From: Calliopum simillimum
Taxonomy: Eukaryota > Arthropoda > Insecta > Diptera > Lauxaniidae
Reading direction: 5' to 3'
Assembly: GCA_951812925.1 (NCBI GenBank)
Contig: OX638369.1
Coordinates: 27,360,533-27,424,532, forward strand
DNA length: 64,000 nucleotides
Every line of letters starts with the position of its first letter. Within the stretch, counting starts at the first letter, position 1. The notes under the pieces were generated by a model, which was given only the letters and a program-made list of their open reading frames with translations, was not told the DNA's origin and searched no databases. Below, in pieces: positions 1-64,000 of this stretch. The position numbers and the translations under genes were made by a program.

Positions 1-390
1 CTAACTTCCTGACATTCTCATTATGATTCATCGATGAAAAAATCACTTCAAAAAATTTCATGCAGAACGCGCTATGCTCGTGATATTTTCAAGAAGATTT
101 ATCGATGACAATGACGTAATGGATGACGTCGCTCAAAAACGCCACCGGGATGTTACAAAAAAAAAAAAATGTTTGTGTTTCTTTAACAGCTTCTGGAAAG
201 TTGCTTTCTGGCGCAGAACATTGATTTTAGAAATAGTCAAAAATCTCAATTTTCATACGAGTCACCCATAAAACATATATCCTGAGGATATGTTATGTTT
301 TTGTATAATTTCATAGCATACTTTTATGCGCTGCTCAATATCAAGCGATATGTTTTGTAGGACAAATTTCACAAAGGCATAGCATTCTTT

Positions 391-727
391 GGTGCCGTGA
401 CATAGTCCCCACGGACATAATCCCCATTCACGAAATGGGGATTATGTCCGCCAATAATTCGGACATTGTCCCCATTTCGAAAATGCTTGCGAAAAGCTTG
501 CGGACATAATCCCCAGGAAAAAACGGACATAATCCCCTTAACGATATTTCCTTACGCCTTATTTTGTTATTGACAACAGCCGCAGCTCAGGATTTACAAC
601 TCCCAAAAATTCCAATACCGTTTCCGCGGCGGCCTTCAGCAGCGGATCAGTCTGTAATATATCCAACACCTAGATTACTAGCCACAGTAATTTTACATAA
701 GAAAAATGGGGATTATGCCCGGTAACC
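391..727. mobile_element. 337 bp MITE with 9 bp target duplication
   Basis: The ends form an imperfect 20-base terminal inverted repeat (GGTGCCGTGACATAGTCCCC and the complement of GGGGATTATGCCCGGTAACC). The 9-base word GCATTCTTT flanks both sides (382-390 and 728-736). Inside, the word CGGACATAATCCCC recurs in both orientations. No coding potential. A 9 bp duplication suggests a P/Mutator-like or foldback-type mobiliser, but the superfamily is undecided. Confidence 0.75.
412..450. repeat. Perfect hairpin inside the MITE
   Basis: A 17-base stem CGGACATAATCCCCATT (412-428) pairs exactly with 434-450 around a 5-base loop. Further copies of the half-site occur at about 503-540. Confidence 0.9.
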
Positions 728-736
728 GCATTCTTT

Positions 737-3110
737 CATACTGAAACTTTACAAAAAAGAAGCGTACTTTGAGGCTCAATTTTTCTGAGACAGAGAGGAA
801 AACTTTTGATGCTGAACTTGAACATTTTTTTTTTGTAAGTTTTATGATTTTGCCCTTGGCATGCAAACAAAGTAGTTTTACACAAAAATTTTGTGTTTTT
901 GATGCAATAAAAATTCTAGCATGATTTTTTCACCGGAATCAAAATATTTTTTTAAAAGTTTATCATTAAGCAAAGGCATACATTTCAATGGTTAGCAGAA
1001 AAAAATTTATTGGCGATTCACCTTAATGTACATGTGAAAAGTTATTTTTTTTTTTTTTTTTTTTTTTCAAGCAAAAATGCTATTGAAAGGGATTTTTGTG
1101 GACAACAAAAGTTTGATGTTATTTATCACAATCAAATTTAAAAAAAAAATAAAATCTAAAAAAACGTTCCCGATCCCACTGAGAACAATATCCTGAACTA
1201 CAAAAATAACTCATTTTCACAAAAAATGCTCGAAACCTGGTTTTGTCATCTTTGCACAGAAATATTCCCGAGAATTCTTTCTCAGATTGCCTTGCAATCT
1301 CATTATGGGCTTGTGATCTTGTAGTTTATTTCGCATATCCGGATGACTTAAACTATTCGTTAAAGTTCAAATGGAATCCATTGGATTTTTACCAGGACTC
1401 ATAAAGTTGTCATTGGATTTTGCTTCTGGTTTGTCTTCTGCTTCACTTGCGAGTTTATTATGCATTTTTTTTTTATCATTTCCATACCTTATAATTCAGA
1501 ATCACACGATTGTTTCAGCATTGTTCCTTTGCTTTCTATTTAGTTTTTTTTTTTCTTCTTCTTTAATTGTCCTTGAAAGAATCCAAAAAAATTATATAAA
1601 CCTTCAAAATTTTTTGTTCCTTAAATTATATACTAAGTTTTGATTGCTTTAAGAATTTTTTCTGTTCATTTTTTTTTTAATTCCAAAAGACTCCTCTTTA
1701 AAAACCAATTAAATTTCAGATAAATACCACTTAAACCACTAAGCATTTTTTGAACGATTTATCACGTACACATTCATTCATTTACATGTGTGATGTATGT
1801 ATGTACATATATGTAAGCATTTATGTGCACAACTTAACCATTACTCGTTGATTGTGCTGAAATTAAATCTTTCGTGGTCTGTCTATCTATCTGGTTGCTG
1901 CCTTTTTCTCTTCAAGCAGGACACAAAGGATTTCCAACGTTGTTGTGCTGTCACGTCACTCATTTTGATGTATTGCTGCAATTCATTCATATGGTATTGT
2001 ATGTGTGTGTGTGTGTGTGTGCATACATATCCGCACTCCTATGTCTCTTGATGTTCAATCAACTGTCAATAATCGTACGCAATCAATTTGATTTCAATTT
2101 TGCATGAATTGTTTGTCCAGGATAAAGTAAGCAATTTTATTTTCATGGCATTCACTTTGCGCTTGGAGTTAAAAAAAAATGGTGGGATGGGTTCTTTCTT
2201 TTTACGAATTTGATTTGGTTTTGTTTTTATGTAAACAAATATTGGATTTTATTGTTTTCTTCAATTCTATAATAAGAACAATTTTTCTTACATGCATATC
2301 CATAAAATTTAGTTCTGGCTGTTTTGGATTGACTTTCAATGGGTAGTAATACAACAGCTTTATCAAATGACAAAACTCAGGCGACTGGAAAAAATTACGG
2401 TTAAAGTTGGGTCAATATCCTTAATAAAAAGTTATTTTTCTGTGAAAGCTATTTGTACCCATGCAATTCAGTTCAGTTCAGTGCGTATAATGTAATTCTA
2501 GTGTGGTTTCAATTACTTTTCATTCGGGAGACTTTTTGATGAAAATAGTGAGTCACCCGATTAAAAGTATTCCGCCCTGTTCCCATCCACTTTCACACAG
2601 AATCGGATATGAAGTGGAATGCAAAACTTTTCGAAAAGTCCGCAAAACTAATGAGTTCATGATACAACTTTTCAATGAATTTTGCTTTTTAAAGCTGTTT
2701 TGTTATAGAAATTTAAAAAAAAAAATTAACAGAGTTTCTTCTATTTTGTCGAGTGATTTTAAATCTTTATTGCATAATTAATATTGTAAAAAATTAAAAA
2801 CTCAAACTACAAAAATATTTTTTCCGATGAGAAGTAAAAAGTCAACGTTTTGGCATTTTCGAACTCAACTTCTATGTGAGTCATTTCCCAAGCGGAAAAG
2901 AAGTGCTTCAAAAACCCTTCTGAAGTGCATCCTTTTCACCAATAAGCGCTTCCGCTCCGTAAGGACTATACTTTCTTTTTAACATTGCATGTCATAGGAT
3001 GTAAGCGAGCAAAAGCTTACCGCAGCCTTACCATAAAAAGGGTTTTTAAAGCGCTTATTTGTAATGCTGTGGTAAGCGTTTTTTCAATAAAATTAAAAAA
3101 AAAAGAAAAA
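737..3110. other. AT-rich non-coding stretch
   Basis: No gene or intact element recognised. It contains T- and A-runs (around 1046-1068) and a (TG)10 microsatellite at 2002-2021. The short frames near 1371-2107 and 2503-2781 are low-complexity and look spurious. Confidence 0.6.
2002..2021 (+). repeat. (TG)10 microsatellite
   Basis: Uninterrupted dinucleotide repeat directly visible. Confidence 0.95.
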
Positions 3111-3120
3111 AAAACTGGCC

Positions 3121-3207
3121 GCGCCAGAATTTGAATCCACGACCATCCTCGTGCTAGATATCTTTTCTTACATTTACCAACCCTTTAGACCGCTACACCA
3201 ATGCCCG
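3121..3207 (-). repeat. tRNA-like SINE head
   Basis: On the minus strand the sequence reads like a degenerate tRNA: an A-box-like TTGGTGTAGCGGTCTAAAGG and a B-box-like GGATTCAAATTC about 55 bases later, followed by a T-rich tail. The long spacer and imperfect stems argue for a tRNA-derived SINE and not a working tRNA gene. Confidence 0.5.
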
Positions 3208-3566
3208 ATGATAAGAAGAGGTATTAAATTTGTATTGTATATTAAGCAAATGTTGTGTAAACAGAATTTGACATACAAATGCTCCTGCAGCATTACATAG
3301 AATCATTGTGCAATCAGTTTCAATTCAAGTAAGCAAAAGGAAATAAAAAAGAGAAAGGAAAATAGAAAAGTGAAATAAAAAAAGGTTGAATAAAAAATAT
3401 TTTAATAAAAAAAAAAATAAAGCAAAAACAAACAAAAAAAGGAAAAAAAAAATCACCCAGGTTGGGTTCGAACTCACGATGTTCTTACTGCAGCCTTATA
3501 TGGAATCATTGTATAATCAATTTCAATTCAATTAAACAAAAGTAAATTAATAAGAGAAAGGAAAAT

Positions 3567-4212
3567 AAACTAGTAAGGGTGTAAATTTTGGCCTGGCCAA
3601 AAAATAAATACCCTACACTGCAGTATTTTGAAAATTTTGCTTATATGGGAGGTGCCACGCCCTCTTGTCCGAGTATACCCAGTTCTTGTTCAGAGCTTGC
3701 ATTTATATTTTTTAGTGTCAGAGTGAAATTTAGTTGGATTATCTCAAAAAACGCTTTCAGTATAGCGTTTTGAAGCTTTTGTCTATATGGGAGGTGCCAC
3801 GCCCCCTTGTCTGATTTCACCCAATTTTTTCTGAGAGCTTTCATTTATACTTAGTGTCTGAGTCAAATTTGGTTCGAATATCTCAAAAAACGCTTTCAGT
3901 ATAGCGTTTTGAAGCTTTTGCTTATATGGGAGGTGCCACGCCCTCTTGTCCGAATTCGCTCAGTTTTTTATCAGAGCTTGCGCTTACAATTCGTAGTACT
4001 TATGTGTATTGTGGTTGCATTGTCGTGAAAAATACTCCTAAAATTGCATTTTGAATAAATTTTTTGTATGGGCGGTAGGCGTGTCCGTTGACCGATTTCG
4101 CTCATTTTCAATCCCCCGAGCTAACTTTGACGACGGAGGCAGTGTACCAAATTTCATTGAATTATCTTGCCCAGTTTTCCCAAAAAGTGTATTTCAACAC
4201 ACAGCCAGCCAC

Positions 4213-4243
<31 letters not shown>

Positions 4244-4396
4244 CCCAGCCAGCCAGCCAGACAGACGGACATGGCTATATCGACTCAGGAGGTGACGCTG
4301 ATCAAGAATATATATACTTTTCTATACCTGCCACGCCTCCTTCTCTGCGTTACAAACGGAAGGACAAAGTGAATATACCCTGGGTGTAGGGTATAA
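3567..4396 (-). mobile_element. Mini-me/DINE-1-like (Helentron-related) element, copy A
   Basis: Read on the minus strand it starts TATACCCTACACCC, contains TATATATTCTTGATCAGCGT, AGTCGATATAGCCATGTCC and a (GTCY/GGCT)n microsatellite (about 4200-4262), then three ~138 bp subrepeats each with GGGCGTGGCACCTCCC, and ends with GTGTAGGGTATT and the palindrome TTTTGGCCTGGCCAAAA. A conserved core between a TA-rich stretch and a (GTCY)n tract matches the published description of dipteran mini-me elements. Inverted subterminal repeats plus a 3' stem-loop fit Helentrons. Non-autonomous. Confidence 0.75.
4202..4262 (+). repeat. (AGCC)n microsatellite inside copy A
   Basis: Tetranucleotide tract visible directly. 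The same tract on the other strand is in copy B at 28888-28930. Confidence 0.95.
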
Positions 4397-4550
4397 AAAG
4401 TGAAATAAAAGATGTTGAATAAAAAATATTTTAATAAAAAAAAATAAAGCAGAAAAAAGTAAAAAAAAAGTAAAAAAAAAAATCATCCGGGCTGGGTTCG
4501 AACTCACGTTGTTCTTACTGCAGCCTTATAAAAAATCATTGTGAAAGTGC

Positions 4551-5069
4551 TTCTAAATTTCTAAGGAAACAAGCACTTTTGAAGTGCTTGGATCAGAAGT
4601 GCTAGAAATTTTTCCTCTTGGGTGTTAGTAAGAATTGTTCAAATACAGTATGCCGTCCAATTTTGTTTCTCAAATTGTAGTAGAACATCCAATAAACTCA
4701 ATAAAATGCATAGAGTAAGAAAAAATCTTTCTGAAATTCCCTCAAATCAAAAAAAACATCCTTAATAGGGCAAGACAAAATTCCGAGCAGTTATAATTTC
4801 AATTGCATTGCAGCAGCTGTTGTTAACGTGAAACTCAATTAAAGTTAATAAATTTAATAAAAAGTGTTTTGCTTCATAAACCTTTTTTACTTGTGTGTAT
4901 TTTTTAACTGACAGCTGCCTAAAGCCAACAAGTTTCCATTTCTAATGTGAAAAGTTAATCGTCTTGAACAGTTGAATAGGCCTTACTTCCACATCGAAAA
5001 TAAAAAGTAATCAAAAAGTTTTCGAAATTAAAAGTAATTGAAATAACACGGATTATGGAACATCTTTTA
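4551..5069. other. Non-coding, nothing recognised
   Basis: AT-rich sequence without a credible frame or repeat border. Confidence 0.5.
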
Positions 5070-5150
5070 TGTATTCTCCTTTAACTCATAGGAGGAGCAC
5101 AGGGCCAATATGAAATGTCTCCATGTGACGCGATCCCTTGCGATGACTTT
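5070..5150 (-). mobile_element. Second, very short 3' fragment of the same LINE
   Basis: About 80 bases match the last codons and 3' UTR of the LINE at 15111-15190 almost base for base (for example CTCCTTTAACTC, then GGAGGAGCA). The fragment stops after GCGATGACTTT. It is an extremely 5'-truncated copy of the same family. Confidence 0.8.
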
Positions 5151-5280
5151 TTTTTACATTTACATTTTCCTCTCTCTCGCGAAAATTTATCAAAGCTATA
5201 AAGCTACTACCATCCTGGGTTACCAATGCGCTGCAACTTTATGTGTTACCATATCAAAAATTTTAATTTAGTTTTTCGAC

Positions 5281-6361
5281 TTACACGTCTTATACTGACC
5301 TGAAGTATTTGTTGTGTAAAATAAAGTACACTTAAGTATTTGTTAGAATCAGCCCAGTCGGAGAATGTTCAATGCCTGCTTATAATCATGCTTTCTTTCT
5401 TGCCTTTTTTAAGATCTTTTAAACATTCTCGGATGCCTTCTAAGAACAGGCCTATTAGAAGGCTTGACTCCTTCTTTACTGTAGATTTTTAAACATACTA
5501 TTGTCCTTTCATATTAGAAGCGATCGTAGAAGGCCTTCATTGCTCCCTTCTTTGTGTAAGCAAGCTTGTCATGTCTTACTGCCCAAATAATTTTTTGTAA
5601 AAAAAAAAATAAAGAAATAAGGGAAGACAGCATGCCTGCTTCTGTCCTTTCATATTAAAAGCTATGATAGAAACCTACCTTGCTTAATTTTTTTGTAGAT
5701 TTTTTTAGATATTATAACTCTCAATATATTTAATAAAAGTACTATTTAAGTGTATCATGCTTGGTGCATAATTTTGGATTTCTATGATAGAGTAGCTATC
5801 AATGACATCCAATATAGGACATGTCGATATTAACGAATATCGAAATATGCCTGCGTTGCTGCCTTCTTCGAAGAAGCAAGCGTGTCATGTGTAAAAAAGA
5901 TAGAAGGGAAGTCAGCATGCCTTTTTCCGTCCTTTTATGTTAGAAGTGATAGTAGAAGGCCTGCTTTGCTGCCTTTTTTTAGAAGCGAGAGTGCCAGGCC
6001 TTGGCGCCCAATGACAACATGTGTAAAAAAGAAAGGAAGAAAGAAGGGAAGGCAGCATGCCTGTTTCTGTCCTTTCATATTAGAAGCGATCGTAGAAGGC
6101 CTGCTTTGCTGCCTTCTTTTAAAAGCGAGAGTACCAGGCCTTGGCGCCAAATGACATCGTGTGTAAAAAAGAAAGGAAGAAAGAAGAGAAGGCTGCAGGC
6201 CTACTGGCACTCAAAGAAGGCCTAATATCATGCCTATTCGACTACTCTTTCTCCTACTGGGAGGTTTGTTTTTAACACTGATGAAACAATACAGTGTACT
6301 TCAGTGTCAAAATTAAATCAGTGTACAGTGAAGATTTCAATCTTGAATTTTTGGATCAAAT
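5281..6361 (+). repeat. Dispersed repeat split by a ~900 bp insertion
   Basis: The pieces 5281-5350 and about 6256-6361 together match the continuous copy at 43228-43392 (shared words CTGAAGTATTTGTTGTGTAAA-like, then CAGTGTACTTCAGTGTCAAAAT and CAGTGAAGATTT). The ~141 bp tandem array lies between them, so it was inserted into, or expanded within, this repeat. Confidence 0.6.
5500..6235 (+). repeat. Tandem array, ~141 bp unit
   Basis: The landmark TGTCCTTTCATATTAGAAG recurs at about 5502, 5646, 5928 (diverged) and 6068, that is at spacings of one, two and one units of about 141 bases. Each unit also carries GCAGCATGCCTG, GAAGGCCTGCTTTGCTGCC and GAGAGTACCAGGCCTTGGCG. The last two full units (5885-6014, 6017-6157) are the best preserved. 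The overlapping reading frames in both directions are by-products of the repeat. Confidence 0.85.
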
Positions 6362-7372
6362 ACTTTAGTTCAGTGTTAAATGTGAGAGTAAAAAAAATAT
6401 TAAAATTTGTGAATAGTTTTGGAAGGACATATATCTTTGTATTGATTAATTAAAACAACATTAAATTTTTAAATTATTTTTTGTTTATATTTAGAAGTTT
6501 CTTGTTTTTAGCTTAAATTGTACAAAAAAAAAAACTATGCATAATTTTTATATTAAAGCAAACTTGCGAGAAAAAATTAACATACAATTTTTGACGAAAA
6601 ACAAAAATATTGACATGAAAAACATGAAAAGAATTATTGGAATTATGAATTTGTTTTTATTATTTTCTAAAATTTTCGATTTTCGATTTTTTTTTTTTTT
6701 TTTTTTTTCTTTTTAATTTAATCGTGGGCAAAATATATAAAGCGAGGAACACAAAGAAACAAGGAAGAAGTAATGTAAATGATACAAAGACAAGTAATAG
6801 ATTTAAAAAACAGACTTATAAATTTTGAAGTTTTAACGAAATTAGAAAAAGAAAAACTTAAAACAAAAAAAAAAAATAATAGAATTTCCGATAACAAAAT
6901 CATTATCGCGGACTAAGCGCAATTTTATTCTATATATAGTTATTTATCTGTTTAAAGAATATTTATTTTAAAACGATTTCAAAGTAAAGATAATTTTTTT
7001 TGTATATAAATTTACACTAAAGCTTATAATTAAATTTAAATTATTATAAAATTGTACAATAATAATGCGAATTATATTAAATTAATTTCTTGCAATTTAA
7101 TAAAATAATTTTGTGTTTTTAATTTAATTTAAATTTAACTGAATAATTTTAATTAATAATGCCTTTGTACAAGAAATGTAATGTGAACATGAGTGATGTC
7201 TGTGGGCATAATGGGCAACAAAATGATTATACAAAATAATTTAGTGATGATTGCGAATTGAATGAAAGTAGAAGAGGAGGAGGAAGAGTTTTGAAGTTGA
7301 GAAAGCGCTGAAAAAAGAAGAAATAATAAATAGATACTGCAATGATTTTATCGTTTTTTTAGAACACATAAA
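6362..7372. other. AT-rich non-coding stretch
   Basis: Nothing recognised beyond homopolymers and ATTTAA-rich sequence. Composition alone is uninformative. Confidence 0.5.
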
Positions 7373-7432
7373 CCCACTTTTTTTTGGAAAGAGGCCAAAA
7401 AGACCCCATAAGAACAAGATATAATGGGTTAA
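7373..7432. repeat. Solo unit related to the 26.8-28.5 kb palindrome
   Basis: The segment reads ACCCA, then CCAAAAAGACCCC, then AAGATATAATGGGTT. This is the layout of the repeated core unit inside the large palindrome (ACCCATTATAAACAAG, GGGTC, GACCC, TATAATGGGTTAAG). Confidence 0.6.
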
Positions 7433-7546
7433 TACCTTTGAGAAAATTATTTATTGCGTGATTGCATTGTGACCTTGGAACAACAAGTTTTATCCAAAAT
7501 GAAGATATAAGCAATTTTTGGAAAACTATCTGTTAATAAATTTAAA

Positions 7547-7993
7547 TGCCTAAAAATATGCAGCAATATTTTTTATATCAATAGCTCAAAATCAATCATT
7601 CTCTTCCTCGACGGTCAATTTTTAATTCGTAGCCATAGGCCGTCTATACATTTTCAACATTTTGTAGTTCGGCGTTATGAAATGCAAGAATGATGAAAAT
7701 GAAAAAAATAGCTCCTAAAATTATGCGACATTTTTTTCATGAAAATGCTGTATTGATACAAAGCAACTGACGTTTAGTAAGAAGCACATAATAATTACCC
7801 TTATTATCTGATTCTTTTTCGATTGGAACTACAGAATCAAGATTTTGCTATCATATATATCCAGAATCGAATCATAAATTTTTGAAATCAAAATCGAACG
7901 AAAATCGATCGACAGTCGAAGTACGACTATGCTAATAAGGGCGAATATTTTAAGTTTTCGAAAATTTGCAGTATTGAGAGCATATTTTTAGGC
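7547..7993. mobile_element. TIR element, family TGCCTAAAAATATGC, long copy
   Basis: It begins TGCCTAAAAATATGCAGCAATATTTT and ends in its approximate inverse (GCAGTATTGAGAGCATATTTTTAGGC). A short relative is at 9627-9725 and single ends occur elsewhere (for example 20560-20574). No coding capacity. Confidence 0.55.
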
Positions 7994-8162
7994 TGTCAAT
8001 GCATTTTTCATTTTGTTGAATTTTTTATTTCAAATTCAGCATAGTTAAATTTTCTACGAAATTAAGTAACCTTTACCAATTTAAAAACTAAAAAGGTTAA
8101 GCTTAATACTGAAGATTATGGATATCCAATGCCGTTAACAAAAATGAGCTACACTACTCTCT

Positions 8163-8232
8163 GGATATTTGCCATATGTCTGAAAATAGCGTTTTCTGCA
8201 CTTTTAGCCAAAGATTACTCGGATCCCAGACC
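8163..8232 (+). repeat. Dispersed ~70 bp repeat shared with 52133-52205
   Basis: Both copies contain CATATGTCTGAA, CGTTTTCTG, a diverged AAGATTACTCGG/AGGATAACTCAA block, and AGACCTG in the same order. Its borders are not defined. Confidence 0.5.
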
Positions 8233-8900
8233 TGTTAGAAAAAATCTGTTGACAGATTTAGCATCATCGCCCGCAAGGTAACCAAAAGATCTCATTCAAA
8301 ATTTTGTTCTTTTAATCTGTTGCACTGTGTTATCAGCTGGCTACTTTTTTCCTTTTTTAAATTAACCTTTTTTCTATCAACCAAATGCAAAATTTTCTTA
8401 ATGAAGATTTCTACAAAGACCCAAAATATTGTGGGACCGAATTATATATAGAAAACAGCGTGGCATTTTAGGACAGAAACCGTCTAAAGACAACTGCGAT
8501 GATAAATGTGATCGCATTGTTCTATCAATCTCATGCTAAATCCTCTATGTTGTTTTAATATGGATTATAAGTATTTAAAAATTATAAGTTGCTTTTTGTA
8601 AGGTCTCACAAGCAAGACATGATATTCTCCTGTAGGACCGACTGAGACAATTGTCTCAATAATCCCATCTTTGTCTAATTGTTTTGGACGTAGACCGAAA
8701 CGGACTACACCTAAAACTAGAATAATTTCACTTTAATTATCAATTGCAACAAAAATGGACCAAATGTAATGCAAAGTCGGTCATTTGTATCAAATACTGT
8801 CCGAATGTAAAGCATAAGCCGTCATTAGTACCAAAAGTGGTCCAATTTGTGTATCAAAGGTGTCAATGAAATTATAACGTTACTAACTTCGTATGTATAG
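8233..8900. other. Non-coding; possible decayed repeat
   Basis: No gene. Around 8635-8870 short words such as GAATGTAA and AATGCATAAG recur near the SINE and again at 9290-9350, suggesting one decayed composite element around the tRNA-like modules. Confidence 0.35.
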
Positions 8901-8934
8901 TACTGTTTGGATGTTTGTCGACTGTGAAGAAGAG

Positions 8935-9205
8935 CAAACGATAGTGTATCGGTCTAATGACTTGCACTGCTTGAAGAGACCCGGGTTCAAATCCCTCCAC
9001 TCGGTGGTTTTCAATTCCAATTTTTAAATTTCCATTTATTTGTACACAATTTGTCTGAAGAGTCTTCGGAGCGGAAAATGAAACATGTGTTCAAAATAAT
9101 AAAAAAATTAATAAGAAAAATTTTATCCGCACTGAGACTCGAACCCGGATCACAATCTCAGAAATATAAAATAAAGTCTGAGACACATTCGTCTATGAAA
9201 CCTTT
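8935..9205 (+). mobile_element. SINE-like element: tRNA-like head, body with decayed hammerhead, inverted tRNA-like module
   Basis: Plus-strand tRNA-like module at about 8938-9003 with A-box-like TAGTGTATCGGTCTAATGAC and a strong B-box GGGTTCAAATCCC. An AT-rich body follows, then TTTGTCTGAAGAGTCTTCGG and GAAACATGTG, homologous to the hammerhead at 21761. On the minus strand at 9205-9120 there is another tRNA-like module with GGGTTCGAGTCTC. The inverted arrangement is unusual for a SINE; it could be two elements or a composite. Confidence 0.55.
9049..9096 (+). ncRNA. Decayed hammerhead ribozyme
   Basis: CTGAAGA keeps the CUGANGA core. It is followed by GTCTT and AAAAT arms that pair imperfectly (one C-A mismatch and a terminal G-U), then GAAAC. 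The cleavage-site region has an extra base (GTGTTC) and stem I barely pairs. Probably inactive; it is identifiable through the intact relative at 21761-21807. Confidence 0.5.
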
Positions 9206-9626
9206 TGACGTTTTTGTGTAAAATTTGTATATTAAATTAATTTCTTTGAAATTTATACATGAAAAAAAAATTGGACCTTTTCTAGACCGAATGTAATGGA
9301 TAAGACAATTACCCTTTTTTGGTCTCTATGTACTGCATAAGAAGACAATTGGTTACGTCCAATGACAAACAATACAAAACGTAAATGGAACTAGTATATG
9401 TGATGGGACCAGAATTTGGACTAGTCGGTCGCCCCCAAGGTCTAGTTTACAAACTGTGGTCCTTCAAGGTATGTGGTGTAAACTGTAGTAATTGTATAGA
9501 ACTGAAGAATGTAGTCCATTGCGAACGACATTCACAAGAGAATTTTAGTGATTCAATTTAATTTGATTTGATGGACAACAAAATAATAAAACAAAAAAAT
9601 GGAAGAACCCATAAACATTTCGAAAG

Positions 9627-9725
9627 TGCCTAAAAATATGCAATGAAAATAGCACAAATATTGCCTGCAAATTTTCGATACATCAATATAATTTTATGCC
9701 AATTTATATTGCATACTTTTAGGCA
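9627..9725. mobile_element. 99 bp MITE with 18 bp inverted ends
   Basis: TGCCTAAAAATATGCAAT at the left pairs with ATTGCATACTTTTAGGCA at the right with one mismatch. It is the compact member of the family at 7547-7993. No clear target duplication. Confidence 0.7.
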
Positions 9726-11186
9726 TCATTTCGCAAACAACTTTGCACTGCTGTAATGAAACTAGAAAAGAAAACAAAAAACAAAATAGCGTTAGTTGTA
9801 TAGCAGCAATAGGATAAATAGTTGCAGTTTATGATTAGAATACATTAGTAAATAGTTAATAGGTATTATTTTTCATGTTTGCCTTACAAAACATGCATAG
9901 GAAACAATGATTTATTTTCTTTTTTTTTTTTTGTTTTTTTGATTATATGCTACTTATGTTCAATGAGCGTCATATGTAGATTTGTATGTAAATGTGTATG
10001 TTTTTTGTCTACTTTTTTTTCGTGATGCAATTAGCGTGAATTTTTTTTTTAATTATTTTATTGTAAGTGTTGAGGGGGAGCGTGTATAGTATTTGTGTTG
10101 GTTAATTGAGTGGTTTTAACAATTATTTAGAGTTTAATTTTATGAGTTTCTTTTTTGTTTTCTTTTAAATTAACATATATTTTCTGTTTTTCATTGGCTT
10201 AGAAAATAAAAATAAAAAGTGTTACATATAGTACATACATACTTAAATTGTGGCTGTATTAATTTGTTTTCGTTTTAACTTTTCATAACTTTATATTTTG
10301 CAATAATTTAATTTGTTTTCTTTTAATACATTTCTAATACATTTAAAAAAATAATAATAATTATAATGATAGCGTATAATTATAAACTAAAAATACAAAT
10401 TAATTTATACAAAAAAGTCTGGCTTTATATTTAACGCTTAAATATAACGTGTTACAATGTTTGAATATTTTATTTTATTATTAATATAATAGCAGTTTCA
10501 TTTTTAACTTAACAAAAATAGTTTTAATACAATAATAGTAATAATTTAAATCTAAATTTTAATTAATCGATGCTATTTGAATTCGTAACAATTTATTCGT
10601 TGCAATTATTAACTGCTGTTGCTGCTGCTTAGCGCCCCTCCCACACACTTGAAATGCTATCGTAGTAACAATGAGTGCCGGAAAAGTATACAACACAAAT
10701 TCGCTAAATAAATTGCAATTTTTGCAACTTTTTAGGCACTATTTGAAACTGCTGTTACAATCAATAAGTGCTCTAGCGAAGTTGGGGAGAGTTTGGCCAA
10801 AAAAGAAAATTATGTGCATAAATTAAAAAAAAAACTATCAATTTTTGCATGAAGCAGTTACATTTTTTGAGGCGATCTGACAAAAGAGACTATATCCGTT
10901 AAGATCAATATTTTTTGTTCTGTGTTTTTGCACCAAGCGCTACGTACATATCTAAAGATGAACAGCGAATAAACTTTAACTATTTTGAAACTACCTTTTT
11001 GATCTTCAGAATTCAAAATGCCATACCTTCAACGATAGTTAAGCGATTTTCGCGTCATTCACTTTAGAATTTTGTTCTTCATACAGTACAATCAACAACT
11101 CATTTTTGAACTATGACAAGATAAGGTCGCTCTTCGTCAGATCGCATTATATATACTATAAATAAAAGTATGCGCAATAATCAATA
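9726..11186. other. AT-rich sequence downstream of Star
   Basis: No gene or clear element. It may include Star 3' UTR if the transcript runs beyond 11187. A CTGCTGTTGCTGCTGCTT stretch lies at 10611-10630. Confidence 0.45.
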
Positions 11187-11192
11187 TTTATT
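11187..11192 (-). terminator. S: Candidate polyadenylation signal for Star
   Basis: AATAAA on the minus strand, about 335 bases after the Star stop, is the first canonical hexamer downstream. An ATTAAA variant lies nearer, at 11474-11479. In DNA this AT-rich such hexamers arise by chance, so the true 3' end is unknown. Confidence 0.25.
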
Positions 11193-11524
11193 ATTTATAC
11201 AAAACGACGTTACAATAAAAATCTGTATTTTCTTTTCATAATCCGGACTTCTTTTTTACCATTCTTTGTATACGTACAATAATTTAAATATGTATTAAAA
11301 TTTTTCCTTTGAAATACTAATTAGTTTTTTTCTTTTTTACGCATTAATTGTGTATAACTTTTTTTTTTAAACTAAACTTTGCAGCATTCATTCCAGCTTT
11401 ATAAATTAATTTGCTGCCGTTTTTCGCATGTTGTAAAACTTTAGCATATATATTTTGTATATAATATGTATATATATATATTTTAATAGTAAATTTTATC
11501 GTTTCATTATTCTTTTGTTTCTTT

Positions 11525-11737
11525 TTAAGGCTGCTTCATGAGTAGTATATCTTTTTTTCGTGAATTGATTTTTTGATAAAAATAATTTCTACCAAAATTC
11601 CTTTGCAATTTATATGATTTGCCTTTGAGGAACTTTGTCACGGTCTGCATGTAATTTCGTACATTTTCGTGATCTTCCGGCAGATGTATGGAGATGACTT
11701 CAATCTTGATTTTATCAAAAGGCAACGTTTGGAGTAT
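11525..11737 (-). CDS. S: Star exon 4: C-terminus and stop
   Basis: This terminal coding exon encodes residues 562-631, from [19 protein letters not shown] to [10 protein letters not shown], then a stop at 11525-11527. The acceptor is TTTTCAG at 11738 after TTTCTTAC, a good polypyrimidine tract. The Ile-Glu-Val-Ile-Ser-Ile strand and the following Asn-rich helix fit the last strand and helix of an FkbM-like fold. The segment [18 protein letters not shown] is the expected C-terminal piece. There is no sign of disruption. Confidence 0.93.
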
Positions 11738-11924
11738 CTGAAAAGTAAGAAACTTTCTTAGTTGATGGAGTTGTTTTATTTAATGAATGGGGAAAATAAG
11801 GCTTGAGTACAAAGGTGACGACAGCGTTTCAAAATCACTGAACCAAGTCAGCGTAGAATTTTGGCTCCTCTACAGCAAACACAATATTTAAATATTTTTC
11901 AAGTTTCTCGGAATTGCAACACCC

Positions 11925-11959
<35 letters not shown>

Positions 11960-14900
11960 CTACTCAACCAAAATAAAGCAGCAAGAACGAGTACTCCACA
12001 TCAACATTGAGTAAGAAAACAAAAAAAAATTCATGGGTATTGTAATTCCAAGAAATTTTTGAAATTATTTAAATATTGTGTTTGTTGTAGACAAAAACAA
12101 TTTTTCATGTATGTTATAATTCCGAGAAGTTTTGAAAATTATATAAATATTGTGTTTGTTTTAGATTAGAGTCAAAACAAAAACCATTTTTCATGGGAGT
12201 TGTAATCCCGAGAAGTTTGAAAAATATTGAAATATTTTGCTTGTCGTAGGCGAACCAAAATCGGCTCCCTTTTGTTCTACGCCGACACCCTTGCTCAAAT
12301 ACATAATCTACTGTAACAGGTGTGTACAACTTTCGACGACTATTTCGAGTGATTTTCGAAAAGCCACAGATATCATAGTGCTTCAGACAATATTTGAGTA
12401 TTCGATCATTGAATCATCTAGTCTAAAACTTACCTCCAGCTCATGTCCGTGAACACCAAGACTAAGTAAATCGTAGTCAATACGATTGCATGCCAACATT
12501 ATGCTGTACAATGGAAAGCATTTGACACGTGTATTAAACCATGATGTCTCCTCATCCAGCAGACTATTGATGCGCACATCAGCCTCTTCGTTATGTATGG
12601 TAACCTTTTTTTAACGAGAACAGAGAAAGAGATGAATTAAAAATAAAATTTCAAACGCTTGAAAATCACTCCTCACTCACCTCTTTGGTATGTTCATTTG
12701 GCGACACACATGCGTGCACCACCTGCATGTTATTGTAAAGCGCATTTTGTTTGCGCAGCGCAAAATACCTCTGTGGTTCTGGTTCAACTATGACACCCGC
12801 CCAGTTCAGTGTCCCCGCTAGCCATGGCGCTGTCATCATTTGGCCCATCACACCGGGCAGTGATTGTATGACGGCGCCATTTAATTTTCCACCCACTAAA
12901 TCGGCAACATAATGCGCCATCTCCGGCGTTAACTCATGATGTTCACTAAAGTTAAGATGCTGCTGGTGTTGCTGTTGCTCCGATGCATCGCGATTTTTAA
13001 ATAAATAATGCATAGGATATTTCTTCATGTGGATTTGACGTAGGAATGCAATGAGTTGTGGATCATCTTGCGTCACATTATTCAGTACATATTCTCTGGA
13101 CATATTTATGCGGAATTGTTGATGGCGGATTTCTGGCAAAGAGAGAGAGAGAGAAAAATAATATTAGAAAATTTATTACTTTTAGTATCCAACAATTAAA
13201 TTTGCATTTAAATCATGTTATATGTTGTAGTTTGGAGTTTGGCGCTAGGGGGGAGATAACAGCTCCATATGCATGGAACGGTAGAGTTACCTACTACTTA
13301 CTACGTTACAACTTCTTTTCTTGTTGTAATTGCTGTTGTTACCTCTATGCTTCGTTGACCATAGCAAACAACCATTTCATTTCTTGTTGTTGTTCCACAA
13401 AAACCAAATTAAAGCGGTTGAGCAGTACTATAAATTTGCATTTTATTTTTTTATTCCCCACTAGTTACAATGTAAGTGCTTGTGCTTATGGTATCTTATT
13501 GTATTTAGTGATTAACTTTTCTATAAGAGTCGTTTCTTGAGATCTCCTTTTTGGAAAATTATTAAAATACAAGTTGTTTTAAATCATAACAACTTTGCTG
13601 TTAAAAAGTCTTAAAATGGAAACATCAGAGAAGAGAGAAGTTGAATTACTTGAGTAAATTGAAGGAACAATTTTTTTGCTGGAAAGAATAGCGCCAAGAT
13701 GAACCGGTAAAACCACATTTTCGAAGTTTCAGCTCGTTTCTTTTTGACTACAGATTTGGTTTAAAAACTTGTAACCAGTAAATTGAAGATAATCGAGATG
13801 TCGTAAAATTTATTTGAGATTAAGCTTTTACCTCATGTTTTAAAAGTTTAAATAACACGGTTTTTCGCTCTGGTTTTTTAAGTTATATGTGTTTTTCCCC
13901 ATTAAACTTGATGTGATGATTAAAAAACTATTCTGTTCAAAACACACTTTGAAATATATGGATATATCCGAAAAATCATAATTTAAAATATATTAGTTTT
14001 TCCACACTGGAATTTTTTGATAATTTCAATCAAGAGTGTCAACGTTTAAAAATCACTGAGCCAAGCGCAGTTAGCGTAGGATTTTGGATCGTCCACAACA
14101 AACACAATATTTCAATATTTCCCAAATTTAGCGGAACTACAACACCCATGAAATTTATATATGGTCCAGTGAAATTGAACTTTTCGATCCAACATATAAA
14201 ATCCATAATTTTTTTTTTTTTTTTTAGTCGGACTATTTTGTAGTTTCAAAGAATGCACGAAAATTCGAGACCAATTTCACTGTCGTACAAAAAGTTATTC
14301 AGGCACAAAGGTCGAGAAAATTAGTATCTCGCTTACGCTTATTCCTACAAAAAAATGGTGCTCTACAATTTCATATCAAAAAGTGGAACAAATTGTTTTC
14401 GTACGACCCACAGTTTAGCGGATATCCTATTTTAAGGTATTTTCCGCATACAAGTGTTCATAGTAATATAAATGTTGAGTACTATAACTACGCCTACGTC
14501 ATAGAATCATGGCTGAATTTTTTTCTGGGTATTCTTCTAATAGGGAAAACTAACTTTTGTTTTAGTCAAACCGTCAGAGGTGGTGCCTTCGCGAGATATC
14601 GGGCATAGTTATAGTAATTTGAAAATCAACTTTCAAAAAACTGGTTTTCTCTTCTTTTTGCACCCGATATCTCGCGATGGCACCACCTCTCACGATTTAA
14701 CTAAAACAACACTTAGTATTCTCTATTAGAAAAATACCCACAAAATTCAGCCATGATACTATGACGCAGGCGTAGTTAGTTAGAGTACTTTGAAAATCCA
14801 CATTCATATTACTATATGGGTGATTCTCAGATAAATGTACTTTTTATGTCCTCTGGCGATTTCACCTATACACCTATGACGCTATAAGTTAGAAACTATG

Positions 14901-17900
14901 TTTTTCTAATGGAGCGGATCAATTTTACCACCAAATAATTATTGGTCTACTGTGAAAGTTTGCAAATATACCCCAAATGTCACAAACGTGGCATGTCCTA
15001 CCCCTACTTTTTATACATAAAACGATAAAAAACAAACAAAAAACGGAAATAGAACAAAAAACAAGTAACTACACATATTAAGTAAATACTTGTATGTATG
15101 TATGTATGTATGTATTCTCCTTTAACTCCTAGGAGGAGCATAGGGCCAATATGAAATCTCTCCATTTGTCACGATCCCTTGCGATGACTTTGATCTCTTG
15201 CCACGATTTTCCCGATTCTTGGATTTCCTTTTCCAACGACCTTTTCCAGTTGGTTTTGGGTCTACCACGTCCTCTACTGCCTTGTGGATTCCACTCAAGG
15301 GCCTGGCGACAAACTTCGCTGTGTGGTTTCCGGAGAGTGTGACCAATCCATCCCCATTTGCGCAGCTTGATCTCGTTTGCTATAGCCTTCTGTTTGCATT
15401 TTTGATGTAGCTCGGCATTTGATATAGTGCGAGGCCACCAAACCTTTAATATACGCCTTAAGCATTTGTTGACGAATACTTGCAGCTTGTTTGTTAGTTG
15501 TTCAGTAACAAGCCATGTTTCGCACCCATATAACAAAACCGATTTCACATTCGAATCAAAAATGCGCACTCTCGTTTTGGTGGATATAACGGATGAAGAC
15601 CATATTTTGTTCAGTTGAGCAAACGCGCCTTTTGCTTTTGCTATTCTTGAGTTGATATCCTCTTTTGCTCCACCATCCATGGAGATAATGCTGCCTAGAT
15701 ACGTGAAGCTATCGACGTTTCCGATGTCATCACTGCCAGCTTTAAACGTCATGTCATTGCTTGCGTTTAGCTTCATGCTTTTAGTCTTGGATACGTTGAT
15801 TTTTAGGCCGGCCTTTTGTGATTCCAAGACAAGGTCTTCAATTTTGCTTTGCATATCTGAATGTTTGGACGATAAGAGGCAGATGTCGTCAGCGTAGTCG
15901 AGATCTTCCAGATGTTCGGTAAAGTTCCATTGAATACCCCTTTTGGCCTTTTTAAGAGCTTTATCTAGGATATCATCAAGAACGATAAGGAAGAGTGATG
16001 GTGATAGTAAACACCCCTGTAAATACTTAAGGCTACAATATTCTGAGCTCATCTGCAGTTTTAAATAATTTTTAGAGGGCACGAATTCGAATTGAAAACT
16101 GTCCCCTAGTTTTGAAAAAAAAAAATTTCTTGAAAGCAATATGCTACTACTGCATGGTGCTACTGTTTCAGTCAATGGATTGCAATACATATGCATTAAT
16201 TCTGATCACTATCCATCACCCAAAGGTCATCATGTCCAGACCCGTCCAAAAAGAAATCTGTTTGCGTTTTATAGGGCAGTTTATAAACAAAAACAGTTTT
16301 TTTTTAAAATTATGGTCACAAACGTGGCACTCAGCATGAAACAATACTTTTGTAGGATTTGCAAGCATGACACCAAATTCTTTCGGAAAAATCTTGAACT
16401 CAAAAGCGTGCTTTACAATGAGCGATAAACTACAAAAATGTCACAAACGTGGCGCCTCAAAAATGTCACAAACGTGGCGCATCAAAAATGTCACAAACGT
16501 GGCACTTTTTATCAGTCTGCAAAAAAACATATTTCGATATAAAGTTTGAGTATACAGATGTTTAGTTGAAGGCTATTAATTATGTTTTAATGCAAAAATT
16601 TTTCTACACCATCAGAATCCTGAGTTATCCTTGCTCAAAAGTGAAAAAATCACAGTTTTGACATCAACTTAAAGCTATAGAACAAAAACAACAACAAGTA
16701 AAATTAATTTTCGTCAGTGGATTCAGACAGCCAAATTTATTGTCAACAAGACATAATTTACTGTTTTTCAATTGGATTTCCAGCTTCCGAGTAATAAGCT
16801 TTTAAAGTAAGGATATCTTTCGATAACATACAAAGGATTTTTCGAGACCGATCAAGTTTTATTATTTTTATTAATAACATATTTAATTAAAAAAATTTCG
16901 AGACCTTGCAGGCGATAATCGCATGAAAAATGACAGTTCTATGCTAGATTTAGTGAATGAGCCTGCTAAACTATTGCTTTGCAAATTAACACAAAATTTT
17001 ATCTGTTCATTCACTAAATCTACAATAGAGCCTTATTTTTTCATCCAATTTTAGTCTGCAAGGGCTTAAAACTTTCGTGATAAAATATATTTTTGATAAA
17101 ATTAATAAAACTTACCATTTTTGTTAAATTTTCGGTCCAGAAAATCCTTCGTGTGTTATTGAGAGGTATCCTTTTTTTAAAGTCTTATAATTCGGAAACT
17201 AGGAATCCAATTGAAAAACGGTAAATTATGTCTTGTTGATAATAAGTTCGGCTGTCTGAATCCATTAACAAAAATTAATTTTACTTGTTGCTGTTTTTGT
17301 TAAGTAGATGTCAAAACTGTGATTTTTTCACTTTTGAGCAAGAATAACTCAGGATACTGATGTAATAGAAAAAAATCACGATCAGATTCGTAATTAGGAG
17401 ATCCCAATCCACCATAAACGGCTATAAAAATAGAGGACAGGCAACCACAGTTGATCTTTAGGGCGGTAGGGTATAAAAAAATTAACCACTGGAGACATGA
17501 CACTGTTGCAAAATTGGTCTTGAAGTGTAAATTTGTCATTATATGCAATATATCTCGCATCAAAACGCTTCAAAATCATCATTTTTCCATACTGTGGCTA
17601 AAATGTCACAAACGTGGCAATTTGGTCACAAACGTGGCAGCAAAATTTCTTAATTTCGACGTCAAAGCCGTAAATTTACACTTGTAGTTGATCTACTCAA
17701 AAAGTGAGTTTTAAGAGTGTGTTTACACAAGATATCATGAAGAAACTTGCAAAAATCCAAAAAAAAAATATCTGCCAATTTTACAACTCGAAAAAGCACA
17801 GTTATCTAAGAATCACCCATATACACTTGTATGCGGAAAATACCTTAAAATAGGATATCTCCTAAACTGTGGGTCGTACGAAAACAATTTGCACCATTTT

Positions 17901-18126
17901 CGATATGCTGAGCTACAAAATTGTGGCACTATATTCGGGTATTCTCGACCTTTTGCACCTGATATCTTACGAAGGTACAACCTCTCAGGATTTCACTAGA
18001 ACAAAAGTTCATACCTACTATTGGAAGAATACTCACAAAAAAAATCAGCTTTGATATTATGAGGAGGGCAGCCAAGCACTGGCTCTCCGTCTATTCATAT
18101 CAACATTAACAAAAATGAAATAATTT

Positions 18127-18162
<36 letters not shown>

Positions 18163-21100
18163 GCACACAATTCAAGTTACACAAAACACAAATTATTTTA
18201 AAAGCAAAAACGAATATTGTATTTTGTTTTCGTAACGATTCAAATTTATTTGCTCCTACAAACTACAAACTGATATCAAACTGGCCCTCACTACATCCCT
18301 TTTTCACTAGTTTTGGGCTAATAGTAACCGTGAACTAATATTTTTTGTAGACTTTCACATATTTTTACTGGAGGATCCTTATATGGCAAAGTACATATAC
18401 TGGTTTGTGCTCAGCACAAAACGTGTTAAACAACTATTTAGTCTATTTAGTTTACTAAACTATTTACATACTAATTTTTTTACTATGCTTTTAAATGTAA
18501 AATCATAAACAGTAATTGATTTTAATTTACATATGTCCATACCACACTCTCATATCTGTCTCTTATACTTTGTGCTATAACTTCTCGACAGCAATATATA
18601 GCTTGTAAGCATAAGAATTTTGTTCAATAAAATCAGTCTACGATTGATCTTGAAACCGACGCGTTTTGACTACGTTACATTTTTTTGACAAGGTTTTTTC
18701 TTGAAGCACTCGTTGCGCGTAGATTAAATTTTTGCTATTTCGATAAAGTTTCGTGCGATTAGGAAAACCGACCTGATCCTACACTAACTAAATCGCCTTA
18801 ACCAGGCAAGTAAGAATGGGCTAAAAGTTGCCTTGTTAACTTAAGATAAGCTGTCATACATAATAGGGATAAAAAAATATAAGTTAATCCTAAAATTTAT
18901 CATTATTCCCATAATTTACTTGATTATCACTAATAAAATAAATAATATGAACAAGCAAAATTTTGAGCTCATACTGCAAATGGACTTTAATTAGAAAAAT
19001 TGCTTTGCATGCCACAGAAAAAAAAATACATAAAAACAAAATAAAAAACCCCCTAGCCATAAAATGAACTTTTAAATGGAATTTCAAATATGAGAGTAAC
19101 AATTAAAAAAAAAAGTAAAGGTGGACGCCTTCAAGTTGCCATAAAAGTCATCACTAATTTAAAAGCTTTTTTTTTTGTGTAACAACACTAACACAAATGT
19201 GAAGGTAGGTGCATCTCGAAGGTATAGTTAGTGTATTGTTACAATGTTTTACTAATTATTTTGTTGTTTTTCTTTTTTTTACTTGTTTTCGTTGTAATTT
19301 TTAATTGCCACGAAAAAGTAGTAGAACAAAAAATATTTGTAGCAAATTAAAAATAAACGGGCACAAGGAAAGTGTGAAAATTCTATAAAAACAAAAAAAA
19401 AGCAGAAACTTGAGGCTAACTAAAACTAAAACAAGGTTAATTTAGTAAACATATATTGTTAAATATCAAAGGTAAAATATAACTATAGAACTAACGCGAA
19501 CTTTAGCATTAGGTGAAATCAGCAAAAATCGTATAAAAAACAGTACACGCAAAAAAATGATCCGTAAAAATTGTTTTTCAAATAGCACAAAGCGATAATA
19601 ATCTCGTCAAACATTACGGTTTGTTGCAGTAATTCAATTGCTTTACTGAATTCTCATGAAAAATTAATGGCATGAGAGTAAAATATACGGCTTGAACTTT
19701 AAAAAGTACAGATACAAACAGTGAAAACTATTGAATATAGAAGTGAAAATTTGTCGCATGAAAAAATGCTAGTGGGCTCTGCAATATTTGCTTGGAATAC
19801 ATTTCAATTATTACTGGTTGAGATTGTAAAAAATTTTATTGAAATTTAATTTAAATAAAACAATAAGCTATAGAAATTAAAGTGCTACAGTAGCTCAGTA
19901 GATAGAGCGTCGCCTAGAAACACAAAGGTCTTAAGTTCGATACCAATCAACATAATTTTTTTTTTATTTTTATATTTTGTAAAAAATTTACTGTGTGTAG
20001 TCAGTAAAAAATACGGTTTTTCTTTACGGGCGCACAGTTACTGAAAAAATCAGTAAAAATAACTGGGATTTTCAATGAATTTTTACGGTTTAGTTTTTTC
20101 CGTGTAGTAGGTATAAAAGTAGCAATAGCCAAAGCTGTGTGGAGCAGCAGTAGTGCTTGCTGGTGTTATGAACATGACAGCTAAAACTTTCATTTGATAT
20201 ATTTTCATTGTTTTTTTTTTCTTCAACATTTTTTCGGGTGCTTTTTATTTATTTGCCGTTGGCATGAAAATACGCGAAAAATGTGAAAATTCGTTTATAT
20301 AACATTTGGTCATATAACAATAGAAATGATGTTGTTTTATTTATTATTTTTCTAATTTAGTGGTCATGGTGTGAAAGAATAAACATATTTTTCATTTTGC
20401 AAATTTCAACACATGAAACATGGTTTGCAAAAATATTAACATACACATTTTATGGACCATTAAAATATGGCACATGTTGAGCATTTACATACTTAAATTA
20501 AAAATGTTTATGCCACATGTAAAACAAAAGCGAATGTGGCGTTTTTATTTTATAAGTAGCATACTTTTAGGCAATAAACTATAAAAGAGAGCATGTCACA
20601 TGGAGCCAATAAAAACGGCTCATTTAAATTTAATTATACTAATTTCATGGAAAAATCGTTGCAGTAGATATTTGAAAATACTGATACTTAAGGTGATCAT
20701 TATTTTTCAATTTCATCAAATTCTGATATTGAACCAGTAGTATTTCCGCTAAAGTAAATGCCTAAATTGTGCAGCTAAGCAGAAGCTATTAAAGTAATTA
20801 TTTACTTAAATATGTTGCGAATTATATAGTTAAAACATTACGAAGTAAAGTTAAATAATTTTTAATACCAAGACTATTCCTTAAAACGTGAAAATTGCCT
20901 CGAAAACTTCGTAAATTGTGCACCTGAGTGGAAGCTATTAAAGCAATTATTTACTTAAATATGTTGCGAATCACATAGTTAAAACATTATGAAGTAAAAT
21001 AATATGATTTTAAATACTTAGGCTATTCCTTAAAACGTGTAAATTGTCTTGAACACGTCGTAACTCATAAAACTGTCAACATTATTATTGATTTTGAAAG

Positions 21101-24100
21101 TTCCTACGAATTTACAAGGTTTTCGTGATATTTACAGGAATACTCAAATTAAGAAAATTTTCAAGATAAATTGTAGTACATATTTCGTTTTATTGCAATT
21201 TAAGACAAATTTACCCTTTTGTGTATATTTTCTGCAAAGCACAAGTCAATGAAAACACACGTCTAAGCGATAGGATAGATTGATAGGCCGCACACTGTAT
21301 ATTCGTATATATAAAAAGTCGACCTACTTTTTCAATACTCAATCCAAACGAAACACATTACATTTAACATGATTTTCTTATCATATCAGAATAATCTTCT
21401 GGTGGCAAATAGTAAAATAAAACAGAAAAGAAACTTTATGCTACTCAACTAATTATTATGACTTTGCTATGAAAGATTACACTCCAAAAAATATAGACTG
21501 GAAAACAATACTTAAAGTACACTACGTTTATACTTTTAATTTACTAATATTGAGCCCTAGCTACCAAAAAGACTTCGCAATTTCGGATTTTCATGTTTTG
21601 ATAGAAGTCCTGGAATTACAACACCCATGAAATTTATTTATTTATTTTTTTCCTCGGTTCAACTCCCGCCCAGGCCAAAAACACAAAAAGTTTTTCAACT
21701 TTGCAATTTTTCAATTATAATTAATTTAGTGAAATAAATATAATTATAATTACAATAAAAATAGTCTGATGAGTCTTTGTGGCGAAAGACGAAACATATG
21801 TCACTATAGCCGTGTTTTTAATCCGTTCCTTGATTTGTCATAATTATGTGTTAGAAAATGCATTGATAGATTTATATGTAAATCGATCTTTGCAAATATA
21901 TGACTAAAAAAGTTCAATTAAAAAATCAATTTTTTTCTTTTTTTTTATATATATATATAAGAATCGAACTCAAAGTTGATGTGAAATAGTGGATGTTGTT
22001 GTTTCATGTTGGTTGCGCAGAAAAAACAGCAAAAACAATTTTTCATGGAATGATAATGGCGAGAAATTTTTAAATATTGTGTTTGTTGTAGAAGAGAAAA
22101 AACAAACAACAAAAAACAATATTTCATGGGTGTTGTAGTTCCGAGAAATATGAAAAATATTGAAACATTTTGTTTGATGTAGGCTCAATTGGCTCAATTT
22201 TATTCTACGCTGACACCCCTGTGTTTAAGGGTCCAAGTCGCTGTTATGATCACAGGTCACTGATATCGGTCGCTATTGAATGATTGGAAAATTTATGACT
22301 TTATATCCCGTAAGCTATACAAGTCATATTGTTGAAATTAGGTAGGTACCGTATATAATTTACATTCGGTGCTACGCCCACTTTTTTAACGATTGAATGA
22401 TTAGACACACTTTAACACGCTGTATTTTGCAAACTATGCAAGCTATTTTATTGAAATTTGGTCATTCGATGGTAGAAAAGAAGGCACAATCAAAACAGCG
22501 TCACGCCCAATCTCGCAAACTATACTAGTTATTTTGATGAAACTAAGTGGGCAGGTGCCATAAACAATTAATGATCGCTGGTTAAAAATGGCTGCAATCA
22601 AGCCAAGATCAAGAACAAGAATAAGAATTTCTTTCTAATTTTTAGAAGAACTAACTGCAAAGGCAAAAATAGCTTAAAAATCTTCTCTGAGTGTATCCCA
22701 ACAAAAATCTCGTGTGAAACAAAAACAAAAACTCACGACTGATAAAATGACAGCAAAATCAATATTAAATATTGGAAACAAAAAAATAAAGAACACAATA
22801 GAATTTTAGTTTGAATAAAGTTGTACTGAAACTAATTAGGCGTTTGCATGTTATATCGAGGAAAAACAGGATGTAAGCAAACCCAACAATCGGATAAAAG
22901 TTGGTAAGGTCCTTGTCATGTCATAGAAAATCAAAAAAAAGCAGAAAAAAAACAAGTCAAACCGCCTTGGTGCTTTTTTTCTTACATAACTTATACAAGT
23001 ATTTATTATGAAATTTGTCGAGCGTTCCTTGAAGTTTGTTCGTTTGTCATGAATAATTAAGTATGAAATATTTGGCGGGTTTAATTTAAAGAACGAAAAC
23101 GAAAAAAATTCAAATTGCGGGGTTAAACAGTTTAAGAAATTAAATAAAAAATAACCACCCTAACAGACAAAAGTAACGGTCGAAAAAAACTTCAGCCCTA
23201 TGATTAAAAAGGGGTCATAACAACAACAGGCAGCAGCATTCTTTTGAGCAACCCTTCTTAACGACGAAAACAACGACGACACGTGGGCCAAAAATGTATG
23301 CACTTCAATCGAACGATCGAAGAAATCGCTTAACCACAATTAAATGTAGACATATTTTGCCCTTAAGAATTTCGTAAGTATGTACGTTGGATTATTAGAG
23401 GGTAAGAAAATAAAAAAACAAAAATTAATTGGAACGTGAAAACGCATATGATATAATAATGCTGTGACTGCCTATGGCATTTAATCAATACTTTTTCTTT
23501 AATTTCAATCAATAACCAGTTCCATTAAATTGTATGTATTTCTTTCTTTTTTGTTTTTTGACAAATGAGCCGTTTATTTTGCAAGTGCCTAGGTCCATTT
23601 CGGAGCAAAAGTAATGTCATAATATGAATTAGCTGGCATTTTGTTCAGAACGAATAAAATTGAATTCTGTCTTTACAGAAAATTTACCACATTGTGAGAA
23701 ATTGATGGCGTTATGTTTACAAAATAGTATCGGGCAAAAACCGATTATTACGGCACATAATGTGAATGACATTACTTTTGCCCCGAAATGGACTTAGGCC
23801 ACTTTCAAAATAAACGGCTCAAATAAATATTTAATAGATATTAGTAACTTTCGTAGGTGGAAAGAAAATTTAACAATTTCTGAAATACGATGTAAAAGAA
23901 AAATGGTAAATAACAGGGTTTTGCTAGGCATCCAAAAAAAAAACTCCCAAATTGGTTTAATGGTTCTCGAGTTATTAAGATTTTTTAATTCCCCGGACGT
24001 TGGCTAAGGAGTTTTGAAAAAAAAATGCCACCAAATTTCACCGCCGAGGGAATTTTTTGTAAAACTAATTATCATAAAATCTTACCAGGCAACATATCAA

Positions 24101-27100
24101 CCCAAAAAAAAAAATCACTGAAATCGGGTTAATAGTTCTCGAGTTATTAAGATTTTTAATGTCTCGGACGAAACCGAGGCAATTTTGAAATGAATTTTAC
24201 AGAACTTCACTGGGTAACGTATCTATCTACCCATTAAAAATAAATCATACGGGGATTAAAATTAAGTTTTCTATAAAAGCGATGGTTAATTTTTTTAATA
24301 GTTCAATTACCTATAATACTCCACCATTGAAAACTTTTTGCAATGCGTCCATACGTGGGCAAACAATTTTGATAAAAAACACACACTTTAGATCCACTGT
24401 GATGGCATTCGTATATGTTCACAATGAAATCATAAGCCGGGTATACAATGGGCCCAATCACGGCCTAAGTTATGAAGACAACTTTCGTCTCGCGAACCTA
24501 GACACAAACCATTCTACTCAAAAAATAACAAAATGCCTAAAAAATTGCTCATGGGATTGAAAATAAGTAAAATCGGTAAAAGGACACGACCACCGCCCAT
24601 ACAAAAAAATAATTTAAAACGCGATTCGACGAGCATTATTTGCAAGAACACAGCGATAAATCACTTAAATACTAGAAATAGTAGTTGCAAGCTCTAAGCA
24701 AAAACTAGATGAAATCGAAGAAGAGGGCGTGGTACCTCCCAATTAAGCAAAAGATTTTAAGCGCGATTCTGAAAGCGTTTTTTATATATAATCCAACCAA
24801 ATTTCATTCAGACACTTAAGATAGTAAATGCTCTGAGCAAAAAGTATGCGAACACAGACAACAGGGCGGGACACCACCAATACGACAAAAATTTTCATAA
24901 TGCTGCAGTGTAGTAGCGATAAGCAAAATTAGTCTTGGTCATGAGTCTTGTTCTTGGTAATTTTCGAGACCACAATAATCGTCAAGACCAAAACTGCTTT
25001 TGAGTCTTGGTAATTTATAGTTAATAGATGTTTCACGTCCGTTTCGAGGATAAAACCATCCCTCAATTTGAAATTTGGGATCTTAAAAACCCAACTGCTT
25101 TTAAAAAATAAGGTTTCGAAATTTTGAATGCTCTAGAAATTTTTGAAGACCAAGACCGAGGCCAAGATTTAATGACCAAGATCAAGACCAAGACTCAATA
25201 TCAAGATCAAGATCAAGGTCAAAATCAAGATCAAGATCAAGATCAAGATCAAGACCAAGACCAAGACTAAGACCAAGACTCAACGTCCAAGATCAAGACC
25301 AAGACTGCTATGGTCTTGGTTTGCTTATCACTACAGTGTAGGGTATTTTATTTTTGGCCAGGCCAAATTTACCAGTTTTTTTTTTAGCCGCTTTCATTTC
25401 TTAAAAAGTTTGACATTTAAAACACCATAAGTTTATCTCAAACTCTTTTTTTCTTTCGTGGCAAAGATGCTTATCATGAGACAGCCAGTGGTAGCCAACA
25501 AAAGCCACAAAAGTCTTATGCAAAAATTTTAATGAATTTAACGTACTTTGAATTCCTGACACGCAATGTTCCCAAAAAATAATAAAAATAAAGAAACGGC
25601 GCAATTTCTCAACAAGCAGAGGGGTTGCAATTTATCTTCATCACTGCAGGAAAACTTCAACCGCAAAAGTATGAAACCCAACAGCATTGCAGCCGCCGCC
25701 AACACCACCAAGACTACCACGTGGGTCTGCTTTTTGCAAAGTTATAGTGTTTGTCGCGTTTAGTGGCGTTGTGCCGGAGGAAAAGAAGAATAAGCAGTAA
25801 GCAAAGAAAAAAAATTTAAAAAATTTTGTGAAAATGTGGAAAAATAAAACCAAAATGCGGGCACCACCACAGAAGAAATCCCTCACCATTGAAGACCAAA
25901 CAAAATGGAACATGAAATAGAATTGCCATAATGTGAATTAGTTGAGAGAGAGTAGGGGTGATTGGTTAAGTGCTGTGCTGTGCAGTAAAGAATTTGAGAC
26001 AGCTTGCTGTGATAATACTGGTTCGGTGCAATTTTCAACTTTAGTCTAAAGTGGAAAATCACAAAATCACATCAGGAGGAATAAGTAAAATGAGCACAAC
26101 AAAACAATAACAAAGAAATTACACAACAAAATGAAAAAAAAAAAAAAATCAAAATAAAAGAAAAGAAATCAAAGGAAAACGAACTCAGGAGGTTCAGTTC
26201 ACAGTTCAGAAGCAGAGTGCAGTGCAGAGATTTTAATCGCATGCGAATATATTAGTGTGCTTGAGGGCGTAAATATACCCAATTGGAAACCAGTAAAAAT
26301 GGAAAAAATTATCACTTCATTGCCCATGATGTTACTCAAATGTAACACGATGAAAGCTTCCATTTTGGGTGTAAAATTCAAACCGAATTAGAATGAATAC
26401 AAATCCACACCAAATTTGGTATATGATCTATGCTAAATCTTGGTATACAAACCGTTCAAACTTGCTCGTATAAAATTTATACAAATAAAGTATCAATACA
26501 ATTTACACTATTTTCGTTTAAATTTAATATCACCATACAAAAATCTTTTATACTATTTTTGTATAAATTTTATATAGAAGTTCATATGAAAGTATTTTAA
26601 ACCATTTAATATAAAATTCATATTGTGCTATGTAAACCAATTTCACATAATTTTCGAATAAATATGTCGGAATTAAAAAATGATATTGATACTTACACAG
26701 TATAAATTCCATAATACAAAATTATTTTACAAGCAGTGATGAAGATTTTTTACAATTTTGATTAATATGTTCATTAGACCGGTGCGTTTTGGACGAAAGT
26801 TTGAAATTCGTCGCGCAACCGGCAGAATTGTAAAGTTTAACTATCGACATGAAGAGTGCCGCCACCCTAGCTCTGAGAGATGACGGGAAGAGGTGTCGAT
26901 ATATTTTTGAAGGTTGAAAAAAGTGGATTAAAAATGCATTCTCATAGGTCCGAAGTGAATCAATTCTCAGCTTCGTAGTAGGTCGAAAACTGAAATCAAA
27001 GACATGGATTCTTATGGATTTTTTCCCGTAGAATCGAATGGCATCATTAGTTTTCTGATAAGACGTCCATTTTCGGCGTTAAGTGAACTTTTCAGCTCAA

Positions 27101-28891
27101 AAAAGTCGAAATTTTTCCAAATCCCCTGTTTGACCACTCCACAATTGAACAGAAAAACATGAAATGTATATTTTGTTAGGATTTTTCCAGACGAATCCAG
27201 TGGTACCATTTTTTTTTTGCGCTATGACATTATTTTCATTCATGAAAAACGAATTTTTGATTTTCATTATCAAAAAATATCACGAAATCGGGCGTAAATA
27301 TTTAGTCAACGACGGTTCTCAACGTCCGGAGGGTTTTTTTTTTTCGGTGTCCCCTAGTAAATTTATTTTAGAATATTTTTGGAAATTTTTTTGACCCATT
27401 ATAAACAAGTTTTTGAAAAAAGGGTCAAAAAGACCCTTAAAAACAGGATATAATGGGTTAAGATGTTCACATAACTTAATGTAAAATCAAGCATGGAACA
27501 ATATTATAGAACATCTTTACCCATTATAAACAAGTTTTTGGAAAAAGGGGTCGAAAAGACCCTTAAAAACGCGTTATAATGGGTTAAGATGTTCTAAAAT
27601 ATTGTTCCATGTTTGATTTTACATTAAGTTATGTGAACATCTTTACTCATTATATCGCGTTTTTAAGGGTCTTTTCGGCCCCTTTTTCCAAAAACTTGTT
27701 TATAATGGGTTAAGATGTTCTAAAATATTGTTCCATGCTTGATTTTACATAAAGTTATGTGAACATCTTTACCCATTATATCCTGTTTTTAAGGGTCTTT
27801 TTGACCCCTTTTTCAAAAACTTGTTTATAATGGGTTAAAAAAAATTCCAAAAATATTCTAAAAAAAATTTAATAGGGGCCACCGAAAAAAAAAACCCTCC
27901 GGATGTTGAGAACCGTCGTTGACTAAATATTTACGCCCGAATTCGTGATATTTTTTGATGATGAAAATCAAAAATTCGTTTTTCATGAATGAAAATAATG
28001 TCATAGCGCAAAAAAAATGGTACCACTGGATTCGTCTGGAAAAATCCTAACAAAATATTCATTTCATGTTTTTCTAAGATTTTTTCTGTTCAATTGTGGA
28101 GTGCTCAAACAGGGGATTTGGAAAAATTTCGACTTTTTTGAGCTGAAAAGTTCACTTAACGCCGAAAATGGACGTCTTATCAGAAAACTAATGATGCCAT
28201 TCGATTCTACGGGAAAAAATCCATAAGAATCCATGTCTTGGATTTCAGTTTTCGACCTACTACGAAGCTGAGAATTGATTCACTTCGGACCTATGAGAAT
28301 GCATTTTTAATCCACGTTTTTCAACCTTCAAAAATATATCGACACCCCTTCCCGTCATCTCTCAGAGCTAGGGTGGCGGCAATCTTCATGTCGATAGTTA
28401 AACTTTACAATTCTGCCGGTTGCGCGACAAATTTTAAACTTTCGTCCAAAACGCACCGGTCTAATGTTCATTTAACGTTAGTTTAGCATCAAAATGTATA
28501 CCAAGGTCTTTGACTGAATCGACACGACAGATTTGTTTATCATTTTATTTATAATTATACTCTACATTATTATTTTTTCTAGAAAAAGTCATTGTTTGGC
28601 ATTTATCAGAATTGAGATGTAAGCTATTTTTACAATACCAAATTTCAAAAGATTTCATGTGTTTATTCATTTTTAGAGCAATAAATTTGATAAATTACAT
28701 AAAAAATTTTCAATTACATATTTGCTTGAAGCATAAATGTACATTTTGTTATTATACCCTACACCCAGAGTATATTCACTTTGTCATTCCGTTTGTAACG
28801 CAGAGAAGGAGGCGTGGCAGATATGGAAAAGTATATATATTCTTGATCAGCGTCACCTCCTGAGTCGATATAGCCATGTCCGTCTGTCTGT

Positions 28892-28930
<39 letters not shown>

Positions 28931-31900
28931 TGGAAATACATTTTTTGGGAAAACTAAGCAAGATAATTCAATGAAATTTGGAACACTGCCTCCGACATCA
29001 AAGTTAGCTCGGGGGATTGAAAATGAGCAAAATCGGTCAACGGACACGCCTACCGCCCATACAAAAAATATCTTCAAAATGCAAATTTTGGAGTATTTTT
29101 CACAACAATGCAACCAAAATACACATAAATACTACGAAATGTCAGCGCAAGCTCTGAGCAAAAACTGGTCGAATTCGGACAAGAGGGCGTGGCACCTCTC
29201 ATATAAGCAAAAGCTTCAAAACGGTGTACTGAAAGCGTTTTTAGAGATAAACGAACTCGATTTGACTCAGACACTAAAAACTATGAATACAAGCTTCAAG
29301 CAAAAACTGGATAAAATCGGACAAGAGGGCGTGGCTCCTCCCATATAAGCAAAAGCTTCAAAACGCTATTCTGAAAACATTTTTTCAGATAATCCAACCA
29401 AATTTCACTCAAATACTAAGAACTATAAAAGCAAACTCTGAAAAAAACCTGGTTGAATTCGGAGGGCGTGGCACCTCCCATATTAGCAAAATTTTCAAAA
29501 TACTGCTATGTAGGGTATTTAATGTTTCTCTAACATCGTTTTGTAATGAGAAAATTGTTTAAGTTCATCATACATAAATTTTAGTAATAGAAACAATTTC
29601 TAACGAATTATATATAGATTCCATACTTCTAAAAACTGAAGTGAAAATTTTACTTTATGTATTTAAGTGAAGGTACATTTTTAACAATTTGAAACTTTTA
29701 AAATTGTACTACTAATTGTACCCGTTAAAAACCGTAAAAAAGTTATATGCATAATTTATACATAATTCAATATTATAAAGTTTTCTTGAATATGTTTTTA
29801 ACCTGTTCTGGTAAAACCAATGATTTTATTATTCAATCTAAATTGGTAACCCTCATCGTATATATTGTGTTGTGTGACTTCCATCGTTTCGCTTAAAGCT
29901 ATTTTCCAATTTTCTGCACCTTTCATATCCATGGCGTCACTTTTTGGTTGCATATTTTTTCTTAGGACTGGAATCTATATATTAATACGCAAGACAAAAA
30001 TTTGTCTTACCTTATTTACTATGTTAGAAATGGAGCACGGCTTTGAATTATACACCATGAGAAAGGTATTTGTTTGTAAATGTGCACAAAGTTAAAATCA
30101 TTTTAATATTTTGCCATTAAGCCAGGCAAAGTTAAATGCAAATTTTTCAATATTAACAACGACAAAATACGCGGTCACATAGAGCTTAAAAGAGGATACA
30201 GCACAAAGAGAAAGACTAAAAGCTGACTGAGACTGACTTCATGTTTTTTTGTTTTATTTTCGTTTCACATTTGTCATTGTACCAGGGATGATAAATGAGC
30301 TTTTCTATTTTGTGCCGAATAGCAAAAAAAAAGTACTAAAACTGTCCAAAAAGTACCAAAATTATTTGATACATTTGTGGGCAAATTTTGACTGTTGGGC
30401 GATTATAATCTTAATAAAATAAAGTGGGTTTAAAAAAGTTTTTTTTTTCGCAAATATCCCACTATCGCTGACAGTTTGGTCGGGGGTCGAAATTATATTG
30501 GTAACACTTTTTTATACCACACAGTCTTTTTATTTTACTCATAATAAGTACCTTTGCTTCATTTTCTAACACTAAGTTCCTTTCAAGTTTTTATTTTTAA
30601 CAATTTTCACTCCGAACTACTACGCAAAATGATTTTTCCACAAATACTTAATTTTGTGGGTATTCGCCGACGGGACGTTTTGTCAAAAGTTTTTATACAA
30701 TTTTGGTATAAAATTTATAGTTCAAAACAATTTTGGTTTAGAAACTAAACGTTTTTGGTTTAGAAGCTAAACGTTTTTGGTTTAGAATAAATTTATAGAA
30801 AAAAATTGTATAAATTATATAAAAAAAATGGAATACATAAGTTTGTAAAATCAAATAGCATAAATAAGTTTATACTTTATCCCTAAACTTTTTGCCGTGA
30901 AGCATGATGAAACTTCCAATTTCCAAACGGCTATTCTTTACAACTTTTAAGTGTAATTATGGTGTTAAACTTAAATAATTTCAGTATAATGATTAAATAA
31001 GCTCTAAAGCATTAAGTTTTAGTTTGCGTTTGCTTCAAATGCAATTATAAGAGAAGAAGACTCCTTAACAATATACATCAGTGAAGTTCAGGAGATTTAG
31101 ATGTTTCAGAGGTTTTGTTACTCTAAAGGTCAACCATTCCTTAGTCTATTAACAAAAAAGTTATATTTAATATTATGACACTTTTCTTATAATTCACTAC
31201 TGGGGCAATCACTAAGAAGTAACTGCGTGTGTAGCTGTGTATGAGTGTGGGGGTAGTTTTGCGCGCTACTTAGTTCACTAGTTCAGCACAGAGTTCAGTA
31301 CTTTGCTTTAGTTTGAGTTTGGTTTGGTTCAATTTACTGTACCGTATGCTAAGCGCAGTGTTTGCTTATGAATATGAATCACATCCGGTGACGACGATGA
31401 TAATGATAACTTTGTAATGATGACGACTTTGTTGGTCTTAAGCGCTCACTTTTATGTTGTTGCTTATTGTCACTGAATTTTTATTAAGCTGTTTATATAG
31501 TCATCATATGTATTAATTTTGGGGAGGATAAAAATTTGTTATTATCAATTGTTTTTGTTGCGAAATTTTCTCAATGATAATTTTACAAATTATGTCATTT
31601 GGCAGCACAGCACAGCGAGGAGTTTAGCGTAAAAAGTTTGAAAATAAAAAAAAATTTCAAAATTTTTCTTTAATTTACTTTTTATTACTGCGCAAAGTTA
31701 TGCGCTTTTATTATGTAATAATATTCCAAGAGAATTTACACAAATGCACGCAGCTAATGAACATGGAAAATTTATGCCTCCGTTCGTTCGTTTGAAGACA
31801 AATAGATTTTATGTTGCAAATCACATACAACATTTTGAGTTAATTGTTCTTTGTTGTGGCACTTATTTATTTGATATGCAGTAATTGCAAAAAATTTCGT

Positions 31901-34900
31901 TTAAAGTTCATTATTAGGATCATTTGTGTGGGTGACCGATTTTAGTTTATGACTTTGGAGGTAATAAAGGAGACGACTGTAAGAAAATTGTCAAAATTTT
32001 ATAGTTACTCGTAATGGTAAAATGATTCGAAAACATGTGGTATGAAAAATATTTACCAAGAAGCTCTGAAATAAACAAAGTATGTTTTTTTATATAAAAA
32101 ATGTTTTCCAAAATAATTATAGTTTTAGAAACTTTTTACCTCCAAAGAGACAATCATTATTTAGATGCAATGATTGATGTGATTAGTTGCAGTAATCACT
32201 CATAAATCAGACTTAATTTTGCTCAACAACAGCAAGAAGAACTTTATTCTCCAAGAAATAGTAAATATCACTCATACGTCATGGATATCAACTATCACAT
32301 AATTTTCAAATTAAAAGTTTTCTCGAATTTTGTGGTTATTTTAGGGCGGCCAAGAGTTAAATTTAAGATAATTAAGATGTTTTTAGTAATAAATAAAAAT
32401 AACTACAGAATAACATTCTAAGTTGCATCGGAACTGAGAAAAATGTAGTTTTTTATATGCTAAGTATATGTTACTAAAATTTTGGCCTTAATTTATATAT
32501 TTTAAATATGTAAGTCCAGTTCACTAAATTGGTATTTTGTTTAATTATTCTCTATAAAAAAAAAATTATTATCGAATCAAAGCTGTGAACTCTTTTCTAT
32601 GTTTTGACAAAAGTTTGTATTGTATATTAAGTAAGCCAGCAAAATATATATTTTCTTTAATTTCTCTAAGAATTTTTTAATTCTTTAATATACAGTTTTT
32701 ATCATGCTTTCATCAACATTACTTCAAGACCTTTGTGAAAAATTCCCAAATGGTAACAATTGTTGACATTGTCATCATTTAAACCTTACATTACCATGTG
32801 ATACACCACATAACAGACAAAACATAGAGGAGTTTAGAGTGTCTGCTATGCAACATTTTGATTGTAAATCGTCGCTCATTATGTATCATCGTCTTCGTCG
32901 GCATGGATAGACTTTTAGTAAAACTATTTACAACCATTTACGTCACCTTTCTTTTTTTTCTACTTCTTTTTTCTTTTTCGTCTTTCACTACCATTTCCAT
33001 TTACTATTTTCTAGTTTATTTATTTTTTTTTTGTAGCACTACCTTCACGTGTGTTTATGCTGCTGTGATTCCTAAAGCCGCCAACAAAAGTCGTTAGCCT
33101 CCAACTAAATCGCATTAGCCCAAATCTCTTAGTTACATTGTAGTTGTTGTTGCATTCATTCAATTCCTTTACTCATATACACTAAGAAAATAGGCTTTTT
33201 TTTGCACAAAAGTTGTAATAGAGCAGAAAAGGCGCTAGAGTGCGTTGTAGTCGTTTTCTCTGAAAAGGTATTTAATTTAATGTCTAATGGCTTTATGACG
33301 CCATGCCATTGTCATTGTGCCGTTGAAATCTTAAATCATTTTTCCACCAACAATTTGTTGACGTATTTTGTTGTGCAAAAAGTGTTTGTTTTTATTTTTA
33401 TTTTTTTTTTTTTTTTTGTGTGATTAAGTGATGATTTGATGATTTGTTTGTGCTTCGCGTAAGTTTTGCGGAAGATTTCGTTTTGGTTTTATTTGTTTTT
33501 TGATAATAAAAGATAAATGTACTGATTTTTATCATTTGCAATAAGCAAATTATCTGCATTTTTCAAGTAGTAAATTATGTCTTAAGATAGGGTAGTTACT
33601 ATTATCGGCCATAAATGAGACTTTACATTATTTTTAAGGGCTAGCAAATGATTAAATGACAAATGAAACTCGCTATTAAGTTGCGATTAATATGAAAATT
33701 ATAAATAATTTGGCAAAATGGTATCAGGATTTTTTTTTTTTTGTATGGAATTTTTTTAAAATTTTGCAATAAAAAAAAAGATTAAAAAATTAAAAAATTA
33801 AAAAAAAAAAAAAAAAAAATTAAAAAAAATTTGGGGAGAGTCACCGGGTATGGGACAGGTTTTGTTTTTGAGCCATATCTTGTTACTGGTTAAACCGATT
33901 CGGGTGTTTTATAAATCATTCGAAAGGTAAGAAACATGCCGAACATTTAACCATAGGACGGATGATTATTTCATCACCCGCAAAAGTTATGGCCAATTTT
34001 CAAAAAGCATGTTTTTCGCTCCTTAAAAATTTGTGTCCGGGTAATGGACACCTAGAAAAATGCAATAAAAATTAACAGCTCAAAAATCTTATCAGAACTC
34101 TTCTATGTGAAAAAAAGAGGCGCTGAGCAAAAAGCGGCACACCAAAATTACAAAATTTTTAAGGAGCACAGAAAAAAACATTAAGCCTTGCATACAATAT
34201 TACAGCTAAGGAAATTTTAATTATCACTCATACGACCTTGGTGAAATATTATTTAATCTCGTGCTCAAGTCTTTATTTTTAAGCGGCCATTAGTCATACC
34301 AGATATTTCTGTAAAAAACACACAAATAAACAAAACTTTAAGAGAATGCCCGTCCTTGGATATATCGGAATTAAAAAAAAATAACAATAAAGTGGTAGTG
34401 CTTAAAAGTTTAAATGATGAGTAATTGCGATATATACTAAGGCGCATCGGAGCTGAATAATATCAATTATAAGAAAAGCTAAATGTTACTCATACAGCGT
34501 TACTGAAAATGATTATTTGTATTTTGAATTTAGATACGAAAATCGCATTGCATTAATTCTTTTAAAGGTTCACAACAGTTTCTGAGAAACTGGACCATGA
34601 AACTGGAAACTAGAAATGAATCTACACAAAACCACAGTGCAAAAACCTAATAGAAATTAATTTAAAAATTTTATAAATTTTTTAAATAAGAATTTCCCAT
34701 TAACCAATGAATGTATAAAATTGGATATGTACAAGATAATAATTTCCAAATCATTACAATTTCATCATTCTCCCCAGCTGCTATTGTTATTAAGATTTTC
34801 TGTGAATTCTTTCAAATTATAAAAATTAAATTTTTTTTCCCAAAAGAAATAGAACGTGACTGCAACAGCAAAGCGATGGATTGCTTTTAAGCCAAGAATT

Positions 34901-37900
34901 TCTATCAAGAGTGTGGTTGCTGTGCGTAGCCAACATTCTAGCTGAATAAAAGCAAAATACACTCACACACAAAATTGTTAAGACTCACCACAAATTGATG
35001 AATCACTTCAACGCAGTAATTTTATTGGACCGACCATGTTTTCGATGCATAAAGAGAGAGGGGGGAAAACCGAAAAGGTAGAAATTAACCATGGGAAATT
35101 TTCTTTTACTTTTGGGAAAATTTGAGCTAACAAATTAATAGAAAAATTTGTCAACTTCAAAGTTGATGATTATGGTAGTTTTACGAATAAAATGAAATGA
35201 CTTGTAATATTTACTTCTCCTTCACGAGTAAATGTTTACTTTAATCGGTGAGTGAGTGATTCGTTTGAATTAAATGTCACTTTAATTTATGCAGCTATGT
35301 GTGGTTGTCTAGTTGGACTGCACAAGTAAAGCTATAAAGACATTTTTTCTTACTCTCTAATATGAGACAGAGGCGTGACAAATTTAATGTGATCATTTTG
35401 AATTGGGTCTATTAATTTATGCCAGCATAACTTAAATGCTTTAAGTATGAATGTAATGTCAATTTATATGCGCGATGCTTGACAATATTTTGGATAATCT
35501 TTTGAAATTTGTCTCAAGATTTATTTCAAGCACTATGGGCAATTAAGGTTAAGAGCCGTTGATATATAATTTAGTTAACGTTCGGCAAACAAGATATTGA
35601 TCACGTTAGAGTTTTGTATGTATGCCTTAATGAAATATCACTCATACGACCTGTGTAACATAAAAAGAATAATGAACCGATTTTATGCCTATATTAAGGC
35701 GGCCATTAATAAAAACTTAAATTATTGCAAAACTAAGAAAACTAGAAGATATGGCTTGGACGCGGACATGCTAACTTACATCGGAGCTAAAAAACAAAGC
35801 ATAAACTGTGAATTCAAACCAAAAGTAATAATTTTTAGTACTTTTCTTGACAAAATACACGTCACTTTCTACTGCTATTATCGAAGTGGAGGCGTTTTAA
35901 CATAATCAAAAGTCACATGTTGCAGCACAGGCTTCCTGTTGGAGACAAGAGTCAATAACAGTAGCGCCAGTTACGACAACACAGCAATAACAAGAACATA
36001 CACAACTGTCAGTACTTGCAACTGTGCAACTTTCATGTACAATATGTTGTCGTACGTTTTGCCAAATGCTTTATTTATTTATTTATGTTGTTGCCACTGC
36101 AAACACCTACAAACATAAGAGGCAAAGAAAAAAAACGGCATGTCAACAGCAAAAAACAAAAATTGCAACAGCAACAAGATAAAAAAAAGAAAAAACTTTA
36201 AAAATGAACGATGACAGCATGCGCCGGCGTTAATGGTTTCTAATGATGTCAACATTGAAATGAAAAAACTTTTTTTTTGCTCACTGTTTGTTGGATGGCA
36301 ACAAAACATGTTGCCATGAGCAACATGAGGCAGCAAGCAACAGCAGCAACATGTCATGCATATAAAATTTAAATTCAACGAAGGCTCAGGGGATCAGGCT
36401 CAAAGTTCGTTTTGTGTAGCGTAAAATAATATAAAAATAAGAAAAACAAAAGAAAAGAGTGTAAGAGTAAACGAAGCTAAACAATTTAATTGAGAAATTT
36501 TTAAAACGTATACTTTGTTTTGGTTTGGCTATGGCTTGGTGGTAATGAAGCGTTGTACACCACAACCAGCCAACCAGTCATGCAGTCAGTCAGTCATTTA
36601 TTCATTCAGTCCAACCATCCTTTGACTGTTGGCAACAGGACAACATTAATGACTTTGAAAATTCGCTTAAAGCGTCTGTAGTTGTTTTGTTTTTTTTTTT
36701 TTTTTTTTTTTTTTTAGCTCTTTTTTAGGTAATTTATTTATTTTTCTTTCTTTTTAAGTTGCATGCGAAAAAACTTTTTCCTACCACAGACACGTCGTCT
36801 TATGACTCATCCACGCGAGTCTTTTTTAATTTGTTAATCGTTGTTGTCGGTGCAATATTGTGCCATCCTTCTTTTGATAAATTATTTTTTACACGGAAAA
36901 TTGTTCAGATTTGAAATTCTTATACATTTAGCGGATGGAGCTATTAAAGGTATTGCGGTTTTGGAGTCTAAAAAAAAGCGAGACCGAAATCTAGTTCATC
37001 CTGGGTCATAGTACAGGAGCAATGGAGCTTTTTTAAAATGAAATACCATTTTGAAGATTCCAAAAATAAGCAGATCGGGGAGGACTGAATGGAGCTTTTC
37101 AAAATCAAAAACCATTTTAAAGAACAAAGAAGCCATGTAAGCATAAGCCGATACTGACAACAGAAGTACGTATCATATCACTTCAAAGCAGTGATATGTC
37201 ATAATCTGATACTGGAGAATTCAACAGAATTCATACAGAGTACATAATTTATTTCTGTAAATGTTTACAAATTCTTAAAAAATTTTTTTCGCAGTGCCGC
37301 TGACTGCCAATTTAAAATTCATTACAAGTCACAGCAATTTTTGTCTGCTGCTGCTGCAGTCTCGCTGCTTCCTTTCGGCTTTTACTGATTGTTGTTGTTG
37401 TAATTGTTTTTTATTGTTTACTCGTACACATCAATTGTTCTCGTAGTTGTTGTCGAGTATGTTGTATTTTACATTTTTGTCGCAAGCCATGCAAATTGCA
37501 CCACAAATATAAATTTGCACTGACTTAAGTGATGCATTCATACTTATGTACATGTCAGTACTGGATTTAAAGGGATAAGGGGTGGTGGGATGGTACAAAA
37601 TTTGTAAAAGGCCAAAAACAAAACAGAGATATATGTAGTTTTTGCAATGGACGTCTCACTTCTACTCGCACTCTTTGTTGTTGTGATAAAGTTGCAGCCC
37701 AGGCAGCGTAATGGACGCGCCACTTTGACTAGACTCAGAGACAGCAACATTTTTTTCTCAATCAAACCAGAAAAGTTTTCCAGCAACACACAAATTTGGT
37801 TACTTTTTTCTTAATTGCTGTGACATTTTGTGACATGGGAGTTGAAAGTTTTGTGCCAAAATATTGTATGTTGCTAACACTGAGTTTCAAATAAATATTT

Positions 37901-40900
37901 TATACAGGAATCAAGAGGAGTGAAATTCCGCGAGTTTAAGTGTTCTGCCGGTTACATATAACTTTTGATTAATTTATAAATTAAGTACATATTAAGGGTT
38001 TTTTGAAGAAAAACAAAAGTTGAAAAATTTTGATTAATTCGAAAAATGTTGCTTAGTTCGAAGGATGTTGCAGAAGTCGAAAAATATGTACTACAAAAGA
38101 TGAAAAATGTTGCTAAAGTCGAAAAATGTGGCTAAGCCCGAAAAATATTGCAAAAGTCGGAAAAAAACTACAAAAGTTTGGTTACCTCGAAAATGTTGCT
38201 AAGGTCGAAGAATGTCGATGGAGTTAAAAAATGTTGTTAAGCCCGAATAATACATATTCCAAAAGTCGGAAAAAATCTGCAAAAGTTGAAAAATTTTGGT
38301 TAGTTCGAAAAATGTTGCTAAGCTCGAAAAATGTTGCAAGTCGAAAAATTCTACAAAAGTTGAAATGATGCAAAAGTCGAAAAAGTTGAAAAAAGTTGCT
38401 AAGCCTGAAAAATATTACAAAAGTCGGTAAAACACTACAAAATTTGAAAAATTTTGGTTGAGTTGAAAAATTTTACTAAGCCCGAAAACTGACGCAAAAG
38501 TCGAAAAATACCACAAAAGTTGAAAAATGTATCAAAAGTCAAAAAATTATACAAAAGTTGAAAAATGCTGCTAATCCCAAAAAATTTAGCAAAAGTCGAA
38601 AAAGTTGAAAAATATTGCAAAAGGTGAAAAATGTTGCAAAAGTTGAAGAATGTTGCTAAGCCTGAAAAATATTGCAAAAGTCGGAAAAAAAACTGCAAAA
38701 AGTTGAAAAATTTTGGTTAAATCATAAAATGTTGGAAAGGTCGAAGAATGTTGTTGAATTCAAAAAACGTTGCTAAGCCCGAAAAATGTTGCAAAAGTCG
38801 AAAAATTCGCCAAAAGTTAAAAAAGTTTTGTTAAGTCGAAAAATTATGCTAAGCTCGAAAAATGTTGCAAAAGTCGAAAAAGTTGAAAAATGTTGCAAAA
38901 GTAAAATAAATCTACAAAAGTTGAAAAAATTTTTTTAAGTCGAAAAATGATGCTAAGCTCGAAAAATGTTGCAGAAGTCGAAAAATACTCCAAAAGTTGA
39001 AAAATATTGCTAAAATCGAAAAATGCTGCCAAAATCGAAAAATGTTGCTAAGCCCGAAAAATATTGCAAGTCGGTAAAAAACTACTTAAGTTAGAAAATT
39101 TTGGTTGAGTCTAAGACCGTTGCAAAATTCGAAAATCAAAAGTTACAAAATTTTGGTTAAGTCGAAAAATGTTGCCAAAGTCCAAAATGTTTCCACGCCC
39201 CATTAATGTTGGAAAAGTCGAAAATTACTACACATGTTTCAAAATTTGGTTAAGACGAAAAATGTTGCAAAAGACAAAAATATTGCTTAAGTTGTAAATG
39301 TTGCTATTGTCGAAAATTATTCCTCAACGTTGATGTAGCGAAAAAAATTAATTCATCACTTTTCATCTTTAAACCAGTAACATCATCAAAATCAAAAATT
39401 TCATCACAAACATCATAAACACACTCTCATATGTCAAGTTGCTCAGACATTTGTCAATAAAAATTCAGTTTAAATTACAATAAACTGTTATGTACTGCCC
39501 CCAACTGACCAAAATGATAATCGAATATCACTAGCGCACCGTATGCTGTCAAGGTTTTGATGCAGTCTGGAATTTAAATTCACACTGCAGGTCAAAATGT
39601 GAAAACATGATATGATGATCTTATCAATATCGAACATCACAACAAAATCATATCATTTCTATTTTTTGGTGTCCAGTTATAATTTTTTTTTTTATTTCAT
39701 TTTGGTAAATTGATCGCCAAAGTGTGCCTTCCGCTATTAAGATCAACACAGCCTATTTCCTCTTAAGGTTCTTATTTTTTTAAGGGAAAATTTTCAAATG
39801 TTAAGGCAAACATGAGAGACATATGTGCAACGAAAGACAAACAGACGAGATATCAAATGAACTTCTTGTGCAGCACGTTGAAAAAATATCTCAGCTTAGG
39901 GGGTATGTTATTTCTGGAAAAAAATTGTTTTACTTAAGAGAGCGAAATAGCTTGGCAAATTTGGTAAAAAATAAAAATGATTCATATTCAGTGAACAGAC
40001 GCGGTGTTTTAACATTACATACTTAACTCGATTGTGGAAAAGGAAAGATTATTAAATCGGTTGAATCCCGTTGAAACTTGTATGTCATAATGAAAACCGT
40101 TTCCTAGTGGGTACTTATAATAAGCAATATATACAAAAATTTTGAAACTCACCTGTCGTATCCATATAAACAATTAATATGCTAAAGACTGTCGCAAACG
40201 ACAGTATGCAAAGGGCGATCGGTAATAGTTGACGATACGGTGAAGGACCCAGTCTCGGATCAAATTTCTGCAATTTCTTACATCCGGCAACATTATGATG
40301 ATTTGGATGGTGATGATGATGATGATGAGGATGGTGATTGTGTTGCTGTGTGTGATGTTGATGCTGCTGCTGATAATGGTGAGGATGTGACGACGACGTC
40401 GACGCCGCTGCCGATAATGTTGTTCCTCCGACTGCTGCTGCAGCAGCCTTCTGACAACAGTGATGCGATGATGCTGAAGTATTAACGAGTCTTGTTGGTG
40501 TGGAGAGTGGTGAAGATGTGGTGCTAGCTGATGGTGAGCTGCCAGCGCTGCTTATACCACTGCTGGCACCGCAGCTGCCGCCAACAATGCCACAGGAGGT
40601 TGAGGAGGCCGAGTGAGCAGCAGCATCACATATTGTCGTCGACGTTGTGGATGTTGCTATTGCCGTACAATTGTATTGCTGCTGCTGATGAGGATGATGG
40701 GGATGTTGAGTGTGACTGCAGCGCTGTGTGGAGGAGGTAACAGAACACGTGCATGTTATGTGCTGTTGCTGACTGTTGGATGATGTTCTACTAAAGCGAT
40801 GCTGCACATGATCAGTTTCATCAATGGAGGAGTTGACAATGTTAACAACATCATCATCGTCATCAAAACAACAATCGATATGTGTTGTGCTAACACTTAC

Positions 40901-41212
40901 ACAATCATCATCATCATCGACAACAACGTCATTAATAGCTGTCGCTGCTGCAGTCCGATCAGGAAGTGTAGGAAGGATGGTGACGGCGGCGGCATCTGTA
41001 TTTGTGGCGGATATTTTTGTTGCTAATTTTGTATTTAATTTGGTTGGACTGCTGCTACTCCCACTACTACCCGAAGAGGCGGCTGCGCTTTTATTACTGT
41101 TGGCAGCATTATGCCGCCTGTGATGACTTTGACTATTATTGTTGTTGGCTAATTCAGCGCGTTGCAGTTGCGCTGACGCTAAGGCAGGTTGTGCTGAATA
41201 CTCGGCTGTCAT
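11525..41212 (-). CDS. S: Star, type II membrane protein for EGF-ligand export (whole spliced CDS)
   Basis: Coding exons on the minus strand are 41212-40153, 13132-12681, 12604-12434 and 11737-11525. Joined they encode 631 residues; I recall Drosophila Star as about 600. Residues 1-328 are low complexity, rich in Ser, Thr, His, Gln and Asp, and cytoplasmic by family topology. One hydrophobic segment at 329-349 is followed by a luminal region of about 280 residues with an FkbM-like fold (Methyltransf_21). In Drosophila, Star escorts Spitz, Keren and Gurken precursors from the ER to compartments where Rhomboid proteases cut them, so it limits EGFR signalling. Seen: TM segment, [14 protein letters not shown] at 464-477 and [15 protein letters not shown] at 547-561. 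All introns are GT/AG and phases match. The chosen ATG at 41212 has an AAA context; the frame opens upstream only with a TTG. Identification rests on memory of the family, not on a search. Confidence 0.93.
11738..12433 (-). other. Star intron 3, enlarged by a palindromic repeat
   Basis: This is a 696-base intron with GTAAGT donor and TTTTCAG acceptor. About 480 bases (11811-12294) belong to the dispersed palindromic family described separately, so the ancestral intron would have been about 210 bases. A T-run of about 29 (11931-11959) sits inside the insert. Confidence 0.85.
11811..12294. mobile_element. Palindromic repeat family X, copy 1 (in Star intron 3)
   Basis: Ends are inverted (AAAGGTGACGACAGCGT and the complement of GCCGACACCCTT). 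Inside, ~60-70 bp modules repeat in both orientations: AAACACAATATTTAAATATT, TTTCTCGGAATTGCAACACCC, ATGATTTTT and the reverse-complement series at 12030, 12110 and 12190. The modules run inward on the left arm and outward on the right, so the whole folds back on itself. Confidence 0.75.
12434..12604 (-). CDS. S: Star exon 3: middle of FkbM-like domain
   Basis: This 171-base exon encodes 57 residues (505-561), from [19 protein letters not shown] to [15 protein letters not shown]. The acceptor AAAAAAAG lies only 76 bases below exon 2, so intron 2 (12605-12680) is a typical short fly intron. The donor is GAG|GTAAGT at 12433, phase 0. The last motif corresponds to the FkbM consensus that usually reads roughly KIDVEGxExE. 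Here Gly and His replace the usual Asp and Glu, which suggests, as inference, that Star is not an active methyltransferase. Confidence 0.93.
12681..13132 (-). CDS. S: Star exon 2: luminal stem and first half of FkbM-like domain
   Basis: The acceptor is TTTGCCAG after a CT-rich tract (13133-13153 reads GA-rich on the plus strand). The first two bases complete codon 354, giving [19 protein letters not shown]. Potential N-glycosylation sites NMS (363) and NVT (372) would face the lumen in a type II topology. A Gln/His insert near residue 405 is probably species-specific. The segment ending [18 protein letters not shown] matches the region of FkbM-type proteins where a strand ends in an acidic residue next to a conserved proline. 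The donor is GAG|GTGAGT at 12680, phase 0. Confidence 0.93.
13541..14029. other. Non-coding, nothing recognised
   Basis: Intronic sequence of Star without a visible repeat border. Confidence 0.5.
14033..14153 (+). mobile_element. Family X, copy 2 (truncated)
   Basis: It begins AGAGTGTCAACGTTTAAAAA with CACTGAGCCAAG as in copy 1, then GTAGGATTTTGG, CACAACAAACACAATATTTC and ACTACAACACCCATGAAATT. Only one half of the palindrome is present. Confidence 0.7.
14225..14810. mobile_element. Foldback element, left part
   Basis: 14476-14604 and 14663-14797 are inverted copies around a ~60 base centre (landmarks TACGCCTACGTCATAGAATC, GGTGGTGCC, CGAGATATCGGG and their complements). The part left of the hairpin (14355-14475, with TCGTACGACCCACAGTTTAG) is inverted again at 17825-17900. 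Confidence 0.75.
15094..15113 (+). repeat. (TGTA)n tail at the 3' end of the LINE
   Basis: Five tandem tetranucleotides (ATAC on the LINE strand) follow the LINE 3' UTR directly. Short-repeat tails instead of poly(A) are known for some non-LTR clades such as RTE and I. Confidence 0.7.
15115..16019 (-). pseudogene. 5'-truncated non-LTR retrotransposon, reverse-transcriptase C-terminal part
   Basis: Minus strand, open reading to a stop at 15129. Homology starts at [16 protein letters not shown] (about 16019), continues through the RT active-site motif YADDICLLS (YADD at 15885-15896), then [12 protein letters not shown], a thumb-like [28 protein letters not shown], and a C-terminal [17 protein letters not shown] and [13 protein letters not shown]. 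This is the 3' third of a LINE polyprotein; endonuclease and the N-terminal half of RT are missing, as expected from 5' truncation. The style resembles RTE-like or related clades; I cannot settle the clade. Only a few bases of 3' UTR follow before a tetranucleotide tail at 15094-15113. The frame is unbroken, so the insertion may be fairly young. It sits inside the TIR element at 14815-17821. Confidence 0.85.
16314..16504 (+). repeat. Cluster of GTCACAAACGTGGC motifs
   Basis: Identical 14-base words start at about 16315, 16440, 16465 and 16490, spaced 25 bases at the end. Other copies are at 14979, 17604 and 17625. All seven are in the same orientation although the host element is palindromic. 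Confidence 0.85.
16610..17355. repeat. Palindrome inside the TIR element
   Basis: The arm 16610-16850 is inverted at 17110-17355 (landmarks TGAAAAAATCACAGTTTTGAC, or its near-complement, and GACATAATTTACTGTTTTTC and AATTAATTTTCGTCAGTGGA). A smaller palindrome in the centre uses TAGATTTAGTGAATGA (16948-16963) and its complement at about 17009-17024. Confidence 0.8.
17825..18070. mobile_element. Foldback element, right part
   Basis: 17825-17905 is the inverse of 14395-14475 (TATGCGGAAAATACC, CTAAACTGTGGGTCGTACGA). 17955-18060 is a direct match to 14664-14770 (GATATCTTACGA, ACAACCTCTCA, AATACTCACAAAA). It is cut off from its left part by the TIR element. Confidence 0.7.
18128..18163 (+). repeat. 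Long T homopolymer
   Basis: More than 30 consecutive T. Length may be assembly-sensitive. Confidence 0.9.
18164..19544. other. Non-coding, nothing recognised
   Basis: AT-rich Star intron sequence without a clear element. Confidence 0.5.
19545..20105. mobile_element. 561 bp TIR element containing a tRNA-like sequence
   Basis: The ends ACACGCAAAAAAATGATCCG and the complement of CGGTTTAGTTTTTTCCGTGT, both continuing into TAAAAATT, form a ~28 bp imperfect TIR. Subterminal TTTACTG/CAGTAAA words repeat at 19975-20065. The isolated word ACACGGAAA also occurs at 36891, 47742 and 61575, perhaps relics of the same ends. Confidence 0.6.
19881..19955 (+). repeat. tRNA-like sequence (pseudo-tRNA or SINE head)
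   Basis: The A-box-like TAGCTCAGTAGATAGAGCG has a perfect GCTC/GAGC D-stem, and the B-box-like AAGTTCGATACC follows about 35 bases later. The acceptor and anticodon stems do not close well, so a functional tRNA gene is unlikely. A T-rich tract follows. Confidence 0.55.
20764..21062 (+). repeat. Two tandem ~150 bp units
   Basis: AATTGTGCAGCTAAGCAGAAG at 20765 recurs diverged at 20915, followed in both by ATTTACTTAAATATGTTGCG, TAGTTAAAACATTA and GGCTATTCCTTAAAACGTG (or a close variant). A local duplication of unknown origin. Confidence 0.8.
21645..21815 (+). mobile_element. SINE-like retroelement with hammerhead ribozyme
   Basis: A plus-strand B-box-like GGTTCAACTCCCG (21655-21667) is followed by an AT-rich body and then the hammerhead. 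The order and the 3' block match the element at 8935-9105. The A-box side is missing or truncated. A minus-strand B-box-like sequence (GAGTTCGATTC) lies downstream at about 21962-21974, echoing the inverted tRNA-like module of the other copy. Retroposition by a SINE or non-autonomous Penelope/retrozyme route is inference. Confidence 0.6.
21761..21807 (+). ncRNA. Hammerhead ribozyme, type I with minimal stem III
   Basis: Core CTGATGA is at 21766-21772. Stem II GTCTTT (21773-21778) pairs perfectly with AAAGAC (21785-21790) around loop GTGGCG and includes the conserved G10.1-C11.1 pair. GAAA follows at 21791-21794. The minimal stem III is ACATATGT with cleavage-site GTC ending at 21802. Stem I ATAGT (21761-21765) pairs perfectly with ACTAT (21803-21807). 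Predicted self-cleavage is 3' of C21802. Very short stem III is typical of hammerheads in Penelope-like elements and retrozymes, which usually need dimeric transcripts. Cleavage itself is predicted from structure and not shown here. Confidence 0.85.
22231..23570. other. Non-coding, nothing firm recognised
   Basis: 22240-22560 has internally similar lines about 85-110 bases apart (CTATACAAGTCATATTGTTGAAATT-like, then AAACTATGCAAGCTATTTTA), perhaps a decayed repeat of the Helentron-like class. The remainder is unremarkable. Confidence 0.4.
23576..23820. mobile_element. 245 bp MITE with ~50 bp inverted ends
   Basis: GAGCCGTTTATTTTG at the left matches the complement of CAAAATAAACGGCTC at the right. 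Pairing continues through CCTAGGTCCATTTCGG and CAAAAGTAATGTCAT with few mismatches. AAAT flanks both sides (23572-23575, 23821-23824). Confidence 0.8.
23930..24235 (+). repeat. Diverged ~170 bp tandem duplication
   Basis: GGTTCTCGAGTTATTAAGATTTTT (near 23962) recurs near 24133, each followed by a CGGACG word and a GAGGCAATTTTG/AAGGAGTTTTG line. Confidence 0.65.
24914..25333. mobile_element. hAT-like 420 bp MITE rich in GACCAAGA
   Basis: The TIRs TAGCGATAAGCAAA and the complement of TTTGCTTATCACTA differ at one position and fit the hAT start consensus YARNG. Flanking 8-base duplications CAGTGTAG (24906-24913 and 25334-25341) are perfect, the hAT length. Removing the insert restores the Helentron end CTGCAGTGTAGGGTA. 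Most of the interior is a (GATCAA/GACCAA)n array and its inverse. Confidence 0.85.
25180..25320 (+). repeat. (GAYCAA)n hexanucleotide array
   Basis: About 20 imperfect hexamers in tandem. The inverse word TCTTGGTC occurs at the left end (24930-24945 and further), so the element folds back. Confidence 0.85.
25377..26774. other. Non-coding, nothing recognised
   Basis: Star intron sequence. Short frames on both strands around 25540-25910 are unconvincing. 26380-26720 is rich in TATACAAATTTTATA-type words. Confidence 0.5.
26775..28463. mobile_element. 1.69 kb nested palindrome with 8 bp target duplication
   Basis: The termini TAGACCGGTGCGTTTTGGAC and its complement begin arms of about 600 bases or more that match nearly base for base (for example 27000-27360 against 27870-28240). 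The centre (27396-27840) is four copies of a unit starting ACCCATTATAAACAAG and ending TATAATGGGTTAAGATGTTC, two in each direction, and each unit is itself a hairpin. ATGTTCAT flanks both ends (26767-26774, 28464-28471). The mirrored 65-69 residue frames in the arms are not evidence of a gene. Confidence 0.9.
28752..29524 (+). mobile_element. Mini-me/Helentron-like element, copy B
   Basis: It begins TATACCCTACACCCAGAGTA, then TATATATTCTTGATCAGCGT, AGTCGATATAGCCATGTCC, a (TGGC)n tract (28888-28930), GGACACGCCTACCGCCCATA, and three ~136 bp subrepeats with GGGCGTGGCACCTC (about 29184, 29325, 29465). It ends GCTATGTAGGGTATTTAAT; the 3' stem-loop is absent. The 203-codon frame across it is a by-product. 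Confidence 0.8.
29798..29953 (-). other. Short frame with coding-like character, unassigned
   Basis: A minus-strand ATG at 29953 opens 51 codons to a TAA at 29798, beginning [20 protein letters not shown] and ending IIGFTRTG. Residue composition (charged, Trp, few homopolymers) is unlike the AT-driven frames nearby. The stretch [20 protein letters not shown] vaguely recalls the region before the RT domain in copia-like polyproteins. It directly abuts the dispersed repeat at 29980-30415. It may be a transposon relic or chance. Confidence 0.25.
29980..30415 (-). mobile_element. Dispersed ~430 bp repeat H, copy 1
   Basis: The complement of 54035-54440, about 80 percent alike in the best part: TAATTTTGGTACTTTTTGGA, AAAAGCTCATTTATCATCCC, TGTCTTGCGTATTAATATATAG. 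Unclassified, no coding capacity; could be a MITE or a solo LTR. Confidence 0.7.
30718..30790 (+). repeat. Three ~24 bp tandem units
   Basis: The words TTTTTGGTTTAGAA and GCTAAACG (or a variant) repeat three times. Confidence 0.8.
30791..32254. other. Non-coding, nothing recognised
   Basis: Star intron sequence, unremarkable apart from GTTCAGTTCAG-like words at 31267-31300. Confidence 0.5.
32255..32440 (+). repeat. Dispersed repeat R, copy 1
   Basis: Landmarks in order: AAATATCACTCATACG, TTTTAGGGCGGCCA and TAAGTTGCATCGGAACTGA. The same order occurs at 34215-34475 and 35625-35835. No coding. Confidence 0.6.
33205..34210. other. Non-coding, A/T homopolymers
   Basis: Contains T-runs at about 33399-33417 and an A-rich run at 33770-33830. 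Possible decayed repeat at 33835-34180, no partner found. Confidence 0.4.
34215..34475 (+). repeat. Dispersed repeat R, copy 2
   Basis: Contains TTATCACTCATACGACC, TTTAAGCGGCCATTA and CTAAGGCGCATCGGAGCTGAA in the family order. Another TACTCATAC word at 34488 suggests a partial further unit. Confidence 0.6.
34476..35624. other. Non-coding, nothing recognised
   Basis: Star intron sequence without clear features. Confidence 0.5.
35625..35835 (+). repeat. Dispersed repeat R, copy 3
   Basis: Contains AAATATCACTCATACGACC, TAAGGCGGCCATTAATAA and CTTACATCGGAGCTAAA. The plus-strand frame through it (from 35597) is probably a by-product. Confidence 0.6.
35836..38015. other. Non-coding, nothing recognised
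   Basis: Star intron sequence with CAACAG-rich low complexity (36120-36360) and a T-run (36690-36716). Confidence 0.5.
38020..39310 (+). repeat. 1.3 kb minisatellite, GTTGCTAAGYYCGAAAAAT type
   Basis: Dozens of imperfect short units mixing AAAAATGTTGCTAAG, CCCGAAAAATATTGC and AAAAGTCGAAAAA, giving a higher-order period of roughly 45-60 bases. The Phe-rich minus-strand frames (38435-38698, 38844-39032) come from the repeat and are not genes. Confidence 0.9.
39823..40026 (+). other. Unassigned 67-codon frame close to Star exon 1
   Basis: Plus strand, ATG to TAA, with mixed composition ([32 protein letters not shown]). It does not look like the repeat-driven frames around it but has no recognised family, and no splice partners could be chosen. 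It lies antisense within Star intron 1. Confidence 0.15.
40153..41212 (-). CDS. S: Star exon 1: cytoplasmic tail and transmembrane segment
   Basis: This exon encodes residues 1-353 plus one base of codon 354. It begins [17 protein letters not shown]. The tail holds acidic runs (DDDDD near residues 97 and 118), Ser/Ala-rich stretches and a His-rich block at about 289-306. A basic/proline linker ends in PSPYR, then comes the membrane span [20 protein letters not shown] and MDTT. The donor is CAG|GTGAGT on the minus strand at 40152, phase 1. The tail is encoded by CAG/CAC/CAT/GCN-rich triplet DNA, so its length probably varies between flies. The membrane span and the residues just after it are the part I recognise as Star; the tail alone would not identify the gene. 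Confidence 0.92.
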
Positions 41213-41640
41213 TTTAGACAATTTTCAAGTCTTCAATGGCTTATTCAAATAAAAAATCTTTTCAGTTTTGATAGAAAACTGCAAAAATTATTACGTGTGC
41301 ACATGTTGTTAGCTACCGTGACATTTTTAGCGCTGCTGAATTAGTTGAAACTGCGTTGAATACAGTTAATAATGCGCTGAATGCAGCAAACTGGTGTTAA
41401 ATTGGGGACGAGACGCTGAATTGTTCAGAAAGCAATCAGATGTTATAAAAAAATATGTTTATGCTTTCTACAGCGCTTTATGTAGTTCTGATGAGCGCTG
41501 AATAAGTCGAAATGGTGCTGAATCGTTTAAGTAGGCGCTGAATGCGTGCCAAAAAGTTATTTGCTGATTGCTGAGCTACCTAAACTATGCGCTGAATAGT
41601 ATTTGAGTAGCTGAATAAGCGCTGAATTGCTGAAATCAAA
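41213..41640 (-). promoter_or_regulatory. S: Presumed Star 5' leader with repeated GCTGAAT words
   Basis: This lies immediately upstream of the Star ATG. On the plus strand GCTGAAT occurs nine times between 41335 and 41627, six of them as CGCTGAAT (ATTCAGCG in the direction of Star transcription). Spacing is irregular, from 11 to about 80 bases. It may be untranslated leader, promoter-proximal DNA or a decayed minisatellite. No TATA or initiator could be chosen with confidence. Confidence 0.35.
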
Positions 41641-43227
41641 AAGAAAAATATTTATTAATATTATTTTACAACAGGCTTATAAAAATGAACGAAAATAAAT
41701 GCAATAAAATAAATTTATCAAAAGTACATTGCCCTTTGGAGCTACAACAAAAATCTCATATCTGTTGAATACTTTGCAAGGATATGCAAGAAACCCATAT
41801 GTGGCAGCAAGAATGTGTTCAAATTTTAAATTTTTTGAATAAGTAAAAAAGAAAATATTTCAAAGAATGAACACAAAAAGTAGAAGAAGGAAAAAAGAAA
41901 CACCAATCTGAAAAGAAACTGACAGAGCTGGCATATGAAAAATGAAATAAATTCAATGCGCATGGGTAAGCAACAGCAACAACAACAGAAGTTCCAAGAT
42001 TGCTTAAGCCACCACCTGTCAAACATGGAAGAAACAGAAGTGGATGAAACAAACAAGCAAACAACAACAAATTTTTTGAAGAAAAATTTAACGATCCTCA
42101 AACAAAACAAAAGGAAAAAAACTGCTATACAAAAGTAGAGTTCAAGTCTGTGATCGGTATTTTGAACTAAATTAAAGAAGACAGAAATAAAAAAGAAAAA
42201 AATGTAAGAAAATGTATAGAAGGGAGGAGGTAGGAACTGAAAAACACACATAAAACACCAAGAAACAACATCAACACATTGCTTAAATGATTGCTGCTAA
42301 CTTGTGTATGCGCCTGCGCAACAGACGGTGGCAAAGACGTTGATGGTGTCGATCGAAGCAATCGTCGAAGAGTACGAAAAAAACACATACAAATATAAAT
42401 ATGGAAGCCAAGTGGCATAGAGCGAGCGAGCGCTGCTGAAGAATGAGATCAAGAGCAATATCAACAACAACAAATACTGCAGCAGACATTGGCTCTGGAA
42501 GCAGATGTTTTTCATGGTAGACCCGAAAAAATGTTGCTTGAAAAAAAGAAGCAGCAGCATGAAAAAAAACAATAAAGAAAAGGCAAGATGCTTCAAAAGT
42601 TTTATGAACCATAAAGTTTGTTGAACGAATGGAGGTTAGAAGTCTGTTGTTGAGAACAGCCGTCTGGACACAATTGTCGTCATAGTAGTTGTGAATGGCG
42701 CGAAAGAGAGAAAGAGTAGGAAAAAACATCTCTTTTTTAACAAGTACCAAATTGCAGGCTTGAGGCAAGGCAACAACAGTCAATCTTTTGGGGCTACATT
42801 ACTATTGCTACCACAGCCTTAAGGGTTATGCAGCCAGTGATTTGTGTCTGGATTTGTTGTCATTAATTTGGTATTGTCTCAAATTCCTTAGGATTTAATT
42901 TGAAATGCGAATTGAATTTTACATAAGATTAGTATGGTGTGCTTAAGACGTCTTCAGTTAAATGTAGCTGCATGCGTTTTTAGCATTATTATTATAGTAT
43001 GTCGTGTCTTTCGTTTCCAGATACGTAATGTCTTGTACACGCCTTTTATTTATCAAATACTTCAGTTCAATGTTGCGTGATAATGTGTTGACCGTACTTT
43101 GATACAAAAGAAGAAAAAACACATATTCTGTACAGAACTGTCTTGTTTGATTTGCTTCTGTTCAGTTCAGTGCATACACTGTAGTTGTAGTCTACACTAC
43201 CAAATGCTACTGTAGTGTTTCTACTCG
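41641..43227. other. Non-coding upstream of Star
   Basis: A/G-rich, with CAACAA and GCAGCA stretches. Long minus-strand frames (for example 42283-42783) are Phe/Leu-rich products of purine-rich DNA. Promoter or 5' UTR exons of Star may lie here but none was recognised. Confidence 0.5.
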
Positions 43228-43395
43228 CATGTTTTACACTTATCTGAAGTATTTGTTTGTATAAAATACAGTACATTGAAGTATTTGTCAGAATCAATTT
43301 TTTTTTTTGGCACTGATAAAACAAGACAGTGTACTTCAGTGTCAAAATGAAAAAAGTGTACAGTGAAGATTTGAATCTTTAATTTTTTGGATTTT
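43228..43395 (+). repeat. Uninterrupted copy of the repeat split at 5281-6361
   Basis: TACACTTATCTGAAGTATTTG, GAAGTATTTGTCAGAATCA, CACTGATAAAACAAGACAGT and CAGTGAAGATTTGAATCTT follow in order, about 165 bases. Confidence 0.7.
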
Positions 43396-43800
43396 TTGGG
43401 CTATAATTCCTAAAATTTACTTTGAGATTGCCGCATCGATTTGTTCAATAACATTGTTTTGGAAATATAAGCCCGAACCCTTGTCTTCCTCCAACGATTG
43501 GTGCAAAAAAAAATTTTATTCCATAAATGGGGTCAAAACCCCTCAAGGGGGTTAAGGTCGAACGTATCCTCTACAAAATTCATTTTTTTTTTTTTTTAAC
43601 TTGGCCATTTGGAAATCTCTTTGAAAAATGGAGGTTGCTCTTAAATTTGTGTAATTGATATCTACAACCATAAGCCCGGACGAGAATGGAGGGGGATTAT
43701 AATAACCCAAAATTTACATAAAGAGTACCCCATCGATTAGTTCAATAACATTATTTTCGAAAAATTAGCCCGAACCCCAGTGGGGTTCCTCGACAAAATT
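43396..43800 (+). repeat. Diverged duplication, ~300 bp apart
   Basis: 43410-43480 (AAAATTTAC, CATCGATT, GTTCAATAACATT, AGCCCGAAC) recurs at 43710-43785 with the same words. Confidence 0.65.
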
Positions 43801-45590
43801 CAATTCAATATCAAAAACAAAGGCGAATCTTTTCATTTACAGAAAAATCTTCACATTTACAGAAAAATGTTGAATTTTTACAAAATCAAGCTAGAAACAA
43901 ACGATTTTCTTGATGGCGTGAATAGTAGCAAAAACTTACTCTACGATACATTTATTTAAAAAAAAAAATCAATTACTTTAATGCAATGCAGCAAAACTTC
44001 ACTTCAATTAAACCTTTTAACAGACGTCAAAATCTAGAACAAACATAAATTAAACCATTTTAGCCTATAAAAATTGGCGCCTAGCAGCAGATTGTATTTT
44101 ATATATTTTCACAATTTTCACACAATTTGCCACGGATAGACAGACAGACAGAGCAAAAGGAAATAAATACTACAATAGGCCATTTGCTGTTGTTGGTTGT
44201 TGCCAAGTGTGGTATTTACTGCGGACGACCTGTATAAAAACTGTTTTTATTTTGCATTTTTCTTTTTTTTTTATATATATATATGTATATACATAAATAT
44301 ATACTGATATATATAAATATGTATATTTATTTCATCTGTTTTACTCCACACGCCATCAATTGGCTTTTTTTGGATCGATATACTACATATAGTATTAGTG
44401 GTATGGTAGACGTTTTTGCTACTTTTCAGCATGCATTTTTCGATAAAATAAAAACTACATAACACCAAAGTTTGCACCGCCGCAATGATATAAAAATTCC
44501 GGCAGACCACAGTGTTAAAATTTCTAATTCAAATAAAAAATGCCTTTAACACTCGGTTTTATTATATTACATGCAAGGTAATTAAAATGGCATTAAAAAT
44601 TTAATAAAGACGTAGTAGTAGTAGTAGTAGTAGATGTAGCAAAATGTGCAGTAGCTTAGTGGTATGTAGTAAAATAAATTACAAAAAAAAAACGGCGTGA
44701 AATTAAAATCAATCGCTGCACTTGCATATATTAAATTCAAGAAAAAATTCGTAATTATAAAAAAAAAAAAAAAAAAAACAAAAAAAATAATAATAAAAAT
44801 CAAATTGAATTTAAAGCAGCGAAAAATGCAATGATTTTCCGATGATTCGAAAGTGTAAAAAATTGTGAATTCGTTTTTGGTATTTTATTGCATTTTAATT
44901 AAATTTTAAGCTGATTTTTATGTGCATTTTGACACCATGAAATTGCATACGAATTGTGCAAGAGTTGGAACAGAAACTGATTGTAAACTTAAAGCATGCA
45001 GTATAGTTTACTGTATATGTCAGAGGTGTCAGACTGGGCCTCCAGTGCGTGCCACATTTGACCCTTGAATTGCTCTTCAAAAAGCATGAAAAACAAAAGA
45101 ATATGTTGTGCATGTCAGTGTTAAATTAGTCTGACACACCCTGTCTGCTCTAGGTGACTCTCTAGTTGTTTTATGCTAAACAGGGGATGTTGAAATGTAT
45201 TCAATAAATAAATAAATAGATTTTTTATGTTTTGATAACTGCGGGAAAGTTGCGCTGTATTGAAAGAAAAGAAAAAAGAGGCATAAATTATTGCCCCAAT
45301 GGAAACTCTTGGCATGCATTTAAAAAAATTAAAAAAAAAATTGGTTTTATAAACATTTTTATTGTGGTTATAAATGGAATTAATTAAATAAACACTTTTG
45401 CAAGTGAAGCATTTGCAATTTTATTTAATTTTAATTTTATTATCTGCTCGAAAATTAAATGTCTACAACGGAGCTGAGGCAATGTTGCTTATCGCTGTAT
45501 GCAACAGAATTGTTGCTTCACTGCTAAGGCTATGTTCTTTTAGTACATTTACAACATTGCTGAAGCAATTTCATTTCAAAAATATCTCAA
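43801..45590. other. Non-coding with microsatellites
   Basis: TA-rich tract at 44270-44340, (TAG)n at about 44611-44635, A-run at 44758-44778. No gene. Confidence 0.55.
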
Positions 45591-46780
45591 TCACAACCAT
45601 AGCAACACTCTTACTTCAACTATGTTTTGAACAAAATCGAATCGTCATGCTTCAACTACGTCTCAAAACAAAATTAAAGCTTCATTGTCCATTAACATCT
45701 TAAACAAAATCGAAGTAGAAACCATTTTCTTATACAAAATCAAAGCAACATACTTCAACTACGTCCAAAACAAAATTGAAGCGTCATACTTCAACTATGT
45801 CTCAAAAAATTGAATCATCATACTTCAAATACGTCTCAAAACAAAACAAAACCATCATAATTCATTTATGCCTTAAACAAAATTGAAGCATCACACTTCA
45901 ACTATGTCTGAAAAGAAAATTGAAGCATCATACTTCAACTATTTCTCAAACAAATTTGAAGCGTCATACTTCAACTTTGTCTAAGGACAAAATTGCAAGC
46001 GTCATTCTTCAATTATGTCTTAGAACAAAATTGCCACAAAACATAATTGAAGCGTCATGCTTCAACTATGCCTCAAAACACAATTGAAGCGTCACACTCC
46101 AACTATGTCTCAAAACAAAATTGAAGCGTCATACTTCAACAATGTTTTAAACAAAATTGAAGCGTGATACTTCAACTATGTCTCAAAACAAAATCGAAGC
46201 ATGACACTTTAACTATGTCTCAAACTAAATAAAAGCAAAATAATTCATTTATACCTTAAACAAAATCGAAGCATCACACTTCAACAATGTCTCAAACACA
46301 ATTTAAGCATCAAATTAACTTTTGTTTTAATCAAAATCGAACCATCACGCTTCAATTATGTCATTTATGTTTTAAACAAATTAAAAACATCACACCCCAA
46401 CTATTTCGCAAAACAAAATTGAGGCATCATACTTCAACTATGTCTAAGAATAAAATTGAAGCATCATACTTTAAATGTGTCTTAAACAAAATCGAAGTAT
46501 TTTTTATTTTATACAAAATCGAAGCATCATACTTCAACTGTCTCAAAATAAAACATTACAATTTTACAACGTACAGAATTAAAACCCAATACTTCAACTC
46601 CATTTTAAAGCAAAATCGGAGTGTAATACTTCAACTATTTTTTATACAAAATCGAACCATCTTACTTGAAGTATATCTTACCCAAATTCCCAGAAAAATA
46701 CTTCATGTCTAAAAATAAAATTGAAGCATTTCAAAATAAAATCAAGGCATCATACTTCAAAAAGGTCCTAAGCGGAATTG
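45590..46780 (+). repeat. 1.2 kb minisatellite, ~40-45 bp unit
   Basis: The unit contains TTGAAGC(A/G)TCATACTTCAA and CTATGTCTCAAAACAAAA. The first part is an inverted repeat (TTGAAG...CTTCAA), so every unit can form a small hairpin. About 25 units of varying quality. Overlapping frames are by-products. Confidence 0.9.
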
Positions 46781-46919
46781 AAGTAAGACACTAAAATTTA
46801 ACTATAACAACATCCATCAATTCTCTCTCAAAACAGAATTGTTTAAATCTACCTATATATACCGGAATGAATTGAAGTCTCATTCCATCTCGCACCTAAT
46901 TAAAGCATTGTTCATTCAT

Positions 46920-47027
46920 GGGTGTAATCGTGAATAAAGATTCCCGGGGAATTTTTCACAGACTGCCGTGCATTTTCCATTGCAGTGGAAGCAAAATTCC
47001 CGGGAATATTCATTCACGATAACCCCC
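46920..47027. mobile_element. ~108 bp palindromic MITE, copy 1
   Basis: The left arm GGGTGTAATCGTGAATAAAG plus ATTCCCGGGGAATTTT pairs with AAAATTCCCGGGAATATTCA plus TTCACGATAACCCCC at the right. The centre holds CAGACTGCCGTGCATTTTCC. Confidence 0.85.
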
Positions 47028-47044
47028 AATATGAATAGTTAAAG

Positions 47045-48117
47045 GAAAGTCTATCAACTTTGACTGACGCTGTCAAAAAAAGTCTTATAACCTTCTATAA
47101 TAATATAAAACAGCGGACCTTTACTTAAACAAATTACTCAAATAAGTTTTATAACTTAATTCGTTGAATGAATTCTTAAATTTCAGCTAAATATACTCAT
47201 ATCTTACTTAACTTTTATGAAAAAAAAAAAAAAAATCGTTTTACCAAGAATAAATGCAGCCAACAACATTCCAAACAACATTAAACAATTTCAGTTTGTA
47301 TTGCAACAACGTTACTTTATTATTGTACGGTTTGGTTGTCGTCGTCGTTATCTTCAATGGTAAAAATACTCGTAAAAACGGAACAACAACAACAACAAAA
47401 GTAACAATAGCAACATTGCATACTGTTGTTTTTGTTGGTTGCAAAGCAGCAATGTGTACAATTGTTAATGATCGTGCGTTAAATGTAACATATTGTGTAC
47501 TGTGCTATTGCATTGTACCTTCTGATACTTCGCCGAGTTGTGTTGTATCCTCCTAATCCGCCTAGTAGTGAATTCATTCTTGAGTTGTAGATACGTACGT
47601 AACTTCTTATAACTGCCACCAACAACAACAACAACAAATACATACTTGCAACAAACCTAAGAAATGCACTCAACCATAGCACAAAGTGCGACGGTATGCG
47701 CAGGTTCTACGCTCTGTTGTTTCTCGATGGTGCTGTAGCCTTACACGGAAAGAATTATTTTGGACGAGCCGGATTGGCCTGGCATGGAGTGGTACTGGTG
47801 CGAATAGGACTGGTAAGGGCCTGCTTGCATAGAGAGTCACAATCAAAAAAGTAATATTTTTCGCTCTTTTTTTCTCTAATCTTTTGACTCTATGATTTGG
47901 CATCTTGAACCGCAACATCAATTGACTCTCAAAGTCGTATTTTACTCAATTACTTCCACTTTTAATTTATTAATTTATATTCGAAACAGAAATATGGCTT
48001 TTTGAATGTGACTTTCTACGTAAACTGGGACCTAAAAGTAATAGTAAGGAATGGTACAATTTGCAACAGTGTGGTACGATATGGTATGTATGTAAAAGTA
48101 CGGCATGGTATAGCACA
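47045..48117. other. Non-coding, low complexity
   Basis: CAACAA-rich blocks. 48030-48115 (CCTAAAAGTAATAG, GGAATGGTACAA, CGGCATGGTA) is partly repeated at 48529-48580 on the other side of family X copy 4. Confidence 0.5.
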
Positions 48118-48530
48118 AGAGTATCAGCATAGAACAAAAGTTAGCCTACAACAAACACAATGGGGGTTATCGTGAATCAAGATTCCCGGGGAATTTTCGC
48201 AGACTGCTGTGCATTCTCTATTGCAGTTTAAGAAAATTCCCCGGGAATCTTGATTCACGATAACCCCCATTGTCTCAATATTTACCAAATTTCTTGGAAC
48301 AACAATACCCATGGCTTTTTTTTTTTTTTTGTCTCGTATACAACAAACACAATATTTTAATAATTTTTTTGAATTACAACACCCATTAATAAATTTTTTT
48401 TTTTTTTTGTTTCACCTAGATCAAACACAATACTTTAATATTTTTCAAAATCGCTTGGAACTACAACACTCCTCTACAACAAACACAATATTTCAATTAT
48501 TTTCAAAATTTCTCGGAATTACAATCTGCG
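48118..48530. mobile_element. Family X, copy 4, carrying a nested MITE
   Basis: It begins GAGTATCAGCATAGAACAAA with GCCTACAACAAACACAAT, is interrupted by the MITE at 48162-48268, then continues with three same-direction modules (ACAACAATACCCATGG; GAATTACAACACCCATTAAT; GGAACTACAACACTCC), each preceded by a CAAACACAATA word. Confidence 0.75.
48162..48268. mobile_element. 107 bp palindromic MITE, copy 2
   Basis: The arm GGGGGTTATCGTGAATCAAG and its exact complement at the right end continue through ATTCCCGGGGAATTTT with almost no mismatch. The loop has CAGACTGCTGTGCATTCTC. It is closer to a perfect palindrome than copy 1, so probably younger. Confidence 0.92.
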
Positions 48531-48580
48531 CCTAAAAGTAATAGAATGGAAATGGAACGGCATGGTACAATGCGGTAAGT

Positions 48581-51565
48581 CGGTCGCATGAAAAGAACAA
48601 TTAATTGCATGAATCATTTATCCTTTCAAATCAAAACTGCTCTAAAATACAAAAATTCTCTCAGTGTACACAAACCTTACAATGTTGCCATCTTAGCAGA
48701 GCAGAAGAATAAAACCTTTCTTTCTTACTTTTTGAAAAATGCAAGCTCCATATGGTCTGTATTTGTTTTTATTTTCTTTTTTTTTTAACTAAAAAAAATA
48801 TATTGCTATAAAAATGAAATCAAGCAAAAAAAAAACAAAAACGAAAAAAGAAAAACGCCAACAACAGACAGTAAAAATGCAATAAGAAAAAGAAGAAACT
48901 TGTGGAATTCGCTCTGTTCGTAGGAATGAAGTAGAGAATTCTTCTTTATATTCTGTGAGCGCAGGACGCTGTGTTGTGTTTCGAAATGCTTAAGTGTTGC
49001 ATTTAATTTTTACATTGAGCCAATTTTTTGTGCTGCTTTGTCGCTGCCTTTTTCCTTGTTGGTTCTTGGTTTATCTATGAATTCTTGCCTGCTGCTGCTG
49101 TTGTTACTTTTACTTTAAATGTTGCCGTGCGGAAGGACTTGCACTGGAACGTGCTCATGGTCCACTTGCATGCTTGGCTGGTTCATGGTTTAATTTATGC
49201 CATTCATTGTTATGTTATACCGAGTACGAGTACACTATGCTGTAAAGTTCTATGTGACAAACCCCTGTAAGGGTGGACAAACAAAAACACCATACATTCA
49301 TATGTTACTCTTTCTTTATGATTTTTTGCAGAATTTCCTTGTATTCTTGTTTTACTTTCTAAGCCAAAGAAAAAACCTTCGTATGTGGCCTATCTGTCTT
49401 TCGTGTTTCGCCTGGCGTGTCCTTAAACAAAACGTTTGGAATTCTGTAGTTTCGAGAAAAATATTTCAAAAAATAGTGTAATTTGCCGACGATCATTTAA
49501 CTAAAATATTATCACGTTTACTCTTATTATTCCATACCGCCCAAACTTAATAGCCATTTCACATGCTCTTGAATGCTACGAGCCTTCTTCATTGTAAAAG
49601 TTATGTTGGCAGTTACTATTTTTCCCGCTTTTAAAAGCGGCGCACTTATCACATCTTATCGCTCGAATAAATTTTATTGCAAAATGCAAAAATGGCCTCG
49701 GCAGCCACAGCCCTACCTCCTGTTGTGTTTGTGTTGCATTTTTCGTTATAAATTCCACTTATTCCACATAAATCATGCAATCATGATTTTTATTGTTAGT
49801 TTTCATGATTCCCGTCGGGTGTCAGTCGGGTAGCTCCCGCTTTTAGCGGAGTAAACAATTTAATGGTCATATAACGTGGCTTGATGAAGTTTGTTTAATT
49901 TTCTTCCCAATTTAAGTTCAAGTGCTTTAGATTTTTGGTCAACATGAATTGCATTTTTTCCGGCAATTTATTACTTCTTAGTGTCTATAGTTTTGTAATT
50001 TTATTGCCATTATTTGGTTTGAGAGTATCATAAAAATTGTCTGCAATTTGTTGTTGCTGCTGCTCCTTGTTAGCCAATTCATCTGGTGAAAATTATTGCT
50101 TTTGTCTGGGATTTTATTTCTTTTCTGAGAAAGTGTTTTCGGAAGTTTTCCCTATTGTGCTTGGCAACAACGAGATAAAACTTTTCGCATAAAAAGTTTT
50201 CTTTTGTATTTTTGAGTGTGGAAAAGTGTTGGCATAAATTTGTATCCTTCAGGACAAAAAAAGTATTTTAAGTAAGTTTTGCAAACAGTTGGATTTTTAT
50301 TTACTATTTACGTGCACAAGCTTCTTTATTTAAATTTTACAAAAGTCATTTACAGATTTTTATTTTTCTTTTTCTTTTTCAATTCACGAGTGTAAAAAGT
50401 TTTTTCCATATTACGTATATTATAGTCTTATCATGTATGACAAAACATACTCGTACATGATCCGTCAATAAATGAAAGAATTTATTTTTTTTTTTATTTT
50501 CTTTTTCTTTAAGATAAATTTAGGAGTCGCGAGACTAAAATTGGTGTATATTTTAAAATCTTCAAAAAATCATTACTTTTAAACTGTTTAAGATGCACAT
50601 TAAAGATAAGTATGGCGAAAGTATACCGGTGGTTTGGTGTCTTGAAAAAACTTAAATTACGTCTTGTATTACAATTTCAATTGTTGAACAGTGATGTACA
50701 CAAAAAATATTGGGCGGCTCAATTTTTTCGTGCACATTTAAATTCTACCATTATTTTTGACTAAGAAAACAAATTTTAATACAAATGTTTTCTATTTTTT
50801 TGTAGGTTATCAATTAGAAGTTCAAAACACAACAAAAGCTAGCTAAATAGACAGCAAAGAATAAAGAAACAAAAAAACAAATGCGCTACAAATACCAACA
50901 CTTAGCTTTGAAAGATGATAGAAGAAAACAATATGAACACAATCACTGAAATTGTACCAAAAGGGGAGAAGGTATAAAGCAACATGAAATAACCAAGAAG
51001 AGCATCAAAACGAAGAAGGAAGAAATACATTGAATAAACCGAAATAATGTTGGTGAGAACGTTACATTTTGTGTACTTGGCCAAGCAATGAAGAAACCAA
51101 CTAACAGAAAATAACAGGGATAGCAAATTAATATAACGTTAAAGGTCTAAGGTTCTTTTTCGATAATTGTTGTACTAGAATACAATATTTCTTAATATAG
51201 GCCAACTTTCGAAATTCAGTGTACATAACTCGATAAATACGGGTAGGTAATTGTAGTATAAGATCCTGGTATATCCTAGTACAATACATTTCCGGGATAT
51301 TGAAAAATTAGATCAGTCGCAATATTCAAGAGATCAATCAAATAGCAATTATTACGCATAGCATTACATTTTCAGCATATTCATGACAATGTATCTGAGC
51401 AAAACTTAGCCCAAAAGACACAACGTTTTCTGAACTCTTCTAGACTCCTAGAACAACTCTAGAACTAAGCACACAGTAAATGTTTTTTTAATAGTCCTGC
51501 CACTATAAAACTAATCGCTTTTAACCCGATCTAAAATCCTTTGAAATAGACAACTTTTCACTCAC
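48581..51565. other. Non-coding, nothing firm recognised
   Basis: Downstream exons of the candidate gene at 51566-51795 might lie here on the minus strand, but no convincing exon was found. The small frames seen are low-complexity. Confidence 0.4.
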
Positions 51566-51795
51566 CATCACTATCGTTGCAAGTTCAACCCGCATTAAAT
51601 TTTGCAGCATTCGTAGCTTGGCATCATTAAAGCGAAAATCCTATATTTCCAAAACAAAAATTCAGAAGCTCCATTTTTGTATGAAAAACTTCGGACACGT
51701 ACCGTCACTTTCGTTGCACTTTCACAAACACTATTGGTTACTATAAAATACAACAATACAGCAACACGAAACTTTAAATGAGATCTCGATAACAT
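51566..51795 (-). CDS. Candidate 5' exons of an unrecognised secreted-protein gene (partial)
   Basis: Minus strand. Exon A (51795-51703) starts at an ATG in GAAA context and encodes 31 residues, MLSRSHLKFRVAVLLYFIV then TNSVCESATKVT, a convincing signal peptide with basic n-region, hydrophobic core and small residues near the likely cleavage point. It ends at GTGACG|GTACGT. A 62-base intron (51641-51702) ends in AAATATAG. Exon B (51640-51566) continues in phase for 25 residues including FNDAKLRMLQNLMRVELA, an amphipathic helix-like segment, and ends ATG|GTGAGT. Agreement of signal peptide, typical small fly intron size, matching phase and two good donors argues against chance. The downstream exons were not found and the family is not recognised. 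It lies about 10 kb upstream of Star exon 1 on the same strand. Confidence 0.45.
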
Positions 51796-52132
51796 TTTCT
51801 GATTAATTTTTATTTGCTGAATCCGAATCTAGTGACCATTTTCCTTATAAGGTTTGGGATCCAAAATATACATGCTTTTAAATGCAGAAAGCGCTCTTTT
51901 CAGGCATTTGGCGCACATCCAGGAAGGAGTGTAGTTCAGTTTTGCCAACGGCACCGACTAACCCTTATCTTTCTTATGAAACTTCGCCAATTAACTTCTC
52001 CAATTGGATCGTAACTTTCTGAGAAATTGTCCATTGAAATAAATGTATCGCAGCTCAATGTAAAGAATTAAATGAAATTTATATGGAGTTGAGTTGCCTT
52101 TGCTTCAATGTTCAAATTTTAATACTTCCTAG

Positions 52133-52205
52133 ATATGCACCATATGTCTGAATATACCGTTTTCTGGGCTTTAAAGCTAGGATAACTCAAATTATAGACC
52201 TGATT
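52133..52205 (+). repeat. Partner of the repeat at 8163-8232
   Basis: Shares CATATGTCTGAA, CGTTTTCTG and AGACCTG in the same order and spacing. Confidence 0.5.
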
Positions 52206-53925
52206 GTGTTATTTTTGACAATTTCTTACTTATATTATTTCGAAAATATCATAAACTCAATGTTACCAGCAAAATCAATATTTTTCGCTATATCCATGAA
52301 TTCATTTCAATTGTAAAGTAGAGTAAACCTGGCATGAGGTAACAAATATTGCAAAAAAAAGTGACAGGTCAATAAATGTCAACTTAATGTGCAATACAAT
52401 AAAGTCCTGTCACGGAAAGCAGAGTGACAGCAGCAAAAACATCAATAAAGCAAATGAAAATTGACTGCGGCGGGGTTATTGCGCGCTTAAAACGCTATAA
52501 AAGCAATAAGAGAGAAATGCATAAATTTCATGCAAAAAATAAAAAAAAAAACCAAAAAAGTAGTTAATACAGGTAGTAACAACATGCAAGCCACCAATAC
52601 AAAAAGGCAAATGCTAGTGACACCTGCTCGCACTAAATCTTCTCCCCCAATGATAATACTGTTATGCAAGATTATTGCCAATCCTCGCGCAAGCAATTCA
52701 AGTTAAAGAAAGTTGTAGTAGAAGGGAAAAAATGAACTTTAAGAAATATGCGCTGCGAAAAGGTAGTCGGGGTCAATTCAATTCAATTTAGTAATAAATT
52801 TAAGATTGTTGTCAGCGCACTTATCACAAGCAGACAACATCTCTGAATGGGGTAGAAAAAGTAGATAAAAATTAATGGATGGATAAGGAAATCCCGCTTA
52901 AACGTTGGAGGAGAATCATTACGTGAAGATCAAACACGACACGCGATAAAAAGTGCCAACAAATCTTAGTCGTGTAATAAATCTTTTGGCACAAGTATGG
53001 AGGATAAGCAAAAGGATAAGCAACGCCGACAACAGCAGCAAACAGTTAAGGAGTTATTCAACGCGCAATTAAGACATTGTGAATTATGAACTTTGCTACA
53101 TTCTGCTGTCAAATGGTGAAAGTAAAAGGTTGTGCTGTATTAATCTTGATAAATGTTGGCGTAAGCCAATTGTGGGCAGATTAGGTTAATTAGTTTTTAT
53201 ATTTATTTATTAAAAATTGTTCTAAATAATATTAATCGAATTGAAAGGGCTTAGCCTTAAGAAACACAACTCGCCTAAACCATATAATTTATGATAATGC
53301 CAAATGTTATTTTTCACAATAAACTTACGAAAATGTTGGCAACTTTTTTTTATTTGTTTGCATTAGTTAAATTAAAATCGGGTGCAAACAAAAAAAGAAA
53401 TGTTGCAAAAATAGGGCGGAAAATACAATACCACTCACTAACTCACTCACTACCTTCCACATCGTGAAAGGTGTGTGACCGTTTTATTGCATGGCAGCAG
53501 AAAGTGTTATGTAGCAAGTGTACAAAGAAACCAGCAACACCAACAAAATTTGGCAATTTTTGTGCAAAAATTATAAACTCAAAAAAGAGAAAAAAAAAGT
53601 TCAAAGAAATAAAAGTTTTTGCTACCATTAAGCACGCAGCTCATACCACAGCCATGGTTTTTTGTTGCTGTTGTTTAATTCGTACCCATTTTTGCAAAAC
53701 AAAAAAATTTTTTGTTTTTTTTTTTTTTTGTGTGAGAAAAAAATTTAAATAAAATTTAATTTTCACATATTACGCCAGTGTAGTACACTTAAAAAAACTT
53801 AAAATTTGGAGGATCATTTGCTCAAAAGAATTCACTTTTGTTTTGTCCAAAATTTCCAATAACACAATTCTTATTTCTTGTTTCTAAGAAAAACTTTCTC
53901 ATTTAAGAAAAAAATTCTTTAATAC
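52206..53925. other. Non-coding, nothing recognised
   Basis: A/T-rich with small poly(A) and poly(T) tracts. Confidence 0.5.
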
Positions 53926-53929
53926 ACGC

Positions 53930-54660
53930 TTCAAGTAAAACCTTTTCAAAATCAAATTAAACTTATCTCAATTCAAATTAAACCTTTTCCAAATCAAATT
54001 AACCTTTTGTCAAGTTTCGTAACGATTGCTTTATTTATAGTAGAATCGCCCAGTGGTCAAAATTCGACCAGAAATGTATTAAATAATTTTGGTACTTTTT
54101 GGACACTTTTAGTACATTTTTTTTGTTATTTGGTTCGTAATAGAAAAACTCATTTATCATTCATGGTATAATTTAAGCGATATATTAACAAAACAAAAAA
54201 CATGAAGTCAGTGCTATACTCTTTGTCTTTCTCTTTGTGCTTTATCCTGTTTTCAGCTCTGAATTTGTAATTAATTTTGCCTGGGTTAAAGTCAAAATAT
54301 TATCATAATTTTAACTCTGTGCACATCTACACACAAATACCTTTCTAATGGTGTATAATTTAAAGCCGTACTTCATTTGTCACATAGTAAAAAAAGATGG
54401 ACAAGTTTTTGTCTTGCGTATTAATATATAGATTATAGCATTTTACGTGTGTTTTTTATGAAGTTCAATTAAATTCGTAAAAAGGTTTAATTTGTTTTGG
54501 AAAAGGATCAATATGTTCCGTAAAAAGGTTTATTTTTGCAACAAGTTTCATTTTAATTTGCAAAAAGTTTGATTTGATTTTGAAAAAGTATAATTTACTT
54601 TGGAAAAAGATCAATATGATGTGGAACAGGTTTAACTTGAAGTGGAAAACCTGCATAAGT
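53930..54660. repeat. Inverted minisatellite arms around repeat H copy 2
   Basis: 53930-54010 repeats AAATTAAACCTTTTCC-type units. 54475-54655 carries the complement, GGTTTAATTTGTTTTGGAAA plus AGGATCAATATG units of about 32-34 bases. Repeat H lies between, so the whole is a hairpin-capable cassette. Confidence 0.6.
54035..54440 (+). mobile_element. Dispersed repeat H, copy 2
   Basis: The inverse of 29980-30415: TAATTTTGGTACTTTTTGGA, CTCATTTATCATTCATGG, CATGAAGTCAGTGC, then TGTCTTGCGTATTAATATATAG at the end. Confidence 0.7.
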
Positions 54661-55352
54661 ATAGTGAATAAAAATATTCACAATATTTGAGTGTACCCAA
54701 GATTTGCAAAAAAAAAAAGTAACCAGTTTAAAACAGCTTGACACAAACGTCCTTAAAATGTTAAACCCTTACCACTTTAATGATTTGTATGTCAACTTTG
54801 CACTTGAAGGATTAATTTGATTTTTTAGAATAAAACAAAACCAAAAAATCCATGTTCGTGACAAAGTTGCCTCGAATTCAAACGCTTCAGCGACATTAGT
54901 ATTTATTTGGGGATGGTGCTGGTATATTACCATAATCGGAGTCATTACTTTATTTTTCATTTGAATAATAAAAATTCATTATAATAAAAAGTTTTATTTG
55001 AGTAATGGTGGTAATTTAAAGTTTAGGAATATTTGAAGAGAGATTGAATGGAAGATATCCAATTATATATTTTACTAAGTTCCAAAAACTGCTCAACTAA
55101 CTAAAATCGTTTAAGTAATTTTTTCTTTACTATTGAAAGCATTTGTAATATGACCTCCAAACATTTCCCCGATTCACGTATTTCTAGTTTCGACGAACAT
55201 CTCCTGCTTCTTTGCGTGTTCCATTCTAAATGCGCCGCATCCTGTTCCTTCTCAGTCAGCTGATTTGAGTGCAGTTCGACTTTGGAGATGATTTTGGTCC
55301 ACCAAGTTTTCAGAGTTTGTCAAAGACAATTGTTTGCGAATACTTATTTTGA

Positions 55353-56047
55353 TATACAGGGTGTCCCACAATTCACGCAAGATTTGAATTGCAAATAAGT
55401 TTTTTTTTATTGATACATAAAGAGATAGCGTTATATATGGAATAACACCACAGGCAGATGACCTTCAGCTGGCACATATGCTTTCATTGGTCGAACCATG
55501 ACCATTTCACAAATGGTGTTCCATAAAAAGGTTTGAATTTGTCACCATTTGTGCGGCAAATTGTTACCAACAAAAGTTACCAAAAAAAAAAAAAAAAAAA
55601 AAAAAAAAAACAGAAAACACGTTTGACAGTTTAGTTAGGAGTGAAGTTCCGACCATATTTTCTACGAAATTTGCTAACTGTAGCAGCCGAACTTTCATTA
55701 TTTTTGAAATATTGAAAACGCGTTGTTCTTTTGTACATTGTTCTTATTTTATAACCCAAAACTGTCAGCTGTTAAACTGCTTTACTCTTTTGGTTGGCAA
55801 CACTTTACCGCGCAAATGGCGGAAAATTCAAATCTTGGGTGAAATATGGGACACTCTTTGCAAAATGGTCATGGAAAATTTCGACAAAAGAATGCGTATG
55901 TGCCAGCTAAACCGTGGAGGTCACCTGCCTGACCTCTTAAACTGTCAGATGTCAAACTGTTTTCTTTTTTTTTTTTGGTTGGCAACGCTTTACCACACAA
56001 ATGGCGGCAAATTCAAATCTTTCATGAATTATGGGACACTCTATATA
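55353..56047 (+). mobile_element. Tc1/mariner-like relic with transposase C-terminal remnant
   Basis: The left end TATACAGGGTGTCCCACAAT and the complement of ATGGGACACTCTATATA at the right form an imperfect ~38 bp TIR with TA at the borders. The 3' part encodes KMVMENFDKRMRMCQLNRGG plus HLPD, which resembles the extreme C-terminus of insect mariner-type DDE transposases. The terminal ~100 bases are duplicated (55755-55853 and 55935-56048). An A-run of about 30 sits at 55578-55609. Catalytic domain absent. Confidence 0.65.
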
Positions 56048-56399
56048 ACTTGGTCTATAAGCCCCACTTTGGCATACGATTCACTTGTACTGATTTCAAT
56101 TATTTTTTGTATATTTAAATCTGATCATTATTTACCATTTTTATTTTATCATATTACTAGCAGTAGGTGGCGCGATGAGTTCGATTTGAACGAAAGCTGC
56201 TAAAGGTGCAGAAATTCCAGGAGACTGAGGCCGGAAACCTGACATTTTTTCACTATTGCCTCAAGAAATTGCCAATACTATAAATTGATAACCTATAATG
56301 ATCCGAGATCGCAGCAACGCGATAGATTTTTAGATGTGCGAGGAGGCTGAGATAAAAGTCAAGTGGCAAAGTTCAATAACAAATTTTTAATAAAATTAA

Positions 56400-56640
56400 G
56401 GCCCCTATTGCGGATGTCGATTTGCGATAAAATCGATGGCCATCGATTTTTTCTTCTAGCCTTATCTTTGAAACTACATCACCGATTCCACTGATTTATA
56501 TCTTACATGTCATTTAAAGTCATTTGCAATCAAATGGCGAAAACTTTATTTAAATCGTTTCAGAGGCTTCAAAGATAGGGCTAGTAGAAACAATCGATGG
56601 CCATCGATTTTATCGTAAATCGACAACCGCAATAGGGGCT
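56400..56640. mobile_element. ~240 bp MITE with long inverted ends
   Basis: GCCCCTATTGCGG, TGTCGATTT, CGATAAAATCGATGG and CCATCGATT on the left are matched in inverse order on the right with few mismatches. The internal GCTTCAAAGATAGGGCTAG also pairs with the left arm. Target duplication unclear. Confidence 0.85.
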
Positions 56641-58326
56641 TTGGCAATTACACTATTTATTAAATATCTCGTTTTTTGTGGAAAGTGTATGTATGAACAC
56701 TTGAAATTGAGTTTTATTTAGTATTGAAACTTTAATTTCGGCAAAGAGACAGGAGACTGCGAATTTTGCACTTTAAAGTACAATTTTTGCATGAAATAAC
56801 TTTGGGAGCAAGCTAATTTCTAGTGTCATACTAAAAATAATTAAGATGTTTAGTTTTGATCCAATATATTAATTAAAACATTTACAAAATAAGATGGAGC
56901 CGCGGAATATTACCTCGTGAGTAGAATAACATAAATATAACTAAACTGTTTAACAGAATTCGGTATTTTTTCGCTTGGTACTTGAGAAAAATAAAAATGA
57001 TTAACTGAGTGCTTCATTTTCGGAGGCATGTACCTGAATCATCTAAATAAAATCAAAATTTTAATTGTAAAGTACCGTGAAGAGGAGCGTACGCATTTTC
57101 TTGAAATGTAATTTTTTACTGTCCATTTTCAATTATTCACGCATAACACCCCCGTGCAATCGTCAAATGTAACAGCAGCACGCGTTCCACTCTACACTCT
57201 TCAATTGACCATGAGTTCATAGTGAAAAATTTTCCATTAAAAACGAAAAAAATAAAAAAAACCAACAAGCAACAGCTGCTGTCAATGTAAAGAAAAACAA
57301 AAACTGATTTTCCGAAAACAAAAAAAAATTACAATTTTTCATTATTTTAGCCGGCGCGGCCTATCTTTAGGAAATATGTTTACAAATTGTATGTTGCTGC
57401 ACTTTATGTTGCTGCTGCTGTTGCATGCTACACTGAATGTCGATGCTGCGTAGTTATGAATTAAACTGCAACGCATGGTTGCTGCATTTCCTACTTTTTT
57501 TCCCGTATTTTTTCGCTGTTGCGTTCGTACTTTTTGTTGTCTAAACATTTCGTCGTTATAAGCGGCGACGCGGTAGCAGCAACAGCAGAACAGCCGCCCT
57601 AGCAGAAACAGCCACTGTAAATATTGTGGAAAATCTGGAATTTCGGTTAAATAAACACAACAATTGTAGTTGATGTGGTGCTTTCTCTATATATGGCCTT
57701 AGTGCTGCTGTGGCAAACAACATCATTAAAAGTTCCAGTCTATTTCAAGTTTTTGATAATTTTTTAAGTGACAAGCGCGTTTTTTCATGCAATTCTTTTT
57801 TTCTTTTTTTTTAAGAAATATTTTTATTTTCAGACTTTTAATGTCTTTTGATATGATTTTTTTTGTTTGCGTTTTAATTCGCTTTTTGTCTTTTATTGCT
57901 CTGTACTTAAATAGTTGCGTTTACTGTTTGCTTTGTTCCAAGTGTTTTGGGCGTTTTGTGTTTGGTACTTATTTAGGTCAAATGATTTTTAAGAAAAGAG
58001 TACGCTTTTAAAATTTGTTGACCTATTTAGGTACTAAGTAGTATGGAAATAAAGAACGCAGCTTCTTATTATGAGATGTTATTTAAAGACTATGCATTAC
58101 ACCACAATCTAAAAGATCTTTTGTGCAGTTTAAGAACTATTTATAAACTAGCATATTCGCATATCCTATGTCCGCTGCTTTACCATGTATGCAATTTTTT
58201 TGTGGGATGATATTTGTCCCGATGCATTTAACATATGTACCAAACCTCATCGATGTATGTTAAATAGTTTCAATGATATGATAAATAAATTTTTTGGGGG
58301 CGTGGCACTGTCCACTTTTACATTGA
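56641..58326. other. Non-coding, nothing firm recognised
   Basis: Contains CTGCTGTTGC-type triplet DNA around 57400-57420 and T-rich stretches. See the rejected list for a short signal-peptide-like frame. Confidence 0.45.
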
Positions 58327-58329
58327 TTA

Positions 58330-58621
58330 CACAGGCCCACAAAAAAAAAAAAGTACCATGCACGAAAGATCAGACGACCTGAACTTTATGTTTTCGGGAT
58401 CGCTGAATCCGAATATGGTGCCAGAATAGCGAAGTTGGCTCGCGTTTTTTCAGAAATCAACAATAATGCTGAAAATTAGAGATTTTTCCTGGTTTCTGAA
58501 AAAACGCGAACCAACTTCGCTAATCTGGCACCATATTCGGATTCAGCGACCCCGAAAACATAAAGTTCCGGTGGTCTGATCTTTCGCGCATGGTACTTTT
58601 TTTTTTTTTTGTGGGCCTGTG
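58330..58621. mobile_element. 292 bp palindromic MITE with TTA duplication
   Basis: The ends CACAGGCCCACAAAAAAA and its complement flank arms of ~130 bases (AGTACCATGC, GATCAGAC, CTTTATGTTTTCGGG, GATCGCTGAATCCGAATATG, TGGCACCATATTCGG). TTA flanks both sides (58327-58329, 58622-58624), a length typical of PIF/Harbinger-like insertion. Confidence 0.88.
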
Positions 58622-58624
58622 TTA

Positions 58625-61600
58625 TTATTTGTCTCGGTGCACTATGCACATATACTTAATTTCAGTTAGCTGTGTCAAGTAATTTGAGAGATATGATGAA
58701 TTCAATTTAAGGGTTCTTGGTCCGTTGGGAGTAGTTCTGGAGCTCTTTCACAAAATTCGAAATAGTTCTGCGAAATTGGACCAAAAATCGAAGATGTACC
58801 GTCTTTTGCTCAGCGCTATGTTTTTCAAGTAGAGGAGTTCTGATAACATTTTTCAGCTCACGAGAAAGAGTTCTGGAGTTCTTTATACTTTTTTTTTTTT
58901 TTTTTGAAAAAGTTATAAAAAAGTTTCTAACAAAAAAAAAAGTTCTGATTACAGATCAGGATAGTGCTTGAGGAGTTCTAAAGAAAGTCCTAGCAACATT
59001 TTTCCGAAATATTCGTACTTTTCATTTTAATCGAAAAATCAGAAAAATTTTCGGTTTTTTTCCAAGTACCCAAAATCGAGGAGTTCTGATCAGAGTTCTA
59101 GGTTGCGAAAAAATGCGGATGATTTCTAAAAACTTCTTGCCGATGATCAACCACAATATTCCAAACTTCGTCGCTTTCGATATCAGAGTCAGAAGTTTCT
59201 GCGTGTGAAAATATTTTTAGAATTTTCACAAAGCTTATGTGAATTCTATTTCTTAAGCATCAGCTGTTGGTTCGCTAATGGTAATTTGGGGGTTTGACTA
59301 ATGGTTAACCAATGACTGAATTTAAAATATTGTTGGTTAAACCATTGTCCGAATCATGGTTTTCGAGATATGGCAAATATTCGAAAATTTTGACAAGATT
59401 TTTTTTTTTTTAAAGCACTATTTTTTCAAAAACTGTATTATTAATTAACACATAGTTTTAGTAACAAATTACGAAAGCCCAATATATTTTCTTTTATTTG
59501 ATATGAAATTTGTACCAGGTTTCCTTCATTAGCATATTTCTTTATAGGAAAACAAAAAAGGTTAACCAAAGAAATTTTCATGCAATTTATCAAAACATTA
59601 CAACAGCACCGAAAATTCGCTATATCTGGCAAATCATGACTCGGATTTAAAACTTTCTTACAACAATTTTGTAGCCAACTAAAATACCTTTCATTTGACA
59701 CCAATATTAACCATCAAGGGGTTCTGAACTTATAACGGTTTTCATAAAGCTAAGTATATCCCGATCGTCTCCATCAGTTTTGCGAATTTCGAAAAATGGA
59801 ACTAAGAAAACTTGTACAGAATAGTCCCAGGAATCTTACATTTTCCGGTGTTCTACTGAATCTCAACCACCCTGCGTATGTCCAACAACCTCTTTAAAAC
59901 CATATTAAAAGCAGTATCAATCCTTACTAAAGAACATTTTTTTGGTTTTTTAGCAACCTCTTGTGTAGTGCATGAAAAAGGTAAAAAATTAAATCATAAG
60001 GCTCCTACCGCGTTAAAAAGAAAATTCTCAATTTGCTATAAAACTTCCACAGATATCAGCACCATTTGTCACATGTAAAACAAAAAATATAATTGACAAG
60101 TTTTATAGATAACTCAATTAGTAAAAACCAGTAAAGGTAGAAATCTTATACAATTTGTTATCTTTAATGCTGTTAACTTCAAAGCGCCTTTGGGAAACGA
60201 CAAAACAAAGTTCAAGGTAGACATTCCAAATGATAAACTCATACGAGTGTACAACAACTAAGGCGGTCGGTCGGTAGGTCCCAAAAAATCAGTTAACAGG
60301 GTAAATTCCATTCTAACCAGGTAATCAAAAGAAATGATTAAATATCGTCTGGCGTGCAGGCAGGCAGGCAGGTATAAACAACTACCAAAATCAAAAGAAA
60401 AATAGCCGACATAAACATAAATTGTAATTTTGACCAACAACGAGGTAGGTTAGTGCAGAAGAAGATGAAGAAAATTGATGTTAAACGTAAGAGAAAGAAA
60501 GCAAAAAGGGAAAAATACTGAATCCTCATAATAAGAACTAAGCATGGAGTAGAGGATAAAGAAAAGGAGAAAAAAAAGAAATAATGATAAGTGCTTTAAG
60601 ACAATTTATAAAGACAAAACACAATGAGATGTTGTGTTTGAAAAATGGCACCCAGTGAAAAAAGGTAGTAAAACAAACAAGCATAATAACTCATTTTATC
60701 ACAGGATAACTCGAGAAAAGAAAAAAAAACTGCAGTAATTCGAGATGAGTAAGGGAGGAGAAGGAAATAAATGTAAAGATTTTTCAAAAGAGTGCAAAAG
60801 GTGCAATTCAACACTCAAAGTAATACAAAAGTATATGATGAAAACTGTGCACTAATAAGATGATGTTGTTCTGGCAGTTGGATATGAAAAGAGCAACAAC
60901 AGCAACAGTGGCAGGTGACAAATACTCATTGAATGAAGAATACACATTGTAGAGAAAACAATTTCACTACGCCTACTACTACCAAATGCAGCAGTATGAT
61001 TATCATTAGAAAAATAACACTCCGCAACGAGAGGATCTACTTAAGGGTGCTGCTTGAAACTTTTTACAAAATGCAACAGGAACTCCAAGGCTATACATCT
61101 ATAATAATTGGCTGTAGAGAAACACTGGAACATAGACAGCATACAATCAAGAGCAACAAATCGTAAACACGAGATATTCTAGTTAAAAACGCAAGGAATT
61201 GCTTTATCGAGTGTGATTTGACTGTGCGTTGCTAATATCTACTTGTAGCCCTTAGGCACGTTCATCCCTTGAAGTATTTTTTCAAACAAAAAATATTTAT
61301 TTTTTCTTTTATGTCTCTTTTTCTTATAAAATTTCTGAATGATGTTTGTGTTTTTAATTCAGGAAGTATTATCATTGTTTTTGCCTCCTCTCAGTGCATT
61401 CATTTTGCTAGAGGAAATTCCATGCAGGTGATTGTATCACAGTATCTACAAATGTAAAGTGACTCAAATTGCAATTGTACAAAATACTAAGAAATTAGTT
61501 GGAATCTTTTTTTAGAAGGGAAGGTTTAGTTGCTTAAGTAATAATCCTTAAAATTTTATCAAAAGAGAAAATGCTACACGGAATAATTAAGTACGACTCG

Positions 61601-61639
61601 AGAGTTCTAAGTAACGATGTCATCTATCCTGTTTTTGGC
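58625..61639. other. Non-coding, nothing firm recognised
   Basis: 58700-59100 repeats the word GGAGTTCT/AGTTCTG irregularly. A (GGCA)n tract lies at 60357-60373. No gene. Confidence 0.45.
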
Positions 61640-62780
61640 AGGATATTCCTGCTATTTAATGCAAATTTTCTAAAACCTTACACCAGCCAAACTAAACGTT
61701 CCCTCGAATGAAATGGTTCTACAGCATTTGATTATTAAATAATCTTACCGTTGAAAATCCTGTTTTTTTTAATAAGAAAACCTGTCAAACGATTATTTGT
61801 TTGTCACTTTTTTCCTATTTTCGGTCAAAAAGAGATAACAACGTGTTATCTCGAATGATATTGTGGCTACCGCATCTGATAGGTATCCTATTTAATAATT
61901 TTCCTGTCGGAATTCCTTTTTTTTATTTTTATACACAAAAACCTGTCAAATGATAATTTTATCTGTTTTTCGGAAATTGTGGTTACTACATTTGATCGGT
62001 ATTCTATTAAATAATTTTCCTGTCGAAAAATCCTGCTTTTTTCATATGAAAACCTGTCAAATTATAATTTTTGGCCGAAAATCATATGATAATTGTTGTC
62101 CAATTTTTTCTGTTTTTCGGTCAAGGGGAGATGACAACGTGTACCCTCGAATAAAATTTTGATCGGTATTGTATTAAATAAGTTTTCTGCCGAAAATCCT
62201 GTTTTTAATATAAAAACCTGTCATATGATAATTTGTTTGTCACTTTTTCCTATTTGACGGTTAAAGATATTACAACGTGTTGTCTCTACTGAAGCCACGT
62301 CTTTGTTCCAAAATCCTGTTTTTTAATTATAAAACCTGTCAAGTGAAAATTGTTGGGCAATTTTTCCTGTTTCCGATCAAAGAGATGACAACATGTTTTT
62401 TAGAATATAAGTTTGCTACCGCATACGAAAATACTGTTTTTTTTGTAATGAAAACCTGTGTAATAAAAATTTGTTTGTCACTTTTTCATGTTTGCGGTCA
62501 AAGAGATGACAACGTGTTCTCTAAAATGAATTGGTGCTACCGCATTTGTCTGGTATCCTATTTAATAATTTTCCTGTCGAAATTCCTGTTTTTTTTTTTT
62601 TTTAAAAAAAGAAAACCTGTCCTGATAATTTTTGGTCAATTTTTGCTGTTTTTCTGTCAAAAAAGATGACGTGTTCTCTCGATATTTTATTTTAAAACTT
62701 TCCCGTCGTAGATAATGTTTTTTTAATACGAAAACCGGTCAAATGATATTTTTTGTCAAACTCTTCCTGTTTTTGGTTTT
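61640..62780 (+). repeat. Tandem array, ~118-165 bp units
   Basis: AAAACCTGTCAAATGATAAT-type landmarks occur at about 61789, 61939, 62049, 62214, 62333, 62451, 62614 and 62732. Each unit also has TTTTTCCTGTTTTTCGGTCA, GAGATGACAACGTGTT, TACCGCATTTGATCGGTAT and AATTTTCCTGTCGAAAATCC in a full version. Shorter units lack the middle block. Confidence 0.85.
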
Positions 62781-64000
62781 CGCAACTTAAGATGGTACTT
62801 CGGACTTTGGTACTGAATACTTTATTGCAAAGTTAAAAATGTATTTGGTTACTTGGAAAAGATCGATAAAAGGATGTAATTATATAAATTTCCACAAATT
62901 CCTCACTTATACCCTTCCTTAACTGTTGTTTTTTTTTTAAGAATCAGTTGAATGGCCCTTATATCCCCAACAAAAAGAACATCAAGTTCAAATTGTAGCG
63001 TGTGACAGAAAAAGTATGACAGAAATTTTTCAAACCACAAAAATTGATAAACTGAAAACAAATCCAACATGAAAGAGAACTTTTAAAAAAAAATCCTAAA
63101 GAAACTAAACTAACCCAAAAAGGTGTGTTTTACCCATAGCGTGTTTAAGTAATGTCTTCTTTTGGGTTGGAATCTGACGTTGTTTTTAAGAACAAAACAA
63201 AAAAGTAAAATATATAAACAAAATGACAATGGGAAAAAGCAAGTTTTGTTGAGGGACAATTTTTTGTGGTTTTCTTGTTGTTTTTGTGTTTTAGTTTTAA
63301 CACTTTTGATAAAAAAAAAAATAAATAAAAATAAAAGAAAACAAGAAAAATATGAACAAAAACAAAAATATCAAAGGAAAACTTTGATGTCTATGTTGGT
63401 GTGACCAAAAACAAAACAACAACAATAACAACAACCACTACAAAAAACAAAAAAGAAAAAAAAAGAAAAGGAAAAAGTAGAAAAATCATAAGTATTATAT
63501 ATATAAACTAAAAGAGAAAAAAAGATGGAAAGAAATGAGAATGTGAAAAAAAAACATGAAAAGTTTTAAAATAGAAGTCGTAGAAGAAGAAAGTCAATAC
63601 AGTACAAGAACTACAATAAAAAGCAACAGCAATAATAATAACAACAATAATAATAACAAAAACATAAACAATGCAAGTTGTAGTAGTTTTTTGTGAAAAA
63701 ATTAAAAAGGGAAAAAAACTTCACTACTCAATGTTTAAAACTTTGTGGCCACGCCACAAGGGGGCATTGTTTTACGTTTTTGTGGTCGGCACTAGAAAGA
63801 AATGAATGTGGCTGTAGCATTAAGTGTAAAACTATATGTTTTCTGTACATATATATAGAGGAAACTGGAGCACCATGAATGGGTGAAGAAGATAATTATC
63901 GATATTTTGAACAGTCGATATTAATTGTGCAAAATTTTTAGAATAATGAAAACTAAAAAACAATAGGTCATAAGTGTCACAGTCATAGTCATGAGTGTCA
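62781..64000. other. Non-coding, A-rich low complexity
   Basis: Long AAACAA and AAGAAAA stretches (63280-63700). No gene recognised before the window edge. Confidence 0.5.

Follow-up and report, generated by a model that had tools for sequence, protein, structure and literature searches.

Penelope elements and Terminons have been named as likely helpers of retrozymes, for which no conserved motif was known that would tell the helper (PMC7761336). Penelope-like elements are candidates because they co-occur with retrozymes and share type I hammerheads with them (PMC7761336). During Penelope insertion, both target strands are cut and extended, and the two start sites of the reverse transcriptase (RT) bound a tail of 30-40 nt (PMC11167929). 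The inserted copies have head-to-head arms and carry the tail on one of their two inverted ends; duplications of 8-10 bp and trans-mobilisation have also been described (PMC3846280). In an anole Penelope element, hammerhead mutants left insertion in vitro unchanged (PMC11167929). Among dipterans, type III hammerheads are in print for the housefly, Rhagoletis, Hermetia and D. pseudoobscura (PMC7936874).

Here we describe a hammerhead-bearing repeat found in a 64-kb stretch of DNA, the whole of which is called the window. Our main reading, to which we assign a probability of about 0.7, is that the window sequence is a truncated non-LTR retrozyme: a non-coding element with a type I hammerhead that is copied in trans by Penelope-type machinery (RT plus GIY-YIG). 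The structure of its insertions in a fly is evidence on which enzymes copy animal retrozymes.

The hammerhead in the window

A descriptor scan of both strands of the 64-kb window returned exactly one complete hammerhead, at 21761-21807 on the plus strand (Table 1). A sequence-only reading had reported a near-perfect hammerhead here, and a letter check found every letter it described in its place. The motif is a complete type I hammerhead with an open stem I and a minimal stem III: it has the CUGANGA...GAAA core, an NUH cleavage site and three stems, of 5 bp (stem I), 6 bp (stem II) and 2-3 bp (stem III). Judged from the letters, stem I could be extended outwards by pairing between the T run in 21808-21819 and the A run that precedes ATAGT, and the GCC of the bulge in the same stretch could pair with the GGC of loop II.

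Table 1. Features of the window copy of the repeat and of its hammerhead.
Feature	Position	Strand	Basis
Single 5'-truncated unit (unit 217-498) with its 3' end at the tailless site	21651-21933	+	BLASTN against fetched copies and 545-nt reference unit
B box GGTTCAACTCC of the tRNA-gene-like head	21656-21666	+	match to B-box consensus
Two T5 runs (21691-21695, 21707-21711) between B box and hammerhead	21691-21711	+	sequence
Stem I, 5' strand, ATAGT	21761-21765	+	letter check
Hammerhead core, CTGATGA	21766-21772	+	letter check
Stem II, GTCTTT/AAAGAC	21773-21778/21785-21790	+	letter check
Stem II hexaloop, GTGGCG	21779-21784	+	letter check
Hammerhead core, GAAA	21791-21794	+	letter check
CATATG in the stem III region	21795-21800	+	letter check
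T21801 and C21802, part of the GTC cleavage site	21801-21802	+	letter check
C17; predicted cleavage 3' of C21802	21802	+	position in hammerhead fold
Stem I, 3' strand, ACTAT	21803-21807	+	letter check
AGCCGTG bulge and TTTTT	21808-21819	+	deduced from sequence
3' body to the tailless 3' end (unit ~498); optional tail (unit 500-545) absent	21820-21933	+	BLASTN/end mapping

We simulated 14,100 windows of 64 kb with a first-order Markov model and scanned both strands. This gave 719 hits with at least three pairs in stems I and II, 101 with at least four and 10 with at least five, which corresponds to a chance rate of about 7e-4 per window at the quality of the observed hammerhead. On this rate, together with the many-copy family described below, a chance origin of the motif was rejected.

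The covariance-model hit to which the sequence-only reading had looked did not appear above threshold in the window or in L022, a locus with further copies. Zero Rfam families reached the gathering score in the 64-kb window, where the top match was Hammerhead_3 (22.7 bits vs a cut-off of 48.5); on L022, Hammerhead_1 scored 21.5 bits vs a cut-off of 34 in a full-length alignment (1-45 of 45). A genome-wide search with Hammerhead_1 gave 0 matches at E <= 0.001 among the best 73 of 75,100 candidates; as no control match appeared either, this search is uninformative. Exact hammerhead words occurred 0 times in viral contigs and 0 times in prokaryote genome contigs, collections outside which the host genome may lie. 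Folding energies of short stretches were not better than those of shuffles and competing folds were present, so that folding neither supports nor excludes the hammerhead.

The hammerhead probably lies antisense within an intron of Star, because Star exons on the minus strand flank it on both sides. The exon at 40115-41224 (minus strand) matches the protein Star in 51 proteins, the organism-named ones coming from hoverflies, Glossina, Rhagoletis and Drosophila, and 12666-13163 (minus strand) is presumably another Star exon. The window also contains a LINE-type reverse transcriptase fragment with RVT_1 and DUF6451 (15129-16205, minus strand) and two inverted repeats, at 27332-27897 (two 263-nt arms with 94% complementarity and a 40-nt gap) and at 16681-17301 (two 161-nt arms with 86% complementarity and a 299-nt gap).

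A dispersed repeat family with an intact hammerhead

In the genome searched (690 Mb, 334 contigs), at least 41 sequences, including the window copy itself, matched the stretch 21645-21815 at 95-100% identity (best 40 of 2277 candidates scored), and the full unit had at least 122 matches (best 40 of 2128 candidates scored). These candidate numbers, 2277 and 2128, are first-look counts without scoring and were used as proxies for copy number. Because at least 41 copies are near-identical (95-100%), the hammerhead is not accidental. The copies that the sequence-only reading had expected from that query thus exist, and they bear out its claim of a short hammerhead-bearing retroelement family in a fly; the organism-named Star matches are all flies. 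For comparison, we used 41 loci from the top of the two DNA searches, a sample that is not random. The insertions are dispersed over contigs C1-C6.

A reference unit of 545 nt was taken from L022, in which seven hammerhead cores follow each other at a spacing of exactly 545 nt. It has an A box at 179 and a B box at 222, then an AT-rich spacer with T runs, the hammerhead at 327-373 with predicted cleavage after 368, and a 3' body to about 499, followed by an optional tail of about 45 nt to 545. Its GC content is 32%. Coding capacity was neither found nor expected in the 545-nt unit, which, unlike an autonomous Penelope-like element, has no ORF holding RT and GIY-YIG. The tail contains the hairpin TTAAGT-AACAC-ACTTAA, whose stability is not above that of shuffles (z -0.87). 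Folded as a circle, the majority unit beats 60 shuffles (z -6.2), a result compatible with circular RNA. The window copy is without the A box because it is truncated at its 5' side just before the B box, and other copies reach further 5'.

The full hammerhead is intact in 81 of 93 copies, with at least one intact copy at 37 of 40 loci. We compared the 93 hammerhead-bearing pieces (40 loci) with their majority sequence. The hammerhead diverges from it by 0.6%, the 3' body by 1.5%, the 5' body by 1.6%, the AT spacer by 2.0% and the tail by 2.7%. In the fetched loci, variation along the unit is greatest in the tRNA-like head (172-245), at 6.3%. With one copy per locus (n = 40), the hammerhead diverges by 0.59% vs 2.6% overall; 13 of 499 comparison windows diverge as little as the hammerhead or less, and the 12 of these that were listed all overlap it. 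Changes in the stems kept pairing in 0 cases and broke it in 4 for stem I (stem II, 6 and 2; stem III, 2 and 4). The compensatory stem changes for which the sequence-only reading had hoped did not emerge from these near-identical copies: they contain no double compensatory change and are too alike for covariation. Given this and the sub-threshold Rfam scores, the case for the hammerhead is built on the number of copies, on their intactness and on how the insertions are structured.

Upstream of the hammerhead, 76 of the 82 pieces that span both boxes retain the A box and 62 retain the B box; the consensus of the Pol III B box is GGTTCRANYCC. These boxes suggest transcription by Pol III. T5 runs are possible Pol III stops, and one lies between the B box and the hammerhead in 81 of the 82 pieces, which counts against a Pol III transcript reaching the hammerhead. 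ARAGORN found no tRNA in the window and none in 17 loci, and the Rfam matches to L022:1400-2600 include no tRNA family. The suggestion of a possibly tRNA-headed element therefore holds for tRNA-gene-like boxes upstream of the hammerhead; it does not extend to a tRNA recognised by ARAGORN, and the window copy is missing the A box.

Insertion structure and the Penelope families of the same genome

Units occur singly or in tandem and also head to head. We grouped the matches into 45 clusters, of which two (L025) probably form a single array interrupted by other DNA, two from L041 have no hammerhead in them and one (L023) adjoins a masked stretch. In 29 of the 45 clusters, element 3' ends lie at both outer edges in opposite orientation, that is, head to head, and the remaining 16 are without this two-3'-end structure. 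The 3' ends cluster near unit positions 490-510 and 540-545. We classed them as short (485-515), long (at least 535) or other, with limits set after inspection of the data. Of the 29 end pairs, 20 are short/long, 6 are long/other, 2 are other/other and 1 is short/short, and no pair is long/long, so that one tailless end is paired with one tailed end in 20 of 29 and 9 are otherwise. Permutation predicts a mean of 5.7 long/long pairs and none was observed (P = 5e-5), while 20 short/long pairs were reached in 0 of 20,000 permutations.

The two flanks of a cluster share a word of at least 10 bases in 20 of the 45 clusters vs 25 of 1980 mismatched pairs of flanks, where the shared word may take in up to 6 bases of the element edge. 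The shared words in these 20 of 45 insertions are target-site duplications. In each of the 20 clusters, one duplication pair encloses the whole structure with its tandem and inverted parts, as after a single event. The insertion in L038 starts exactly after the predicted cleavage site.

Within an insertion, the pieces mostly go back to the same source sequence. At 45 informative positions, defined as having two bases each present in at least four insertions and scored with pieces below 100 nt excluded, different insertions differ by 24.8%, pieces of the same insertion on the same strand by 1.0% (27/2735) and pieces of the same insertion on opposite strands by 3.7% (37/1005, of which 14 come from one pair of pieces in L039). 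Overall divergence within an insertion is 1.05% on the same strand and 2.2% on opposite strands, and it has a mean of 4.4% between insertions. A nearest-neighbour test was unsupportive of single-source insertions (3/24), because young insertions are nearly identical across loci. A shared source is compatible with a single circular RNA, with a single homogeneous multimer and with one master source at a time.

Penelope elements of the same genome provide an internal yardstick for the retrozyme ends. Reading frames with RVT_1 and GIY-YIG were found in L052 (841 aa), L053 (673 aa) and L055 (554 aa). DNA searches with the terminal regions of L052, with the best 40 of 107 and the best 40 of 172 candidates scored, gave 50 clusters; among the candidates scored, two 3' ends fall within the queries in 11 clusters and all 11 of these are short/long, in a census that misses arms without the queried region. 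The short and long 3' sites of this family lie about 30-40 nt apart. In the insertion of L052 itself, one arm is inverted and stops within the ORF; this insertion is not short/long and is not among the 11 scored. With 20/29 and 11/11 short/long pairs, respectively, the repeat and the L052 family have the same end pairing. For Penelope elements this pairing is not new, because two start sites and extension of both strands have been published (PMC11167929). Its occurrence in an ORF-less hammerhead repeat appears to be new, as we found no published case in the open-licence literature.

BLASTN of a dimer of the unit against the fetched Penelope loci (L042-L055) gave nothing significant (best E 0.17), which makes it less likely that the repeat is derived from a known Penelope family and leaves copying by a Penelope enzyme unaffected. 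The descriptor scan found no complete hammerhead in L042-L055, and an Rfam search of L052, L053 and L055 that admitted E values up to 2 found no hammerhead either. In two unrelated-looking Penelope families, CTGATGATGAG...CTCGAAA occurs 3' of the ORF (L052:4209-4238 and L055:3285-3313). This stretch resembles a hammerhead core, with a short stem II but no clear stem III, and neither the descriptor nor Rfam calls it. A Penelope-type RT fragment (L041:2-286, tblastn E 2.7e-14) lies about 0.8 kb from the retrozyme array that starts at L041:1111, which may be a coincidence. GIY-YIG domains are also present in frames of 612 aa and 622 aa on the small contigs C183 and C104 (L043 and L044), with scores unlike those of the Penelope copies; we guess that these frames are perhaps bacterial.

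Copying models and known systems

In the cycle that we propose, a genomic copy, in which A and B boxes are present, would be transcribed, and the hammerhead would cut every unit to give 545-nt RNAs that would then be ligated into circles. A Penelope-type enzyme would make staggered cuts in both target strands and start copying at the two sites flanking the tail, usually at one site per target strand, which would leave the end pattern and target-site duplications observed. Copying round the circle would give tandem units, and two cDNAs would meet head to head, the structure found in insertions whose pieces share a source. In the 93 pieces counted, copies span the cleavage site; a self-cleaved linear monomer is therefore not the usual template, as copying from either start would reach its 5' end within about 130-180 nt and stop there. 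Either a circle or an uncleaved transcript could act as the template. The template is probably a circular RNA, and whether a hammerhead circle is the real template becomes a directly testable question in flies.

If the same element and enzyme instead used an uncleaved multimeric array transcript, the hammerhead would have no role in copying. This model stays alive because the hammerhead of the anole Penelope element is dispensable for insertion in vitro (PMC11167929); in addition, the arrays are homogeneous, so that an array transcript would also yield near-identical units, and one master source at a time would match the informative-site result. However, the hammerhead is among the least diverged windows of the unit and, if active, would cut multimers, and we consider this model unlikely. 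We hold it similarly doubtful that the repeat is a classical tRNA-derived SINE, transcribed by Pol III from its A and B boxes and copied by a LINE, with an incidental hammerhead. Such a SINE would account for the boxes (76/82 and 62/82 pieces) and for a short, non-coding, dispersed element with target-site duplications, but not for the 29 of 45 insertions that have a 3' end at each outer edge or for two discrete 3' end sites like those of the Penelope family of the same genome; the T5 run in 81/82 pieces, a possible Pol III stop before the hammerhead, and the absence of ARAGORN tRNAs from the window and the 17 loci also speak against it. The earlier label of a SINE-like element thus stands as far as a short retroelement is meant, but 545-nt units in tandem and head to head with Penelope-type ends go beyond a SINE and better fit non-LTR retrozymes.

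The tandem and inverted arrangement would be explained if the repeat were an ordinary satellite or other tandem repeat that spread by recombination and carries a relic hammerhead. A plain satellite was rejected because dispersed insertions, on C1-C6, have target-site duplications; an end rule common to the RT-coding family L052 and a motif intact in 81/93 copies also disagree with it, and we regard this origin as very improbable.

Beyond the reading of the window sequence as a truncated non-LTR retrozyme, we put forward tentatively, at somewhat less than even odds, that animal retrozymes are SINEs of Penelope elements, which use a hammerhead-made circle on which two Penelope RT subunits start at the tail-flanking sites, one per cut strand. 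If true, a single event would produce tandem units together with head-to-head arms and would pair a tailed with a tailless end, the fly family would be the first insertion record of two-start copying on one circle, and the tRNA-gene-like boxes might give this family its own promoter.

Several described systems share parts of this organisation. By description, the nearest SINE-like analogue is SMalpha of schistosomes, whose promoter is of the Pol III type; the references for the SINE-like elements SMalpha/Sjalpha are Ferbeyre (1998) and Laha (2000). Both these elements and the fly repeat are short SINE-like retroelements with a type I hammerhead, but the schistosome element is 335 bp long (PMC8490949) vs 545 nt here, and the likeness is one of description. 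The dipteran type III hammerheads are likewise located in fly genomes; they resemble those of HDV-like agents (PMC7936874), whereas that of the window is of type I and sits in a retroelement. The sequence-only reading was not aware of a described dipteran example; hammerheads as such are in print for dipterans, whereas for dipteran type I retrozymes we found no published case in the open-licence literature.

With Penelope-like elements (PMC11167929, PMC3846280 and L052), the repeat shares head-to-head arms, partial tandems, 5' truncation, an optional tail on one of two inverted ends and target-site duplications, and its hammerhead likewise lies upstream of the RT start sites (PMC11167929). It differs in lacking an ORF, in showing no BLASTN similarity to the fetched Penelope loci and in its fuller hammerhead, which has a stem III.

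The repeat works like the metazoan non-LTR retrozymes and is filed with them, with reservations about unit size and the circle. Its unit of 545 nt compares with about 150-450 nt in theirs, and the filing is kept because the latter is a reported range and not a mechanism (PMC7229834). Retrozymes seem promoterless and have no known motif that tells the helper (PMC7761336), whereas the repeat has A and B boxes and Penelope-type ends; the circles of the repeat, unlike theirs, are putative. Like the retrozymes of coral, mussel and axolotl, the fly repeat is non-coding and low in GC with a type I hammerhead, carries one hammerhead per tandem unit, ranges from single unit to multimer, is strongly self-paired as a circle and is flanked by target-site duplications of more than 4 bp (PMC7229834).
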